Source: Lachnoclostridium sp. An196 (GTDB taxonomy: Bacteria > Bacillota > Clostridia > Lachnospirales > Lachnospiraceae). Taken from it: a stretch of 64,000 nucleotides of DNA. The position numbers and the translations under genes are program-made. The stretch covers positions 248,001-312,000 of the forward strand of contig NZ_NFJZ01000001.1 in the NCBI RefSeq assembly GCF_002160135.1. Reading direction: 5' to 3'. Position 1 is the first letter of the stretch; every line of letters starts with the position of its first letter. The notes beneath the pieces are model-generated. The model made no database searches and was not told the origin of the DNA. It worked only from the letters and a program-made list of their open reading frames with translations. This document shows, piece after piece, positions 1 to 64,000 of this stretch.

Positions 1-1
1 G

Positions 2-157
2 GAACTAATAAAAGAACATAATCTAGGAATTCCAAAATATATTTCTCTTGATTTGAAAGTTCCCATGTATAAAGGAGTCAGTGATGAACTAATGATAGAA
101 TATAAGAAAAATTTAGAACTCGAAACAGGCATTCCCGTCGATATATGTAGAATATAG
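2..157 (+). CDS. C-terminal end of an unknown protein (5' end outside window)
   Basis: An open frame enters from the left edge and runs 51 residues to a TAG at 155-157. The visible tail is lysine- and glutamate-rich and mixed in character, with no motif I recognise, so no function is assigned. It is followed by a strong hairpin (226-270) that would suit a transcription stop for this gene. The base composition is AT-rich like the defence genes further right, but the piece is too short to say more. It could also be the remnant of a gene broken upstream. Confidence 0.45.
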   Translation, partial: ELIKEHNLGIPKYISLDLKVPMYKGVSDELMIEYKKNLELETGIPVDICRI

Positions 158-225
158 GTTAATGCATATTGGCAATATTTTTATTGTAACCGCCAAATAA
201 TACGGGAGTATCCCAAAGTTTGTGT

Positions 226-270
226 AAACCTTCAAACTGATGTAAGATAAACTTACCAGTTTGGAGGTTT
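226..270. terminator. Hairpin, likely bidirectional terminator
   Basis: AAACCTTCAAACTG (226-239) and its partner CAGTTTGGAGGTTT (257-270) form a long stem, extended by GTAAG/CTTAC around a short AT loop, with one small bulge and one mismatch. A short T-rich stretch follows on the right. It sits between the partial gene ending at 157 and the IS66 ends, so it probably ends that transcript. The type is inferred from structure only. Confidence 0.5.
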
Positions 271-274
271 ATTT

Positions 275-508
275 GTAAGCGCTTTATAATCGACCGGATA
301 GCAGATCCCCAACTTTTGTGAGATACTTCAGATACTTGGAGTAATTCACTTCATATCTGGTTCTCAGAACTGAAAAAGCTACACTTCAATCGTAAGCGCT
401 TTATAACCAACCGGATAGTCAAACTCCAACTTTTGTGAGATACTTCAGATACTTGGAGTAATTCACTTCCTATCCGGTTCTCGGAGTTGCAAAAGCTACG
501 CTTTAATC
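275..508 (+). repeat. Two tandem 117-bp copies of an IS66-type left end
   Basis: Copy 1 (275-391) and copy 2 (392-508) are closely similar head-to-tail. Each begins GTAAGCGCTTTATAA, and IS66-family termini characteristically start with GTAA. Each copy contains an internal inverted pair, ACCGGATAG near the start and a matching TATCCGGT or TATCTGGT further on, and ends in a sequence like AAAAGCTACGCTTTAATC. Copy 2 runs directly into the IS66 tnpA leader and start. The array therefore looks like one genuine IS66 left end preceded by a second stranded left end. That could come from an imprecise or one-ended transposition, or from a recombination between two copies. Confidence 0.65.
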
Positions 509-575
509 TCACATCTTGAGTCGCTTTTGTTGTACCTGATTACTCCAAAATCTCACGTTGGAGGAGATGAATCAA

Positions 576-644
576 GTGAGTACAACTTTAAATGATGAAC
601 ATTGGTTAAATCTGATCACCCAGTGCAGATCCAGCGGGCTTACC
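576..644 (+). pseudogene. tnpA: Truncated IS66 accessory gene tnpA (N-terminus only)
   Basis: A GTG start at 576 lies nine bases after a good GGAGGAG site (560-566). About 23 residues can be read, including HWLNLITQCRSSGLT, which matches the opening helix of small IS66 TnpA-type accessory proteins in Firmicutes (normally roughly 110 residues). Homology stops exactly where the outer transposon's TGT end starts at 645; the frame stays open by chance into the transposon until 758. The rest of the IS66 element is not found on the other side of the transposon, so it has been lost. Confidence 0.6.
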
Positions 645-945
645 TGTTTTTGCCCTCATAGTTTAGCATGTCGCTGCTCCGCTTGCATGTCTCTGGATTG
701 CCCTGTATACTGTCATCAGTATACAGAAAGAGAAAGGGTTCCAGAGCACCCTCCGTAGCAAGTCGTGTACTCTGAAACCCTGGTGTATATTTCAGAGGAA
801 CTGACCATCCCTCACGGTCAATCTGATCATCTTTCACGGAGATTCAGATCACTGATCTCGGAGAGGGATAGTCGGCGGTCAAAGTCGTTCTTATAATGAT
901 GATGGCACACATTCGTGTGACTATCATTTAAGGAGGACGATGATC

Positions 946-2505
946 ATGGTAGATTATCGCGAAATCCTGAGGCTCCAGAGCCTTGGACACAACATCACTC
1001 AGATCGCCGGATCGCTGCACAGCTCCCGCAACACCGTAAGAGAAGTAGAACGGCTTGCGGATGAGAAAGGCATCCGGTGGCCGCTTGAAGAGGAGGTGAC
1101 AAATCCACAGCTTTATGTTCTGCTTTATCCGGAACGACAGGAAAAAGCAAATGTTTATCTGGAACCGGACTGTGCCTGGATCCACCGCGAACTGGCGAAA
1201 AAAGGAGTGAACCTGACACTGCTTTGGAAAGAATATCAAGTCAATTGCTCCAATGTCGGTCGTGTCCCATACCAGTATACACAGTTTTGTGACATTTACC
1301 GGGCATGGGTAAAAAAATCCAAAGCTACGATGAGGATCCATCATAAGCCCGGAGATGCCATGGAAGTGGACTGGGCAGGCGGGACACTGCCAATCAAAGA
1401 TCCTGTTACTGGAGAAACTGTTCCCGCATACCTTTTTGTAGGGGTTCTTCCCTGCAGCTGCTATGTTTATGCCGAACTCTGCAGCGACATGAAGTCTGAA
1501 AACTGGCTGCTCTGCCATGTACATGCCTATGAGTATTTCGGCGGTGTGCCCAGGCTGACGATCCCGGACAATCTCCGCACCGGCGTGCTGAAAAACACCC
1601 GTATGGAAACGGTCCTTAACCGCAGCTATTCAGAACTCGCAGACCACTATGGCACTGCAGTCGTCCCTGCCCGCGTTCGCCGTCCGCAGGACAAGAGCCA
1701 TGCCGAGGGCAGTGTCTCCTATGCGTCTACGTGGATTCTGGCGGCACTGCGGAACGAACCCTTCTTCTCCCTGGCCGATGCAAAAGAAGCCGTTGCTGAA
1801 AAGCTGGAAGAGCTTAATGGTTATGCCTTTAAGAAACGGGAAGGGAACCGCCGCGATGCTTATATCCATGAGGAAAAAGAATTCATGCAGCCGCTCCCTG
1901 CCAATCCCTATGAACCGTCTCTCTGGTCGGATCAGACAGTTCTTCTTGATTATACCGTAACTGACGGATTAAACAAGTATTCTGTCCCATATGACCTGAT
2001 TGGGAAATCGGTCAGCGTCCGTGTGACGCGCGATACAGTGGAAGTATTCTTCCACGGGAACCGGGTGGCTGTCCATCCAAGAGAGGCCAGCCGCAAGCGG
2101 GATCCGGTCATGATAACCTCGCATATGCCGGAGAACCATCGGCAGTATCTTACCTACACGAAAGATGATTTCCAGTCCTGGGCTTCCACGATCGGCCCCA
2201 ATACAGAAAAAGTCGTCCGCTTCTTCCTGGAATCCGGAAAGGCTCCTGAGCAGGGCTTTAAGTCCTGTGTCAGCCTGAAAAAATACGCAGATCGATACAA
2301 AGCTGAACGGATCGAAGAAGCATGCCGTCAGATTCTCATGTTCAGCGGCGCTCCTTCCATCCGTGGGATCCAGGCATTGCTGAAATCCCCGGTAAAGAGA
2401 GATGGAAAGACAGATTCACCATCCACCCAAAGGCCGAACCGCCACCGGAGCCGCGGCTTTACCCGTGGCGCAGAACAGTTCCGGGAAGGAGGCGATGAAA
2501 AATGA
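946..2505 (+). CDS. istA: IS21 transposase IstA
   Basis: This is the DDE transposase of the IS21 family, which cuts and joins the element's ends together with the ATPase IstB. An N-terminal helix-turn-helix (residues 1-60) precedes an RNase H-like catalytic core with D142 (in EVDWAG), D208 (in IPDN) and E254 (in HAEGS), followed by the usual C-terminal beta-barrel. At about 519 residues it has normal length and no visible damage. I place the start at ATG 946, nine bases after AGGAGG (931-936); an in-frame ATG at 940 would be too close. The stop overlaps the istB start by four bases (ATGA), suggesting translational coupling. Confidence 0.95.
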   Translation: MVDYREILRLQSLGHNITQIAGSLHSSRNTVREVERLADEKGIRWPLEEEVTNPQLYVLLYPERQEKANVYLEPDCAWIHRELAKKGVNLTLLWKEYQVNCSNVGRVPYQYTQFCDIYRAWVKKSKATMRIHHKPGDAMEVDWAGGTLPIKDPVTGETVPAYLFVGVLPCSCYVYAELCSDMKSENWLLCHVHAYEYFGGVPRLTIPDNLRTGVLKNTRMETVLNRSYSELADHYGTAVVPARVRRPQDKSHAEGSVSYASTWILAALRNEPFFSLADAKEAVAEKLEELNGYAFKKREGNRRDAYIHEEKEFMQPLPANPYEPSLWSDQTVLLDYTVTDGLNKYSVPYDLIGKSVSVRVTRDTVEVFFHGNRVAVHPREASRKRDPVMITSHMPENHRQYLTYTKDDFQSWASTIGPNTEKVVRFFLESGKAPEQGFKSCVSLKKYADRYKAERIEEACRQILMFSGAPSIRGIQALLKSPVKRDGKTDSPSTQRPNRHRSRGFTRGAEQFREGGDEK

Positions 2506-3296
2506 TCGACCTCTCAACCGTTAAAGAACTGCGTGCCCTGAGACTTCCCGGTATGGCTCGGGAACTGGAATCACAGTTGGAAGATCCCCAGCGTTATAAG
2601 GCGCTTTCCTTTGAGGACCGTCTGGCACTTCTCGTAGACGCAGAAAGCGTTTCCCGCAGGAAGAACACCATCCGGCGCCGGATCCATGAAGCCAGACTCA
2701 GTGAAAGTCAGGCCTGTGTGGAAGCGATTGAATACCATGAAGACCGTGAACTGGATAAAAGGCTTATCACAAAGCTTGCAACCTGCACATATATCCGTGA
2801 CAACCACCATGTAGTCCTGAAGGGGGCAACGGGTGCGGGAAAATCTTATATCGCAAACGCACTTGGTGTTGCCGCATGCAGGCAGCTTTATAAAGTCCGC
2901 TACGTCCGTATGCCTGATCTGCTGAATGAATATGCAGTTGCAAAAAGCATGAATACGCAGAATAAGGTGAAAAAGGCCTATTCCAAGTTTGACCTGCTTA
3001 TCATTGATGAATGGCTTCTTCGGCCGCTTCCCGAATCGGAAGCTTATGATCTTCTGGAACTGATCGATGCCTGCAGCCAGAAAGGGGCGCTGATCCTCTG
3101 TACCCAGTATGACGTGGATGACTGGTATTATCGTATCGACTGCGACCGGGCCGAAGACGAAGGAAGTGCCGTTGCCGAAGGTATTCTGGACCGCATTATT
3201 AACAATAAGTACAGCATTGAGGTCAAAGGCCGCATCTCCATGAGAAAACGCCACGCATTTTCAGATGAAGGAAGCGAGGTGAATGGCAATGGCTGA
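2502..3296 (+). CDS. istB: IS21 AAA+ helper ATPase IstB
   Basis: DnaC/IstB-type AAA+ ATPase that assembles on target DNA and regulates the IstA transposase. It has 264 residues, the usual family size. The Walker A motif GATGAGKS lies near residues 108-115 and the Walker B LLIIDEW near 166-172. An AAGGAGG site lies about ten bases before ATG 2502, and the start overlaps the istA stop. The frame is intact. Its C-terminus overlaps the start of the small third ORF, so all three genes probably form one transcript. Confidence 0.95.
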   Translation: MIDLSTVKELRALRLPGMARELESQLEDPQRYKALSFEDRLALLVDAESVSRRKNTIRRRIHEARLSESQACVEAIEYHEDRELDKRLITKLATCTYIRDNHHVVLKGATGAGKSYIANALGVAACRQLYKVRYVRMPDLLNEYAVAKSMNTQNKVKKAYSKFDLLIIDEWLLRPLPESEAYDLLELIDACSQKGALILCTQYDVDDWYYRIDCDRAEDEGSAVAEGILDRIINNKYSIEVKGRISMRKRHAFSDEGSEVNGNG

Positions 3297-3636
3297 TAAC
3301 ACCATCTATGACCTGTTGGATGAAGTCAACTGTGCTGATTCCTGTGAAGCAGTCACCGCACTCTGTGAGTTAATCGATGAATTGCTGAAGGATATCCAGC
3401 ACCTTGAGTTGGAATGCATCAGTACAAGGTATCTGCTGAGCCGGCATATGGATGAAGAACAGGGAAGTCTTCTGCGCAGCGACATCCTGGAAAATCTGGG
3501 ACGTCGGCACTATGACAGTCCGGCATATCAGTTGTTTAAAGAACTTCTGTATGACGGCGGGGATCCTATGGAATTCCGCGACTATCTTGTCAAGGTACAA
3601 AAAGCCTGTAAAGGCGAATGGCCATGTTGGCACTAA
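3289..3636 (+). CDS. Small third ORF of IS21 element no. 1, unknown role
   Basis: A 115-residue acidic, leucine-rich and mainly helical-looking protein without a catalytic motif I can name. It begins inside the istB stop region: GAGGTG (3276-3281) lies eight bases before ATG 3289, while the in-frame ATG 3283 is too close to be used. It lies fully within the element's terminal repeats, so it belongs to the IS, yet IS21 element no. 2 in this window lacks it. A passenger or accessory transposition protein is possible. Nothing in the sequence decides between these. Confidence 0.65.
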   Translation: MADNTIYDLLDEVNCADSCEAVTALCELIDELLKDIQHLELECISTRYLLSRHMDEEQGSLLRSDILENLGRRHYDSPAYQLFKELLYDGGDPMEFRDYLVKVQKACKGEWPCWH

Positions 3637-4443
3637 TCTATCATTGAAGCGGAGGCCGTTCTGGGGAATGTCGAAATCATTCTCCAGGCGGCATAGCCGC
3701 AGATGATATCACAATACTTTTTTGATTTGCTGCTCTTTAACATAATAGGGCAAACACGGAAGTGGGAATCAGCGGTCTCGTTCCCGTGATCACTGATCTA
3801 AATCTCCGTGACAAGTGATCTATTTATCCGTGAACGATGATCTATTCACGCGTAATATACACCTGGCATTAAAACCATGGTTATTGTATCAGATTACACG
3901 GTTACTTACAATCACGAAAATGATATTTTTTGTTGAGAGCAGTGCCATATCCTACTGCCCGGTCTGTGGAGAGCCGCTTTCTTACCGGGATTCCTGCGTC
4001 AGGATCATGCGGCTGGAGGGAGGCATAAGGCGGAGATTCCTGATCCGCAGGCTGAAATGCTGTTGCTGCGGGAGACTCCACCGGGAACTGCCGGACTGCC
4101 TGGTCCCTTACAAGCACTATGCTTCTGAAGTGATCTCCGGTGTCCTGGATGGGATGGTCACACCGGAGGACGACGATTCCGCAGATTATCCCTGTGAAAG
4201 GACAATGCGCCGTTGGCAATGCTGGCTGGAATTCAACCGGCTTAGGATAAACGGATATCTGAAATCCGCAGGATACCGTCTGCTGGGATTCTCCACAGAA
4301 CTTCTGGAATCCCGGGTGCCGCTGCTCGAAAAACTGCGAAGTTCACAGCCGGAATGGCTGGATGAATATTACGGTGCGGCGGAGCCGCCAGTCCGGTGTG
4401 GCGAGAGCCACCTGTCCGGACTAACGGAGCCACCTGTTGATAG

Positions 4444-5220
4444 TTACTCAGCCTGAGCGGGATCCAAGCCATATACTTCCCTCATGGAAAGGTCTTTTGA
4501 TGGATCGATGCTCTGAATGTTGATTTTATATGAATCGTAAGAAATACGATCCATGATGGCATCTGCAAGAGTGCTCTCACCGCTGCAGATCTGCTGGTAC
4601 CACTCGCTTTCCCGGAACTGGGAACAGAAGATGGTCGATGACTTTTTCCTGCGTTTGTGGATCAGCTCAAAAAGATTTCTTGCTTCGGACTCGGTCAGTT
4701 TGAGCAGGAGCCATTCATCAATGATCAGCAGGACTGGCTTGATGTATTTCTTTAGTACACTGGTAAAAGCACCGGAATCCCTAGCTGCCTGTAGATCCAG
4801 CAACATATCCGGAAGGCGGACATATTTTACAGTGTAATAGTGTTTACATGCCTCCATACCAAAAGCGCATGCCAGATAAGTCTTACCACTTCCGGTGGCA
4901 CCGGTAATAAAAATGTTGCGGTATTCTGAGATGTATTCACAGGTTGCCAGGCGGCTGATCAAAGCTTTGTTCAGTTTCCGGCCGGATTGATAGTCGATGG
5001 CTGCGATGCTAGCGTCTGGCTGCTCCAGTTCTGCCTGACGGATCAGCCTTTTCAGGCGGTTGTTTTTACGGTTGGCATATTCAACATCAACCAGCATGCC
5101 GAAGCGGTCTTCGAACGGGACTTCCTTCATCGTTGAATCATCCATCTGGATCCGAAAGGCATCCGCCATGGATGACAGGCGCATTTCGATAAGTTTATCA
5201 ATGGTACTCTGATTGGTCAT
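4444..5220 (-). CDS. istB: IS21 AAA+ helper ATPase IstB (element no. 2)
   Basis: A 258-residue IstB with Walker A GATGSGKT near residues 107-114 and Walker B LLIIDEW near 165-171. Reading leftwards, its ATG at 5220 overlaps the istA stop by four bases and is preceded by GGAGGT. The protein is complete and related to, but clearly distinct from, the IstB of element no. 1. It would load on target DNA and activate the IstA encoded just upstream. Confidence 0.95.
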   Translation of the reverse strand: MTNQSTIDKLIEMRLSSMADAFRIQMDDSTMKEVPFEDRFGMLVDVEYANRKNNRLKRLIRQAELEQPDASIAAIDYQSGRKLNKALISRLATCEYISEYRNIFITGATGSGKTYLACAFGMEACKHYYTVKYVRLPDMLLDLQAARDSGAFTSVLKKYIKPVLLIIDEWLLLKLTESEARNLFELIHKRRKKSSTIFCSQFRESEWYQQICSGESTLADAIMDRISYDSYKINIQSIDPSKDLSMREVYGLDPAQAE

Positions 5221-6779
5221 GATCTTTTACCTCCGTAGTATCTGGCTCCTCTGGTAATGCCATGTGTCTGTGATTGTGTCTCTGGTGAAGAAGATTCCGG
5301 ATTTCGGAATACGTTTTGGGAATCCTCTTTCATGGCAGCTAATAGATTTTTGATACTTTTATAACTGGGTGTACTGGAATACAGAAGTGCTCTATTACAA
5401 GCCTCTTCCAGTTTTGCGCGAGAATGCTTCTCAGCCAGCTTCAGCAGCCCCATACAGCTTCTGTAGGTCTGCTGTTCCACCCTGCCGGAGGTCAGTATTG
5501 CATCAACCACCTTCCTTGTGTTGATTCCAATCGAATCTGCCCATCGGCGGAAACGGTCACCATTCCATTCCAGATATCTCTGATGGTCTGGCGGCATATG
5601 CTCCGTTACTGTGGAGTACTGGCCGCTCCTGCCATGGAGACGACGATGTGAAGCGATCCGATTGTGATGATAAAATATTTCAATCGTTGTTTCTGTCATG
5701 CGCACATCGACCTTATCTTTGATATACTGATAAGGCACGGAGTAGTACATCTTGTCTACTGCGATGTGGTAGTTGAACTGGACAGTGGCTTGTTTCCACT
5801 CAGCCAGTTCGAAGGGTGTGGCAGGCAACGGTGCCAGCAATGGCTTTTCTTCCCCAAGAAATAAACTGAGCCTGCTGCAATCCTTCTTTTGGAACTTCTT
5901 GGCATTGTAGGCATCCAGTTTTTCACGTATCGCAGCATTTAATTCTGCAAGGGAGAAAAACTGTTCATTGCGAAGGGCTGCTGTGATCCATGTGGAGATC
6001 TTGCCAACGGAACCTTCTACATTCGGTTTATCCTTGGGCTTCCGGACTCTTGCCGGAATAATGGCGACATTATAATGTTCTGCCATCTCATGATAAGTAG
6101 TATTCAGTGCGGTCGTATACCAGTCGCTTTTCGAATGATTCACTGCCGTAGAACAGTTATCAGGAATAAGCATCGGTGTAACGCCGACGAAGAATTCAAA
6201 CATCTGGATATGTGCTTTGATCCAGTTGTCCGTCTTCTGGTTCAGGTATGCTTTTACAAAGGCATACTGGCTGTAAGTAAGGACTCCTACAAATATCCAT
6301 GCCTCCGTGATCTCACCGGTGTCTGGATCGATGAGCTGTGCCGGATCACCGGCCCAATCTACTTCGATCTGCTCACCCGGTTTCCGTGGGATGTGCATGG
6401 TTGCCCTGCGCTTTTCTTCATCTTTTTGGATGTAGTAGCAGAACTGAGAATACATGAGAGGTTCTTCATTGTTCATGCGACATTCCTCACAGTATTCTAC
6501 CCATAGGAGTTTCTTGTTGACTCCATTACGCAGGAGCTCCCTGCGGACGTAGTCATAATCAGGCATCCTTCTATTGGTTGCTGATTTTACCTTGGGGAAA
6601 AGCATTTCCTCAAGTGCGCTGTCGGTCATGTCATGATCCAGTGGCCAGGAAAGATTTATTTCCGCAGCCCGTTTGACGACCTTGGCAACTGTGTTACGGG
6701 ATACGCCGCAGCTGTGTGCGATGTTCCGTTCACTGAATCCTAAGCTTTTCAGGCGAAGGATTTCTCGATATTTGGTCAT
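5217..6779 (-). CDS. istA: IS21 transposase IstA (element no. 2)
   Basis: A 520-residue IS21 DDE transposase. The N-terminal helix-turn-helix region includes a run like LGFSERNIAHSCGVSRNTV. The catalytic aspartates sit in EVDWAGD and IPDN, and the glutamate in NVEGS. An AGGAGGT site lies seven to eight bases before the start codon at 6779-6777. No frameshift or stop interrupts it. Together with istB it should make the element autonomous. Confidence 0.95.
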   Translation of the reverse strand: MTKYREILRLKSLGFSERNIAHSCGVSRNTVAKVVKRAAEINLSWPLDHDMTDSALEEMLFPKVKSATNRRMPDYDYVRRELLRNGVNKKLLWVEYCEECRMNNEEPLMYSQFCYYIQKDEEKRRATMHIPRKPGEQIEVDWAGDPAQLIDPDTGEITEAWIFVGVLTYSQYAFVKAYLNQKTDNWIKAHIQMFEFFVGVTPMLIPDNCSTAVNHSKSDWYTTALNTTYHEMAEHYNVAIIPARVRKPKDKPNVEGSVGKISTWITAALRNEQFFSLAELNAAIREKLDAYNAKKFQKKDCSRLSLFLGEEKPLLAPLPATPFELAEWKQATVQFNYHIAVDKMYYSVPYQYIKDKVDVRMTETTIEIFYHHNRIASHRRLHGRSGQYSTVTEHMPPDHQRYLEWNGDRFRRWADSIGINTRKVVDAILTSGRVEQQTYRSCMGLLKLAEKHSRAKLEEACNRALLYSSTPSYKSIKNLLAAMKEDSQNVFRNPESSSPETQSQTHGITRGARYYGGKRS

Positions 6780-7091
6780 AATGGTGACCTCCTCTAACTG
6801 TATTCACATCTACTGATGTGTTCTTACAGTATAAAGGAAATCTATGTAATAGAGCCTAATGTGGCTCTGAATTACCGGAATATGCGGATCTCATTCTCCG
6901 GAACGGTGGCTCTCAAAGTCCGGACAGGTGGCTCAAAGAGCCCCGGAATAATCAGCTGGAAACACTGCTCCGGTTCCTTTATAATTCCGGAGGTTTTCTC
7001 GTCCCTGTTTAATGCCCTGGCTTTGCACCGACTTTGTTTTGCTGTCACCACTGCCCTGTGGTACCCTCCCTGCAAAAGGAGGTTATAGCCA

Positions 7092-8501
7092 ATGAAAACA
7101 AACGAAACCATAAAGTGGCAGGAAGAGCAGGCACTGCAGCGGTACCAGATGATTTCTCCCTTGCTGGATGAATCACTGGATAATGCAAAGCGGATCCAAT
7201 TGAGGGAGACGATTGCAGAGCAGAACGGGTTGTCCCCACGTACCCTGTACCGCTATGAAGCAGCTTACAGAACGGGCGGGTTTCCCGGGCTGAAGCCGCA
7301 GGACCGGGAAACAAAGCGCTCCCCGAAGCTCCCGGAAAACTTTGATGAACTTCTGGAACAGGCAATCCAGCTGAAGCGGGAAGTGCCGAAACGTTCTGTC
7401 CGTCAGATCATCTATATCCTGGAACTGGAGGGCCGTGTAGCCCCGGGAGTCCTGAAGCGTTCCACGATGGAGCGGTATCTCTATAAAGCCGGATTCGGTG
7501 TCCGTCAGATGCAGATGTACAACGATGCCCGGAAGAGTTCCTCAAAACGGTTCTGTAAACCGCACCGGATGATGCTGATCCAGGGCGATATTAAATATGG
7601 CATAAAGCTTCCCATCGGCAAGAATGGGGCAATGGTGCAGACTTACCTTTCTTCCGCGATCGATGACCATTCCCGGTATGTGATCCAGTCAGAATTCTAT
7701 GCCAGCCAGGAAGAATCCATTGTGGAGGATACTTTCCGAAAAGTGGTCCTCAAAGCCGGGAAATTTGATGCCTGTTACTTTGATAACGGATCACAGTACA
7801 TCGCAAAACAGCTGAAACTCTCCTTGGGAAAGCTCGGGATCACGATCCGCCATGCTCCCAGGGCCAGTGGAAAATCCAAGGGCAAATGTGAAAAATTCCA
7901 TCAGGTTGTAGATTCGTATCTGAGGGAGGCAAAAGCACATCAGATCCGGACGCTGGAACAGCTGAACCATTACTGGAGTATCTTTCTGGAAGAATACTAC
8001 CACAAGATGCCCCATGAAGGAATCCGTGAGTACTATGAAAGCCTGGGCAGCCCCGTTCCCGCCCAGGGAATCTCACCATTGCAGGAATGGGGGAGGGACA
8101 GCCGTCCCCTGACATTCCTGGATACCGGTGTAGTGGCAGAGGCATTTCTCCACCACGAGACTCGGCTGGTAGATAAAGGGGCATGTATCAGCTTCCAGGG
8201 CAGGAAATATGAGACGAAACCTTCCCTGATCGGCTGTAAAGTGGAGATTTCCTATGACCCGATGTCTCCGGAAGTAATCCGGGTATCCTATCCGGGGATG
8301 CCGCCTTTTGAGGCGGAACCGGTGAAGATCGGGGAATTCTGTTCCAGAACCCCGGCGCTGCCGGTCTCTATGCAGGAACAAGAAACGGAAACTTCCCGGT
8401 TCCTTTCCGCATTGGAGAAAAAACATACACAGAGCAGACAGCAGGTAGCTGACGCGATCTCTTTCGGCCAGTACAGGAAGGATGGTGGCAGCGATGTATG
8501 A
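7092..8501 (+). CDS. DDE transposase of the outer transposon, TniA/TnsB-like
   Basis: A 469-residue transposase. A helix-turn-helix and winged region occupies residues 1-130, followed by an integrase (rve) core with D166 (in IQGDIKYG), D231 (in YFDNGSQY) and E267 (in GKCEKFH). A C-terminal Mu-type beta-barrel region follows. The AAAGGAGG site precedes ATG 7092 closely. It is followed with a small overlap by an ExeA/TniB-like ATPase, the pairing seen in Tn552, Tn5053 and Tn7-like elements; the TGT/ACA ends and repeated end motifs fit such a transposase. It is intact. Whether the element still moves with its zinc-ribbon gene split is unknown. Confidence 0.88.
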   Translation: MKTNETIKWQEEQALQRYQMISPLLDESLDNAKRIQLRETIAEQNGLSPRTLYRYEAAYRTGGFPGLKPQDRETKRSPKLPENFDELLEQAIQLKREVPKRSVRQIIYILELEGRVAPGVLKRSTMERYLYKAGFGVRQMQMYNDARKSSSKRFCKPHRMMLIQGDIKYGIKLPIGKNGAMVQTYLSSAIDDHSRYVIQSEFYASQEESIVEDTFRKVVLKAGKFDACYFDNGSQYIAKQLKLSLGKLGITIRHAPRASGKSKGKCEKFHQVVDSYLREAKAHQIRTLEQLNHYWSIFLEEYYHKMPHEGIREYYESLGSPVPAQGISPLQEWGRDSRPLTFLDTGVVAEAFLHHETRLVDKGACISFQGRKYETKPSLIGCKVEISYDPMSPEVIRVSYPGMPPFEAEPVKIGEFCSRTPALPVSMQEQETETSRFLSALEKKHTQSRQQVADAISFGQYRKDGGSDV

Positions 8502-9312
8502 AACATTTTTCCGGATGGATCACACTCCATTTTCAAGGAACACGCCGGTTGCCGACCTTTATGAATCGCCTGCTATGGCGGATACCCTGGGGAGACTCAC
8601 CTATGCGGCAGACCGCCAGCTCTTTGCCGTAGTCACTGCGGATGCCGGATGTGGAAAGTCTACATTGATCCGCCGTTTTGTGACCAGCCTGCCCAAAGAG
8701 GAATACCTGTTCCTTTATCTGTCGGATTCCAAACTGACCCCGAGGTGGTTCTATAAAGGGATGCTGGATCAGTTGGGGATTGAGTCAAAGTTTTACCGCG
8801 GTGACGCGAAGCGGCAGCTCCAGAAGGAAGTAGAGATCATCCGCGGCGTCCAGAAAAAGAAAGTGGCCTGCATACTGGATGAGGCCCATCTTCTGGAAAA
8901 GGAAACAATTGAGGAGTTTCGCTTTCTGCTGAATTACCGCTTTGATTCCATCAGTCCGATGGCGCTTGTCCTTGTTGGGCAGACAGAACTGTGGGATAAA
9001 CTCCGGATGCAGCGATACGCTGCTGTCCGGCAGAGGATCGATATCAACTGTGTCCTTCCCCACCTGGACCGTTCGGAGACAGAGCGGTACATCCAGTCCC
9101 ATCTGGCTTATGCCGGCGGCAGGCAGGACATCTTCACGGATAAAGCACTGGATGATATCTATAAGGAGTCCACGGGGATTCCGCGCCGGATCAACCGGAT
9201 CTGTGAAAAGAGCCTGATGTATGCCAGCCAGCAGGGGAAGCGTCTGATCGATGAACACCTTGTCCGCTACATCATGGAACATGAGATGCTGGGAGGTGAC
9301 ACACGCCAATGA
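8494..9312 (+). CDS. AAA ATPase of the outer transposon, ExeA/TniB-like
   Basis: A protein of about 272 residues with the ExeA/TniB layout. The opening FFRMDHTPFSR is typical of this group. Walker A is AGCGKST near residue 50, Walker B is ACILDEAH near residue 127, and a VGQ sensor motif follows. In related transposons such ATPases mark target DNA and activate the transposase. ATG 8494 fits family N-termini; an in-frame ATG at 8482 would add four residues. It overlaps the end of the transposase gene, and its own stop overlaps the next gene (ATGA), so the three are probably translated together. Confidence 0.87.
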   Translation: MYETFFRMDHTPFSRNTPVADLYESPAMADTLGRLTYAADRQLFAVVTADAGCGKSTLIRRFVTSLPKEEYLFLYLSDSKLTPRWFYKGMLDQLGIESKFYRGDAKRQLQKEVEIIRGVQKKKVACILDEAHLLEKETIEEFRFLLNYRFDSISPMALVLVGQTELWDKLRMQRYAAVRQRIDINCVLPHLDRSETERYIQSHLAYAGGRQDIFTDKALDDIYKESTGIPRRINRICEKSLMYASQQGKRLIDEHLVRYIMEHEMLGGDTRQ

Positions 9313-9626
9313 TCACATTTACCTGTAAAGGGAATGGATGCTCGCCCCGCCAGTGGGAAGGCAGCCTTGAGATCCTGCAGAGCGGGAACCCGTGTGAGGC
9401 AGAACTCTGTGCCAGGGGAAGCCGCTACCACCTGATCGTAGGAAAGCATTCCTACGGGAACTATCTGTGTATTCCCAACTGGGATGTTGGTACAGAACTC
9501 TCATCACTGACAGATATCTTCTGGAATGAGGAACGCCTCCGGTATTACAGCCGAATGAAAAAGGCAGATGCCTGTACCATTGTCTCGGCGCTTAAGGTGC
9601 TGGCAGAGCATGGATGTATGAACTAA
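9309..9626 (+). CDS. Small accessory ORF of the outer transposon, unknown role
   Basis: A 105-residue protein with several cysteines, one pair near the N-terminus in KGNGCSP and one in ELCARG. It starts in a four-base overlap with the ATPase gene. It resembles small conserved proteins encoded at the end of such transposons, which I recall under a DUF label (possibly DUF6618) without being certain. No catalytic residues are apparent. Its position just before the transposon end suggests a transposition accessory or passenger role. Confidence 0.7.
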   Translation: MITFTCKGNGCSPRQWEGSLEILQSGNPCEAELCARGSRYHLIVGKHSYGNYLCIPNWDVGTELSSLTDIFWNEERLRYYSRMKKADACTIVSALKVLAEHGCMN

Positions 9627-9636
9627 GTTCTTCCGT

Positions 9637-9660
9637 GCTGGGGCGGCTATCCGCCCCAGC
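9637..9660 (+). terminator. Perfect GC-rich hairpin after the transposon genes
   Basis: GCTGGGGCGG and CCGCCCCAGC form a perfect 10-bp stem around a CTAT loop, 11 bases after the last transposon gene. There is no T-run behind it, so termination efficiency is uncertain. It may instead shield the transposon end from transcription. The right-end ATGACAG repeats follow at 9675-9728. Confidence 0.5.
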
Positions 9661-9744
9661 AAAGGGGACATTCCATGACAGATATCAGGGCAATCTCATG
9701 TCAGCATGACAGAGCGAGATCATGACAGCCAAGGAGAGCATTAA

Positions 9745-10344
9745 CACTATAGCAGTGCCTCTCTTATAGAAAACTATACATTATTTTCCGAAACCATTAA
9801 TGAAGAAAACATACAATTGCGTTATCCCCAAACATTGTTTGCATATGAAGAATCACAAATAAATTGTCCATTGTACAATCCGGGAGAAGTCCGTTATTTT
9901 GCAGGGCAAGAAGACGGCTTGTTCATATGGATAGCTTCCTATAGTCCAGAACAGACAGTTGCCATCGGGGAACTACAAGAAGAATATATAAATTACTATT
10001 TGAATTATTTTACAAATGGATATCTTGTCGATGAAAATCAAGATGAAATATGTATCATTACGGGTTTGATCCAGGAAAATGAAATAGGCTATATACTTAT
10101 AGAATTTAATCAAAATGCCATCAACACACTTTATATTTCATTCCCTTACGAGGAACAACTCAAGGAAGATGAATTTGATGCATATTTATTTGATGAATAT
10201 CCTGACTATATTACATACCAGCAAGTTAAAGAAGAGGAGTACCGTCTGAAGACTTATATGGTGACCTTGATATACATGTCGTGCTCTTTTTCCCATTCAA
10301 CTTCAAAGTATATTCCATACAGTGAATATTATGTTTCATGGTAA
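9745..10344 (+). pseudogene. 5'-truncated gene of unknown function next to the transposon end
   Basis: The frame is open from 9745, right at the transposon end, to TAA 10342-10344, giving about 199 residues. The first internal methionine is at 9817, but good coding sequence extends upstream of it, so the original N-terminus was probably removed with the transposon event. The protein is very acidic and tyrosine-rich with no recognised motif. It ends with a short hydrophobic stretch (TYMVTLIYMSC). It lies 22 bases before the amidase gene in the same direction, so it was probably the first visible gene of an amidase-patatin operon. Confidence 0.6.
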
Positions 10345-10366
10345 CAGAAAGAAAGCAGGGATTTAA

Positions 10367-12298
10367 ATGGGTAAACTTTTTTTGGTAGTATCTACTATAA
10401 TGTGCATACATTTCTTCCCGCTTAACGTATTTGCGGGATCAGTTGTTGCCCTGGATCCCGGCCATGGCGGCTCCAATCAAGGCGCTGATTATCTTGTAAA
10501 TACTGACTCTGAAATGTTGGAAAAGGATCTCACACTTGAACTTGCGAAACTAATTAAAATTGAATTGGAAAAAGAAGGAGTAGAAGTATTCCTGACCAGA
10601 AATGAAGATGTAGATATGTCGTTAGCTGAACGGGCTGAATATGCATGTGAAAGAAATGCCCGGTTCATTATCAGCTTGCATTTTAATGCTTCAGAACGGC
10701 ATACATTATATGGGACTGAATTATGGATATCGTCCAGTGAAACATATTTTAAAACCGCATTTCCTATTGCCAGCCATATAGAGGAAGAACTGGAATCCCT
10801 TGGACTACTGAGCCGGGGAATTAAAATTAAACTCAATCAGGAAAACGTTGATTATTATGGTATTATACGCGAAGGGACATCCCGGGGACTGCCCACAATC
10901 CTTGTAGAACACTGTTTCTTAGATCATGAACGGGATATTTCCTTTTGGAGTACATATGAGGCACTAGAATCCCTGGCACGAGCAGACGCAAGAGGGATTA
11001 TTGAGTATCTAAACTCTGCTGACCAGGGGCCCAAAGCCTCGGAACTAATTTCGAGTATTATGCCAGATAGTACTCCGCCTGAAATACTAAAGATATATTA
11101 TAAAGGGACTGTTAATGATAATTGGGTATTTCAAGCAGACATAAAAGAAACAGACAGTACGTTAACATATTATTCATATGCTGCAGCTTCGGAAGAAACA
11201 TGGTCAGAACTTTTTCCTTTGTATTCCGATCTAGCAACGCCTCAATTATACACATTAGAGGCCCCCGCGGAACTTAATACAGACGAACTAAAATTTAGAA
11301 TATACAATGGCTATGATCTTTTTTCAGAATCATATCCAGTTGCAGTTGTATCTGAAATTACGGATCTGAATCCCACTTTCATTTCTGAAGATATTTTATC
11401 ATATAGTGATGTGGTTTCAGATATGCATAGGGAATATTTTCTCTTCATTTGTGTTCTTGTAGGGGTATTTTGTTGTCTTGTACAACTAGTAATTAGTTAT
11501 TTTATAATTAAAAAACAGAAATTCGTATACTTTTTTGCAAGCGGATACCAGTCATTTTTTGAGTTGTGGAACAGTATACCAAGTACGAGTGTGTTGACCA
11601 AAGATAGTACTTTGAGACCGGCTCTGGCACATGCATTTATGTTGTATGTAAGGAGACAGTCTATTTGCTACATGGATGGTTATTTAAAGATGGGCCTGAG
11701 GCAACATGAAATAGATGCCATTGCCCGAAAAGACCGTCTGACCGCTGTCCCCAGGGAGGGAATTAGTGTTGCTGATTTATTTTTAGTGTTAAATCAATTA
11801 AATGTTCTTGACTGTGTAATCAATATGCGAGACACTTTAAATACTCCCGAGCGTTATGAACAACTATATTATCAATTATCTACAAGCCTTCAAAAACAAA
11901 TACGGTATCAGAGAGAAGATTTTGATAAGATTGCAAAAGAAATTTCCCTTATATTTGCCCGGAGAGAATTTGCATATGCGGTTCGGGCAGCTGAACATTC
12001 GGATTTAAACATAGCAGATGATGATTTATATTTACTTGCGACAATATATGTATATATTATTCGCGCTATGGGAAACGATGAATCAGTCCACTCATTTGCA
12101 GGCTTGGTTGTCTTGAATGAATCGCTTAGACATGATATTTTTCCGTTTCCTGTCGATACAATGCAGGCACGGCGTATTTTATCCCTGCCGTTAAATAGTG
12201 CCCGAAAAATAGAACTGTTAATAGAACTTTTTGGAACTGAACAGGCAGAATGCATAAATACAGTTTTCTTGGATGTTAGAATATATACAGAGAGGTAA
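10367..12298 (+). CDS. Membrane-anchored N-acetylmuramoyl-L-alanine amidase with cytoplasmic tail
   Basis: A 643-residue protein. A signal or anchor segment (residues 1-24) precedes an amidase_3 domain (about 26-225). It shows the zinc-ligand signatures VALDPGHGG (H33), the EKD glutamate, ISLHFNAS and the catalytic-glutamate motif ILVEHCF. A beta-rich Ig-like stretch (about 240-340) follows, then a transmembrane helix (about 355-382). The last 260 residues are a helical cytoplasmic region without known motifs. Such amidases cleave the peptide from peptidoglycan, but an enzyme tethered by a helix with a large cytosolic part is unusual and suggests signalling across the membrane. The gene is AT-rich and sits 12 bases before a patatin gene, so an envelope-linked defence role is an inference. 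Confidence 0.85.
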   Translation: MGKLFLVVSTIMCIHFFPLNVFAGSVVALDPGHGGSNQGADYLVNTDSEMLEKDLTLELAKLIKIELEKEGVEVFLTRNEDVDMSLAERAEYACERNARFIISLHFNASERHTLYGTELWISSSETYFKTAFPIASHIEEELESLGLLSRGIKIKLNQENVDYYGIIREGTSRGLPTILVEHCFLDHERDISFWSTYEALESLARADARGIIEYLNSADQGPKASELISSIMPDSTPPEILKIYYKGTVNDNWVFQADIKETDSTLTYYSYAAASEETWSELFPLYSDLATPQLYTLEAPAELNTDELKFRIYNGYDLFSESYPVAVVSEITDLNPTFISEDILSYSDVVSDMHREYFLFICVLVGVFCCLVQLVISYFIIKKQKFVYFFASGYQSFFELWNSIPSTSVLTKDSTLRPALAHAFMLYVRRQSICYMDGYLKMGLRQHEIDAIARKDRLTAVPREGISVADLFLVLNQLNVLDCVINMRDTLNTPERYEQLYYQLSTSLQKQIRYQREDFDKIAKEISLIFARREFAYAVRAAEHSDLNIADDDLYLLATIYVYIIRAMGNDESVHSFAGLVVLNESLRHDIFPFPVDTMQARRILSLPLNSARKIELLIELFGTEQAECINTVFLDVRIYTER

Positions 12299-12310
12299 AT
12301 AAATACTACA

Positions 12311-13237
12311 ATGAAAAAATTATTATCAATTGATGGCGGCGGGATGAAAGGAATATTTGCAGCAAGCTTTCTGGCTGGGCTAGAGCGCCATTGTAAAAAG
12401 CCGATCTGCAAATACTTCGATTTGGTTTGCGGGACGTCAACGGGTGCGATTATAGCCAGCGCCCTGGCAATGGGAATCCCTGCGAAAACGATCTTGAATA
12501 TGTATATGGAAAAAGGGAAAGAAATTTTCCCCCCGAAAAGAAGATTGCCATTGCTGAAAGCAAAATACGGGTCGGAGCCGTTAAAGAAGGCGCTTGATGA
12601 GGTTTTTCAGTCGAGTTGCATAAAAGACTGCAAAACAAGATTATTGATACCGGCTTACAATCTGACGAGCAGGAAAGTGAGAGTATTCAAGACGCCTCAT
12701 GCTGAGGATTTGTATTTTGACAAAAACTTGAAAATTGTGGATTGCTTGCTGGCGACAACGGCTGCGCCTACATATTTTTCTCCCCATAAGATGGAAGGCG
12801 GAGTTTTTATTGATGGGGGAGTCGGTGCAAACAATCCGTCCCTGATCGCTCTTGTGGAAGGGATTACCAGGTGCGGTTGGGACATTTCAGATATTTCCCT
12901 GTTAAGCGTTGGAAGTGTGAATGAGTTAAGCCCCACAACCGGTGATGAGAAAATGGGATTGCTGGATGCGGCAAAAATATTGAATTGCTTTATGAATGCG
13001 GAGAGCCGGTATGCTGAAAACATCTGTAACATTATGCTGCCAAAGGGACAATATATCCGGGTTACACAGCAAGTACTGCCTGGAGAGGCGTCTCTTGATC
13101 AAGCAACAGGTAAGAGTATGGAAAAGTTAAAAGACTGGGGGACAAATGCTGCAATGAACTGCATCGCCGACGTGAAAAATATGTTTTTTACGGACGAAAT
13201 TGAAGACGTAACATTTTACAATTTAGATAATAGTTGA
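12311..13237 (+). CDS. Patatin-like phospholipase (CapV-type)
   Basis: A 308-residue cytosolic patatin. The oxyanion loop is DGGGMKG near residue 8, the nucleophile serine lies in CGTSTGA (about residue 47), and the catalytic aspartate in FIDGGVGANNP (about 168). Proteins of this type hydrolyse membrane phospholipids; close relatives act as cell-killing effectors in CBASS and other anti-phage systems. No cyclic-oligonucleotide synthase is visible nearby, so membership of a CBASS is not shown. It is directly downstream of the membrane amidase, with 12 bases between, which suggests joint expression. The RADAR operon follows after a promoter. Confidence 0.88.
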   Translation: MKKLLSIDGGGMKGIFAASFLAGLERHCKKPICKYFDLVCGTSTGAIIASALAMGIPAKTILNMYMEKGKEIFPPKRRLPLLKAKYGSEPLKKALDEVFQSSCIKDCKTRLLIPAYNLTSRKVRVFKTPHAEDLYFDKNLKIVDCLLATTAAPTYFSPHKMEGGVFIDGGVGANNPSLIALVEGITRCGWDISDISLLSVGSVNELSPTTGDEKMGLLDAAKILNCFMNAESRYAENICNIMLPKGQYIRVTQQVLPGEASLDQATGKSMEKLKDWGTNAAMNCIADVKNMFFTDEIEDVTFYNLDNS

Positions 13238-13289
13238 AAAGCGAATATTGCACGAACCATTGCAGGGCGTGCATTTGGGGATTTGCTCC

Positions 13290-13318
13290 TTGACAGAAGA
13301 CTTTCCGTTTGATATGGT
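13290..13318 (+). promoter_or_regulatory. Sigma-A type promoter before the small basic gene and RADAR
   Basis: TTGACA (13290-13295), 17-base spacer, then TATGGT (13313-13318). A second possible -10, TATAAT, lies shortly downstream near 13338. The next start codon is 13373 with a GGAGGG site, so the promoter probably drives the small ORF and then rdrA/rdrB. Confidence 0.6.
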
Positions 13319-13372
13319 AAAATTGTCAGAGACGCATATAATATACTACAGAGACTATATGGAGGGAAAAGA

Positions 13373-13678
13373 ATGCCGTCTATTAAGAGGAAACGCCTGA
13401 TTGGAAATACGGCGAAGCCAGCGCTAAGCGCAGCGGTCGTTGCGGCTGTGTCTGGACAGGTGGCGGTTGCAGTTCCGGTTCGGAAAAAAGGGGTTGTTGT
13501 CGGGTATTCCAAGGTAGGGAAGGCTGCGGGCAGGAGTTCAAGAAAAGCAGTAAAAACAGGGCACCAAAAAAGGATACTGGAGCAAAGGAATGCAGTCTAT
13601 CCCAAAAACCGGATGCGCAGAGCGCTCGCGGTGAATTTGGACAGTATCAGCATTCCCCGCAGAGGCAAGGAAGCATAG
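13373..13678 (+). CDS. Small, strongly basic protein of unknown function
   Basis: A 101-residue protein with a clear GGAGGG site eight bases before ATG 13373. An alanine/valine-rich hydrophobic stretch (residues 17-35) could be a membrane helix. The remainder is rich in arginine and lysine, as in nucleic-acid-binding tails. No known family is recognised. It has its own promoter and lies 114 bases ahead of rdrA in the same orientation, so it may be a RADAR-associated gene or an unrelated cargo gene. Known RADAR accessory proteins are membrane proteins, which this might loosely resemble. The coding call rests on the ribosome-binding site and context. Confidence 0.5.
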   Translation: MPSIKRKRLIGNTAKPALSAAVVAAVSGQVAVAVPVRKKGVVVGYSKVGKAAGRSSRKAVKTGHQKRILEQRNAVYPKNRMRRALAVNLDSISIPRRGKEA

Positions 13679-13792
13679 GATATCTTTGATAAGGAACGAA
13701 TAATTGCATAAGAAGTTTGGAAGAAAGTGGTTGCTAGTTTGATGTGCAGCTGCTTTTTTCATAAAACGGAAAGCGGTTAAAGGGAGAGAAAG

Positions 13793-16700
13793 ATGGATTA
13801 CAGAGATAAGGAGAAAATTATCAGCCCGGACCATAAAGTGGGAATCAAGATACTGAACGATACGCAGATGATGAATGTGTTTCCTGACTATGCAAGCGCG
13901 GTCAGCCGTATAGAGAAGCACCGCAAATGGCTGGTAGACCATCAGATCCAGAGTTTTACCCACTACCAGTATAATCTGATGTACGATAATGTCATATCAA
14001 TTTTTGGAAAACGCGGAACTGGAAAAACATCGGTGGCGTTTACGCTGCATAAAAAAATAGAAGAGGACAGCAGGCATGCTTATGACGTCGTTCTTCCGAT
14101 CATTATACCGGAGGTTATCCCTGACGACGGCAGCGTGCTGGGATGGCTGCTGGCGATTGTGCATGATCAGGTATCGGACTTCGAAAAAGAGTATTGGAGT
14201 GTGATTGGAAAGCAGGACTACGAGACAGGATATGCTGATTTCTGGAAAAACTGTAAAAGGGAGAAAGCGGACAGAAAAGGCGATTCTCTGGCGGAAGAAC
14301 TGGACAGGCTGGTGGAACTGTTTTATGCGGCAAAATATAATCCGGCAAACGAATCGTCCTATAATCTTGCGGTTGGAAATTCGGTGAAGCAGTCCCAGAA
14401 TTATTATAGGTTTGCCAAGGAAATCATGAGATTCTGGGATAAGTGGATCTTGTGGATCAAGGAAATGAATGAGACGAAAGGGAGTGGGCAGGAGAAAATC
14501 GCGCCGCTGATTTACTTTATTTTTGACGATGTTGATCTGGCGCCCCAGAAAGCAGGAGAACTGCTTTCGGTAATCATAAAGTATCTTTCCCATCCGAATA
14601 TCGTAGTCATCACGACGGCGGATGAAGAGATGTTTCTGGAGGTGATTGAAAAGAGGCTGGACCGTGACATAGGGCGCTTGCCGAAAGAGTGGAGAGATTA
14701 TCTGAACACCCGTGATGTAAACGGGAATGCTCATGATAAAGAGGAAGAATCCCGGGAACTGGTGAAAAAGACGGCAAGAAGATACCTGGGGAAAGTGATG
14801 CCCACATCTACCAGGTATTACCTGAAGCAGTTCAATACAGTGGAAGAAAAAAGGCTGTTTTACCTGGATGACGATAAGGAACTCTGGACAGGGATCTGCG
14901 AGCAGGTCGGGATGCTGCTTGGATATTTGCAGAATCCCGGAGTGCGGGAAAACTTTCTTGTCCAGAACCAGGTTGACAGAGACTATTATCTCAATTTCCT
15001 TGGCAATACCTCCAGGCAGCTCGGAAACGTTTACATTGGTATCAAGGATTTCATAGGGAGCCTTGTCCAGACTATAGCGTCATTTAATGAAAAAAGTTTG
15101 CAGCAGCAGGATGAGGGACATGAAAAATATGTGGAAATGGTATATCACAGTGCATGGCGATTCCTGTATGTTTCCATTAATTCAAACCATGACCTGGCTG
15201 AGAGGATCGAGGATGTGGAAAGCTTTATCAATGAGATCTTCTGGATGGAACACGACGGATGGCTGCTTTATATCAATTATACTTACCTGGACGACTGCCT
15301 GAGAAGAAAACTGAGCGTGTATTCTGCAACGGAATGTGTAAAGATGGCGCTGCAGCTGTATTCTTTGCTCCAGTTTGTGGAAAATATTTTTTTGATTCTG
15401 GAAGATTGTACAGAAAGAGGGATCACAGGGCGCAAAAGGATACACGGACTTTCTAATCTGAGAGAATTTCTGTGCGATCAGGTGTTCCACGGAGATGCCA
15501 AGCTTCAGAGAAATCTGACGGCGGTAGATTTTTTCGCACATTATAAAACATTGCTGAACCGGCTGGGCAGGCTGATGGAAGAAGGGATTCATGAAAAAAA
15601 ACTGTGTAAAGAGTATCTTTACGACTTTTCCGGTTTGCTAGAGACGGTTCCGGACGATTTCATATCCTGGGCATTTAGAAAAGACCGGGACTGGCTGCAG
15701 GAGATATGCGGGATGCTCTCGGCGACATATGGGAACCTGTATCTGATTGGAACTAGGGAACTGAAAAACTGCAGACTGTATGAAGAGTGGGAGTCTCTTT
15801 CTCGCTATCAGACGGCGATAAAAGATTTGTTGGAGGACGACATCTACCAGACGCTGGATGAATTTTACCTCCTGGGTACTGCGAAAGAAGAATTCCGGGT
15901 ACATAGAAAGCTTTTTGAACAAATGGAGGATGGGGAAGAAGATTCCCATTCGTTGAGAGAAGAGCATATAGAAGAATTTCATAAAAGAATTTGCCAGAAA
16001 ATAAAAGAACATGCCGAGGAGACGCAGATCATTTCAAACGAAAAGAAAACTGCGGAAGAAGGGGCGCCGACATTTTTGATGGAACCAGTCACAGCATTGA
16101 TACAGGAGGTAAACAACGACCTGGCGGGGAAAAGTATTGGTTATGTCATAGAATTGCTGCCGGATGAAGAGGGAGAAGAGGTAAAAAGCGGGCTTTCGCA
16201 GGAACAGACCGGCAACGGGATACTCACCGTCCTGAAAGTACTGTATGATTCCATTTCCGAGTGGGATATGACGGCCCGGACATTTTCCATTTCTGAGATC
16301 ATGAATATCTATTCGGCGGCGGACGATGACAGCACGGATTCTGCTTATCAAAAAGAATTCAACAAGCTGGCGTCCCGTCTGACATCGTATATACCGGCAG
16401 AGTATGAGGAGCAGGAAGGTTCCTGGTATCTGATGGGGGGATCCCTGTACAGAGAAATCAAAGAATGTCTGAACCGTGTAAAATATGCATGTATACGCGG
16501 GAGGTATATAACGGATGCAGAATATATAGAAGAACAGATAAAGCAGATTGAACGAGAATTGGAAGTATCTTTCAATGCGGATGACGCGGAAGAATTTCAG
16601 AGCGCGTTGTATCTGGCCGTCCGCGTGCATCTGGCTGTGAGGATGCAGAGGCTTTACCTGTATTATTCTGTTGTGGAAAAATATAATATGGATCCAGATT

Positions 16701-16933
16701 ACTCCTCGGAGGCGATAGAATATAGCATAAATGACAGCGACGGCGAGATAATGCCCACTTACTATTTCCAACTGTTTCAACAGATGTGCCAGCTGGTGGA
16801 AAAGGACTATAGTAAGCTGTCAAAAGAGAGGAAAATGATCCGGAGGCTGATCGAGCGCGCGGCATCTCAATATAAAAAAGAATATATAAAGCAGATATTG
16901 CAAGAGGTAAAACATGAATCGTTCCCGGATTAA
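13793..16933 (+). CDS. rdrA: RADAR ATPase RdrA
   Basis: A 1,046-residue KAP/STAND-like P-loop ATPase. Walker A (FGKRGTGKTS) lies near residues 68-79, and Walker B with flanking residues (IFDDVDLAP) near 241-252. A sensor-like segment IVVITTADEE follows. The long remaining region is helical and acidic. RdrA works with the adenosine deaminase RdrB: the ATPase assembles into rings that pass nucleic acid or nucleotide signals to the deaminase during phage infection. AAGGGAG lies shortly before ATG 13793. The next gene overlaps it by 20 bases and is an adenosine deaminase, which identifies the pair. Length and layout fit RADAR ATPases, although overall sequence identity cannot be measured here. 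Confidence 0.87.
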   Translation: MDYRDKEKIISPDHKVGIKILNDTQMMNVFPDYASAVSRIEKHRKWLVDHQIQSFTHYQYNLMYDNVISIFGKRGTGKTSVAFTLHKKIEEDSRHAYDVVLPIIIPEVIPDDGSVLGWLLAIVHDQVSDFEKEYWSVIGKQDYETGYADFWKNCKREKADRKGDSLAEELDRLVELFYAAKYNPANESSYNLAVGNSVKQSQNYYRFAKEIMRFWDKWILWIKEMNETKGSGQEKIAPLIYFIFDDVDLAPQKAGELLSVIIKYLSHPNIVVITTADEEMFLEVIEKRLDRDIGRLPKEWRDYLNTRDVNGNAHDKEEESRELVKKTARRYLGKVMPTSTRYYLKQFNTVEEKRLFYLDDDKELWTGICEQVGMLLGYLQNPGVRENFLVQNQVDRDYYLNFLGNTSRQLGNVYIGIKDFIGSLVQTIASFNEKSLQQQDEGHEKYVEMVYHSAWRFLYVSINSNHDLAERIEDVESFINEIFWMEHDGWLLYINYTYLDDCLRRKLSVYSATECVKMALQLYSLLQFVENIFLILEDCTERGITGRKRIHGLSNLREFLCDQVFHGDAKLQRNLTAVDFFAHYKTLLNRLGRLMEEGIHEKKLCKEYLYDFSGLLETVPDDFISWAFRKDRDWLQEICGMLSATYGNLYLIGTRELKNCRLYEEWESLSRYQTAIKDLLEDDIYQTLDEFYLLGTAKEEFRVHRKLFEQMEDGEEDSHSLREEHIEEFHKRICQKIKEHAEETQIISNEKKTAEEGAPTFLMEPVTALIQEVNNDLAGKSIGYVIELLPDEEGEEVKSGLSQEQTGNGILTVLKVLYDSISEWDMTARTFSISEIMNIYSAADDDSTDSAYQKEFNKLASRLTSYIPAEYEEQEGSWYLMGGSLYREIKECLNRVKYACIRGRYITDAEYIEEQIKQIERELEVSFNADDAEEFQSALYLAVRVHLAVRMQRLYLYYSVVEKYNMDPDYSSEAIEYSINDSDGEIMPTYYFQLFQQMCQLVEKDYSKLSKERKMIRRLIERAASQYKKEYIKQILQEVKHESFPD

Positions 16934-19853
16934 TCAGATTTTGGGCGTACTTCTCTTTCCCATAACGGATCCCGATCTGCAGAAGAACGACTACTTATAT
17001 GAGCGCTGTATGGCATATGAAGCGTTGATTGCCGTAAAGGGAAACGGCGCCCGCGTACTTGGAGAAAAGATGCAAAAGAGTGAAAGATACAGGGAAGCAG
17101 AAAAGAAGCTCTTGCAATATCTTGCAGACTCCTGCAGGAGCAGGATTCCCTCTTATGACAGCCTTCAGATGCTTTGCGAACTCTATTATCCTCTGCTGGA
17201 TATGGAGCGTTCTATTGAGGAACGACAACAATTGAAACAGCAAATGGGGAACGGGTCTGACCGAAAGGAGAATGCGGCGGTTTTTTATATGGAACGGATG
17301 CGAAGGATTGCCGTATCACTGTTGACCTATCGGGACGGCATTCTTGCGATCCGCACATGGAATAACAGCGAGAATGTTGACCAAAAGGACATTTTCTGCA
17401 CCGGCCATGTATTTGACAAAGTAGAGATATGGAATATGTTAAGCAGTTATGTGTCTCCGGATCTTTTTATGGCCCTTTTTATGGTTGAATGTGATCTTGG
17501 AGCGGAAGCGCTGTATGAACAGAAAGCATATATTTCTCTGCCGGATAAGCTCCTGGTTAAAGTGTTGAGAAAAGGAATGGCGGAGAATCATCTGCATTTT
17601 AATGCAGCGTTTGGTTATGAAGCAGTCTGGATAAATAAGATGAATCTTCGGGAGTGCTTTCGTCCTGCTCCAGAGGACACGGAAGAGGAAGTATATCTAG
17701 AGGCAGCCTTGTTCCGGCTGTTAAGCGCTGTTTTTCTGATGGGAAGTAAGGCGGAACCTTTTATGGACTGGATCGTTGGATACCACGGGGGCGTTTTTTG
17801 CTCTGTGATAGGCGCATTGTATACTGGGGATATATTCGACGTGGATAGAAAAGAATTGGAAGAAGCGGTCTGGGAAGTGGTGGATGAGGAGATTGTCAGA
17901 GAAACACCGGATTATCTTTTGGAGGCGGTGTTCAATTCCCATGTGGAGTTAAAAACGTCTTCAGAATTTATACTTTTATATTATTGCTGCCGCTATATGA
18001 AAGAACGTTCCTGGGATACTGGTTTTTCGAGGGGGTTTTTGCAATATATCCGGATTAAAAATCTGTTCGTACGGAAAGTACTGCCGAGCGACTTGGTTCC
18101 GGGACTGCGGCATTTTCAAACATATTTCAATCAGATGATAATAGAAGAATCGTGGGCGGCGGGAAGCGAAAAAATGGCGCTGGATGTTTTTCGTGCACAG
18201 TCCAAAATTGCCGGACTGAAAAAAATAGAAATCCGCATCGCACCGGATATAGAATTGGAACATCTGTGCAACTTAAAAGATAAAAAAGCGGTAGAAGAAA
18301 TGAAACAAAGATTGTGCAGACAGTTATTCGCCTTATTTCAGTCGTATCGAAAATATATTCTGGAATCGGTGATGGGGGTCGGGAAAACATCCTTATATCT
18401 GCGGTGGGAAGAAGAAAGGCAAAAAGAAATATACCGCCATGAAGCGATAGGTAAAATTTTGCATGAGTACGGTGAAAAAATAAAAGAGCTGGGGATTCCT
18501 GTCCTGGGAATTATCTATCATTTTATAAAAACGGAAAGCACCGACAATATCTCTGGCTATCATTGCTGGAGAGATATGGATGATAGCGGCAAAAGTGTTT
18601 CAAAGCATCGGTTCATCTTGCGCGAGCGGATGATGCTGTTGGGGATTGCAATAGAAGAACTGCGTCAGGAAATCCCAAAACTGAATGAATATGTCGTTGG
18701 CGTGGACGCGGCTTCCGATGAGAATGCGATGGAACCGTGGATGTTTTCTCCAGCGTTTACGAGGATGCGGTCAAAATTGACAAGCCGGCCAATAAGTACA
18801 TATTTTCATGGAGGAAGCAGGGAGTATTCCAGCGTCCAAAATATAGGTTTTACTTATCATGTGGGAGAAGACTACCGGCATATTTTGTCCGGACTGCGGC
18901 ATATTGATGAAGTGATAGAACGGTTTTATTATAAACCTGGCGACCGTCTCGGTCATGCGCTGGCTTTGGGCACAGATATTCGGCGGTGGATTCGGGAAAC
19001 AGAAGCGGTAGCGATGCCTGTTCAGGAATATATGGAGGATTTACTTTGGGTTTGGGGAAAAATCGTCCATGGAGAGGTCCGCTTATCTGTCCAGTTAGAA
19101 ATGCTGGAAGAAAAAATACTTCAATGTGCGGAGAAAATATATGGAAGTTTGTCGGGCTTATCAGTCAGGCTGCTGTACCAGGCTTATGAGAGAAAGTTTT
19201 CAGTTGCTCATAAAAAATGGCTGGCACAGCTTAAGAAAGAGGAAAATGAAACACCGAAGCCTGCGGACAGAAATATTTATGAGAAAGAAAAGCCACAAAC
19301 ATATTGCAAAATAATAAATGCAAAGTGCATAGGGTATGAAGGATTGTGGACTGTTGAACGCCTGATCAGCACTATCTACTGTCCGGTATTTGAGGAAAGA
19401 GGAAAGCAGGTGGAGATGGTTCCGGTTCGAAACAATGAACTAGAATTGTATGAAGAACTGCAGGAGTATTTGCAGCGGAAAGTTGCCAGAAAGGGAATTT
19501 ACATAGAAACCAATCCGACATCGAACCTGAATATAGGAGATATGGGAGAACTTTTGGAACATCCCATTTTTCGACTTAGCCCATTAAAGGCGGATGCGGA
19601 ACAGGGAAAAAGTATTCTGGTAACAATTAATTCAGATGATCCCGCAGTTTTTAATACAAATGTGGAAAGCGAATTCGCATATGTTTATTACGCGTTGGAA
19701 CATGCAGGATGTGCGAAAGAAGATATCCTGCATTGGATTGACAAAATCCGCCAAAATGGTATGGATGGGAGTTTTATTTCAAAAGTAAAAGGTTGCGGAA
19801 CATTATTGGAAGAGGTAAGCGGTATTATGGATTCGTTAATAAGGTTTTGTTGA
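16914..19853 (+). CDS. rdrB: RADAR adenosine deaminase RdrB
   Basis: A 979-residue protein with all adenosine-deaminase metal and active-site signatures spread over a much longer chain than housekeeping enzymes. These are the HxH ligands in ENHLHFNAAF (H226, H228), HVGED near residue 650 (the HAGE motif), RLGHAL near 677, NPTSNLN near 867 and TINSDDPA near 904. Large insertions lie between motifs, as in RdrB. It should deaminate adenosine in RNA or (d)ATP to inosine forms during phage attack, in complex with RdrA. AGAGG lies just upstream of ATG 16914, which overlaps the end of rdrA. All key residues are present, so it should be active. Confidence 0.9.
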   Translation: MNRSRINQILGVLLFPITDPDLQKNDYLYERCMAYEALIAVKGNGARVLGEKMQKSERYREAEKKLLQYLADSCRSRIPSYDSLQMLCELYYPLLDMERSIEERQQLKQQMGNGSDRKENAAVFYMERMRRIAVSLLTYRDGILAIRTWNNSENVDQKDIFCTGHVFDKVEIWNMLSSYVSPDLFMALFMVECDLGAEALYEQKAYISLPDKLLVKVLRKGMAENHLHFNAAFGYEAVWINKMNLRECFRPAPEDTEEEVYLEAALFRLLSAVFLMGSKAEPFMDWIVGYHGGVFCSVIGALYTGDIFDVDRKELEEAVWEVVDEEIVRETPDYLLEAVFNSHVELKTSSEFILLYYCCRYMKERSWDTGFSRGFLQYIRIKNLFVRKVLPSDLVPGLRHFQTYFNQMIIEESWAAGSEKMALDVFRAQSKIAGLKKIEIRIAPDIELEHLCNLKDKKAVEEMKQRLCRQLFALFQSYRKYILESVMGVGKTSLYLRWEEERQKEIYRHEAIGKILHEYGEKIKELGIPVLGIIYHFIKTESTDNISGYHCWRDMDDSGKSVSKHRFILRERMMLLGIAIEELRQEIPKLNEYVVGVDAASDENAMEPWMFSPAFTRMRSKLTSRPISTYFHGGSREYSSVQNIGFTYHVGEDYRHILSGLRHIDEVIERFYYKPGDRLGHALALGTDIRRWIRETEAVAMPVQEYMEDLLWVWGKIVHGEVRLSVQLEMLEEKILQCAEKIYGSLSGLSVRLLYQAYERKFSVAHKKWLAQLKKEENETPKPADRNIYEKEKPQTYCKIINAKCIGYEGLWTVERLISTIYCPVFEERGKQVEMVPVRNNELELYEELQEYLQRKVARKGIYIETNPTSNLNIGDMGELLEHPIFRLSPLKADAEQGKSILVTINSDDPAVFNTNVESEFAYVYYALEHAGCAKEDILHWIDKIRQNGMDGSFISKVKGCGTLLEEVSGIMDSLIRFC

Positions 19854-20027
19854 AGGGAAGAATGCTTGGATATTGCCGGACGCAGGAAAAAAGTTTGCCG
19901 GGATACGGTCCGGTTGAAATTTCATACTGAAGTATAAAATCTTGTGTTTCAATTATCTGAAGTCCGAGCGCATAATTTTTGCCCGTAAGCTGGGAAAGGG
20001 TATGGAAAAAGTGCGAAGACCACAGCC

Positions 20028-20203
20028 AGACAGATCGAACGGCAGGGAATTGATGGATTCGAAAAAATCAGGACAAATGATTTTTATTATGTGGATAAAA
20101 CTCTGTTCATTAAAGAGAATTCTGCAAAACTGGGGCGAGGTGAATCTGTTTACCCGCCCCAGGCGTTTTGGCAAATTTTTAAATATGAGCATGTTAAAAT
20201 GAT
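20028..20203 (+). pseudogene. Remnant of an AAA-ATPase/PD-(D/E)XK family gene
   Basis: Reading two frames in succession gives the N-terminal signature of the AAA-ATPase-like DUF1703 family: GIDGFEKIRTNDFYYVDKT in one frame, then NLFTRPRRFGK and LNMSML in another after a frameshift near 20120. The expected GKT of the P-loop has become GKF. Only about 60 of the roughly 500 residues remain. It lies between rdrB and the membrane protein gene. It is therefore debris separating the RADAR pair from the next gene. The adjacent stretch 19854-20027 holds nothing else I can identify. Confidence 0.65.
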
Positions 20204-20229
20204 AAAATATTTCGGGAAGTTGAACCAAA

Positions 20230-21306
20230 ATGAAGAAAGATACACATGTTAAAAGGAACTCTGTAAAAAGGAACATCATCAAAGAAAAATCGCAAAGTAT
20301 GCAGGACAGCCAGGTAAACGATAATGATAGAAAAGAACAAAGAAGAACGGCAAGGATTGCATCGGTTATTGGATTAATAGCTGTTTTGGGAATGGTTTTT
20401 AGTTTCTTTTTAAAAATAGTTGAAAAAGCAACCAATATTTATCCGAATCAAAATTTATATAAGATTTTTTTGACTTTCGTTTATTTGGCATTTGCAGGAT
20501 ACATTTTTATATTTCTTGATATAATGCAATATATAAAAGAAGAGATGATGAGTTATAACCTTTTGGATGAGGAGTATGAAAAACATGATAAGATATGTGA
20601 TCGACGATATTTTGAATTGCTAAATGACACAAAGATATATATTTTTTTCTTGATTGCAATTTTTTTTAGTTTTGGTATATTACTTGTCAGGCATGAAACG
20701 GGATGGGAAAAATATGTTTTTTATATATTTATGGCTGTGTTATTTGCTTTAGAGTTAAAGGATTTGTGCGGACGAATAAATATATTAAAAGGGAAAGAAG
20801 CAATTGAAACAGTCGTATCTGTTGGGAAAAGAATTATATGCTGGGGTATAATTGCTATTATCTTATATTATATTGTGCTATTATTCAGTCTGAATAATGC
20901 GGCGGCAGCGAACGTCAGTTGCCATGAAGATGGTACAGTTGAAATTTCCAATATTTCTTCAGGAGGATATGATAATTTAGAAATATTCATATATGACGAA
21001 TCTGACGGTCTAATATATGAGACAAAATCTGTTAAGCCTTCAAATTTAATGACTTCATATGAGGAAGCATATGTAGGAGTACAGGAAGGTGCTGAAACAA
21101 TAACAGGATCGCCGGTAATAGATCAGACTATTGCATATTGGAAATACAGCATGGATCTGTCTCAAGTAAGTGCTGTGAAATCGGGAAAATATATGCTTGA
21201 GGTAATTATTTATCAGGGGACGGAGAAGATAATATTGAAAAATCAGTTCACAGAAGAAAACGGAAAATACATATTTGCACGGAATCAATTGGAGAAAGAG
21301 TACTGA
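20230..21306 (+). CDS. Five-helix membrane protein with an outer domain, possible RADAR accessory
   Basis: A 358-residue protein. A charged N-terminal 40 residues precede about five predicted membrane helices (near residues 44-65, 76-100, 133-155, 163-180 and 203-225), then a soluble beta-rich domain of about 130 residues. No enzymatic motif is seen. Some RADAR loci encode an additional membrane protein (SLATT or Csx27-like). This one is larger, has more helices and is not clearly either family, so the link is only by position. It is 27 bases before the SIR2-STAND gene and could equally be coupled to that system. The gene is AT-rich. Confidence 0.7.
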   Translation: MKKDTHVKRNSVKRNIIKEKSQSMQDSQVNDNDRKEQRRTARIASVIGLIAVLGMVFSFFLKIVEKATNIYPNQNLYKIFLTFVYLAFAGYIFIFLDIMQYIKEEMMSYNLLDEEYEKHDKICDRRYFELLNDTKIYIFFLIAIFFSFGILLVRHETGWEKYVFYIFMAVLFALELKDLCGRINILKGKEAIETVVSVGKRIICWGIIAIILYYIVLLFSLNNAAAANVSCHEDGTVEISNISSGGYDNLEIFIYDESDGLIYETKSVKPSNLMTSYEEAYVGVQEGAETITGSPVIDQTIAYWKYSMDLSQVSAVKSGKYMLEVIIYQGTEKIILKNQFTEENGKYIFARNQLEKEY

Positions 21307-22881
21307 CAGTTTGGAAAAGAGCGTGACGATGGTATGAGATGCAGTGTTTCAGATTACAAAAACTTCTACAGTGTTGTTCAAAATAATAAACTGGTATATC
21401 TCTTCGGAACAGGGATATCTTCAAGCCTGACCGGGAAAGTATATTCATGGAAGAAGTGGATTATGGATGGCACAGGATATATGTCAGACGCTGCCCGCGC
21501 GGAGGAGATCAGGGAATCCATCAAAGCGGATGATTCTACCGGCAATTTATTGGCAGAAGTGAAGTCTGTCCTTGAGATTACCAAAAAGGAAGGTACATAT
21601 TCGAAATGGATGCAGGATTCGTTCGAGACAAACTGCGTAACGAACCGCCCTCTGACAGAAACGTTGAAAAAACTTCTTATTACACAGGATATCTTCGCAA
21701 CTACAAATTATGATCTGCTGCTGGAGCAGGCGACAGGTCTGTTGGCGCTTTCCTACGAACAGGCAGACCAGGCGTTTCTGATGCTGGATAACGGCAAAAG
21801 CGATGCGGTGCTTCATATTCACGGAATCTATGACTCTGTCGGAGAGACTGACAACATTATAGCAGATGAGGAGCAGTATGCGGCGATACTGAATGACAGG
21901 GGAGCGCAGTTTATCCAGCAGATTTTGGGTACAAGGACGCTTATTTTTGTGGGTTGCGGTCAGACAACAGAGGATGCTAATATTGCTCAGTTTATACGTT
22001 TTGCGAACGATGTGCTGCACATTGACCGGGATTATTATTTCTTGTGCAGAAGCGGGGAAGCGCCGGATGACCTGCCTCCGTTTATAAAATCCGTGCCATA
22101 TGGTGATGAATACGATGACCTGCCGCTTTTTTTAGAGGAAGTGGCACAGATACGTTTGAGATCTAGGATCGAAAATAGTCCGATAGTCTCAAGGACCGCC
22201 TTTACGGAAAGAGTCGCAGATGCGTACGGATTGGCAGAGTACCACTACTCGCAGCAATATTTGAAGTTTTGCGGCAGGAATGTGGAAATGGCCCGGCTTT
22301 GGAATTTTTATGAGACGGATCGGCCGTTTCTTTGGTGGGCGGTCACGGGGCAGGGGGGTGCAGGAAAGAGCCGCCTGGTGCTGGAGTTTATTCGGAAAAA
22401 TACGGCGTATTTTTTTGGATTCTTTCTGAACTGTTCAGTCGAATTGGACTGTGCAAAGAACTTTCAGCCGTTCAACGATACGGTTGCGATTGTTGATTAT
22501 GTAAAGGGGAATGAAGTCAGGATAGCGGATACCGTCTCTTTATTGATTGATAAGTTTACGGATTTGCCGTATAAACTGCGGATCCTTTTTATAGAAAGGG
22601 AGAATACGACGGAATTTGGCTCGTGACATTACAGTCTGACAACTGCATTTGATATATATCACCGGGCAAAGTTTAATGATGCCGAATACAATCTGGAACC
22701 AAGCACAAGAAAACATCGTTTTTTGTATCTGGACGATCTGGATGAGGCCTCTGTGGAAGAACTAATAGGAGAGATCTGTAAGAAAGGTGGTCTGCCTGCG
22801 GACGCGTACAGAAACAGAAAGTTAAAGGAGCTTCCTGTATAATTCAAATATAGGGAATTCCAAGAAAGGCGGTTGATAAAA

Positions 22882-22954
22882 AGATACCTCAGAGTAAAAT
22901 AAGATTTACTGACTTTGCCGGTTAGTACAAATCTTATAGAACAGAGAGGTATCT
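22882..22954 (+). promoter_or_regulatory. Leader hairpin masking the IS110 transposase ribosome-binding site
   Basis: AGATACCTC (22882-22890) pairs perfectly with GAGGTATCT (22946-22954), and the inner arms TAAGATTT (22900-22907) and AAATCTTA (22929-22936) also pair perfectly. The outer right arm includes the GAGAGG ribosome-binding site of the transposase (ATG 22958). Folding of an incoming host transcript would hide this site, whereas transcription starting inside the hairpin would not. This matches the usual protection of IS elements against read-through expression. Confidence 0.7.
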
Positions 22955-22957
22955 GAA

Positions 22958-24244
22958 ATGAAGTATAACACACAAAACGCTAAGATTGCATCCATTACTG
23001 AAAAAACTTTGATTGTTGGCATTGATATTGGAAGTGAAACCCACTTTGCCCGTGCATTCTACTGGCGTAACTACGAATACACAAAGAAGGCTTTTGAATT
23101 CAGCAACACGGAAGAAGGTTTCCATTCCTTCAAAGCCTGGATGGAGGATCTGTCAGCAAAGCATGGCAAAACCGCTGTAATTCCCGGAATGGAGCCGACC
23201 GGTCATTACTGGTTTGCTCTCGGGAAGTTCCTGCAGGATAACGGGATGAGGCCGGTGCATGTGAATCCCCATCATGTGAAGAAATCGAAAGAGCTGGACG
23301 ATAACAATCCCAACAAGAATGACCGTAAGGACCCGAAGACCATCGCTGGTCTTGTGAATGAGGGGCGTTTCTCGTACCCTTATATACCGACTGGCGTCTA
23401 TGCGGAAATCAGAAATTTATCGAACTTGCGGTTTCAGGCACAGGAAGAGCTTACCAGAGCCAAAAACCGGCTTGCCAGATGGTTCGCCATCTACTTCCCG
23501 GAGTATAAGGACGTTTACAGGGATATCAAGGCAGTCAGTGGACGGATGGTGCTGCAGGTGGCTCCTCTTCCGGATGACATCCGGAAGCTGGGTGTGGAGG
23601 GTATAAACCGGATCTGGAGGGACGCAAAGCTGAGAGGCGCCGGAATAAAGAGGGCAAAGACCCTGGTAACGGCTGCAGAGCACAGCGTCGGCAGCAAGGA
23701 ATCGCCGGAAGCAGCCAGGATAGAGCTTAAAATGCTGTTGCATGATATAGATGTATACGCGTCAAGAGTGGAAGAACTGCTCAGCATGTTGGATGCAAAG
23801 CTGAGCGAAATTCCCTATATCGATAAACTGCTGGAGATTAAAGGGATAGGGAAGATTACGGTCAGCGGGTTTATAGCAGAGGTTGGAGACATCAGACGTT
23901 TCGATGATCCAAAACAGTTGCAAAAGCTGGCAGGATATGCAATCGTAGCGAATGAATCCGGGAAGCACAAAGGAGAAAGCCGGATCAGCTACAGGGGACG
24001 TAAACGCCTGAGATATGTGTTGTTTGAAGCGGCGCTGTCACTGATCGCAAGGAATCCGGAATTCAGAAAGATCTACGAGTATTACAGAACTCGGGAGAAA
24101 AATCCGCTGAAGAAAATGCAGTCTTTGGTAGCGGTTGCGTGCAAAGTGATACGAGTCTTTTATGTGATGTTGAAAAAGGGCGTGGATTATGATCCGGAGA
24201 AGATGATGGGGGATATCCGTAGGCTGGAATTACATGCGGCATAG
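22958..24244 (+). CDS. IS110 family DEDD transposase/recombinase
   Basis: A 428-residue protein. The N-terminal RuvC-like DEDD domain has D23 in VGIDIGS, the glutamate in GMEPTGHY and the aspartates in NKNDRKDPK. A coiled helical section precedes a C-terminal Tnp_20 domain (IKGIGKITVSGF), in which NESGKHKG carries the serine used for strand exchange. The length is normal and the frame intact, so the enzyme may be active. It is directed by an RNA encoded in the element's own non-coding end. Confidence 0.93.
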   Translation: MKYNTQNAKIASITEKTLIVGIDIGSETHFARAFYWRNYEYTKKAFEFSNTEEGFHSFKAWMEDLSAKHGKTAVIPGMEPTGHYWFALGKFLQDNGMRPVHVNPHHVKKSKELDDNNPNKNDRKDPKTIAGLVNEGRFSYPYIPTGVYAEIRNLSNLRFQAQEELTRAKNRLARWFAIYFPEYKDVYRDIKAVSGRMVLQVAPLPDDIRKLGVEGINRIWRDAKLRGAGIKRAKTLVTAAEHSVGSKESPEAARIELKMLLHDIDVYASRVEELLSMLDAKLSEIPYIDKLLEIKGIGKITVSGFIAEVGDIRRFDDPKQLQKLAGYAIVANESGKHKGESRISYRGRKRLRYVLFEAALSLIARNPEFRKIYEYYRTREKNPLKKMQSLVAVACKVIRVFYVMLKKGVDYDPEKMMGDIRRLELHAA

Positions 24245-24758
24245 AAGACGAGAACAGAAACTTGATAACCAAACCTGTCACGGTTGAATTGAGCGCATTC
24301 AGTAAGCATTGTGAGTTGAATTCAGCTGTGACAGGGCATCTGAAACGGGTGCGGAATTGTCGCCGGTGAAACGTCCACCGCAAGGTGCTGGAACGAGGAA
24401 GCATACAGGAAGTCAGTAAACTTAAAACAAAGAATGAGCCAGTAGTCGGCAGGAATAATCACCAGAGGGTACGACCCTGAGAAGGAGCTAAGCTGACACC
24501 CTGGTTATGGGCAGGCGGAACGAAGGAAGTGGGGACCCCACGGAGACGAGGGTGATCCTGGTAGACACGGGAGGTGCGCTGCCGTAGATGGATGGGGATA
24601 CACAAAGGCCATGTAAAGCGATAAATCAAGACGTTTTACTTCGTGTACCCAGAACCAGCTATTTTCGTACCAGATACCGAGAAATACCCATACCTTCGGC
24701 TCATTCATCTGAGATAGAAACTCGAAAAATCCTTTATTTTAAAGGAAAAACCACTTGA
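24245..24758 (+). ncRNA. Non-coding tail of the IS110-type element, candidate bridge/seek RNA
   Basis: More than 500 bases without a convincing gene, rich in paired segments. A clear hairpin has CCTGTCAC (24274-24281) pairing with GTGACAGG (24328-24335). ATACAGGAAG at 24403-24412 is exactly complementary to the first ten bases across the left IS junction (CTTCCTGTAT, 22831-22840), as expected of a right-donor guide. AAGGAGCT at 24482-24489 equals the host sequence up to and including the core (22825-22832), as expected of a left-target guide. I did not find a convincing right-target guide. The RNA's exact ends cannot be set from sequence alone. Confidence 0.65.
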
Positions 24759-26395
24759 CTTTATAGGGAGGACTATGCGGGAAAATTCGAACAGTTAAGG
24801 TATCGCCCGCTTTTTCTGCAGATGTTTGTGGAAGCATGGATCGGCAATGGATGCCTTGCGGTAGAATATAATGGGTATAAGCAGCTTATTCAGATCGTGG
24901 TAAAACGTGAGCAGGAACGGATCCTCGGATTGGTTGGTGGTGATGTCAGGGTATTTAACGCCTTGATCCATGTCATGATCTGTGCAGGGCTTGCTGACGG
25001 CTTATTTCTGGCTGAGATAAAAGACTGGTATCCGGAGGAATGGGGGATGATCCACTCCTATGCGAAAAAACATGCGGTATCAGGTGTACAAAGAACAGAT
25101 TTTTTGACGGGACTTTTGAAGGATGCGGCACAGGATATTTTGACCGGAACTGAAAAACTGCATGTGCTGTATCCGGATATTATCAAAGAATATATGTTTC
25201 TATACTACTTGGACGGGGATGATATCGTGGAATTGTCACGAAAACTCTGGAATACCGTCCCGGAGGATTATAATGCGTTCCTTGGCAGATGTCTGACTGA
25301 TTTCCAGCATGAGGATCATCTGATTGCATTTATTCGTGAACAATCTTCGGATTATGGAAATCTTAACGCGATGGCGGTGCGGCAATCGCTGCTTGCGTTT
25401 AAGATCATTGCCTCGGAGGAGGATGCCAGATACTTCTTGCAGAGAGATTTGGAGGAGTATAAGTATTGGAAAGAAGTGCCCGTTACGGCGGAAAATTCGG
25501 AACTTTGTCTGCAAGGACTCTATTTGTGCGTGCGACAGCTTTTTGGATGGTCCAGGCAGGAAAGCTTTGAAGCAATTGATTTAGTGGTGTCTTTTGAGGC
25601 TGTCGGCGGGCTTTGTGTGACAAAGGTACAGCATTTACTGGAGTTTGCACATTATCTTATTGAGAAAGACTGTGTGACCAGCGCGCAGAATGTGATACGA
25701 AAGGCAGAAGCGGCTCTGGCTGATCTGGGCGATTCGGAAGAAAAGAAAGAATTGTACCTGAGTATTCAGAGAGAAATCATAGTATCTGACGTATATTATA
25801 AAAAATGGGATGACATTGAAAAGAGACAGAAGGAAATCACTCAGAATACCAACTTCTCTAATGAACGCCAGTCAGAATTATATGCATATGTTCTGTTTTC
25901 AGGCGCACTGAAATGCCAGGAGACACTGGAGTGGAGCGGTGAACATCTGCTGATGTTTACGGATGCGCTGCAGGATTATGCGGAGGACTACGCCGCAGGA
26001 CGGCGCGGGATATATTTTAATGATAAAGTGCATTACTATTATCTCCACGCAAAGCTGATAAGTACAGAAGTAACCGCGACAGGCGCTTTTCTGGCCGGGA
26101 TGAGGGAAATCGCTTTAAAATGGATTGACGGGTTGATTGACGAAATAAAAAACAATATGATGATCTCGGATTTTGCAGGACTTTTGGTTGGGGCGAGGGC
26201 ACTGAAGGTTGGTTTTGATGATTCTGTGACGGACGAGATGACAGCGGCTTATTTAGAAGAGGCGGATGAACTGCTGGCATGTTATCCGGACAGTGAGCTT
26301 CTTGCGGAAAAAACCATTGATCTGTGGGAAACCGCGTACGGAGAACAATATAAATCTCTGTACCCCGAAATCTGATAGACAGGGCATACACGCTT

Positions 26396-26671
26396 GTGCT
26401 GCGATTCCCGAAAAGCAAAAAAATCCTGGGCAATTTCTTCGAAATGCTCAAAACATCCACAGAAGTCGGGCGGTGGATGGAATACACGAACAATAAATCT
26501 GTCGTATGCGGGCTTCAGGAGAATAATTTGTTTGAATATCTTCTCCCGCCGGATATAAAACCGGCGACCGTGGTCCGGTTACATCGAAAGATTGGAGCAA
26601 ATGAGCCCTGTCCCTGTGGCAGCGGCAGGAAATTCAAAAAATGCTGTAAAGGGAAGGGGAAATATGATTAA
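26396..26671 (+). pseudogene. SEC-C motif segment, probably the frameshifted C-terminus of the SIR2-STAND gene
   Basis: The open frame runs from about 26351 to TAA 26671. A GTG at 26396 could start a 91-residue protein, but there is no good ribosome-binding site. The C-terminus has a textbook SEC-C zinc motif, [16 protein letters not shown]. The preceding gene ends at 26375 in another frame, and the coding character continues across the overlap, so a frameshift near 26360 has probably detached this tail. The alternative is a separate small SEC-C protein. SEC-C tails occur on several large defence and nucleic-acid-binding proteins. Confidence 0.6.
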
Positions 26672-26743
26672 GGTCAGACACTCTGGCGGCTCAGCATGAT
26701 TCTAGTTTCGATTATTATGGAGAAAATTTAAGGTTTGCGTACC

Positions 26744-26772
26744 TTGAAATTTATATCCCCCCTGTATATAAT
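26744..26772 (+). promoter_or_regulatory. Sigma-A type promoter of the FN3/GH25 gene
   Basis: TTGAAA (26744-26749), exactly 17 bases, then TATAAT (26767-26772). The gene start at 26848 lies about 70 bases downstream. The region 26672-26743 before it shows no gene. Confidence 0.7.
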
Positions 26773-26847
26773 AAAAACGGTATCGCTACGGCGCAGACTG
26801 TATGCCATGGCGTTTTAGTTTCACAGATGTAAGAAATGAGGAGAACG

Positions 26848-29800
26848 ATGAAGAGAAAGACAGTATTGAGGATTTTATCCTGTGCACTGGCATGCGTGAT
26901 GCTTTTTGAGACGCCTCTGCAAGCTTCGGAATTATCGGGAGACAGTGAAATAATGTATACAGACGAGGGCGGAGAAACCGATACGGATACATCGTCAGAT
27001 CAGAAAGAAGATTCGGAAGGAACTGGAACCGATACGGATAATCCTGATGGCAATATAGAACAGACGGGAGAATCGGAAGAAGGCTCTGAGGAGTTGTCAG
27101 GAACAGACGGGCAGACGCAGACAGAGCCGGGAAGCGGAGAAACGACGCCGGAAGAAGGGGACAATGATTCGGCCCCGCAGGATGATGGAACAGGACAGAA
27201 TGATTCGTCAGGGGAGAATCTGGAGGATGGTGGAATGCTGGATGTGCAGCAGCCGGCAGATGGTCTCCTAGTGGAACAGCCGCCGGAAAACAGCCTTTCC
27301 GAGGATAACCAAACACTAGAAAATAGTCTTCCTATAGACGGACAGCAGCCGGAGATATTGTCTGACAGCTTTGTGTTATCGTTTGAACAGCCTGCGGAAG
27401 AAGTCGCGGCGGATTTCACAGAGTATGAAAGAGTGATGACGGCTGTGGCAGAGGCATGGACGAACGGGACGGTTCAAGTAGATTTGTCGGATGCGGCGCT
27501 GTCCCGGGATCTGGTACAGGAACTTTTGGAATATATGGTTCAGCAGCCGGAGTATGACAGTTCCTGTTTGCGCCCGGAAGTTATTTATACATATATTTTA
27601 GAAGAAAAGACGCAGTCCCGGCTGGTACAGACGGTGGACTTTAGCTATCTGGTTATGGAAGCGCCGAAAGCGGTAGCGGAGGTTCACGATTTTACCGGGA
27701 TACAGTTGAGCTGGAGCGCGGTAGAAGGCGCGTCTTCTTACGAAGTGTATCGGGCAGAGGTTCAGGATGGAGGCGCGGCAGAGGAAGAACTTATCTATCA
27801 GACAGAAGAGAACAGCGGGGAGACTTCTTATAAGGACCAGGGAGTATCTTATGGAAAGACATATATCTATCAGATAAAAGCTGCTTGCGCGGAGAATGGC
27901 CGTATTTACAGGAGCGCCTTTTCAGAAGCGGCAGAAATTCTGGCAGAGGCAGACGCTCCGGAAGGGTTGAATGCATCTGCCGGGGGGAATGTGGTGGAAC
28001 TGTCCTGGAGTCAGGTAGAAGGGGCTACGGGATATGAAGTAGAAGCGCTGGATTCTGCATCCGGAGAATATACTTTCCTGGGAAGTACCGGAGAAACATC
28101 ATATGTCCATGAGGAACTTGACTATGATGCTTTTTATAATTATCGAGTGCGCGCGGTATACCAGAAGCAGAGAAGCGGTGCGGCGTATTCCGCATATTCG
28201 GACGCTGTGGAGGTCAGAACAGAAACGCCGGTTCTGGATGCAGTTGCGTTGTCAGCGTCACCTGCGGCATGGAACCAGATTGTACTTACCTGGAAAGGAA
28301 CAGATTCTTCCGTCGGCTATGAACTGGAAAGAAAAGCTGACAATGGATCGTACAGCAAGATTGCAGATATTCAGGCTGGCGTTGGGGCTTATACAGACCT
28401 GTCGGTAGAACCGGGAGTGCAGTATGGTTACCGGATCCGTCCGGTGAAGCAGCTGGGAGGACAGGTGTTTTATGGAGAATATTCCGCAGAGCAGACCGTG
28501 CAGACCGTATTGAATGCACCGGCGGCCGACAGCGTGAGGACATCGGATGCCCAGTCTTTGACGGTGTCTTGGGAGGCGGTGGAAGGAGCAGGCGGATATG
28601 AACTGTATCGTTCGATTTCTTCTGGAAGCGGATATGTTTTGGCTGCGAATCTGAGCAATGGTCAGACGGAATACCGTGATACAGGGCTTGCAGTGGGTAA
28701 TACTTATTATTATAAAGTCCGCGCGTATTATACTGTAAACGGGAGAACAGTATATTCAGAAGATTCTGCTGTTGTAAGTGGAATGGTAAAACTGAGCCAG
28801 GTAACCGGACTCAGGGTGCAGATGACGAAATATAATACGCTGCAGCTGAACTGGAATGCAGTGGGAGACGCCAGAACTTATGAGGTCTATTATTCCACAT
28901 CTCCGGACAGCGGATACAAACGTGCCACATCCACAAAGAAGACAACTTATAAGTTCACAAAAGCAAAATGCGGCCAGACATATTATTTCAAGATTCGGAC
29001 CTATGAAAAGATCGGAAAAGTGAAATATTACAGTGATTATTGCGCTGCAGTATCGGGAAAGACGGTTCTGGTGGGAACCCCGACTGTATATGTTTCTAAA
29101 ACAAAATATAACAGCGTGACGATCAAGTGGAGCAAGGTGCCCTCCACGAGAAAATATGAGATTTATTATTCCACTTCGCCAGATGGAGAGTATAGGTTCC
29201 TGAAATCTCAGGGGGGAACCAGCTATACGCATAAGAAGCTGACTACGGGCGTTACTTATTATTATAAAGTGCGGCCGACCCGGGATTATTTCTATGGGGA
29301 ATATTCCAATGTGACTTCGGCGAAGCCTGTGTTGGGCGAGCTGAAAAATCTGAAGGTGAAGACCGGGACGAACCAGCTGAAGGTTTCCTGGAAGAGTGTC
29401 AGCGGTGCGCAGGCGTATGTCCTGATGAGGTCGGACAGCGCAGACGGCGATTATGTGGAGATCAGCAGGGCAAAGAAGACTTCCTATACAGATAAAGGAC
29501 TACAGGCAGGAACGACCTATTATTATAAAGTGTATGCGATTGCAGGAATTTATCAGACGAATACTCTGGGACCGGTAGGCCAGGCAACGAAACCGCCCAA
29601 GTTGGTTTCCCCGCCTTCAAAACCTCCAGTGGAAAAAGATATGTATTATGGCATAGACGTATCCAGTTATCAAGGAACGATCGACTGGGAGGAAGTGGCG
29701 GACAGTGGCATTGACTTTGCCATGATTCGGATCCTTACCGGAAAGAGAACTTCAAATCTGGATAAAGATACGAAGTTTGAGTATAATTATAGAAATGCCA

Positions 29801-30246
29801 GAGAAGCAGGGATCAAAGTAGGAGTATACCGTTATACCTACGCCACGACGAAGTCTGGGGCCCGCCAGGAAGCGACGGAGATCGTGGATGCGCTGGGAGG
29901 CCGGTATCTGGAGTATCCGATTGTGCTGGATCTGGAGGATTCCACGGTGCTGAACCGGACGACCCGGGAGAAGCGTACGGAGATTATACAGGAGTATAAG
30001 AAGATCGTGGAACGTGCCGGGTATAAGTTTGCGCTGTACGCGAATAAAAACTGGCTGGAGAACTATATCGAACCGGAAGCACTGGAAGGCGTAGATATCT
30101 GGCTGGCCAGATGGAGGAGTCTAGATCAGGGACCGGGATACAGCGGACCGGGCAATCTGACCATGTGGCAGTATACCAGTACTGGAAGTGTGGATGGAAT
30201 TTCCGGAAACGTAGACCGGAATGTAAGTTATAAAAATTATAAATAG
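26848..30246 (+). CDS. Secreted muramidase: acidic linker, seven FN3 domains, GH25 catalytic domain
   Basis: A protein of about 1,132 residues. A signal peptide (residues 1-26, ending LQASE) is followed by a very acidic Ser/Thr/Gly-rich linker (about 30-180) and a helical segment. Seven fibronectin type III repeats of about 90 residues (roughly 270-920) carry the recurrent Y-x-V-Y and TYYYKVR signatures. The C-terminal GH25 lysozyme domain (about 935-1132) begins YYGIDVSSYQG and has the catalytic IVLDLED motif and a final WQYTSTG. It should cut the muramic acid-GlcNAc bond of peptidoglycan outside the cell. ATG 26848 is correct for the GAGGAGA site; ATG 26836 overlaps that site. No LPxTG or membrane anchor is seen, so it is probably released or wall-bound by its repeats. 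Confidence 0.92.
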   Translation: MKRKTVLRILSCALACVMLFETPLQASELSGDSEIMYTDEGGETDTDTSSDQKEDSEGTGTDTDNPDGNIEQTGESEEGSEELSGTDGQTQTEPGSGETTPEEGDNDSAPQDDGTGQNDSSGENLEDGGMLDVQQPADGLLVEQPPENSLSEDNQTLENSLPIDGQQPEILSDSFVLSFEQPAEEVAADFTEYERVMTAVAEAWTNGTVQVDLSDAALSRDLVQELLEYMVQQPEYDSSCLRPEVIYTYILEEKTQSRLVQTVDFSYLVMEAPKAVAEVHDFTGIQLSWSAVEGASSYEVYRAEVQDGGAAEEELIYQTEENSGETSYKDQGVSYGKTYIYQIKAACAENGRIYRSAFSEAAEILAEADAPEGLNASAGGNVVELSWSQVEGATGYEVEALDSASGEYTFLGSTGETSYVHEELDYDAFYNYRVRAVYQKQRSGAAYSAYSDAVEVRTETPVLDAVALSASPAAWNQIVLTWKGTDSSVGYELERKADNGSYSKIADIQAGVGAYTDLSVEPGVQYGYRIRPVKQLGGQVFYGEYSAEQTVQTVLNAPAADSVRTSDAQSLTVSWEAVEGAGGYELYRSISSGSGYVLAANLSNGQTEYRDTGLAVGNTYYYKVRAYYTVNGRTVYSEDSAVVSGMVKLSQVTGLRVQMTKYNTLQLNWNAVGDARTYEVYYSTSPDSGYKRATSTKKTTYKFTKAKCGQTYYFKIRTYEKIGKVKYYSDYCAAVSGKTVLVGTPTVYVSKTKYNSVTIKWSKVPSTRKYEIYYSTSPDGEYRFLKSQGGTSYTHKKLTTGVTYYYKVRPTRDYFYGEYSNVTSAKPVLGELKNLKVKTGTNQLKVSWKSVSGAQAYVLMRSDSADGDYVEISRAKKTSYTDKGLQAGTTYYYKVYAIAGIYQTNTLGPVGQATKPPKLVSPPSKPPVEKDMYYGIDVSSYQGTIDWEEVADSGIDFAMIRILTGKRTSNLDKDTKFEYNYRNAREAGIKVGVYRYTYATTKSGARQEATEIVDALGGRYLEYPIVLDLEDSTVLNRTTREKRTEIIQEYKKIVERAGYKFALYANKNWLENYIEPEALEGVDIWLARWRSLDQGPGYSGPGNLTMWQYTSTGSVDGISGNVDRNVSYKNYK

Positions 30247-30260
30247 CAAAATCATATGCA

Positions 30261-30302
30261 GGGAGTCGTGGTATGTAGGAGTATATACCATGACTTCCTT
30301 TT
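30261..30302 (+). terminator. Intrinsic terminator after the GH25 gene
   Basis: GGGAGTCGTGGTAT (30261-30274) pairs with ATACCATGACTTCC (30285-30298) over 14 bases including two G-U pairs, followed by TTTT. It starts 14 bases after the GH25 stop codon. Confidence 0.8.
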
Positions 30303-30314
30303 CGGTGTAATTGG

Positions 30315-30343
30315 TTGACAAAGGGAGGTGAAAACTATATTAT
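30315..30343 (+). promoter_or_regulatory. Main promoter of the polysaccharide operon
   Basis: A perfect TTGACA (30315-30320), a 17-base spacer and TATTAT (30338-30343). It follows the GH25 terminator directly and precedes the first operon gene (30397) with an untranslated leader of roughly 45 bases. Nearly all downstream genes to 63954 are close together or overlapping, so this may feed the whole locus. Confidence 0.75.
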
Positions 30344-30396
30344 AAAATAGGTTTTTTATTATTTTATGTAAAGAAAATGTTGAGTGAAAAATAAGG

Positions 30397-31692
30397 ATGA
30401 ACAAAATTAAAAAAATTGAAATAAAAAATAAAAAGGTGTATCTGGTACTGGAAAGTATGAGAAAAACTCTTTGCACAGTTGCCAATATGCTTTACTTGGT
30501 TATGTTTGCCGTGTTGACGGCAAGAACATTTTTGAGTACAACAGAGTTTAATATTCCATGGAGGGTGTTGGCACAGAGCGACAATGTATGGCATCAGACA
30601 GCATATATGCTGCTGTTCAGCCCTCAGATCGTTCTTGCAGTTATTGTCATTTTTCAATATGTTTTCAGTGGGAACTATAATTGGAAAGAATATATTCTGG
30701 CATTGATCATGGGCTTCCTGATGTTCCGGATTACAGATGCGAACGGTGGGAGCAGCTTATTGGCGTATGTGTTGTTAGCGCTTGGAGCCAGAAATTTTTC
30801 GTTTCGAACGTTGATGCGGATTTATTTCCCGATCGCAGTAGGGATAGCGCTGGTTACGGTGGCTGGCTCTCAACTGGGATGGGTGGAAAATCTGGTGTAT
30901 GCAGCAAGAGAAGGGAGGACTTCTTTCGGATTTATATATCCTACAGACTGTGCGGCGCATTTTTTGTTTTTGGGATTGGGGTACTGGTATATAAGAGGGA
31001 AAAAACTTCATTATCCCGAAATCCTTGTGTTTTTCAGTCTGGGTCTTGCCGCATGGTTCGGGTGTAAAGGCAGGTTTTCTACGGTGCTGCTGATGCTGGT
31101 CACTGTCAGCGCGTTTATATACCTGTCCTTTTTAAAAAGGGTGAAAAATCCGCAGAGATGGGATCAGATTTGGTCGGGTATCCCGTCTAAAGTATTGATT
31201 TTGATGCCTCTTTTGTGTAATTTGGGGGTTCATATTGTAAGCATTTGTTATTCTGTTGATAACAAGTTTTTGACGTGGTTTGACAGTGTTCTGAATGGCA
31301 GGCTGTCGTTGGTGAAAAAGGGAATCGAAATCTATGGATTTCGATTATGGGGGAGAAATATTCCTATGACCGGAGGCGGCGGGGGTGTGAATATGCCAAG
31401 CAAGTATTACTATATTGATAGTTCTTATATGCAGGTCAGTTTGTTATATGGTTTGATAATACTTGCTGTAGTGCTGGTTTTGTTTACTATGGCATGCCTG
31501 TATGCCCGCAGGGAAAAGGATTGGATATTATTGTTGGTATTATCTTTTGTGGCACTGCACGGATTATTTGAACATCATGCGTTTCAGCTGGCGTATAGCC
31601 CATTCCTTTTTGCTGCGTTTGCAAAAGGAGAGCAGGCGCATGGTTTTGGTAAAAGAGTAAAAATGTTTCTTAAAAAGACGGAGCAAAGTTGA
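30397..31692 (+). CDS. Multi-pass membrane protein, likely Wzy-type polysaccharide polymerase
   Basis: A 431-residue protein with about ten membrane helices. A large loop near residues 305-345 contains a glycine-rich TGGGGGVNM stretch, resembling the long outer loop of O-antigen polymerase/ligase proteins. The first position in the operon and its topology suggest polymerisation of repeat units on the outer face. Wzy proteins have little sequence conservation, so the call rests on topology and context. A second polymerase-like gene lies at 56057, so the two may act on different bonds, or one may be a ligase. Confidence 0.6.
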   Translation: MNKIKKIEIKNKKVYLVLESMRKTLCTVANMLYLVMFAVLTARTFLSTTEFNIPWRVLAQSDNVWHQTAYMLLFSPQIVLAVIVIFQYVFSGNYNWKEYILALIMGFLMFRITDANGGSSLLAYVLLALGARNFSFRTLMRIYFPIAVGIALVTVAGSQLGWVENLVYAAREGRTSFGFIYPTDCAAHFLFLGLGYWYIRGKKLHYPEILVFFSLGLAAWFGCKGRFSTVLLMLVTVSAFIYLSFLKRVKNPQRWDQIWSGIPSKVLILMPLLCNLGVHIVSICYSVDNKFLTWFDSVLNGRLSLVKKGIEIYGFRLWGRNIPMTGGGGGVNMPSKYYYIDSSYMQVSLLYGLIILAVVLVLFTMACLYARREKDWILLLVLSFVALHGLFEHHAFQLAYSPFLFAAFAKGEQAHGFGKRVKMFLKKTEQS

Positions 31693-31694
31693 AT

Positions 31695-33347
31695 ATGGAA
31701 ATAAGTCGGAAGAAGGAATGTAAATATCTGGGGTTTGCAGTTGCGCTGCTGTTGGTTTTAGGATTGTTCCTGGTGCGGGATTATGGGATCTGGTATGATG
31801 AAAACGTAGAGATTGACATTGCCCGCATGAATTTGAAAGAATATGTTCGGGTGATCTGTGGGGAAGACAGCGGCATTTTTCAATTTATGGACGATAAGAT
31901 CGGAGATCTCATGGACTCTGTGGAGATTGATCATGGGGAAGCATTGATTTATCCGGCGGCGGCCGTGGTGTCTGTTTTGCGGGAAATCGGACATGCGGAC
32001 TGGGGTATGTGGTTTTATCACTATTACCTCTGGTGCTGGTTCGTGGCAGGGCTTGTATGTTTATATTTAACGGGAAAATATTTGACCGGGCAAAGGAGAT
32101 GGGGAATTGTGGCGGCTGCGATGCTGCTTTTGCACCCCCGGTTTTTTTCTGAAGCTTTTTTTAACAATAAGGATGTATTGATGCTGTCTGCCACAGCTAT
32201 TTGTATATGGTTCGGTATACGCTTCATGGAATCAAAGACGTGGAAGTGGAGTGTGATATGGGGGATTAGTGTTGCGTTTTGCACAAATCTTCGGGTGGTT
32301 GGCGGTTTGTATGCAGTTTTATTTGAAGGAATGTACCTGATTGAGTATTTGCAGGACGGGTGGAGAGATTATAGAAGACTGGGGACAGGACTGGCGGCGG
32401 CTGGAAGCGCGGTATTGGCATTTGTCCTGATCACACCGGCAACATGGCCATCATTGCTGGATTATTTGATTTATACGATATCTAATGCGTCTGGCTTCTC
32501 AAGATGGGATCACTGGGTGCTTTATGCGGGAGATCTTTATCGGTATACGGTACATCCTTTGCCATGGCACTATATTATGTGGATGATTGTAATCACGACT
32601 CCGGTGATATTTGTGGTGATGATTCTGATCGGCCAGATTAATTTGTTGAGAAGTATGGTCGGCGCGGTAAAAAATCGAAACTGGAGAGAAAAAACGGTCA
32701 AATATGGTATCCTGCTTGGCCTGATGGTATGGGTTCCGTTACTGGTTTATATGTTAAAAAGGAGCAATGTATATAATGGGTGGAGACATTTCTACTTTAT
32801 TTATCCATCTCTTGTATTGCTTGCGGTTATGGGAATGGCTTCGCTGGTAAAATGGATATCCTGGAAACGGCCGGTGTGGGCAGTAATGGCAGCGCAGGGG
32901 ATGTTTTGTGTATATTTGCTGGTTTCAGGACATCCGCTTCAATATGTATATTATAATTTCCTGGCGGGAAATAACGTGGAAGAAACTTATGAAGTGGATA
33001 CTGGGGTGTTGGCATTCCAATATGCTTTAAAACAAATTTTGCAACAAGATGATTCTGACAAAATATTGATTTCATCGGATAATTTAGTGTCTTATTATGG
33101 AATCAAAATGGCATGGGAAGTGCTTCCGCATGATGAAAAAGACCGTATTCAGATCGCGGAACCGGAGACAAAGGAGTGCGAGGAAGCAGATTACCATATA
33201 TACAACCATACTCGGATTTTGATGGATACCCGGATTTATGAGGAAGGCCTGGACGGCGGAACGTATTGGGAACCCAAAGAGAATTATGAATATTTTCAGA
33301 CGATTGAGGCGTATGGTCTGGATATCCTGGATATCTATAAACTATAG
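31695..33347 (+). CDS. GT-C type membrane glycosyltransferase (family 39-like)
   Basis: A protein of about 550 residues. The first helix is followed by an acidic outer loop beginning DYGIWYDENVEID. This resembles the first-loop Asp/Glu motif of PMT/ArnT-like enzymes, which use polyprenyl-phosphate sugars as donors. About ten helices follow, then a soluble C-terminal domain of about 130 residues. Start ATG 31695 is preferred to TTG 31689. It overlaps or abuts both neighbours. It probably adds a side-branch sugar to the polymer or a cell-surface acceptor outside the membrane; the donor and acceptor cannot be deduced. Confidence 0.65.
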   Translation: MEISRKKECKYLGFAVALLLVLGLFLVRDYGIWYDENVEIDIARMNLKEYVRVICGEDSGIFQFMDDKIGDLMDSVEIDHGEALIYPAAAVVSVLREIGHADWGMWFYHYYLWCWFVAGLVCLYLTGKYLTGQRRWGIVAAAMLLLHPRFFSEAFFNNKDVLMLSATAICIWFGIRFMESKTWKWSVIWGISVAFCTNLRVVGGLYAVLFEGMYLIEYLQDGWRDYRRLGTGLAAAGSAVLAFVLITPATWPSLLDYLIYTISNASGFSRWDHWVLYAGDLYRYTVHPLPWHYIMWMIVITTPVIFVVMILIGQINLLRSMVGAVKNRNWREKTVKYGILLGLMVWVPLLVYMLKRSNVYNGWRHFYFIYPSLVLLAVMGMASLVKWISWKRPVWAVMAAQGMFCVYLLVSGHPLQYVYYNFLAGNNVEETYEVDTGVLAFQYALKQILQQDDSDKILISSDNLVSYYGIKMAWEVLPHDEKDRIQIAEPETKECEEADYHIYNHTRILMDTRIYEEGLDGGTYWEPKENYEYFQTIEAYGLDILDIYKL

Positions 33348-33356
33348 GTGGATTTA

Positions 33357-34583
33357 ATGAGACAGAAAGCAGATAACACAGAAAAGCAAAGTATACCAGA
33401 TAAACATTTAATAGTTGCAATATTGGTATTATTTTTGGCGACATTTGGAGCCTTAGGAGGATATCAGCTCTATGCGATGGTTACCGAGGGAAAACCTACG
33501 GTGAAAACGGCGGAAATGCGGCGGGAAGAAACAATAGACGGATATGAGAGTCCGGAAGAGGTGGCTGAATACGTATTGTATTGGATTCACCAGGATGACT
33601 TGGATCTGGCATTGCGGGGATGTGCGATTGAAGAGATTGCCCAAAATTTTTTCCTGCAAAGCTATTGTGAAGTTCTGGAGACTTTTCCGTATACAGACAT
33701 GCTGGCACCTTCAGATTATGAAAGTCCGGCATATATGAAGATCAATCAGGCTCGTATGACAGCGGTTTATTCTGATATGGTGGAACAGTGTATAGGGATA
33801 TTAGGATCGGAAGTTGACCTGGAAATCGTGAGTATTGCCGCTGATATACCGGAGAATGCAGACGGATATTATTATCAGGATATCCGTGATATTTGCAGTA
33901 TTGTAGGCGCCAGGGATGCGCGCAATGTGGTGATTCAGATGCTTGTGGATGGTGTGCCGAGACAGATGACTATGACTGCCGCACGGTACAGAAGCCACTG
34001 GAAGATTATTCAGTTTAGTGCATATGATAATTATAATTATACAGAACCGCAGATTGCAGAGTATGCAGAGATGTCAGCTTCAGCAGAACTCCCGATTCCG
34101 TGGGAAGATATGCAGGAGCAGATTCTTCCATGCAATTATCTGATCGCCGGGAATGAATCGGAAGAAGATCCGGAGAAGCTGATCCGGAAATGGTTTGTAT
34201 ATCTACAGAGAGGAGATATCTGGAAAGCTTTATCGTACTGCGATCTGTACAGTATGGATGAGGAATGGTATCCGGACAGTGTTTTTTTCTCAAAACAGAG
34301 TGCAGCAGCGGCAACGCTTCAAAAAATATATTATGACCTTCTCTTAAGCGATGCTAATCAGATGAGCTGGATCTACCAGAATGTGAAAGATGAGGCGGTT
34401 AACCTGGTAAGCCTTCTGGATACATCAAATATGGTATATACTTCATTAACAGGACTGCAAGTATTGGAAGAAGGAGATAACTATATAAAATATCAGGTGA
34501 ATTATTCATATGACTGGAAAGGATTTTCTAGGGTAGTGACTTTAAACTATGAGAATGGGTGGAAGATAGAAGGGATTGAATAG
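33357..34583 (+). CDS. Single-pass extracytoplasmic protein with an internal duplication
   Basis: A protein of about 408 residues. One N-terminal membrane helix (about residues 20-40) anchors an outer part made of two similar halves. Each opens with a helix pair (PEEVAEYVLYWIHQDDLDLAL and PEKLIRKWFVYLQRGDIWKAL) and closes with a beta segment ending in HWKI or GWKI. This is the shape of NTF2-like/DUF4878 folds. ATG 33357 is six bases after AGGTGG. No catalytic motif is visible. It may be a chaperone-like or receptor component for the surface polymer. The function is unknown. Confidence 0.6.
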   Translation: MRQKADNTEKQSIPDKHLIVAILVLFLATFGALGGYQLYAMVTEGKPTVKTAEMRREETIDGYESPEEVAEYVLYWIHQDDLDLALRGCAIEEIAQNFFLQSYCEVLETFPYTDMLAPSDYESPAYMKINQARMTAVYSDMVEQCIGILGSEVDLEIVSIAADIPENADGYYYQDIRDICSIVGARDARNVVIQMLVDGVPRQMTMTAARYRSHWKIIQFSAYDNYNYTEPQIAEYAEMSASAELPIPWEDMQEQILPCNYLIAGNESEEDPEKLIRKWFVYLQRGDIWKALSYCDLYSMDEEWYPDSVFFSKQSAAAATLQKIYYDLLLSDANQMSWIYQNVKDEAVNLVSLLDTSNMVYTSLTGLQVLEEGDNYIKYQVNYSYDWKGFSRVVTLNYENGWKIEGIE

Positions 34584-34586
34584 AAA

Positions 34587-35558
34587 GTGAATGACAGGGA
34601 AATATCGATCAGTGTTATTGTGCCGGTATATAATGCTGCGGCTTATTTGGAGGAATGTGTTGACTCGCTGGTGAAACAAATATATAAGCCGGCAGAAATT
34701 ATCCTGGTGGATGATGGCTCTACGGATAAAAGTCCCGAGATGTGTGATTCATTTTCTCAAAGATACTCTTATATTAAAACAATACACACAAAAAACGGAG
34801 GAGTTTCTTCTGCGAGGAATATAGGTATAGAAGCAGCTCAGGGAGAATATTTAATTTTTGTGGATTCGGATGACAAGGTTCACCAGGAATTGTTATCACA
34901 GTATAAGACATATTTTTCTCCGGATTGTGTGGTAATGTGTTGTTCTCAAACCGATATGGATACAACAGGGAATGCTCCGGTGGAAGAATATACAATTCAG
35001 GAATTTATGGAGATGTTTTCCAAAGGATACATTAATGTCCCATGGAATAAAATGTATTCTTCTGAAATTTTGAGAAAAAATCAAATTCGTTTTCCTGAAA
35101 AAATGAATTTAGGAGAAGATATTGTTTTTAACCTCCTGTATTTTGAACAGGCGCCTGAAAGATATCGTATTATTAAAGCGCCATTATATTGGTATAGAGA
35201 AAATGTGGATAATAGTTTAAGCAATTGCTTTCATGAAAATTTATTTGACATTCAATTATGCATATTCCAAAATTTAAATGAATTTTTGGAAACTATGGGA
35301 GTAGATGACAGAAGGAACAAAGCTATATATTTACGGCTTTTTTGGAATCGGATGTATATGACGTTGAATATCTATCGGAGTCAATTGAAAAAAGAAAATA
35401 ATTATGAAGTTAAGAAAAAGTTTTATGATATATTGCAGAATCCTTTTTGGGAAATTTTATGGGAAGAGTGCAGGAAGGAAAAAGTAATTACATTAAAAAT
35501 GCTGATGAAAAAGTTTCATGTGGCGTGTTTAAGGTTGCATAGAGGGTATTGCATATGA
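34587..35558 (+). CDS. Family 2 glycosyltransferase
   Basis: A 323-residue GT-A fold enzyme. It opens with the family signature SVIVPVYNAA, then VDDGSTDKS, GGVSSARN and the metal-binding DSDD near residue 95, followed by GEDIVF. A family 2 enzyme adds a sugar from a nucleotide donor on the cytosolic side. GTG 34587 is the only fitting start, with a weak ribosome-binding site, and probably relies on coupling to the preceding gene three bases upstream. The gene is AT-rich, like the next four. Sugar specificity cannot be read. Confidence 0.85.
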   Translation: MNDREISISVIVPVYNAAAYLEECVDSLVKQIYKPAEIILVDDGSTDKSPEMCDSFSQRYSYIKTIHTKNGGVSSARNIGIEAAQGEYLIFVDSDDKVHQELLSQYKTYFSPDCVVMCCSQTDMDTTGNAPVEEYTIQEFMEMFSKGYINVPWNKMYSSEILRKNQIRFPEKMNLGEDIVFNLLYFEQAPERYRIIKAPLYWYRENVDNSLSNCFHENLFDIQLCIFQNLNEFLETMGVDDRRNKAIYLRLFWNRMYMTLNIYRSQLKKENNYEVKKKFYDILQNPFWEILWEECRKEKVITLKMLMKKFHVACLRLHRGYCI

Positions 35559-36526
35559 GTGAATGTCGAATTTCTGTGATTGTTCCTGTGTATAACGTAG
35601 AAAAATATTTGATTAGATGCGTTGAATCTTTACTGGAACAGAAAGGGGAAAATGGATTTTGGGAAATTATATTAATCGATGATGGGAGCAGAGATAGCAG
35701 TGGTCAAATCTGCGATAATCTAGCAGAAAAAAGCAGCAAAGTACGTGTGTTTCATAAAGGCAATGGTGGATTGTCCTCTGCCCGGAATAAAGGAATTTCT
35801 GTGGCAACGGGGGACTATGTAATGTTTGTAGACTCGGATGATTATATAGAATGTATGGCAGTGAATGCCCTTGAAAAGACATTAAAAAAATACCCCATGA
35901 TAGATGCTATAGTTTTTGATGGGATGGAAGATAATGAAAAGAACTGTAAAGTCATGCGGGGTAAAACTTCTCTGAGCGGTCACTGTGTATCTGGCAGAGA
36001 TTACTTACTTGAACATTATAAGAACAGAACTTTGAGTGTGGAGGCATGCCTGTACTTGTACAAAAAAGATTTTCTGGATAAGAACAATCTGCGGTTTCGA
36101 GAAGGAATTTTGCATGAGGACGTTGAATTTACTCCGAGAGCTATACTGGCGGCGGATCAAGTGGCAGAGATATCGGATACGTTATATCATTATGTAGTAA
36201 GAGGAGATTCGATCAGTACATCACAAAATAAAGAAAAAAATATTAAGGATTTGTTTCAAACACTTGAAAAGTTAAATGTGCTGGCAGAGCAACAGGACAG
36301 AGAATTGTGTCTTTGGATGAAGAATGCCGTTTTGAACAGTTATCTAAATATGATATATGAAACACGTATGTACCAGGCAAGATATAGAAAATACATCGAT
36401 AAGCGTTTTTTGTTTGGAAAAGCAGCTACTGTGTATAACCGAATGCGTGTTTTGCTTTGTTTTTTGAATGTACATTTATATTGTAAAATAAATGATATTT
36501 CTAAAAAGTTGCCAAAGAGTTTTTAG
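35555..36526 (+). CDS. Family 2 glycosyltransferase
   Basis: A 323-residue GT-A enzyme with SVIVPVYNVE, IDDGSRDSS, GGLSSARN and DSDD, then HEDVEF in the acceptor half. ATG 35555 lies eight bases after AGAGGG and overlaps the stop of the previous transferase by four bases. It resembles its neighbour in layout but not closely in the C-terminal half, so the two probably add different sugars. Confidence 0.87.
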   Translation: MSECRISVIVPVYNVEKYLIRCVESLLEQKGENGFWEIILIDDGSRDSSGQICDNLAEKSSKVRVFHKGNGGLSSARNKGISVATGDYVMFVDSDDYIECMAVNALEKTLKKYPMIDAIVFDGMEDNEKNCKVMRGKTSLSGHCVSGRDYLLEHYKNRTLSVEACLYLYKKDFLDKNNLRFREGILHEDVEFTPRAILAADQVAEISDTLYHYVVRGDSISTSQNKEKNIKDLFQTLEKLNVLAEQQDRELCLWMKNAVLNSYLNMIYETRMYQARYRKYIDKRFLFGKAATVYNRMRVLLCFLNVHLYCKINDISKKLPKSF

Positions 36527-36550
36527 ACATGGAAAGGGAAGACTCAGAGT

Positions 36551-37696
36551 ATGAAAGGTACAATCGCGATAATTGTGGTGGGATATAATCGTCCTGATTC
36601 TATGAAAAGAATTTTGCAGTCATTGGCAGAAGCAACGTATAATTATACAGATATTGTGCTTCGGATCAGCATTGATCATGGAGGCAATGAAGAAGTTATT
36701 AAAGTTGCTGAAAATTTTGAATGGACTTATGGGAAGAAAAAAGTTGTGTATCACCCGGAACGTTTGGGACTACGCAATCACATTATCTCCTGTGGGGATT
36801 TGACAGAAGAATACGGGGCGGTAATGATTCTGGAAGATGATTTATATGTTTCGCCAGACTTTTATAATTATGCGATGCAGGCTTTGGAAAAGTATGGGGA
36901 TCATCCGCAGATTGCCGGAATCTCATTGAATACAAGAAAGGAACTTCTGGAAAGCCCGTATCCATTTTATCCGCTTCATACAGGATATGATGTATATTTT
37001 CAACAGTTTGCTTCTTCCTGGGGACAAGTATGGAATTTGAGGATGTGGAAGGACTTTAAAAGCTGGTATGAGCAAAATCAGACGTTGCCCCAAAGTGTAA
37101 ATGTTCCATTAACAATTCTTCATTATCCGGATACTTCCTGGGCAAAGTATTACCAGACATATGTAGTGGAGCGGAACAAATATTATGTATTTAGTTATGA
37201 TTCTCTTACGACAAATTTTGGAGATGCGGGAGAACATTTTAATCATGATTCTTCAGCGTTTCAGTCTGTATTGTTTTATGGAACGAAAGAATATCGGATG
37301 CCGGAATTCGAGGATGGTGTAAAATATGATATTTATGGAGAACCGATAGGGCTGGGGGAAACTCTTGGAATATCTGATGAAGATTTGACGTGTGACTTTT
37401 GGGGAAGGAAACAAGAAGGCGCTTATAAAAAATATTTACTGACTTGTTGTAAAAGACCGTATTTATCTGTAAGGAAGTTTTCTATGTGCATGAAACCTTT
37501 AGAACTAAATATTATGAAAGGCATAAAGGGTAATGAAATTTATTTGTACGATACAAGCAAAAGGACAGACGATTTCTCTTCGAACAAAAAAGAAAAAATT
37601 AAATTTTTGGAGTATGGGTATGGTATAATAAATGGTCGTGATTTGTTGATTTGGAGTTTAGAGAAAATGAAATTTAAAATTTGGAAAAGAGGATGA
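36551..37696 (+). CDS. Glycosyltransferase with GT-A fold, GNT-I-like group
   Basis: A 381-residue enzyme that opens IAIIVVGYNRPDSM, shows an E-D-D metal site in ILEDDLYVSP and a SSWGQVW acceptor motif. This pattern resembles prokaryotic members of the GT-A group related to GNT-I rather than classical family 2. It acts on the cytosolic face. It is 24 bases after the previous transferase and overlaps the frame of the next gene. Donor and linkage are unknown. Confidence 0.75.
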   Translation: MKGTIAIIVVGYNRPDSMKRILQSLAEATYNYTDIVLRISIDHGGNEEVIKVAENFEWTYGKKKVVYHPERLGLRNHIISCGDLTEEYGAVMILEDDLYVSPDFYNYAMQALEKYGDHPQIAGISLNTRKELLESPYPFYPLHTGYDVYFQQFASSWGQVWNLRMWKDFKSWYEQNQTLPQSVNVPLTILHYPDTSWAKYYQTYVVERNKYYVFSYDSLTTNFGDAGEHFNHDSSAFQSVLFYGTKEYRMPEFEDGVKYDIYGEPIGLGETLGISDEDLTCDFWGRKQEGAYKKYLLTCCKRPYLSVRKFSMCMKPLELNIMKGIKGNEIYLYDTSKRTDDFSSNKKEKIKFLEYGYGIINGRDLLIWSLEKMKFKIWKRG

Positions 37697-37701
37697 AAAA
37701 T

Positions 37702-38601
37702 ATGAATAAGCAAAATAATGCATACAGTAGGCTGAAGCATCATTTGAGACATTGGCGAAGATCTTGGTTGTGCAGGATAAATATAACTAAAGCCGTGACA
37801 GAATGTTATAATTCGGGCTTCTCTAAACCGTTGGATTTAGAAAACCCTGTTACAATAAATGAAAAATTACAATATTTAAAGTTGAATCAATATTATAATA
37901 ATCCAATTGTGACGACTTGTATAGACAAATACCAAGTAAAAGAATATTTGAAAGAAATTGGATTCGGTAATTTGGCAGCAAAATTGTATGGAGTATATGA
38001 TCGACCGGAGGATATTGACTGGGAGAGTCTTCCAGATCAATTTGTGGTAAAGTGTAATCACGGATGTGGATTGAACATCTTATGCCCGGATAAGAAAAAA
38101 TTTGATAGAAAAAGTGCCATTAAACAGCTGAAAAAATGGATGCGTCTTGACTATTGGACTTATTTTGCGGAACCGCAGTATAAATATATAAAAAAGAAGA
38201 TTTTAATTGAAGAATATTTGGGAGATAACATTCATACGTATAAATTCTATTGTTTTAATGGCGTCCCCAAAACATGTTATGTTTCATCCAACGGAGAAAA
38301 TGGTGAATATGACAAATATTATGATTATTTTGACATGGAATGGAATCGTCAGGCGACTTATTTGATGGGACATGACCATTTTCCGGGAGACATTGAAATG
38401 CCGGATAATTTTGAACAAATGAAGTCCATAGCTACACAACTATGCAGGGATTTCCCATTTGTACGGATAGATTTATATAGCGTAAAAGGGAGAGTTTATT
38501 TGTCTGAGTATACCTTTGTGCCGACGGGAGGATATATGCATTTAGAACCAGAAGGAACGGATATAGAATGGGGTAAATGGCTTCGTTTGGAGGATAAATG
38601 A
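37702..38601 (+). CDS. TupA-like ATP-grasp protein
   Basis: About 299 residues matching the TupA-like ATP-grasp family common in capsule and teichuronopeptide loci. A lysine-rich N-terminus precedes a DKYQVKEY segment, the phosphate-loop motif FVVKCNHGCG and C-terminal metal-binding acidic residues around VRIDLYS and YLSEYTF. Such enzymes join a carboxylate to an amine using ATP, so this one may attach an amino acid to a uronic acid in the polymer. ATG 37702 fits AGAGGA; TTG 37681 would overlap the previous gene. The stop overlaps the next start. Confidence 0.78.
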   Translation: MNKQNNAYSRLKHHLRHWRRSWLCRINITKAVTECYNSGFSKPLDLENPVTINEKLQYLKLNQYYNNPIVTTCIDKYQVKEYLKEIGFGNLAAKLYGVYDRPEDIDWESLPDQFVVKCNHGCGLNILCPDKKKFDRKSAIKQLKKWMRLDYWTYFAEPQYKYIKKKILIEEYLGDNIHTYKFYCFNGVPKTCYVSSNGENGEYDKYYDYFDMEWNRQATYLMGHDHFPGDIEMPDNFEQMKSIATQLCRDFPFVRIDLYSVKGRVYLSEYTFVPTGGYMHLEPEGTDIEWGKWLRLEDK

Positions 38602-39542
38602 AAAAGGTTATAGAAAGATTAAAAAGAGTAACAGTATTATTGAAATTTAAAAGATGGGTATTTGGACTGGCTGAAAAATTTTTTAAAGGTTTGAGAAGGC
38701 TAAAATGGTATTTGAAATTTGAAATTTTGGGGCAAAGCGGGCTTTCAAAAGTTTTGCATGCCCCTGAGTTAATAGTTTCTTTAACCTCTTTTCCCGCAAG
38801 AATTGATACAGTAGACAGGACAATCCGGTCATTACTATCGCAGACGGAAAAGCCGGACAAGGTTATTTTGTGGTTGGCAGAAGAACAATTTCCCGAGAAA
38901 GAAAAAAATTTGCCGAAACGGCTTTTAACATTAAAAAGGAACGGACTATCCATTGGCTGGTATCATGATATTAAGTCGTTTAAAAAACTTGTTCCAGCAT
39001 TAGTGGAATATCCAGAGTCAATAATCGTGACAGCAGATGATGATATATATTATCCCAGAAACTGGCTGCATATTTTATACCAGGAATATAAAAAAAATCC
39101 ATCTTACATCCAGGCACATATTATTACGGAGTTTTCTATAAAAGAGGGCAAGTATGAAGCAACCGGACGCAAGCATGTGAGAAAACCAAGGGCATCATAT
39201 CTTTACAAATTAGTGGGATGCGGGGGAGTGCTGTATCCTCCAAAATGCTTCTATCCGGATGTCATCGAAGAAAATAAATTTATGAGTATATGTGCTACAA
39301 ACGATGATATTTGGTTTTGGTTGATGGCTGTTTTGAATGGAATAAAGGTAAATGTTCCTTTGAATAATATATCGCAAGTTCAGTATGTAGAAAATACGCA
39401 GGAAGGACCGACTTTGTCCAGCAATAATGATCGGGGAGAAGGTTTGTTTTGGATTCAGTTTAAGAATATGTTGGATCAGTACCCTAGTATAGACAGATTT
39501 TTAAAAGAAGAATGTAAAGTGTTAATGAGAATGAACAGATAA
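38598..39542 (+). CDS. Glycosyltransferase, GT-A like
   Basis: A 314-residue protein with a basic N-terminal 45 residues, then VSLTSFPARI, an IRSLLSQT helix and TADDDIYYP with the metal-binding acidic triad near residue 150. A later NDDIWFW motif resembles the catalytic acidic pair of this group. GGAGG lies upstream of ATG 38598, which overlaps the previous stop. It is the last gene of the AT-rich block and is followed by a 114-bp gap with a possible promoter. Confidence 0.75.
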   Translation: MKKVIERLKRVTVLLKFKRWVFGLAEKFFKGLRRLKWYLKFEILGQSGLSKVLHAPELIVSLTSFPARIDTVDRTIRSLLSQTEKPDKVILWLAEEQFPEKEKNLPKRLLTLKRNGLSIGWYHDIKSFKKLVPALVEYPESIIVTADDDIYYPRNWLHILYQEYKKNPSYIQAHIITEFSIKEGKYEATGRKHVRKPRASYLYKLVGCGGVLYPPKCFYPDVIEENKFMSICATNDDIWFWLMAVLNGIKVNVPLNNISQVQYVENTQEGPTLSSNNDRGEGLFWIQFKNMLDQYPSIDRFLKEECKVLMRMNR

Positions 39543-39590
39543 AGAGTTGTGGATAGTATTCCAGACAGAATAGTGCAATTATTACAATGC

Positions 39591-39619
39591 TTGTAAAACC
39601 GTAATAAAGGTGCTAAACT
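39591..39619 (+). promoter_or_regulatory. Possible secondary promoter before the dehydratase gene
   Basis: TTGTAA (39591-39596), 17 bases, TAAACT (39614-39619), followed 37 bases later by ATG 39657 with TTAGGAG. It lies in one of the few real gaps of the operon (39543-39656) and coincides with the change from AT-rich to more GC-rich genes. The match to consensus is only moderate. Confidence 0.4.
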
Positions 39620-39656
39620 AATACAGAATATAAACAGATTGCTTTAGGAGCATTTT

Positions 39657-41513
39657 ATGTTTAAGAATAGAAGTAAAAAAATGACGTATCGGATAATATT
39701 GTTGATATTGGTGGATATGCTGATTATCACATTATCCGGTCCGCTGGCAATTTATGTACGTTATAATCTTTTTTTCGAAGCTCGTGCTATAGAATTTATT
39801 GAAAATATATTTAGATATCTGCCTATCAATCTGATAATTACGATAGGGACTTTTTACGTTTTCCGCCTATATCAGGGAATTTGGAAATATGCCAGTGCTT
39901 CCGATCTGGTCAATATTATAGTGGCATGTCTGGTCTCTGCTGTAACACAGTCGGTTGGCATGTGGTTGATGCATCTGGATTATCCGAGAAGTTATCCGTT
40001 TATGTATTTTTTTATACTGACTTTTGGCATATCTGTATTTCGCTTCATGTACCGCATTTTGGGATATGTTCAGCAGAAAAAAGAAGGACTGATTCGTACA
40101 GGGAAAAAAAATACGATGATAGTGGGTGCTGGGGAAGCGGGAAATACATTGCTCAAAGAACTCCAGAATAGCCGTTTCAGTGAACAATATGTATGCTGTC
40201 TGGTGGATGATGATCCAGGGAAACAGGGAAAATACTTACGTGGTGTACCTGTAGAAGGGACACGGAATGATATTTGCCGTTTGGCAGAAGAATATGATAT
40301 TGATGAGATCATGATTGCGATTCCTTCAGCGCCGCATGGGGAGATACAGGAGCTTCTTGATATCTGTAGCCAAACTAGTTGTAAGCTAAAAGTGCTTCCG
40401 GGATTGTATCAGTTGGCTAATGGGGAAGTCAGCATTTCCAAACTTAGGAATGTAGAAATTGAAGATTTATTGGGCAGAGAACCAATCGATACGAAAATAG
40501 ACAGTATTATGGACTATGTGTCAGGAAAAACAGTGCTGGTTACCGGAGGAGGAGGATCGATTGGTAGTGAGCTTTGCCGGCAAATTGCCCGACATGAGCC
40601 CAAAAGGCTAATTATTTTGGATATTTATGAAAATAATGCTTATGACATTCAACAGGAACTGAAACATGATTATCCGAAATTAGACCTGACAGTACTGATC
40701 GGTTCTGTGAGAAATACTCATAGAGTTAACAGTATATTTGAAAAGTATCGTCCTGATATTGTATACCATGCAGCTGCTCATAAACATGTGCCTTTGATGG
40801 AGGATAGTCCGAATGAGGCGATTAAAAATAATGTGTTTGGTACTTATAAAACAGCAAAGGCAGCGGATAGATATGGGACTTTGCGTTTTGTGTTGATTTC
40901 TACAGACAAGGCAGTGAATCCTACTAATATTATGGGAGCTTCCAAACGGCTTTGTGAAATGATAATTCAGATGATGAATGATTGTTCGAAGACAGAATTT
41001 GTGGCAGTACGGTTTGGAAATGTGTTGGGCAGTAATGGCAGTGTGATTCCCCTGTTTAAGAAGCAGATCGAAGAGGGCGGTCCCGTGACGGTGACAGATC
41101 CCAATATTATCCGTTATTTTATGACAATACCGGAGGCAGTCTCCTTAGTATTGCAGGCAGGCGCGTTTGCAAAAGGAGGAGAAATTTTTGTTCTGGATAT
41201 GGGAAAACCGGTGAAAATATTGGATTTGGCATTGAATTTGATACGTTTATCAGGTTATAAACCATATGAGGATATTGATATCCAGTTTACGGGTTTACGC
41301 CCGGGAGAGAAATTATACGAAGAGCTTTTGATGGATGAAGAAGGACTTCAAAGTACGAAAAACAAATTGATCCATATCGGAAAGCCTATAGAATTTGATG
41401 AAAAATTATTTTTACATCAATTAGAGGAGTTGGATCGGTTATCTAGGGAGGATAATCCGCATATTAAAGACAAAGTAGCCGAGATAGTTACGACTTACCA
41501 TAGGAAGGATTAA
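39657..41513 (+). CDS. Membrane UDP-GlcNAc 4,6-dehydratase (PglF/CapD-like)
   Basis: A 618-residue protein. Four N-terminal membrane helices (about 10-125) precede a first Rossmann-like domain (VGAGEAGNTLL near 156). The catalytic SDR domain starts with TGGGGSIGSEL near 297 and contains AAAHKHVPLME and STDKAVNPT, the altered catalytic triad of this family. It converts UDP-GlcNAc to the 4-keto-6-deoxy sugar. With the aminotransferase at 42483 and the phosphoglycosyl transferase at 43617 it forms the start of a bacillosamine-type pathway. The length is typical of long membrane members such as PglF. Confidence 0.88.
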   Translation: MFKNRSKKMTYRIILLILVDMLIITLSGPLAIYVRYNLFFEARAIEFIENIFRYLPINLIITIGTFYVFRLYQGIWKYASASDLVNIIVACLVSAVTQSVGMWLMHLDYPRSYPFMYFFILTFGISVFRFMYRILGYVQQKKEGLIRTGKKNTMIVGAGEAGNTLLKELQNSRFSEQYVCCLVDDDPGKQGKYLRGVPVEGTRNDICRLAEEYDIDEIMIAIPSAPHGEIQELLDICSQTSCKLKVLPGLYQLANGEVSISKLRNVEIEDLLGREPIDTKIDSIMDYVSGKTVLVTGGGGSIGSELCRQIARHEPKRLIILDIYENNAYDIQQELKHDYPKLDLTVLIGSVRNTHRVNSIFEKYRPDIVYHAAAHKHVPLMEDSPNEAIKNNVFGTYKTAKAADRYGTLRFVLISTDKAVNPTNIMGASKRLCEMIIQMMNDCSKTEFVAVRFGNVLGSNGSVIPLFKKQIEEGGPVTVTDPNIIRYFMTIPEAVSLVLQAGAFAKGGEIFVLDMGKPVKILDLALNLIRLSGYKPYEDIDIQFTGLRPGEKLYEELLMDEEGLQSTKNKLIHIGKPIEFDEKLFLHQLEELDRLSREDNPHIKDKVAEIVTTYHRKD

Positions 41514-41518
41514 TGCTA

Positions 41519-42469
41519 ATGAACTATATTGTGACACAGGTGGCAAGACCTGAAGAAAATACAGTACCACAAATGCAAGGAAATGGGATCACTACAGTTG
41601 ATAAAGCAATGGACGTCTACTTAAAAAATGCTATTGTTTCGTTGGCGTCAGCCAAGCAATATAATCCGAATGCGGTATGTATTTTAAGCTGTAATTTTGA
41701 TGTCCCAGGATATTTAAGAACAATAGCAGAGAGAACTGGTATTCAGATTCATACAGTCCCTTTTAGAAAGTACGAAAGCAAAGAAGAATTTCGATGGGCT
41801 ATTACACAGTATAAATTTAATGCTATAGAGCATGTTTTGGAATTGATGGATAAAGAGGATTGCATGCTTGTATTGGACAGCGATACGATGTGTACGAAAA
41901 AGCTGGATGAACTCTTTTCTGAAGCGGCAAACTCTTTGATTTTGTATCCGACTGCCCACAGTTATTCACAGGAAAAAAGAGCAGAGATTCGATATAACTA
42001 TCAGATAATGTATCACGCGGATAATGATAATCTGGTACATTATGGAGGAGAGTTTTTCGCAGGCAATAAAAATCAAATGCAGGAGCTTTTAAACGCATGT
42101 TTGTGTGTGATTCAGTGTGCAAGGGAAATAGAGGACCTGAAACCATGGGATGATGAACATATATTGTCAATTGCGGTGGAAAAGTTTTTAAAAGGTTATG
42201 TCTATCCTGCAAATGCATATATATTCCGTTATTGGACAAATCAGTTTTACCTAGTTTCTACAAACTACTATTATGATCCTGTCTGTATCTGGCATTTGCC
42301 GGCAGAGAAGAATTTCGGCATGCTTGTTTTATATGATTATTTTGTAAAACACGGATATTTTCCGAATGTAAAAAAATCGGCAAAGATAGTTGGATTTCCT
42401 TCTATACAATACAAGGCCTGGAATCCTTATCGTTGGAAAATGCGGATAAAAAATAAATTAATGAAATGA
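41519..42469 (+). CDS. Family 8-like glycosyltransferase
   Basis: About 316 residues. The segment MLVLDSDTMC (near 120) carries the DxD metal site of GT8-like enzymes, and HYGGEFFAGN and WDDEHI resemble their acceptor region. It lies between the dehydratase and the aminotransferase and probably acts on the lipid-linked intermediate. ATG 41519 suits the AGGAAGG site; ATG 41513 overlaps the previous stop. Specificity is unknown. Confidence 0.7.
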   Translation: MNYIVTQVARPEENTVPQMQGNGITTVDKAMDVYLKNAIVSLASAKQYNPNAVCILSCNFDVPGYLRTIAERTGIQIHTVPFRKYESKEEFRWAITQYKFNAIEHVLELMDKEDCMLVLDSDTMCTKKLDELFSEAANSLILYPTAHSYSQEKRAEIRYNYQIMYHADNDNLVHYGGEFFAGNKNQMQELLNACLCVIQCAREIEDLKPWDDEHILSIAVEKFLKGYVYPANAYIFRYWTNQFYLVSTNYYYDPVCIWHLPAEKNFGMLVLYDYFVKHGYFPNVKKSAKIVGFPSIQYKAWNPYRWKMRIKNKLMK

Positions 42470-42482
42470 AAGAGGCATGGAC

Positions 42483-43616
42483 ATGGCACATATTTATCTG
42501 GCTTCCCCGCACATGAGCGCGGAAGGCTATGAACAGGAGTACATCAAGGAGGCGTTTGATACCAACTGGATCGCTCCTCTTGGGAAAAATGTAAATGAGT
42601 TCGAAAAGGAGCTGGCTTCTTACGTGGGAGCTTCTGATGCGGCGGCCCTTTCTTCCGGCACGTCGGCGATTCATCTGGCGCTGAAAGCGGCAGGAGTGCA
42701 GCAGGGGGATGTGGTGATCTGTCAGGACCTGACGTTTTCGGCCACGGTGAATCCGGTGGCGTATGAGAAGGCAGTGCCTGTGTTTGTGGACAGCGATTAT
42801 GAGACCTGGGACATGTCTCCGGAGGCATTGGAAGATGCGCTGAAAAAGTATCCGAATGCGAAGGCGGTCATGCCGGTACATCTGTACGGCAATCCGGCCA
42901 ATATGGATCGGATCATGGAGATCTGCCAAAGATACGGCGTGCCAGTGATCGAGGACGCGGCGGAGAGCCTTGGCACCATTTATCATGGAAAGTATACGGG
43001 AACTTTTGGAGATTACGGGGCTTTTTCTTTTAATGGAAACAAGATCATCACCACTTCCGGAGGAGGCATGCTGGTCTGCAATCTGGAAGAGGAAAAAGCG
43101 AAAGAACGGATCGCGAAGGTACGTTTCTGGGCGACCCAGGCAAGGGAACCGGCGCGCCATTATGAACACAAAGAAATCGGTTATAATTATCGTATGAGCA
43201 ATATTCTGGCCGGAATCGGCCGGGGGCAGATGAAGGTGCTGGAGCAGAGAGTAGAGCAGAAGCGGAAAATATTCGCGTATTATCAGGAACATCTGGGAGA
43301 TCTGGAAGGCATCTCCTTTATGCCCGTACATGAGGACGAGCGGGCCAACTGCTGGCTTTCCGTGATCCAGATCGCGGAGGACTGCCCGGTGAAGCCTCTG
43401 GATGTGATGGCGGCGCTGGAGCAGGGAGACGTGGAGAGCCGTCCGGTGTGGAAACCCATGCATCTCCAGCCTGTGTTTGCGGGATGCGATTATATTGACC
43501 ATGGCGGCGTGGCAGAGACATTATTTAATAGGGGCGTTTGCCTGCCCAGCGATACCAAGATGACGGAAGCGGATCTGGAGAGAGTCTGCGGGATGATCAG
43601 AGGATTGTGGAGATAG
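42483..43616 (+). CDS. DegT/DnrJ/EryC1-family aminotransferase (PglE-like)
   Basis: A PLP-dependent sugar aminotransferase of about 377 residues. It has SSGTSAIHLAL, the EDAAES motif and the PLP lysine in FNGNKIITTSGGG. It probably converts the 4-keto-6-deoxy product of the 39657 enzyme into the 4-amino sugar. ATG 42483 has AGAGG at the right distance. The downstream start at 43617 follows directly, pointing to tight coupling with the phosphoglycosyl transferase. The GC content rises clearly from this gene onward. Confidence 0.88.
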   Translation: MAHIYLASPHMSAEGYEQEYIKEAFDTNWIAPLGKNVNEFEKELASYVGASDAAALSSGTSAIHLALKAAGVQQGDVVICQDLTFSATVNPVAYEKAVPVFVDSDYETWDMSPEALEDALKKYPNAKAVMPVHLYGNPANMDRIMEICQRYGVPVIEDAAESLGTIYHGKYTGTFGDYGAFSFNGNKIITTSGGGMLVCNLEEEKAKERIAKVRFWATQAREPARHYEHKEIGYNYRMSNILAGIGRGQMKVLEQRVEQKRKIFAYYQEHLGDLEGISFMPVHEDERANCWLSVIQIAEDCPVKPLDVMAALEQGDVESRPVWKPMHLQPVFAGCDYIDHGGVAETLFNRGVCLPSDTKMTEADLERVCGMIRGLWR

Positions 43617-44312
43617 ATGAGACAGGGAATTTATGCCAGATGCATAAAAAGAGAATTGGATGTATTGATATCCGTTACAGCGTTGGTTTTGTCCGGCCCG
43701 CTCATGATATGGACGGCATGGCAGGTTCATAAAAAGCTGGGCAGTCCGGTGCTTTTTACGCAGCTTCGTCCGGGAAAAGGGGAAAAGATCTTTAAAATGT
43801 ACAAGTTTCGTACCATGACGGACGAAAGAGACGCGCAGGGAAATCTTTTGCCGGATGAGATGCGTCTGACAGAATTCGGGAAATTCTTAAGAAATACCAG
43901 TCTGGATGAATTGCCGGAATTGTTTAATATTTTAAAAGGTGATATGAGTATCGTAGGGCCAAGGCCCCAGCTGGTTCGTGACATGGTTTTCATGACAAAA
44001 GCTCAGCGGAGGCGCCACAGAGTCGCCCAGGGGCTGACCGGGCTTGCGCAGGTGAACGGCAGGAATAACATTTCATGGGAAGACAAGCTGGCGTATGATC
44101 AGCAGTATGTAAAAAACATCACTTTTCTGGGAGATCTGAAGATTATTTTCCGGACGGTTTTCCAGGTGCTGAAAAAAGAGGATATCAATACAGAAGGAAT
44201 GGCGACGGCTGAGGATTTTGGAGATTATCTTCTGAGAACCGGCCAGATAGACCGGCGGACTTATGAGAGAAAGCAGCGGATCGCAAGGAAAATCTGCGCG
44301 GAAAATGAATGA
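43617..44312 (+). CDS. Phosphoglycosyl transferase starting repeat-unit synthesis (PglC-like)
   Basis: A 231-residue monotopic enzyme. One re-entrant membrane helix near residues 15-35 is followed by the KFRTM motif, the catalytic Asp-Glu pair in SLDELPEL, and the VGPRPQL motif. It moves a sugar-1-phosphate from UDP-sugar to undecaprenyl phosphate. The size matches the minimal PglC catalytic unit rather than the long WbaP/WcaJ type. Position after a dehydratase and aminotransferase suggests diNAcBac-like phosphate as substrate. A C-terminal extension of about 35 basic residues overlaps a shadow of the next gene. Confidence 0.9.
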   Translation: MRQGIYARCIKRELDVLISVTALVLSGPLMIWTAWQVHKKLGSPVLFTQLRPGKGEKIFKMYKFRTMTDERDAQGNLLPDEMRLTEFGKFLRNTSLDELPELFNILKGDMSIVGPRPQLVRDMVFMTKAQRRRHRVAQGLTGLAQVNGRNNISWEDKLAYDQQYVKNITFLGDLKIIFRTVFQVLKKEDINTEGMATAEDFGDYLLRTGQIDRRTYERKQRIARKICAENE

Positions 44313-44325
44313 GAGGAACAGCAGA

Positions 44326-45177
44326 ATGAGTCAGGAATGGGAATATTATAATCATGCGCTGGTCCCGACTACGGCCCCTCATATAGTGCCGGACACTTCC
44401 TGGATGGATGATGCCGGTCAGTGGAGGAAGCTGGCAGGCGGAAAGCGGCCCCTGCTTGCCAGATGGATTACGGATTTTGACTGTGGACATGAAACGGAAT
44501 GGTGGTGCCTGATCAAGGATACCCCGTTTGATATTATGTCTCTGAAATCAAATCGGAGAAGCCTTATTACCCGCGGTTTAAAACGGGTCGACGTAAAAGT
44601 GATCGTGCCTGCGGATTACGCGGAGCAGATGGCAAATGTGCTGATTAAAGCATGGAAAAGCTATGATGAGTCCTATCAGGAAAAAGACGACCGAAAAAAA
44701 CTGACGGAAGAATTTTCGGGGCTGACAGAGGAGACACGGGGAAATACAGAGTATCTCGGGGCTTTTTTGAAAGATACGGATACATTGATCGGTTACAGTA
44801 TCTATTATCTGTATGAGGACTGGATCGAATATTCAGTGGTGAAGACAGATCCGGAGTATCTGAACACACAGGTAAATGCGGCTTTGGTCTACTATGGGCT
44901 TGAGCGGTATATGAAGCCGGGGATACGTTATATCCTGGGCGGTTACCGGACTATGATCCATGATTCAAATTATCAGGAATATCTGGAGAAAAATTTCGGT
45001 TTCCGGAAAGCATACTGCAGACTTCATATCAAGTACCGCCCATGGATGCGTTTCGCGATATCTGTGCTTTACCCATTTCGAAATACGATAAAGCGCTTTG
45101 AAAAAAATAAATGGATGTATCAGATCTGGTGCGCGCTGCGGCAGGAAGAAATACATCATACGTTTTTAAATAAATAA
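44326..45177 (+). CDS. GNAT-like protein, possible sugar N-acyltransferase
   Basis: About 283 residues. The C-terminal half (about 130-230) has the alternating strands and helix of a GNAT domain (EYLGAFL, LIGYSIYYL, VNAALVYYGLE). The N-terminal part is unusual and rich in tryptophan. Because it follows the PglC-like gene directly, it may supply the 4-N-acetyl group normally added by PglD, which is not otherwise obvious here; this is inference. ATG 44326 is nine bases after GAGAGG. Earlier in-frame starts at 44305 and 44263 overlap the previous gene. A FemAB-type aminoacyl transferase is an alternative. Confidence 0.6.
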   Translation: MSQEWEYYNHALVPTTAPHIVPDTSWMDDAGQWRKLAGGKRPLLARWITDFDCGHETEWWCLIKDTPFDIMSLKSNRRSLITRGLKRVDVKVIVPADYAEQMANVLIKAWKSYDESYQEKDDRKKLTEEFSGLTEETRGNTEYLGAFLKDTDTLIGYSIYYLYEDWIEYSVVKTDPEYLNTQVNAALVYYGLERYMKPGIRYILGGYRTMIHDSNYQEYLEKNFGFRKAYCRLHIKYRPWMRFAISVLYPFRNTIKRFEKNKWMYQIWCALRQEEIHHTFLNK

Positions 45178-45195
45178 AAGAAGAGGATGCAGAAA

Positions 45196-46422
45196 ATGAA
45201 TATTTGGTTTTTTAACCATTACGCGGTTCCGCCCAATCTATATCCATTGGCCAGACCATATCATTTTGCCAGACATTTGCAGGAAAAGGGACATAAAGTG
45301 ATTATCTTTGCTGCCAGTTCTGTGCATTTATCGAAGCAGAACCTGATCGCTGACCGGTCGCCTATGAAAGCGAAGAAGATCGACGGGCTTCGTTATGTGT
45401 TTCTGCGTGCCAGAAACTATGAAGGCAATGGGATTCAGCGTATTTTTAATTTTTTCGATTATACAGTGCGTCTGTTTACTCAGACCCGGAAGTTCCATAA
45501 ACCGGATGTGATTTTAGCTACGTCGGTGCATCCTTTGGCCTGTGTGGCCGGGATACTGCTGGCCAGGAAATACCGCTGCCGCTGCGTGGTGGAGATCGCG
45601 GATCTCTGGCCGCTGACTCTGGTCGAATATGGCGCGCTGAAAGAAAAACAGCTGATGACAAAGGCCTTGTATATGCTGGAGCATTGGATTTATAAGAAAG
45701 CCGACGCGGTAATCTTTACGATGGAAGGCGGAAAACAATACATCATAGACCAGGGCTGGGAAAAAGATGTACCTCTTGACAAGATCTATTATATCAATAA
45801 TGGGGTAGATCTGGAGGTTTATCACAGACAGGAGCAGGAAAATATTTTTCATGATCCTGAGCTGGAGCAGGGAGATACGTTCAAGGTTATGTATACAGGT
45901 TCCATGGGCCAGGCAAATTCTATGTTTGATATTCTGGATGCAGCGGAAAAATTGAAAGACCGGGCAGATATCCGTTTCCTGCTGTTTGGGGCAGGATATC
46001 TGGAAGATGATCTGAAAAAATACGCCCGGAAAAAGCGTCTGGAAAATGTCACTTTTAAAGGCAAAGTAGATAAGAAGTATATTCCGAATATTCTCTCAAA
46101 GGGCGATCTGAATCTTATGACCGCGCCGAGCGACAAGGTCACAGATTATGGCCTGAGTATGAACAAAATGTTTGACTATATGGCTTCAGGAAAGCCGACG
46201 GTATCGAATATCCGGACGAAATTCGACATTCTGGAAGAGACGCGCAGCGGCGTGACGGTAAGAGCGGGTGATCCGGACGCGATGGCCGGAGCGATTGTCC
46301 GTTTCTATGAGATGGATAAAAAAGACTATGAAGAATATTGTCAAAACGCGAGGGAAGCGGTAAAGAGATACGACTTCAAGAATCTGACGGATGAATTGGA
46401 GCAGATTTTAATAAAGCAGTGA
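45196..46422 (+). CDS. Family 4 glycosyltransferase (WbuB-like)
   Basis: A protein of about 408 residues with a GT-B fold. The N-terminal acceptor domain includes FFNHYAVPP and the DLWPLT motif. The C-terminal donor domain has VMYTGSMG and LFGAGYLE, with a later PSDKVTDYG. It resembles enzymes that add an N-acetylated amino sugar as the second residue. ATG 45196 is nine bases after AAGAGG. The next gene starts ten bases after the stop. Confidence 0.85.
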   Translation: MNIWFFNHYAVPPNLYPLARPYHFARHLQEKGHKVIIFAASSVHLSKQNLIADRSPMKAKKIDGLRYVFLRARNYEGNGIQRIFNFFDYTVRLFTQTRKFHKPDVILATSVHPLACVAGILLARKYRCRCVVEIADLWPLTLVEYGALKEKQLMTKALYMLEHWIYKKADAVIFTMEGGKQYIIDQGWEKDVPLDKIYYINNGVDLEVYHRQEQENIFHDPELEQGDTFKVMYTGSMGQANSMFDILDAAEKLKDRADIRFLLFGAGYLEDDLKKYARKKRLENVTFKGKVDKKYIPNILSKGDLNLMTAPSDKVTDYGLSMNKMFDYMASGKPTVSNIRTKFDILEETRSGVTVRAGDPDAMAGAIVRFYEMDKKDYEEYCQNAREAVKRYDFKNLTDELEQILIKQ

Positions 46423-46431
46423 GGTGCTGAC

Positions 46432-47745
46432 ATGAAACAATTACTATTGGATAAAATCGCGAAAAAGGAGATCGTGGTCGGCGTCATCGGTCTGGGTTAT
46501 GTGGGTCTGCCGCTGGCGGTAGAGAAGGCGAAAGCCGGATTCAAGACGATTGGTTTTGACGAGCAGCCGCATAAGGTAAAGATGGTCAACGAAGGCCACA
46601 ACTATATCGGAGATGTGGTAGACAAGGACCTGAAACGCCTGGTGGAGGAAGGAATGCTGTCCGCTACTTCGGATTTCAGCTTTATCAGAGATGTGGATTT
46701 TATCGCCATCTGTGTGCCTACGCCGCTGGACATCCATCAGGAGCCGGATCTGAGCTGTGTGCGGAATTCCACGAGGGACATCGCGAAATACCTGACGAAG
46801 AACACCATGGTAGTGCTGGAGTCCACCACCTACCCGGGTACGACGGAAGAACTGGTGAAGCCGATCCTGGAGGAAGGGTCAGGGCTGAAATGCGGCGAAG
46901 ATTTTTATCTGGGCTTTTCTCCGGAGCGTGTGGATCCGGGAAATCTGATCTATAAGACGAAAAATACTCCAAAAGTGATCGGCGGCGTGGGCAAAGACGC
47001 CACGGAAGTCATCGCGGCCATGTACCGGGCGGTTCTGGAAGGCGATGTGAAAGAGGTATCCTCACCGGCCATCGCGGAGATGGAGAAGATCCTGGAAAAT
47101 ACTTACCGGAATATCAACATCGGCCTGATCAATGAGCTGGCGATTCTCTGCAATGAGATGGGAATCAGTATCTGGGAGGTCATCGACGCGGCCAGCACGA
47201 AACCTTACGGTTTCCAGCCGTTCTATCCGGGACCGGGACTGGGCGGCCACTGTATTCCGCTGGATCCTTATTACCTGTCATGGAAGGCGCGGGAATACGG
47301 GTTTCACACGTCCATGATCGAAAGCTCCATGATGATTAATGATAAGATGCCGGCATACTGCGTGGAACGGGCAGGAAAGATCCTGAACCGTTTCCGGAAA
47401 TCCCTGAACGGTTCCAGAGTGCTGGTCCTTGGCGTAGCCTACAAGCAGGACATCGACGATTACCGGGAGAGTCCGGCGCTGCGCGTGATCGAGGAACTGG
47501 AGAAGACAGGAGCGGATGTGATCTATTATGATCCCTGGGTCAGACAGTACAGATTCAAGGGACAGGAGCGCGTAAGCGAGCCGGAACTGACCGCGGAGCT
47601 GATCGAGAGCGCGGATCTGGTCATGATCACGGCAGCCCATACCAACGTGGATTATAAACTGGTGCAGCGGCATGCAAAAGCTGTCTTTGACACCAAGAAC
47701 GTCATGAAAAACATAGAAAACAGAGAGAATATCGAGGTATTGTGA
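46432..47745 (+). CDS. UDP-N-acetylglucosamine 6-dehydrogenase (WbpA-like)
   Basis: A 437-residue nucleotide-sugar dehydrogenase. It has an N-terminal NAD domain with GLGYVGLPLA, a helical dimer region and the catalytic cysteine in GGHCIPLDP (about residue 266). The C-terminal UDP-binding domain includes VLGVAYK. It oxidises C6 of UDP-HexNAc to the uronic acid. In context with the 47745, 52740 and 54963 genes it is step one of a UDP-GlcNAc3NAcA/ManNAc3NAcA pathway. GAGGTG precedes ATG 46432 well. Confidence 0.92.
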   Translation: MKQLLLDKIAKKEIVVGVIGLGYVGLPLAVEKAKAGFKTIGFDEQPHKVKMVNEGHNYIGDVVDKDLKRLVEEGMLSATSDFSFIRDVDFIAICVPTPLDIHQEPDLSCVRNSTRDIAKYLTKNTMVVLESTTYPGTTEELVKPILEEGSGLKCGEDFYLGFSPERVDPGNLIYKTKNTPKVIGGVGKDATEVIAAMYRAVLEGDVKEVSSPAIAEMEKILENTYRNINIGLINELAILCNEMGISIWEVIDAASTKPYGFQPFYPGPGLGGHCIPLDPYYLSWKAREYGFHTSMIESSMMINDKMPAYCVERAGKILNRFRKSLNGSRVLVLGVAYKQDIDDYRESPALRVIEELEKTGADVIYYDPWVRQYRFKGQERVSEPELTAELIESADLVMITAAHTNVDYKLVQRHAKAVFDTKNVMKNIENRENIEVL

Positions 47746-48824
47746 TGAAATACGCGTTGATCGGATGCGGACGCATCGCCACGAATCATGTAAAAGCGGT
47801 ATTGAACAACGGGCTGGAATTTGCCGCGGTCTGTGATGTGGATCAGCAGCAGATGGAGAGTCTGCTGGCAAAACATGGACTGGAGAAGGATCATTCTATT
47901 GCCAGATATACAGACTATCGGAAAATGGTGGAAGAAGTACAGCCGGAGCTGGTGGGAATCGCCACAGAGAGCGGCGTGCACGCGCAGATCGCTTTGTATT
48001 GTATCGATCATGGAGTGAACTGCATCATTGAGAAGCCCATAGCCATGAGTATGAAGGACGCGGATGAGATTGTCCGCCGTTCCGAAGAGAAAGGTGTGAA
48101 AGTCTCCGCCTGCCATCAGAACCGGTTCAACATCGCGGTTCAGGAGACCAGGAAAGCGCTGGAGGCAGGAAGATTCGGAAAGCTTTCCCACGGTTCTGTT
48201 CATGTAAGATGGAACAGGAATAAAAGTTATTATGATCAGGCTCCCTGGAGAGGCAGATGGGCTTCGGACGGGGGAGCGCTGATGAATCAGTGTATTCACG
48301 GCATCGATCTCCTCCGCTGGATGTTCGGGGATGAAGTGGAAGAAGTCTACGGACAGACCCGTCAGCAGTTCCACCATTACCTGGAGGCAGAGGATGTGGG
48401 CATGGCAGTGGTGAAGTTTAAAAACGGCGCGATTGCCACCATAGAGGGGACGACCAACGTATATCCGCAGAACCTGGAAGAGACTCTGTATATCTTCGGA
48501 GAGAAGGGAACTGTGAAAATCGGAGGAAAGTCCACAAATAACATTGATGTGTGGGACTTTGCGGACGAAGAAGCCCGGGATGACGCCAATAAGGGACTTA
48601 AAGAGGCCACCAGCAATGTCTACGGGAATGGTCATACCAGTCTGTATGCGGATATGATAGACGCGATAGAACATGACCGGAAGCCGTATGTGGACCCGGT
48701 GGCAGGAAGGAATGCCCTGGAACTGGTGCTGGCGATTTACAAGAGCCAGAAAGAAGGCGTGCCTGTGAAGCTGCCGTTGAAAGATTTTGAGAGTACAGAT
48801 ATGGCGGGAGAGTTCGATGTTTAA
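47745..48824 (+). CDS. Gfo/Idh/MocA oxidoreductase (WbpB/WlbA-like)
   Basis: A 359-residue NAD-dependent oxidoreductase. A Rossmann N-terminus (ALIGCGRIATNH) is followed by the EKPIAM motif with its lysine near residue 95 and by CHQNRFN. It probably oxidises C3 of UDP-GlcNAcA to the 3-keto form. ATG 47745 overlaps the previous stop by one base. The gene ends overlapping the LpxD-like gene (ATGTTTAA), which links it tightly to the acylation step. Confidence 0.9.
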   Translation: MKYALIGCGRIATNHVKAVLNNGLEFAAVCDVDQQQMESLLAKHGLEKDHSIARYTDYRKMVEEVQPELVGIATESGVHAQIALYCIDHGVNCIIEKPIAMSMKDADEIVRRSEEKGVKVSACHQNRFNIAVQETRKALEAGRFGKLSHGSVHVRWNRNKSYYDQAPWRGRWASDGGALMNQCIHGIDLLRWMFGDEVEEVYGQTRQQFHHYLEAEDVGMAVVKFKNGAIATIEGTTNVYPQNLEETLYIFGEKGTVKIGGKSTNNIDVWDFADEEARDDANKGLKEATSNVYGNGHTSLYADMIDAIEHDRKPYVDPVAGRNALELVLAIYKSQKEGVPVKLPLKDFESTDMAGEFDV

Positions 48825-49722
48825 GATATGTGAGATCGTGATCCGGGATCTTCTGGAGGGATTTCCTGAGGGAAGAGACCTGGAAGGCAGGATCTATGGC
48901 GTGTCTGATCCGGAAGCGCCGGAGGATCATTCTGTTGTATTCGTGAAAAATGATGTGTCCGAGGATGTGGAAAAGGTCAAAGAATGCATTTTCATCACGA
49001 AAAAAGATATGGAATTGAGTCTGGATCCATCCAGCATACAACTGAAATGTTCTTTCCCTAAAAATCTCTATGGAGAGATTCTGGAACGGCTGAAAAATCT
49101 GATGCCCCATTTAGAACATCGTATGGAGAAAGGATACTGTTTTAGTGAGGACCTTCAAATAGGAGAGGATGTGCAGATTGGTCCTTTCTGTGTTGTCGGA
49201 AGAGATGTGGTGATTGGGGACGGGTGCCGGATCGGAGCAGGGACCGTGATCGGAGATCATGTGCGGATCGGAAGAGACGTGCAGATTCGTGAAAAATGTC
49301 TGATAGGCGTGGAAGACGCGGATATATACCGGACAGAAGACGGGGGCTGCAGGACGCTGCCCCATCTGGCCGGAACGGTGATCGAGGATGGCTGTCTTTT
49401 GCTGGCGGGTTCCGTGCTGGCGGCAGGGGACACCAGGACGACCGTGCTTGGAAGAGGATCCATGATCGGCCTTCTGGGAGATGTGGGACACAATTGCCGG
49501 ATCGGTGAAGAGACCCTGGTCAGCGGAAAAGCCAGCATTTCAGGACACTGCCGGATCGGTGATCAGGTGTATGTGGCGCCTATGGCGGTGACAACGAACC
49601 GGATACAGGTCGGGGATCATGCGTATCTGGGGCTCGGAGCAGTGGCGATCAAGGATGTGCCGGAGGATGAGAAGCAGTTTGGGAATCCGGCCAGGAAGGT
49701 GCTGGAGATCAAAAAGAAATAA
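48820..49722 (+). CDS. LpxD-like acyltransferase with left-handed beta helix
   Basis: A 300-residue protein. An N-terminal domain (about 1-105) resembles the uridine-binding domain of LpxD. It is followed by a hexapeptide-repeat beta helix (about 110-280) with many IGxxVxI-type turns, a probable catalytic histidine in DVGHNC, and a GNPAR C-terminal motif. LpxD relatives transfer an acyl group from acyl carrier protein to the amino group of a UDP-sugar. Here an ACP gene lies 2.8 kb downstream in the same operon. I infer that it acylates the 3-amino group made by the 52740 enzyme, in place of the acetyl-CoA enzyme WbpD. Confidence 0.82.
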   Translation, partial: FKICEIVIRDLLEGFPEGRDLEGRIYGVSDPEAPEDHSVVFVKNDVSEDVEKVKECIFITKKDMELSLDPSSIQLKCSFPKNLYGEILERLKNLMPHLEHRMEKGYCFSEDLQIGEDVQIGPFCVVGRDVVIGDGCRIGAGTVIGDHVRIGRDVQIREKCLIGVEDADIYRTEDGGCRTLPHLAGTVIEDGCLLLAGSVLAAGDTRTTVLGRGSMIGLLGDVGHNCRIGEETLVSGKASISGHCRIGDQVYVAPMAVTTNRIQVGDHAYLGLGAVAIKDVPEDEKQFGNPARKVLEIKKK

Positions 49723-49744
49723 ATGTGAAGGCAGGAGAGAGTAT

Positions 49745-51256
49745 ATGATTCAGAATATCCTGGATTATCTGGAGAGCAGCGCGTCGCAGTGCCCGGATAA
49801 GGCGGCGTTTGAGGACCTGGAGCAGAGTTACACGTATGCGCAGGTCAGAGAATACGGAAAACGGATCGGCAGTGCCCTGGCGGCAGTGCTTCCTCAGAAT
49901 GCGCCGGTGCCGGTTCTGATGGAAAAAGAGGCGCGGACACTGAATGTATTTATGGGAGCAGTCTATGCAGGCTGCTTTTATTCGTTGGTAGAGCCGGAAC
50001 AGCCGGTGGAGCGGATCCTGACGATTCTGTCTACTCTGGAGGCAGACGTCCTGGTCACCGGCAGGAAGCTGGAACAGAAGGTGCGGGAACTGGGATTTCC
50101 CGGAAAGATTCTGCTGGCCGAGGACCTGGCAGAGCATGAGATCTGTGAGACTGCGCTGAAGTCGAGGAGAGAAGCTTTCTGCGATGTGGATCCTCTGTAT
50201 ACAAATTTCACTTCGGGTTCCACCGGGACGCCGAAAGGAGTGGTTGTATCCCATCGCTCTGTGATTGATTTTACGGAGCATCTTGTCAGAATATTCGGAA
50301 TCGGCAGGGATGATGTGATCGCCAATCAGGCTCCTTTTGACTTTGACGTTTCGGTGAAAGACATCTTTCCTGCGCTGAAGACAGGGGCCACATTGGAAGT
50401 GATTCCAAAGAAATTTTTCTCAGTGCCGAAGAAACTCCTGGATTTCCTGGATGACAGAAAGGTGACAAATCTTACATGGGCGGTTTCCGCGCTGTGCATC
50501 ATCTCCATGCTGAAAGGATTCCGGTACAAAGTGCCGAAGACGATCCGCAGAGTCATGTTCAGCGGCGAAGTGATGCCGGTGAAACATCTGAACTATTGGA
50601 GAAGTTATCTGCCGGATGCGCTTTATGTAAATCTGTACGGACCTACCGAGATTACCTGCAACTGTACTTATTATATCGTAGACAGAGAGTTCGCGGAAGA
50701 TGAGACACTGCCAATCGGGAAGGCTTTCCCGAATGAGAGAGTTTTCCTTCTGGATGAAGAAGACAGACTTTTGACGGAACCGGGAAAACTGGGGGAGATC
50801 TGTGTGTCGGGTACGGCACTTGCTCTGGGATATTTCCGAAACTGGGAGAAGACAGAAGAGGTATTTGTACAGAATCCGCTGAATCGGCGTTATCTGGAGC
50901 CGGTCTACCGCACCGGCGACCTGGGACGCTACGATGAGCAGGGAGAACTTTATTATGTGACGCGGAAAGATTTCCAGATCAAGCATATGGGACACCGGAT
51001 CGAACTGGGAGAGATCGAGACGGCGTTTCAGGCATTGGACGGGGTTTCGCGCGCATGCTGCATCTATGACGAACCAAATACGAAGATAGTAGGATTCTAT
51101 GTGGGCACGCCGGAAGCGAAAGAGATCATTGAAGGGCTGGCAGAAAAATTGCCACGCTTTATGATTCCTAACGTATTTTACCGGGTAGACGAGATGCCGG
51201 TGACCAAGAACGGCAAGATTGACAGGAAAGCCCTGATGGCGGAGTACAGAAAGTGA
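49745..51256 (+). CDS. Adenylating ligase (NRPS A-domain/DltA-like), probably loads an ACP
   Basis: A 503-residue adenylate-forming enzyme. It has FTSGSTGTPKGV (P-loop, about 152), an aspartate in APFDFDVSV, YGPTE, RTGDLGR and the C-terminal catalytic lysine in NGKIDRKAL. The layout is close to DltA/NRPS adenylation domains acting on amino acids rather than fatty acids. With the ACP at 52508 it should make an aminoacyl thioester. I cannot read the amino acid from the pocket. The next gene, a PLP decarboxylase, follows after seven bases. Confidence 0.87.
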   Translation: MIQNILDYLESSASQCPDKAAFEDLEQSYTYAQVREYGKRIGSALAAVLPQNAPVPVLMEKEARTLNVFMGAVYAGCFYSLVEPEQPVERILTILSTLEADVLVTGRKLEQKVRELGFPGKILLAEDLAEHEICETALKSRREAFCDVDPLYTNFTSGSTGTPKGVVVSHRSVIDFTEHLVRIFGIGRDDVIANQAPFDFDVSVKDIFPALKTGATLEVIPKKFFSVPKKLLDFLDDRKVTNLTWAVSALCIISMLKGFRYKVPKTIRRVMFSGEVMPVKHLNYWRSYLPDALYVNLYGPTEITCNCTYYIVDREFAEDETLPIGKAFPNERVFLLDEEDRLLTEPGKLGEICVSGTALALGYFRNWEKTEEVFVQNPLNRRYLEPVYRTGDLGRYDEQGELYYVTRKDFQIKHMGHRIELGEIETAFQALDGVSRACCIYDEPNTKIVGFYVGTPEAKEIIEGLAEKLPRFMIPNVFYRVDEMPVTKNGKIDRKALMAEYRK

Positions 51257-51263
51257 GGCTTAA

Positions 51264-52445
51264 ATGAACGAGGAAAAGCTGCGGGAACTGGCGGTATCGC
51301 TGGATACGCCGTCCTATGTATTTGATACAGATATTCTGACAGAACGTGCCAGGTGGATCGCGGATACGATCCGCCCGGCAAAGCTGTGTTTCGCCATGAA
51401 GGCAAACCCGTTCCTGGTGAAAGTATTGGACGGATATGTGGAGAGGTACGAAGTGTGCTCTCCGGGAGAATTCCATATTTGCGTACAGAACGGGCTGGAT
51501 ATGAAGAAAATTGTTCTGTCCGGTGTAAATAAAGAGTATGAAGATGTGCGCTGTGCCATGGAGCAGGGCGTGGTACATTATACCGCAGAGTCCAGAGGGC
51601 AGTTTTATCTGGTGAGCCGCTGTGCGGAAGAACTGGACCGGCATGTGGAGATCCTGCTCCGGGTGACCAGCGGAAACCAGTTTGGAATGAGTGAAGAGGA
51701 TGTGCGGCAGCTGATCCGTGAAAGAGACAAGTATCCATATGTAAATATCCGCGGACTTCAGTATTTTACAGGCACTCAGAAGAAAGTAATCAAAAAGATC
51801 GCGGCGGAAGTGGAATATATAGAAGAACTGATCCGGCGCCTGGAGGAAGAGGAAGGCTTTGTGACCAGGGAACTGGAATTCGGTCCCGGGTTGGGAGTCC
51901 CATATTTTATGAAGGATGATTTTGCGGAAGACTGCAGCCTTCTGGAGTCCTTCATGGAACTGTTCCGGGAGAAGAGACCTTATGAAGTGACGTTTGAGAT
52001 GGGACGTTATCTGACCGCGTCCTGCGGATATTATATGACGAAGATCATGGACCAGAAGAGGAATGACGCGGTCAATGTGTGCATTGTGGACGGAGGAATC
52101 AATCATGTGAATTACTACGGCCAGAATATGGCCATGAAGACGCCGATCCTTTCTTACTTCCCGCAGCATCCGCTGGAACAGGAGAAGGAAGAGGAATGGA
52201 CGGTCTATGGTTCCCTGTGTACAGTGGCGGATATTCTTCTGAAAAAGCTGCCGCTTTGTGATGCAAGGGTCGGGGATTATCTGGTTTTCCATAATATTGG
52301 GGCCTATTCCGTGACGGAAGGGATCTATCTGTTCCTGAGCCGCAGGATGCCGAAGATCTACCTTTACGGGGGAAAAGAGGGCGTCAGACTGGTGCGCGGC
52401 GCGCTGGAGACATGGTCATGGAACACGGAAGACTTGCGTTCATAA
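51264..52445 (+). CDS. Fold-III PLP decarboxylase, LysA/BtrK-like
   Basis: A 393-residue enzyme of the alanine-racemase fold. The PLP lysine lies in CFAMKANP (about residue 47). The glycine-rich phosphate site is FGPGLGVPY, and the arginine site is EMGRYL. The C-terminal part includes GSLCTVAD with the active-site cysteine and HNIGAYSVT. The last motifs differ from housekeeping diaminopimelate decarboxylase (CESGD) and resemble decarboxylases that work on carrier-bound amino acids, such as BtrK of butirosin synthesis and the exosortase-A-associated enzymes. It sits between the ligase and ACP genes, which supports that role. Confidence 0.82.
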   Translation: MNEEKLRELAVSLDTPSYVFDTDILTERARWIADTIRPAKLCFAMKANPFLVKVLDGYVERYEVCSPGEFHICVQNGLDMKKIVLSGVNKEYEDVRCAMEQGVVHYTAESRGQFYLVSRCAEELDRHVEILLRVTSGNQFGMSEEDVRQLIRERDKYPYVNIRGLQYFTGTQKKVIKKIAAEVEYIEELIRRLEEEEGFVTRELEFGPGLGVPYFMKDDFAEDCSLLESFMELFREKRPYEVTFEMGRYLTASCGYYMTKIMDQKRNDAVNVCIVDGGINHVNYYGQNMAMKTPILSYFPQHPLEQEKEEEWTVYGSLCTVADILLKKLPLCDARVGDYLVFHNIGAYSVTEGIYLFLSRRMPKIYLYGGKEGVRLVRGALETWSWNTEDLRS

Positions 52446-52507
52446 TGCAGGCATGATAAAATGTCCTGATAGCAAACAATAATAAGTGTCAGGAGAAAGA
52501 TTGTAAT

Positions 52508-52738
52508 ATGGAAGAATTAATGGAGCTTCTGCAGGCCCTGAAGCCTGAGATCGATTTTGAAACAGAAAAAGAACTGATTGATGACGGACTGCTGGAGTCT
52601 TTTGATGTGATTACCCTGATCGCAGAGATCGAAGATCAGTTCGGGGTAGAGATCCCGGCAGAGGAGATCGTGCCGGAGAATCTGAATTCCGCAGAGGGGA
52701 TCTGGAACTTGATCCAGCGGATCAGAGAGGAAGAGTAA
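52508..52738 (+). CDS. Acyl carrier protein
   Basis: A 76-residue acidic four-helix carrier. The phosphopantetheine serine is in DGLLESFDV (about residue 31), followed by EDQFGVEIPAEEI. CAGGAG precedes ATG 52508. It is too isolated from fatty-acid genes to be the housekeeping ACP, and sits between a decarboxylase and a sugar aminotransferase. It is most likely charged by the 49745 ligase and emptied by the LpxD-like protein. The 62-bp gap before it holds no obvious regulatory site. Confidence 0.92.
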   Translation: MEELMELLQALKPEIDFETEKELIDDGLLESFDVITLIAEIEDQFGVEIPAEEIVPENLNSAEGIWNLIQRIREEE

Positions 52739-52739
52739 G

Positions 52740-53876
52740 ATGGAATTTCGTGATCTGAAAAAGCAGTATCAGGTGTTGAAACCTGAGATGGATGCCGCGA
52801 TCGGACAGGTATTGGAGGAATCCGTCTATATCGGCGGAAATCCGGTGGCACAGCTGGAAGCAGAGCTGGCGGAGTACGTGGGTGTGAAACACTGTATTGC
52901 CTGCGCCAATGGCACGGACGCCCTGACTCTTGCCCTGATGGCATGGGGGATCGGAGAGGGAGACGCGGTCTTTGTGCCGGACTTTACTTTCTTTTCTTCT
53001 GCCGAGACCGTGGCGTATGAAGGCGCGACACCGGTATTTACCGACATCCTGGAAGATACTTTTAATATGGATCCTGACAGTCTGGAGAGGGCGGTGCAGG
53101 CGGTACTGGCAGAAGGGAAACTGAAGCCCCGGGTAATCGTGGCGGTGGATCTTTTCGGACTGCCCGCAGATTATGAGCGGATCCGGGAGATTGCGGACCG
53201 TTATGGCATGTATATTCTGGAAGACGCGGCCCAGGGATTTGGAGGAAGTCTCCGTGGCAGACGGGCAGGAAGTTTCGGCGATATCGCGGCTACATCCTTT
53301 TTCCCGGCCAAGCCCCTGGGATGCTACGGGGACGGCGGCGCCGTCTTCACGGACAATGACGAATGGGCGGAACTGATCCGTTCTCTGCGGATCCATGGAA
53401 AGGGAACAGACAAATATGACAATGTCCGGATCGGGATGAATTCCCGCCTGGACACACTCCAGGCAGCGGTACTGCGGGTAAAGCTGAAAGCGTTCCGGGA
53501 GTATGAACTGAAGGATACGGATCGTATAGCAGCCCGGTATGAGGAAGAACTGTCAGATTGTGTGAAAGTGCCGAAGATACCGGAGGGATATGGTTCCGGA
53601 TGGGCACAGTACAGCATCCTCTTAAAAGACGGGGAAGAGCGCGGCGCAGTGCAGGAATACCTGAAGGAGCACGGCGTACCCACGAATATTTATTATCCCA
53701 GAGGGATGCACCAGCAGACGGCGTTCGCGGGATGCAGACTGTATGGAGAAACGTTCCCGGTGACGTCAGGCGTATGTCAGAGAGTGCTGGCGCTTCCTTT
53801 ATCGCCATATCTGACAGAGGAGGATCAGGCGAAAGTGATCCGGCTGATCCGTGAGAAAACAGGAGCAGATATATGA
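52740..53876 (+). CDS. DegT/DnrJ/EryC1-family aminotransferase (WbpE/WlbC-like)
   Basis: A 378-residue PLP sugar aminotransferase with CANGTDALTLAL, LEDAAQGFG and the PLP lysine in SFFPAKPLG. Its N-terminus (MEFRDLKKQY) is typical of the 3-aminotransferases that act on 3-keto-UDP-GlcNAcA. It complements the WbpA- and WbpB-like enzymes. It starts one base after the ACP stop, so amine formation and acyl supply are encoded back to back. Confidence 0.9.
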   Translation: MEFRDLKKQYQVLKPEMDAAIGQVLEESVYIGGNPVAQLEAELAEYVGVKHCIACANGTDALTLALMAWGIGEGDAVFVPDFTFFSSAETVAYEGATPVFTDILEDTFNMDPDSLERAVQAVLAEGKLKPRVIVAVDLFGLPADYERIREIADRYGMYILEDAAQGFGGSLRGRRAGSFGDIAATSFFPAKPLGCYGDGGAVFTDNDEWAELIRSLRIHGKGTDKYDNVRIGMNSRLDTLQAAVLRVKLKAFREYELKDTDRIAARYEEELSDCVKVPKIPEGYGSGWAQYSILLKDGEERGAVQEYLKEHGVPTNIYYPRGMHQQTAFAGCRLYGETFPVTSGVCQRVLALPLSPYLTEEDQAKVIRLIREKTGADI

Positions 53877-54961
53877 AGATATTGTTGATTTCCTATGACC
53901 ATTGGAAATATGATGGGCGTCTTCGGGAACTGGTTAAAGTCGCCAAAGAATTGGGCGAGGTGACCTATATCACCCGCCGTTCCGACGGGGAAGAACCGCA
54001 GGAGAAAAGCCATATCCTTTATACGGATCATGGATATCCGGCGTTCGTCCGTTTCTGCTGCCTTCAGGCCAGACGGCTGGGGAAGGCGGACTTGATCTTT
54101 ATCGATAACCGGAAAGGCATCCTGCCCGGATATCTGGCAAAACGCATCTGCGGTTCCGGATATGTGGTACAGGACTGCAGAGAATTGTATGATATGAAAA
54201 GCGCAGCCGGTATTCCGGGGAAGATCGGCTGTATTATGGAAAAAATTTTTACCAGACATTCGGATGTGGTCATCGCCGCCAATCCATTCCGTGCTAAAAT
54301 CATGGTAAAAATGTTCGGGCTTAAGAAGACGCCTTTGAATTATGAAAACATCCGCAGACTGGAATATACGGAGGCAGGAAAGCAGAGGCAGATGGAGGAA
54401 GAAAACGGAGATTTTTTCCGGGAGAAAAGATTCCGTATTATCTCCACTGCAGGCTGTGATATGAGCCGGACTACCGGCAAACTGCTGGAAGCCATGAAGG
54501 AGCTGGGCGGAGAATATGAACTGCTTTTGGTCGGCGAAAATGACGAGGAAGACGAGATCCTGGCAGGCGCCACGATCCGGGAACTGGGGCTTACGAATGT
54601 GAAAATTCTGCCCCGCATGGGTCAGGATCATCTGAAGTATTTTATTGAAAATTGTCAGATCGGTTTTGTGGCCTATCATCAGCGGAATCTTAACAATAAA
54701 TACTGTGCCAGCGGGAAGATCTTTGAATTTCTGTACGAGGGAAAGCCGGTGCTTGCTTCCACAAATCCTCCTCTTAAGGAACTCTGTGAAAAGTATGGCA
54801 TAGGAATCGCCTCGGATGATTATGTCTCAGCGGTCAGGAAGCTTGCGGGTGATTACAGCAGGTGGACGGAACAGGTGGACAGATTTATCTCCAGGGTACA
54901 TGTGGAGAAGAATAATCATAAACTGGCAGAGCAGATCAGAAAAGAACTGAAGGAAGGGTAG
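53873..54961 (+). CDS. Family 4-like glycosyltransferase
   Basis: A 362-residue GT-B protein. The N-terminal region has YDHWKYDGRL and VQDCRELYD. The C-terminal donor domain contains LVGENDE, ILPRMGQDHL and GKIFEFLYEGKPVLAS with the usual nucleotide-binding glutamate. It overlaps the aminotransferase gene by four bases and precedes the epimerase by two. It is therefore a good candidate to transfer the acylated diamino-uronic acid made by its neighbours. Confidence 0.8.
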   Translation: MKILLISYDHWKYDGRLRELVKVAKELGEVTYITRRSDGEEPQEKSHILYTDHGYPAFVRFCCLQARRLGKADLIFIDNRKGILPGYLAKRICGSGYVVQDCRELYDMKSAAGIPGKIGCIMEKIFTRHSDVVIAANPFRAKIMVKMFGLKKTPLNYENIRRLEYTEAGKQRQMEEENGDFFREKRFRIISTAGCDMSRTTGKLLEAMKELGGEYELLLVGENDEEDEILAGATIRELGLTNVKILPRMGQDHLKYFIENCQIGFVAYHQRNLNNKYCASGKIFEFLYEGKPVLASTNPPLKELCEKYGIGIASDDYVSAVRKLAGDYSRWTEQVDRFISRVHVEKNNHKLAEQIRKELKEG

Positions 54962-54962
54962 C

Positions 54963-56060
54963 ATGAAAAAAGTAATGCTGGTATTCGGGACCAGGCCGGA
55001 GGCGATCAAGATGTGTCCGCTGGTCAATGAACTGAAGACAAGAAAAGAGATAGAGACGGTAGTCTGTGTGACAGGTCAGCACCGGCAGATGCTGGATCAG
55101 GTGCTGGAGGCTTTTTCCGTGGTTCCGGACTACGATCTGTCTGTCATGAAAGACCGTCAGACTTTGTTCGATGTGACGACGAATATTCTGAACCGGATCA
55201 GGGAGGTGCTGGAGACGGTGCGTCCCGATGTGGTGCTGGTACATGGGGACACTTCTACCACGTTTGTGACGGCTCTGGCCTGCTATTACCTTCAGATCCC
55301 GGTAGGGCATGTGGAGGCGGGACTGCGCACTTATAATATCTATTCTCCGTATCCGGAGGAATTTAACAGACAGGCAGTGGGGATCATCGCTGCCTATCAT
55401 TTCGCGCCCACAGAATTGTCAAAGGAGAATTTGTTGAAAGAGGGAAAGAAGCCGGAGACCATCTATGTAACGGGCAATACCGCCATCGACGCGCTGAAGA
55501 CTACCGTGCGGAAAGGTTATACGCATCCGGTTCTGGAGTGGGCGAAAGACAGTCGGCTGATTATGATCACGGCGCACCGCAGGGAGAATCTGGGAGAACC
55601 CATGAAGCATATGTTCCGGGCGATCCGCCGGGTCTGTGACGAACATCCGGATATCAAGGCGGTCTATCCGATTCATATGAATCCGGCAGTGCGTGAGACT
55701 GCCCAGGCCATCCTGGGAGACGACGAACGGATCCGGATCATAGAACCGCTGGATGTGCTGGATTTCCATAATTTTCTGGCCAGGAGCTATCTGATCCTGA
55801 CAGACAGCGGCGGGATACAGGAAGAGGCGCCGTCTCTGGGCAAGCCGGTATTGGTGATGCGGGATACCACCGAGCGTCCCGAAGGGATCGCGGCGGGAAC
55901 CCTGAAGCTGGTAGGCACAGATGAAGGGACGATCTATGAGAACTTCAAAATGCTTCTGGAAGATCAGGAAGCTTACAGAAAAATGAGTACGGCGAGCAAT
56001 CCATACGGTGATGGATTTGCCTCGAAGAGAATTGCAGATATCTTGGAAGGAAAAGCATGA
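54963..56060 (+). CDS. UDP-GlcNAc 2-epimerase family (WecB/WbpI-like)
   Basis: A 365-residue non-hydrolysing 2-epimerase. It has FGTRPEAIKM, HGDTSTT, GHVEAGLRT, ITAHRREN and TDSGGIQEEAP. WecB makes UDP-ManNAc, while WbpI acts on UDP-GlcNAc3NAcA. The genetic context, with dehydrogenase, oxidoreductase and 3-aminotransferase, favours the second role, but the sequence alone does not separate them. If it accepts the unusual acylated sugar, the product would be a ManNAc3N-acyl uronic acid. Confidence 0.88.
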   Translation: MKKVMLVFGTRPEAIKMCPLVNELKTRKEIETVVCVTGQHRQMLDQVLEAFSVVPDYDLSVMKDRQTLFDVTTNILNRIREVLETVRPDVVLVHGDTSTTFVTALACYYLQIPVGHVEAGLRTYNIYSPYPEEFNRQAVGIIAAYHFAPTELSKENLLKEGKKPETIYVTGNTAIDALKTTVRKGYTHPVLEWAKDSRLIMITAHRRENLGEPMKHMFRAIRRVCDEHPDIKAVYPIHMNPAVRETAQAILGDDERIRIIEPLDVLDFHNFLARSYLILTDSGGIQEEAPSLGKPVLVMRDTTERPEGIAAGTLKLVGTDEGTIYENFKMLLEDQEAYRKMSTASNPYGDGFASKRIADILEGKA

Positions 56061-57259
56061 ATTTATATTTGATCATATTTTTGATCCTTGCTGCGGGAGC
56101 AGTATGGGAATGGTTCCGGCCGCAGTATGGAAAATATATCTACTGGTGCTGCTGGGGACTGGCTGCCGCCTGTCTGTGCCTGCGGTTTGGGCAGGGTACG
56201 GATTATGTGACGTATCATGGACTTTATGAAACCATTCCGGCCTATATTGACCTGTCGCAGGGATATATCTGCGGATTTTATCCGGAGATCGGGTGGCGTC
56301 TCATATCGGCGGTGTTCAAACTGTTCCATGCCCCGTTCTGGGTATTTACTTTTGCCCTGGGGTTGGCGGATATGCTGCTTCTGCATCGGTTTTTGAATAA
56401 ATATGTTCCTTTGAGAACAGCGGGGCTGTTTCTCTCTTATCCGGTATTGTATCTGGTCTATCTGGTGTCCGGACTTCGCCAGGGACTGGCGATCTGCATT
56501 TTTCTGGGGATTGCGGTTCCGTTTTACCTTGAGAAGAAGTGGGTGCGGTATATAGTCAGCGTGCTGATCGTGGCGTCATTCCACCGGGTGGGATACGCGT
56601 GGCTGGTACTTCCCGTCGTGTACTATCTGCCGGTATATGTAATCCTGGCTTTGCTTGGCCTTTCTATTGCGGGAGGTCTGGTTCTGCAGATAGGAGCGGT
56701 GGAGCAGCTGATTACGAATGTTCTGCCTGTGTATCATGTAAAGCAGTTTCTGCTGGACGGCGAGGTAAGTCTTTTTGCTGTGGGAGAGAGACTGGTCAGC
56801 GCCGCGGCAATACTGATTTTGTATTTTTGGAAAAAGAAAAAGGACGGTCAGCCGGAGCAGAGGACGACGCTTCTTCTGAAAGCCTATTTATGCGGGACAT
56901 GTTTTTACATGCTGATGTGCGGCAGCTCTTATTATGCGAGCCGGTACTGCGTGATTTTTAAAGTACTGGAATGCGCGTTGGTTGTGCTGCTGATATCTGA
57001 ACGCGATAAAATCGCAAAAATAGGGGCGGCATTCTTTCTGGGGCTGACGCTGGTGATGGGGATCAAAAATTTAAATGCAATGGTTTCCGAAAGTTACTAT
57101 TATCAGCAGAACGGGGTAACTCTCTGGACTTATCCTTATATATCTGTATTTAATCAGGAAAAGATAAACGATTATTATAATTATGAAGAGGGTATGTGGA
57201 AGATCTATCATGATAATGTGATGGATCAGGAATTGTGGCGGATTGAAATGCAGGATTAA
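56057..57259 (+). CDS. EpsG-family membrane protein, polymerase-like
   Basis: A 400-residue protein with about ten helices. The first loop contains RFGQGTDYVTYHGLY, the recurrent acidic/aromatic signature of EpsG proteins, and later GLRQGLAICIFL and FHRVGY fit the same family. EpsG members polymerise exopolysaccharide repeat units at the membrane. It overlaps the epimerase gene by four bases. Together with the 30397 protein it makes two polymerase candidates in one locus. Confidence 0.85.
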   Translation: MNLYLIIFLILAAGAVWEWFRPQYGKYIYWCCWGLAAACLCLRFGQGTDYVTYHGLYETIPAYIDLSQGYICGFYPEIGWRLISAVFKLFHAPFWVFTFALGLADMLLLHRFLNKYVPLRTAGLFLSYPVLYLVYLVSGLRQGLAICIFLGIAVPFYLEKKWVRYIVSVLIVASFHRVGYAWLVLPVVYYLPVYVILALLGLSIAGGLVLQIGAVEQLITNVLPVYHVKQFLLDGEVSLFAVGERLVSAAAILILYFWKKKKDGQPEQRTTLLLKAYLCGTCFYMLMCGSSYYASRYCVIFKVLECALVVLLISERDKIAKIGAAFFLGLTLVMGIKNLNAMVSESYYYQQNGVTLWTYPYISVFNQEKINDYYNYEEGMWKIYHDNVMDQELWRIEMQD

Positions 57260-57272
57260 GCGGGAGAAATTT

Positions 57273-58304
57273 ATGCGTCTGGAAATTTTATTAACGGCAG
57301 TGCTGTTCTTTGGAGGAACGTTTTTAAGCGGATATGCACTGCGGCGTCTGTTGAAACTGAAGAACGAGGGATTTCTGTTTTCGATCGTTTCCGGAACCAT
57401 GCTGTGGTGGGCGCTGATGGAACTGATTCTGGTGCCGATGACGATGATGCATGCCTCTTTTCAGTCATTTGTCTGGCTGTACAGCCTGATTGTATTCGGA
57501 TTGTCTGTGCTGGGACTTTTTTGCCGGAGAGATATTCTGGAAGATGGAAAAGCGGCGGTGAGAGACGGAAGACAGTATCTGACGCTGGGGCATCTTGCAG
57601 CGCTGGCGCTGATCTGTTATCAGTTGTATTTTATCCATCATCATATGTATCTGGAGTGGGACGATACGTATTATGTAAATCTGGCCAATGAAGCGGTATA
57701 TTCTAACCAGATTTACTGGGTTTATCCGGAGACAGGATCGTTTGCAGACTTTGACAAAAGATATGTGTTGTCCCTGTGGCCGATTTTCTATGCCTGGTTG
57801 TCGAAACTGATCGGCGTGATTCCGACGGTTATGGCGCATACGATTTTGCCATGGCTGATCATTCCGCTGGCATATATGATTTATGCCTTAATAGGAAAGC
57901 GATTGTTCCCAAAGGACAGTCAGATACAGGGAATGTTTCTGGCTATGGCAGTCTTTCTTCATTTGTTCATGAGCGGGCAGCATACCTCCGGACTTACTTT
58001 TCTAAGCATTACTCCGTGGGTGGGAAAAGGAGTGCTTGCTGCTGTCCTGCTTCCAATGTTGTTTTATATGGTTTTCAGGGCGATAGAGAAAGGAAGTCCG
58101 GGTGACTGGATCCTGATGGGGATTACCGGACTTGGAGGATGTCTCCTGTCTTCCATGGGAATCATGCTGATCCCGGTTTTTATCGGAACCTCTGTCTTGC
58201 TGACAACTCTGCGAAAAAGAAGGGTTATGGATATTGTCTGTGGACTGGCGGCGTGCGCGCCATGTCTGATTCTGGGTATCTATTATATTTATCTGATACA
58301 TTAA
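57273..58304 (+). CDS. Large membrane protein (DUF6077-like), N-terminal part
   Basis: About 343 residues with eight or more helices. The outer loop YLEWDDTYYVNLANE carries an acidic pair like that of GT-C transferases. It ends at TAA 58302-58304. The next ORF (58320) is in the same frame and continues as the expected C-terminal half of what I recall as DUF6077 proteins (about 550-600 residues). One in-frame stop therefore separates two halves, either a nonsense mutation or a true split gene. ATG 57273 is right for the GGGAG site; the in-frame ATG 57243 overlaps the previous gene. Confidence 0.65.
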   Translation: MRLEILLTAVLFFGGTFLSGYALRRLLKLKNEGFLFSIVSGTMLWWALMELILVPMTMMHASFQSFVWLYSLIVFGLSVLGLFCRRDILEDGKAAVRDGRQYLTLGHLAALALICYQLYFIHHHMYLEWDDTYYVNLANEAVYSNQIYWVYPETGSFADFDKRYVLSLWPIFYAWLSKLIGVIPTVMAHTILPWLIIPLAYMIYALIGKRLFPKDSQIQGMFLAMAVFLHLFMSGQHTSGLTFLSITPWVGKGVLAAVLLPMLFYMVFRAIEKGSPGDWILMGITGLGGCLLSSMGIMLIPVFIGTSVLLTTLRKRRVMDIVCGLAACAPCLILGIYYIYLIH

Positions 58305-58319
58305 GAGAAAGGGATCCTT

Positions 58320-59117
58320 ATGCTGGAATTTTTTGAAACTGCAAAAACAGATTTTCTGGCCACATTTGAGGGAGCATGGATATTCCCGATCTTGCTGGCT
58401 GCCATAATATGGATCCTGATCAGGGAAAAAGACTGGCTCAGAAAAATTCTTTTTGGGATACTGCCGTTGGCTTTTTTGTTCCTGTACTGGTGCCCGCTGT
58501 CGGGGCTTTTGTTTATCAGATTGTTGGGAGACGAAGTTTACTGGAGAGTTCTTTGGCTGATTCTTCTGGCGGTGACGATTCCCTACGCCGGATGCCTGCT
58601 GTTGAAAAGCCTGACGGGTATCCGGCGTCAGGCGGCTTTCCTGGGATTGCTGGCGGTGTTGGCGCTGGGGGGAAAGCAGGTGCTTTCCACGGAATGGTTT
58701 GAAGCCTCCACCAATGTATATAAGATCCCGCAGTATGTGGTGGATGTATGTGATCTGCTTCCGGGAAACATTCATGCAGCCATGTCCAACCGGCTGACGC
58801 CGTATGTAAGGCTGTATGATCCGACGATTACTCTGGAATATGCACGGAACGCGCTGAGCTTTAACGGAATGGAAGAGGTGCATGGGCCGACAGCCAATCT
58901 GTATAAAGCGGTACAGAAGGACGAAATTGACGTGGACGTGGCGGGACCGCTTGCCAGACAGCAGGGATGTACGTTTCTGGTTTTTTCTCTCAGCCGGACT
59001 TATAAAGGGGATTGGGCGGATTACGGATACCGGGAGTATGGGACGACCAGCGAGTTCCGTATTTTTGTAGATGAAAATTATGAAGAAGGGCAGGATACAA
59101 GAAAATGGGAAGAATAA
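58320..59117 (+). CDS. Membrane protein, probable C-terminal half of the 57273 gene
   Basis: A 265-residue protein. Three or four helices (about 20-120) include the GDEVYWRVLWL motif typical of the middle of these proteins. A soluble extracytoplasmic domain of about 135 residues follows. It shares the reading frame of the previous gene, with a single TAA and four codons between them. An AGAAAGGG sequence before ATG 58320 could allow separate translation or restart. If both parts are made they may assemble; if not, the protein is broken. Confidence 0.6.
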   Translation: MLEFFETAKTDFLATFEGAWIFPILLAAIIWILIREKDWLRKILFGILPLAFLFLYWCPLSGLLFIRLLGDEVYWRVLWLILLAVTIPYAGCLLLKSLTGIRRQAAFLGLLAVLALGGKQVLSTEWFEASTNVYKIPQYVVDVCDLLPGNIHAAMSNRLTPYVRLYDPTITLEYARNALSFNGMEEVHGPTANLYKAVQKDEIDVDVAGPLARQQGCTFLVFSLSRTYKGDWADYGYREYGTTSEFRIFVDENYEEGQDTRKWEE

Positions 59118-60337
59118 AAGAATTGAAACCGTTTGTCAAAGTATTTTTTATTCTGATTGCAGTTTTTTTTCTCTCTATGACACTGGTGTACTGTATCCCC
59201 ACATCCTGGATACAAGGGAATGTAGAAAAATCCTTGGAAGTGATGGAAGGAGAAGGGGAATATCCCATGTACTTTTTCTACCGTCACAGTGCAATCATCG
59301 ATGTTCATACAGATAAACTGATGTATGAAAGTTTGATCCAGAACCGGGATTATTACAATCCGATTCAGGCTGCCATGAGTATTAATCAGTATCCTCGCTA
59401 CTGGCATGGATATCAGGTGCTCCTTCGGCCCTTGACAGTGGTGTTTCAGGTGCAGGAGCTGCGGTATCTGGGTATGCTCACTTTCCATCTGCTGTTTTTC
59501 TGGAGCGCCTGGCTAATGGCAAAGAAGACAAAGCCATTGTACGCGATGTTTTATGTGCTGACGGTAGCCAGCGGCTATGTCGTATTTCTGCCCGTGTGCT
59601 TCCAGTTTCTGACAACGTTTTTAGTGCTGTTTGTATCGTTGATCGTTCTTCTGCGCAGATATGATAAAAACAAACCGCTGCCGGCCGTGAAGTGGATGTT
59701 ATATTTCTTTGTTGTAGGTATGGTGGAAAACTTCTTTGATTTTTTGACCTACCCGATTCTTACGCTGGGGATTCCGCTGGTTCTGCTGCTGTGGCTCCGG
59801 GTGAGAGATGAACAGGCGGACTTCAGAAGTAATTTCTGGTTCATGTTTAAAGCTTCGCTGACCTGGTTCTTCGGGTATGCGCTGACCTGGATCAGTAAGT
59901 GGCTGCTTTCTGCCGCGATCCTGGGTGTCCGGTATTTTTGGAGGACCATGAGCGTGGTGCAGTACCGGTTGGAGGGGAGTGAGGAAGAACCTCTGGATCG
60001 AATCGGAACGATTGAACGGAACATAAAGGCATGGTTAAATGTACAGGATGGAGGCGTCATTTCCAGCAGTAAAATTATCATATTACTTCTTCTTGTGGCA
60101 GTTGTTCTGATTTTCTGGAGAAAATTGAAAGACTGGAAAACTGTCGGTGCATATTTGCCTATCCTTTTTGTTGTGTTGTATCCGTATATCTGGTACCTGG
60201 TGATGTCCAACCATTCTCAGATCCATTATTGGTATACTTACCGTGCGCAGCTTGTGGCGTTATTTGCCGGACTGGTATTCTTGGCAGCTATTTTGCGTGA
60301 AAGAAAACCTGAGGAGAAGGCGGAAGGAGAGCATTGA
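59105..60337 (+). CDS. Multi-pass membrane protein of the polysaccharide operon
   Basis: A 410-residue protein with about nine helices. A first helix is followed by an outer loop of about 90 residues with AIIDVHTDKL and a conserved-looking NQYPRYWHGYQ. The layout resembles GT-C superfamily proteins, but I recognise no family signature. It starts within the end of the previous gene and overlaps the next, so it is co-translated. A role in transferring a modifying group outside the cell is a guess. Confidence 0.6.
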   Translation: MGRIKELKPFVKVFFILIAVFFLSMTLVYCIPTSWIQGNVEKSLEVMEGEGEYPMYFFYRHSAIIDVHTDKLMYESLIQNRDYYNPIQAAMSINQYPRYWHGYQVLLRPLTVVFQVQELRYLGMLTFHLLFFWSAWLMAKKTKPLYAMFYVLTVASGYVVFLPVCFQFLTTFLVLFVSLIVLLRRYDKNKPLPAVKWMLYFFVVGMVENFFDFLTYPILTLGIPLVLLLWLRVRDEQADFRSNFWFMFKASLTWFFGYALTWISKWLLSAAILGVRYFWRTMSVVQYRLEGSEEEPLDRIGTIERNIKAWLNVQDGGVISSSKIIILLLLVAVVLIFWRKLKDWKTVGAYLPILFVVLYPYIWYLVMSNHSQIHYWYTYRAQLVALFAGLVFLAAILRERKPEEKAEGEH

Positions 60338-60339
60338 AA

Positions 60340-61908
60340 ATGAAGAAGGTAGTAATCATCGGGGCCGGACCGGCTGGCTTGACTGCAGGATTTGAGCTGA
60401 AAAAGAGAGCGCCGCAGGAGTATGATGTGACAATCCTGGAAGAGAGCGGGGAGATCGGCGGGATATCACGAACAATAAATTATAAAAATAATCGCATGGA
60501 TATTGGAGGGCACCGATTCTTTTCCAAGGATCCGGAAGTCATGAAATGGTGGAAGGAGTTGATGCCCATACAGGGAGCACCATCATACGATGACAAAAAG
60601 CTGGGAAGAGAGAAACCATTGGTGAAAGGCGGTCCGGATCCGGAGAAAGAGGACCGGGTCATGCTGGTGCGTCAGAGAGTGTCCCGGATTTATTACAAAA
60701 AGAAATTTTTTGATTATCCGGTGTCCATGAAGCCGCAGACTTTTATCAATATGGGATTTACTCAGACGATGAAGGCTGGATTCAGTTATCTGGGATCCTG
60801 CATACACAAACTGCCGGAAGATTCCCTGGAAAACTTCTATGTAAACCGATTTGGCCGGGTGCTTTACGGGATGTTCTTTGAAGGCTATACGGAAAAACTG
60901 TGGGGACGCCATCCCAGAGAGATCTCGGCAGACTGGGGGGCGCAGAGAGTAAAAGGTCTGTCTATCTCTGCTATGGTCAAAGATATGGTTGGGAAGATTC
61001 TGCCCGGTAAAAAGGGACGGAAGGTAGAAACCTCTCTGATTGAAGAATTTATCTATCCCAAATATGGTCCCGGGCAGCTCTGGGAGACAGCAGCGGCAGA
61101 GATTGAAAAGATGGGAGGTCATATAAAAAAACATTGTAAAGTTACCGGAATCCGGACCGAGAGCGGGAAAGTGACTGCATTGGAGACGATCGGAGAAAAT
61201 GGAGAGACACATACCGTGGAAGGTGATATCTTCATTTCGTCTATGCCCCTGAAGGATCTGGTGAAAGGAATGGGTGATACGGTTCCGGAGGATATTCAGG
61301 CGATTGCCGAAGGGCTTCCGTACCGTGATTTCGTAACAGTAGGACTTCTGTTAGATCATCTGAACCTAAAAAATCTGACGAAAATCCGGACGTTGAACAA
61401 TATTGTCCCGGACTGCTGGATCTATGTACAGGATACAGGCGTCAAACTGGGGCGGATCCAGATTTTTAACAACTGGTCGCCGTATCTGGTGAAAGATGTG
61501 GACTCCAAAGTGTGGATCGGACTGGAGTATTTCTGCAAAGAGGGAGATGATTTCTGGAATCTGTCGAAAGATAAGTGCGTCCGCCTGGCGGTGGAGGAAC
61601 TGATCCGTATGGGAGTCATCAGCAGGAAAGAGGATGTGTTGGATTCGCACAGAGAACGGGTAAAAAAAGCATATCCGGCTTATTTTGATACCTATGGACA
61701 GATCGATCAGCTGATTGAATATTTAAACGGGTTTGAAAATCTGTATTGTGTGGGACGCAACGGACAGCATCGCTATAACAACATGGATCATTCTATGGTG
61801 ACGGCGTTTGAGACGGTGAAAAATATTCTGTCAGGTGAAAAAAACAGAGATAATATCTGGAATGTAAATACAGAAAAGGAATACCATGAAGAAAAAGCGG
61901 AGGCTTAG
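60340..61908 (+). CDS. FAD-dependent amine-oxidase-family protein
   Basis: About 522 residues. The N-terminal dinucleotide-binding motif is IIGAGPAGLTAG, followed by DIGGHRFFS. A C-terminal flavin-contact segment includes CVGRNGQHRYNNMDH. It resembles the protoporphyrinogen-oxidase/UDP-galactopyranose-mutase-like proteins often found in polysaccharide loci. A ring-contracting mutase or a sugar oxidoreductase are both possible; the sequence does not decide. ATG 60340 has GGAAGGAG upstream and is preferred over TTG 60334. The stop abuts the next start. Confidence 0.75.
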   Translation: MKKVVIIGAGPAGLTAGFELKKRAPQEYDVTILEESGEIGGISRTINYKNNRMDIGGHRFFSKDPEVMKWWKELMPIQGAPSYDDKKLGREKPLVKGGPDPEKEDRVMLVRQRVSRIYYKKKFFDYPVSMKPQTFINMGFTQTMKAGFSYLGSCIHKLPEDSLENFYVNRFGRVLYGMFFEGYTEKLWGRHPREISADWGAQRVKGLSISAMVKDMVGKILPGKKGRKVETSLIEEFIYPKYGPGQLWETAAAEIEKMGGHIKKHCKVTGIRTESGKVTALETIGENGETHTVEGDIFISSMPLKDLVKGMGDTVPEDIQAIAEGLPYRDFVTVGLLLDHLNLKNLTKIRTLNNIVPDCWIYVQDTGVKLGRIQIFNNWSPYLVKDVDSKVWIGLEYFCKEGDDFWNLSKDKCVRLAVEELIRMGVISRKEDVLDSHRERVKKAYPAYFDTYGQIDQLIEYLNGFENLYCVGRNGQHRYNNMDHSMVTAFETVKNILSGEKNRDNIWNVNTEKEYHEEKAEA

Positions 61909-63954
61909 ATGAAACGGTTTGTAGAGCGGATAAGGGGAATAGATAAAAGGATATTTATATTAGCATCGGTTTGTCTGCTGATAGAGGTATTTATCTGTAA
62001 TGCAAATTCGTTTCGGGTATTAAATCAGGAGACATATGAAAGAAAGTCATATACTGTCGATCAGATGGAGACTACGGGCTTCGAAGTTACAGGAAATATT
62101 TTGACTTATGTGGCAGATTATGGGGAGGAAGCATCTGTTACAATAAAAAATATTGACACGAATGTGGGCACGATTTACCTGGATCTGTATTTGCCCAATG
62201 AGAGTTATTTAAGCTATACTGTATATTATACAGATGAAGCAAACCAATATCTGTCACGCAGTTTTTCCGGGGAATACGTACCAGGTGTAGAAAGGACAAA
62301 ATGGAGAACCTGTCATTTTTCGGGCAAATCGGATGAGATAAAGATTGTTTTTAACATTGAAGATGATCTTTATCAGATGGCAGTGGATGAATGTTCCTTT
62401 AATAAGCCGGTTGAATTCCACTTTTCAGCGGTCCGTTTTTTGATACTGCTTACAATCGTTCTGGGGATCTATTTGATGAGGTCTCATCCATATTGGTATG
62501 GGGCATTAAGATACAGAGGACAGGTCTGTATTCTATGTGTTTGTACGGTTCTGTTTCTGGGTGTTTTGGGAAGTATTTATATGAATTCCGTAGATGAGGT
62601 TCGGGTTGCGTCGGAAGAAGGAGATCTGTATAGCCAGCATCTGACAGATGCACTGCTGGATGGCCAGGTGAAACTGAAACTGCAGCCGTCCGAAAAACTG
62701 CTTTCTATGGATAATCCATATGATGCGACAGAGCGGGATGCAAAAGGGCTGGTCAGAGATGAGGACTATATTTTGGATGCGGCTTATTATGACGGTAACT
62801 ATTATGTTTATTTCGGAATTGTTCCCGCATTTTTGCTGTTTGTTCCCTTCACTCTGTGTACGGGGATGTATTTGTCTACCGGATTTGTTACGTTCGTATT
62901 TTTTTGTATATATCTGATTTTTTTAAATGCTTTGCTGATAAAATTTATCCGTAAGATATTGCCGGAAACTTCTTTTGGAACCTATATTCTTGGGATATGG
63001 ATGCTGGACGCGGCGAGTGTTGCGCTTTGTTTTGTCTCAAGAGCCCGGTTCTATGAGATGGTGTATGCTGTAGGACTGGCGTTTTCTGCGATTGGTTTAT
63101 ACTTTCTTGCTTCTGCTTTCTGGAAAGAACAGAAAAATTGTATACAGATCTTTTTTGGAGCATTATTTCTTGCGCTGGCAGTGGGATGTCGGCCGACAAT
63201 GGTATTTTATTCTTTTTTGTTAGTTCCGTATCTGGTTTACAGATTAAAAAACGATACCGTGAAAGAAAATATAAAAATTTTCGCCGTTTTATTAATTCCG
63301 TATATTTGTGTGGCCGGGATTTTGATGTGGTATAATTACGCGCGTTTTGGAAACATATTTGATTTTGGCCAGAACTATCAGCTGACAGTAACAGATATGG
63401 CGAGAGATTCCTATAAATTGTCTACACTTCCATGGTGTCTTTGGTTCGGAATGTTTCAGCCTCTGTCGTTTTCTGCAGTGTTTCCGTTTGTCTCCAGCGG
63501 CAGCATGGTTAATGACTATGCCGGATATCTTTGGAATAACAGTGCGGTTACAATGTTTAGCAGTACTCCGCTTTTGTATATTATGTTTTGCCCGGTATTC
63601 TGGAAAGCGTGGAAACGGAAGACAGGAATGTTATCTACCGCTATCATGGGAACCGGGATAGGGACGGGCCTGCTTCTCTCCGTGTTTATATTTATATCAG
63701 CAGGAGTGCATATCCGTTATACTGCGGAGCCTGTACCGATTTTGGTATTCGGAGTTTTGTTGCTTTTTGCTAATTATATGAATGAACAAGATGGGGCAAT
63801 ACGGAAAAACATGATTACGCTGTTGTTTGCGTTGACAGTTTTTACTGTTCTGGTCGGTTTCCTGATGGGGATTGTGGGAGAACGGAATTGGATTTTTACC
63901 AGACATCCGGAATTTTATTTCAGTGTTGAACGTGCATTTTGCTTTTGGAAATAA
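61909..63954 (+). CDS. Large membrane glycosyltransferase-like protein (GT-C)
   Basis: A 681-residue protein. The N-terminal helix is followed by a beta-rich outer domain (about 40-170) that looks like a jelly-roll or carbohydrate-binding fold. About eleven further helices follow, with an outer loop holding DEDYILDAAYYDGNYYVYFG. This arrangement is typical of GT39-like enzymes using lipid-linked donors. It is the last gene of the visible operon, followed by a hairpin. It probably decorates the polymer or another surface structure. Confidence 0.68.
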   Translation: MKRFVERIRGIDKRIFILASVCLLIEVFICNANSFRVLNQETYERKSYTVDQMETTGFEVTGNILTYVADYGEEASVTIKNIDTNVGTIYLDLYLPNESYLSYTVYYTDEANQYLSRSFSGEYVPGVERTKWRTCHFSGKSDEIKIVFNIEDDLYQMAVDECSFNKPVEFHFSAVRFLILLTIVLGIYLMRSHPYWYGALRYRGQVCILCVCTVLFLGVLGSIYMNSVDEVRVASEEGDLYSQHLTDALLDGQVKLKLQPSEKLLSMDNPYDATERDAKGLVRDEDYILDAAYYDGNYYVYFGIVPAFLLFVPFTLCTGMYLSTGFVTFVFFCIYLIFLNALLIKFIRKILPETSFGTYILGIWMLDAASVALCFVSRARFYEMVYAVGLAFSAIGLYFLASAFWKEQKNCIQIFFGALFLALAVGCRPTMVFYSFLLVPYLVYRLKNDTVKENIKIFAVLLIPYICVAGILMWYNYARFGNIFDFGQNYQLTVTDMARDSYKLSTLPWCLWFGMFQPLSFSAVFPFVSSGSMVNDYAGYLWNNSAVTMFSSTPLLYIMFCPVFWKAWKRKTGMLSTAIMGTGIGTGLLLSVFIFISAGVHIRYTAEPVPILVFGVLLLFANYMNEQDGAIRKNMITLLFALTVFTVLVGFLMGIVGERNWIFTRHPEFYFSVERAFCFWK

Positions 63955-63962
63955 TATGAAAG

Positions 63963-63990
63963 CCCACCTGTTTAGTGCAGGCGGGTTTTT
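63963..63990 (+). terminator. Probable intrinsic terminator at the end of the operon
   Basis: CCCACCTG (63963-63970) pairs with CAGGCGGG (63978-63985) with one A-C mismatch around a 7-base loop, followed directly by TTTTT. It lies eight bases after the last stop codon and suggests that the long transcript ends here. Confidence 0.7.
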
Positions 63991-64000
63991 CTTACTTTGT

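What the first reader, a model, noticed from the sequence alone, without database searches (positions are those of the whole stretch)
24245..24758. Guide-like matches in the IS110 non-coding end
ATACAGGAAG (24403-24412) is exactly complementary to the donor junction CTTCCTGTAT (22831-22840), and AAGGAGCT (24482-24489) equals the target bases up to and including the core (22825-22832). Both fit the donor- and target-guide logic of bridge/seek RNAs. They agree with a boundary deduced independently from the host reading frame. The RNA lies downstream of the transposase, as in IS1111 types.
Basis: partly seen in the sequence, partly recalled or inferred. Interest (0 to 1): 0.72.

Follow-up and report, generated by a model that had tools for sequence, protein, structure and literature searches.

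The report
Jumping gene guided to ribosome-binding sites
This 1.94-kb bacterial jumping gene carries a small RNA whose four short guide segments match its own ends and its landing site, and its relatives are steered mostly to the ribosome-binding signal in front of genes, which the inserted end appears to rebuild.

Summary
Its donor guide, CT core and right boundary are wrong. Across 74 insertions of relatives, the loop at 24481-24487 (..AAGGAG) matches each copy's own left flank; positions -3 to -7 covary (permutation p=2e-4 each), and naturally retargeted copies (TGGAG, AATAG, AGTAG, ACGAG, GGGCAG) match their own new flanks. The other guides are: right target guide 24460-24463, right donor guide 24524-24529, left donor guide 24569-24573. 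They lie in two internal loops supported by compensatory changes, with the top-strand guide first, as reported for IS1111 seekRNAs and opposite to IS621. ATACAGGAAG at 24403 occurs in 1 of 26 relatives with the same end (chance about 0.04). An empty site in another genome shows the junction lies inside GGAG, so the element is about 22831-24770. The programmed target is a Shine-Dalgarno-like sequence, AAGGAG|G: 35 of 51 insertions have a start codon and open frame just downstream. The window's own copy sits inside a degenerate SIR2-like gene instead. All of this is comparative; no RNA or transposition was observed.

The parts
22831..24770 (+). whole insertion sequence, 1940 bp (junction ambiguous within GGAG: 22827-22830 equals 24767-24770)
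   Evidence: flank comparison, empty site of a relative, host frame K-E-D-Y-A across the joined flanks
22825..22830 (+). left target AAGGAG (host), ending in the junction dinucleotide AG
24771..24773 (+). right target GAC (host)
22831..22836 (+). right donor CTTCCT (left end of the element)
24766..24770 (+). left donor GGGAG (right end of the element)
22958..24244 (+). DEDD transposase, 428 aa
   Evidence: PF01548, PF02371; NF033542 IS110 family RNA-guided transposase; PDB IS621 match
24432..24610 (+). conserved guide-RNA core (bridge/seek RNA); true RNA ends unknown
   Evidence: alignment A1, structure counts
24439..24504 (+). target-binding loop: outer stem 24439-24442/24501-24504 and 24445-24450/24492-24497, inner hairpin 24466-24469/24475-24478
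24460..24463 (+). right target guide (CACC)
   Evidence: right-flank positions 2 and 3 covary, p=2e-4 each in 61 insertions; Bacillales CTAAA/GTTAAA match
24481..24487 (+). left target guide (GAAGGAG)
   Evidence: 74 insertions, positions -3 to -7 p=2e-4 each
24505..24587 (+). donor-binding loop: outer stem 24505-24510/24582-24587 and 24514-24516/24578-24580, inner hairpin 24533-24535/24556-24558 and 24537-24540/24549-24552
24524..24529 (+). right donor guide (AGGAAG), pairs with CTTCCT
   Evidence: switches with the left end: CTTCCT 38/39, CTTCTT 3/4, CATTCC 11/12
24569..24573 (+). left donor guide (GGGAG), equals the right end
   Evidence: GGGAG, AGGAG, GAGAG and GGAAG types switch together with the right end, two exceptions
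24755..24760 (+). TTGACT, -35 half of the promoter expected at the circle junction
   Evidence: sequence; 17 nt to TATAAT across the joined ends
22838..22843 (+). TATAAT, -10 half of the circle-junction promoter
   Evidence: sequence

Best explanation
22831-24770 is an IS110-superfamily insertion sequence with a long (428 aa) DEDD transposase and a downstream bridge/seek RNA. Shown by comparison: the RNA has two internal loops; one holds a right and a left target guide (24460-24463, 24481-24487), the other a right and a left donor guide (24524-24529, 24569-24573), and all four change in step with the DNA they should pair with. The target spelled by the guide is AAGGAG|G, a Shine-Dalgarno-like sequence with a near-invariant AG at the junction. 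Inferred from the family: the element excises as a circle; the joined ends form a TTGACT-17 nt-TATAAT promoter that transcribes transposase and RNA; the RNA-protein complex pairs with donor junction and target and exchanges strands next to AG. Most relatives land in ribosome-binding sites in the gene's orientation, and the right end (GGGAG plus host G) again offers a ribosome-binding site before the start codon.
For: Left target guide: 88% agreement in register against 22-38% when slid, p=2e-4 at five positions, 74 insertions. Natural retargeting in concert: TGGAG, GGGAG, AATAG, GAAAG, ACGAG, AGTAG, GGGCAG; guide changes at least 13 times on the transposase tree. Right target guide p=2e-4 at two positions. 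Donor guides switch with the ends. Two-loop structure: 43 double-change cells against 15.9 in shuffles, 0/500. Empty site. Insertions before start codons: 35/51, against 32/99 AGGAGG sites (p=2.8e-5) and 12% of random positions.
Against: No RNA, circle or transposition was observed. The window's own RNA folds no better than shuffles (z 0.18), and its right target guide fits only the first right-flank base. The window copy sits in a coding frame, not before a start codon. Donor-guide switches follow clades, so independent events are few. Against AAGGAGG sites the enrichment before start codons is not significant (35/51 vs 17/34, p=0.11).
Confidence: 0.93

Rival explanations
1. One reading: core CT, right end at 24758, target AAGGAG-CT-TTATAGGG, donor guide ATACAGGAAG at 24403-24412.
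For: Exact 10-nt complement; the host frame is kept.
Against: ATAGGGAG recurs at the right end at unrelated sites; the empty site has no such bases; ATACAGGAAG is in 1 of 26 relatives.
Confidence: 0.02
2. The transposase itself, not the RNA, reads the GGAG site; loop and flank agree because both are shared by descent.
For: Most copies share AGGAG in both.
Against: Loop and flank change together between close relatives, and independent pairs on the tree go with the target and not against it for AGGAG versus other motifs (median p=0.03). Flanks are host DNA at unrelated sites, so they do not share descent with the loop.
Confidence: 0.03
3. The RNA-guided mechanism is right, but ribosome-binding sites are only a by-product: AAGGAGG is common before genes, and insertions inside genes are purged.
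For: 17 of 34 nearby AAGGAGG sites are themselves before start codons; the window copy and others lie elsewhere; relatives in Bacillales target GGGCAG|TTTA.
Against: The guide stays on Shine-Dalgarno-like motifs across much of the clade (67 of 85 guides read AGGAG), and the right end keeps GGGAG/AGGAG/GAGAG/GGAAG, all Shine-Dalgarno-like.
Confidence: 0.45

Closest known systems
IS1111-type seekRNA elements (ISEc11, ISKpn4, ISPa11; Siddiquee et al. 2024, PMC11187229)
   Same: Non-coding region downstream of the transposase; two target-matching segments with the top-strand match 5' of the bottom-strand match; expected promoter at the circle junction; natural retargeting.
   Different: Transposase 428 aa against 330-350 aa; no clear subterminal inverted repeat recognised by eye; target is Shine-Dalgarno-like; donor guides mapped here too.
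IS621 bridge RNA (Durrant et al. 2024, PMC11208160; Hiraizumi et al. 2024, PMC11208158)
   Same: Two internal loops, one for target and one for donor, each with a guide for either strand; DEDD transposase related to IS621.
   Different: IS621 RNA lies upstream, guides run left then right in each loop, core is CT; here RNA is downstream, right guide comes first, junction dinucleotide is AG.
IS110 subgroup with long transposases (395-455 aa), some with downstream non-coding regions (noted in PMC11187229)
   Same: Transposase length; a downstream non-coding region is reported for some IS110-family members.
   Different: Guides of such members are not described in the sections read; relation on a tree not tested (no references held).

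Membership tests
IS110 superfamily (RNA-guided) | DEDD/RuvC N-terminal domain and PF02371 C-terminal domain | tested here: met
   PF01548 4e-26, PF02371 3e-25; NF033542 232.8 bits, cut-off 140
IS110 superfamily (RNA-guided) | guide RNA with segments matching target and donor, both strands | tested here: met
   covariation of all four guides
IS110 superfamily (RNA-guided) | transposase binds the RNA and recombines through a circle | not testable with these tools
   needs the bench
IS1111 group | long non-coding region downstream of the transposase | tested here: met
   526 nt downstream (24245-24770) against 127 nt upstream (22831-22957)
IS1111 group | top-strand guide 5' of bottom-strand guide | tested here: met
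   24460-24463 before 24481-24487
IS1111 group | transposase of 330-350 aa | tested here: not met
   428 aa; so not filed as IS1111, although it works like one
IS1111 group | subterminal inverted repeats of 7-17 bp | tested here: inconclusive
   only an imperfect match by eye (CTTCCTGTATAATTCAA against CTCCCTATAAAGTCAAG); no formal test
IS1111 group | transposase inside the IS1111 clade | not tested
   no ISfinder reference set held
IS621-like IS110 (upstream RNA, CT core) | RNA upstream of the transposase | tested here: not met
   guides lie downstream
IS621-like IS110 (upstream RNA, CT core) | CT core dinucleotide | tested here: not met
   junction lies in GGAG

The most novel reading that the evidence does not exclude
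A clade of RNA-guided insertion sequences has adopted the ribosome-binding site as a genome-wide docking site: it inserts between a gene's promoter and its start codon, is transcribed by the host promoter, and rebuilds a ribosome-binding site from its own right end so that the gene downstream stays on.
Probability: 0.5. Interest if true: 0.78.

Novelty: new variant of a known kind. Interest (0 to 1): 0.62.

Why it matters
A guide that spells the Shine-Dalgarno motif gives a mobile element very many similar sites in a Gram-positive genome, often outside genes and in gene orientation, and could explain how such an element spreads at low cost. The clade also offers a natural series of retargeted guides with matching sites, and a four-guide map for a downstream-RNA element, so the reprogramming rules of this type become directly testable. 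No paper found in the held library reports ribosome-binding sites as a target of an IS110-type element; subscription journals, preprints and supplements were not searched.

Tried and rejected
Rfam: nothing above threshold; a group-II-intron reading suggested by eye has no support there. ATACAGGAAG as donor guide: rejected. CT core: rejected. CCCT at 24475-24478 as right target guide: rejected, it pairs in the inner hairpin and changes with its partner. CACCCTGG at 24497-24504 as right target guide: set aside, part of it is the outer stem and it does not follow the right flank. Empty site of the window's own gene: no homologous site in 145 relatives. Some automatically assigned left ends are doubtful (L097 wrong by eye, L222 odd) but were left in the test. 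For the AATAG group (L222-L225, L210) the right-end pattern stopped two bases early; those rows were left in.

Full report
What is there. The window holds the only copy of an IS110-family element in this genome. Its transposase is 22958-24244 (+), 428 aa, with PF01548 and PF02371, NF033542 'IS110 family RNA-guided transposase' and a PDB match to IS621. About 520 nt of non-coding sequence follow it, against 127 nt before it.

Boundaries. Relatives were fetched by protein, by DNA, by left-end pattern and from plasmids. At unrelated sites the left flank ends in (A/T)GGAG or a variant ending in AG, followed by CTTCCTGTATAAT or a relative of it. The right end reads CTTGAC..ATAGGGAG, then usually a host G. 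Because ATAGGGAG recurs at unrelated sites it belongs to the element. The empty site of one copy (L015) was found in another genome (G005, L271)..TTTTCAAGGAG|GTTTTTTTCAATG, with no extra base. The junction is therefore inside GGAG, and AG is the part shared by nearly all targets. The element is 22831-24770, and the host frame reads K-E-D-Y-A across the joined flanks.

Left target guide. The loop 24481-24487 was compared with the left flank in 74 distinct insertions. In register 88% of bases agree; slid by 1-3 bases, 22-38% do. Positions -3 to -7 each exceed 5000 re-pairings (p=2e-4). Natural retargeting is clear: TGGAG (L005, L022, L071, L081), GGGAG (L152, L164), AATAG (L223, L210, L157), GAAAG (L165, L158), ACGAG (L161; all), AGTAG (L289) and GGGCAG in Bacillales plasmids (L291-L293). 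There are mismatching copies too (L024, L027, L070, L135, L222). On a transposase tree the guide changes at least 13 times and the target 15 times; independent pairs for 'AGGAG or not' go with the target and never against it (median p=0.03).

Right target guide. On the 5' side of the same loop, 24460-24463, the bases opposite right-flank positions 2 and 3 covary in 61 insertions (p=2e-4 each). Bacillales copies give a striking pair: CTAAA against TTTAG and GTTAAA against TTTAAC. In the window's own copy this guide fits only the first right-flank base.

Donor guides. AGGAAG (24524-24529) pairs with the left end CTTCCT; it reads xAGAAG where the end is CTTCTT and GGAAT where it is CATTCC, with one exception in each group. 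GGGAG (24569-24573) equals the right end and changes to AGGAG, GAGAG or GGAAG with it; right ends of L157, L165, L103, L167, L164 and L159 were read only after the guide had suggested them, and fit, while L100 does not. These switches follow clades (7 changes each on the tree), so they are fewer independent events than the counts suggest.

Structure. Two internal loops with outer stems and inner hairpins were counted on 23 diverse sequences: 92.5% of cells paired, 11 pairs with double changes, 43 double-change cells against 15.9 in shuffles, 0 of 500 reaching it; slid versions fall to 29-50% paired. RNAalifold finds the inner hairpins and the donor stem on its own. The single window sequence folds no better than its shuffles, so the case rests on covariation.

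ATACAGGAAG is present but is found in 1 of 26 relatives with the same CTTCCTGTAT end, and a match of that length to the end regions arises in about 4% of resampled sequences. It is rejected.

Target meaning. Of 51 insertions with enough flank, 35 lie just before a start codon (4-13 nt) with a frame of at least 60 aa, against 32 of 99 AGGAGG sites nearby (p=2.8e-5), 17 of 34 AAGGAGG sites (p=0.11) and 12% of random positions. One annotated case is an insertion before an ABC transporter gene in Roseburia (L294). After insertion the right end plus host G reads GGGAGG, again Shine-Dalgarno-like. Whether this is an evolved lifestyle or a by-product of the motif is open. The window's own copy does not follow the pattern: it interrupts a coding frame.

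Mechanism and comparison. Downstream position and guide order match what Siddiquee et al. describe for IS1111 seekRNAs; IS621 has the opposite order and a CT core. The transposase length does not fit IS1111, so the element is filed as an IS110-superfamily element that works like an IS1111 one. The joined ends would form TTGACT-17 nt-TATAAT, in line with the circle-junction promoters known in these families; this step, the excision and the strand exchange are inferred, not shown.

Noticed in passing
window 21334-26375: The interrupted host gene has a SIR2_2 domain (weak LmuA and ThsA profile hits) and carries an in-frame TGA at 22624-22626 besides the insertion: a broken defence-like gene.
   Followed up: partly
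window 22882-22954: A strong hairpin (z -3.0) at the left end pairs GATACCTC with GAGGTATC and so covers the likely ribosome-binding site of the transposase; similar sequence is present in relatives.
   Followed up: partly
L062, L066, L073 right ends: In the CATTCC sub-clade the right end alone carries TTAACA-16 nt-TATTAT pointing into the host gene, a possible outward promoter.
   Followed up: no
L157, about 190-200 nt downstream of its left donor guide: The right end (GGAAG) is followed directly by CTTCCTGTTATT, which looks like another left end: possible tandem or circle-like junction.
   Followed up: no
G268:C15 419-432 and 2320-2333: Two left ends on one strand 1901 bp apart, suggesting head-to-tail copies.
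   Followed up: no
L291, L292, L293: Bacillales plasmid relatives (43% identity) carry guides for GGGCAG|TTTA instead of the Shine-Dalgarno motif, apparently just after gene ends.
   Followed up: partly
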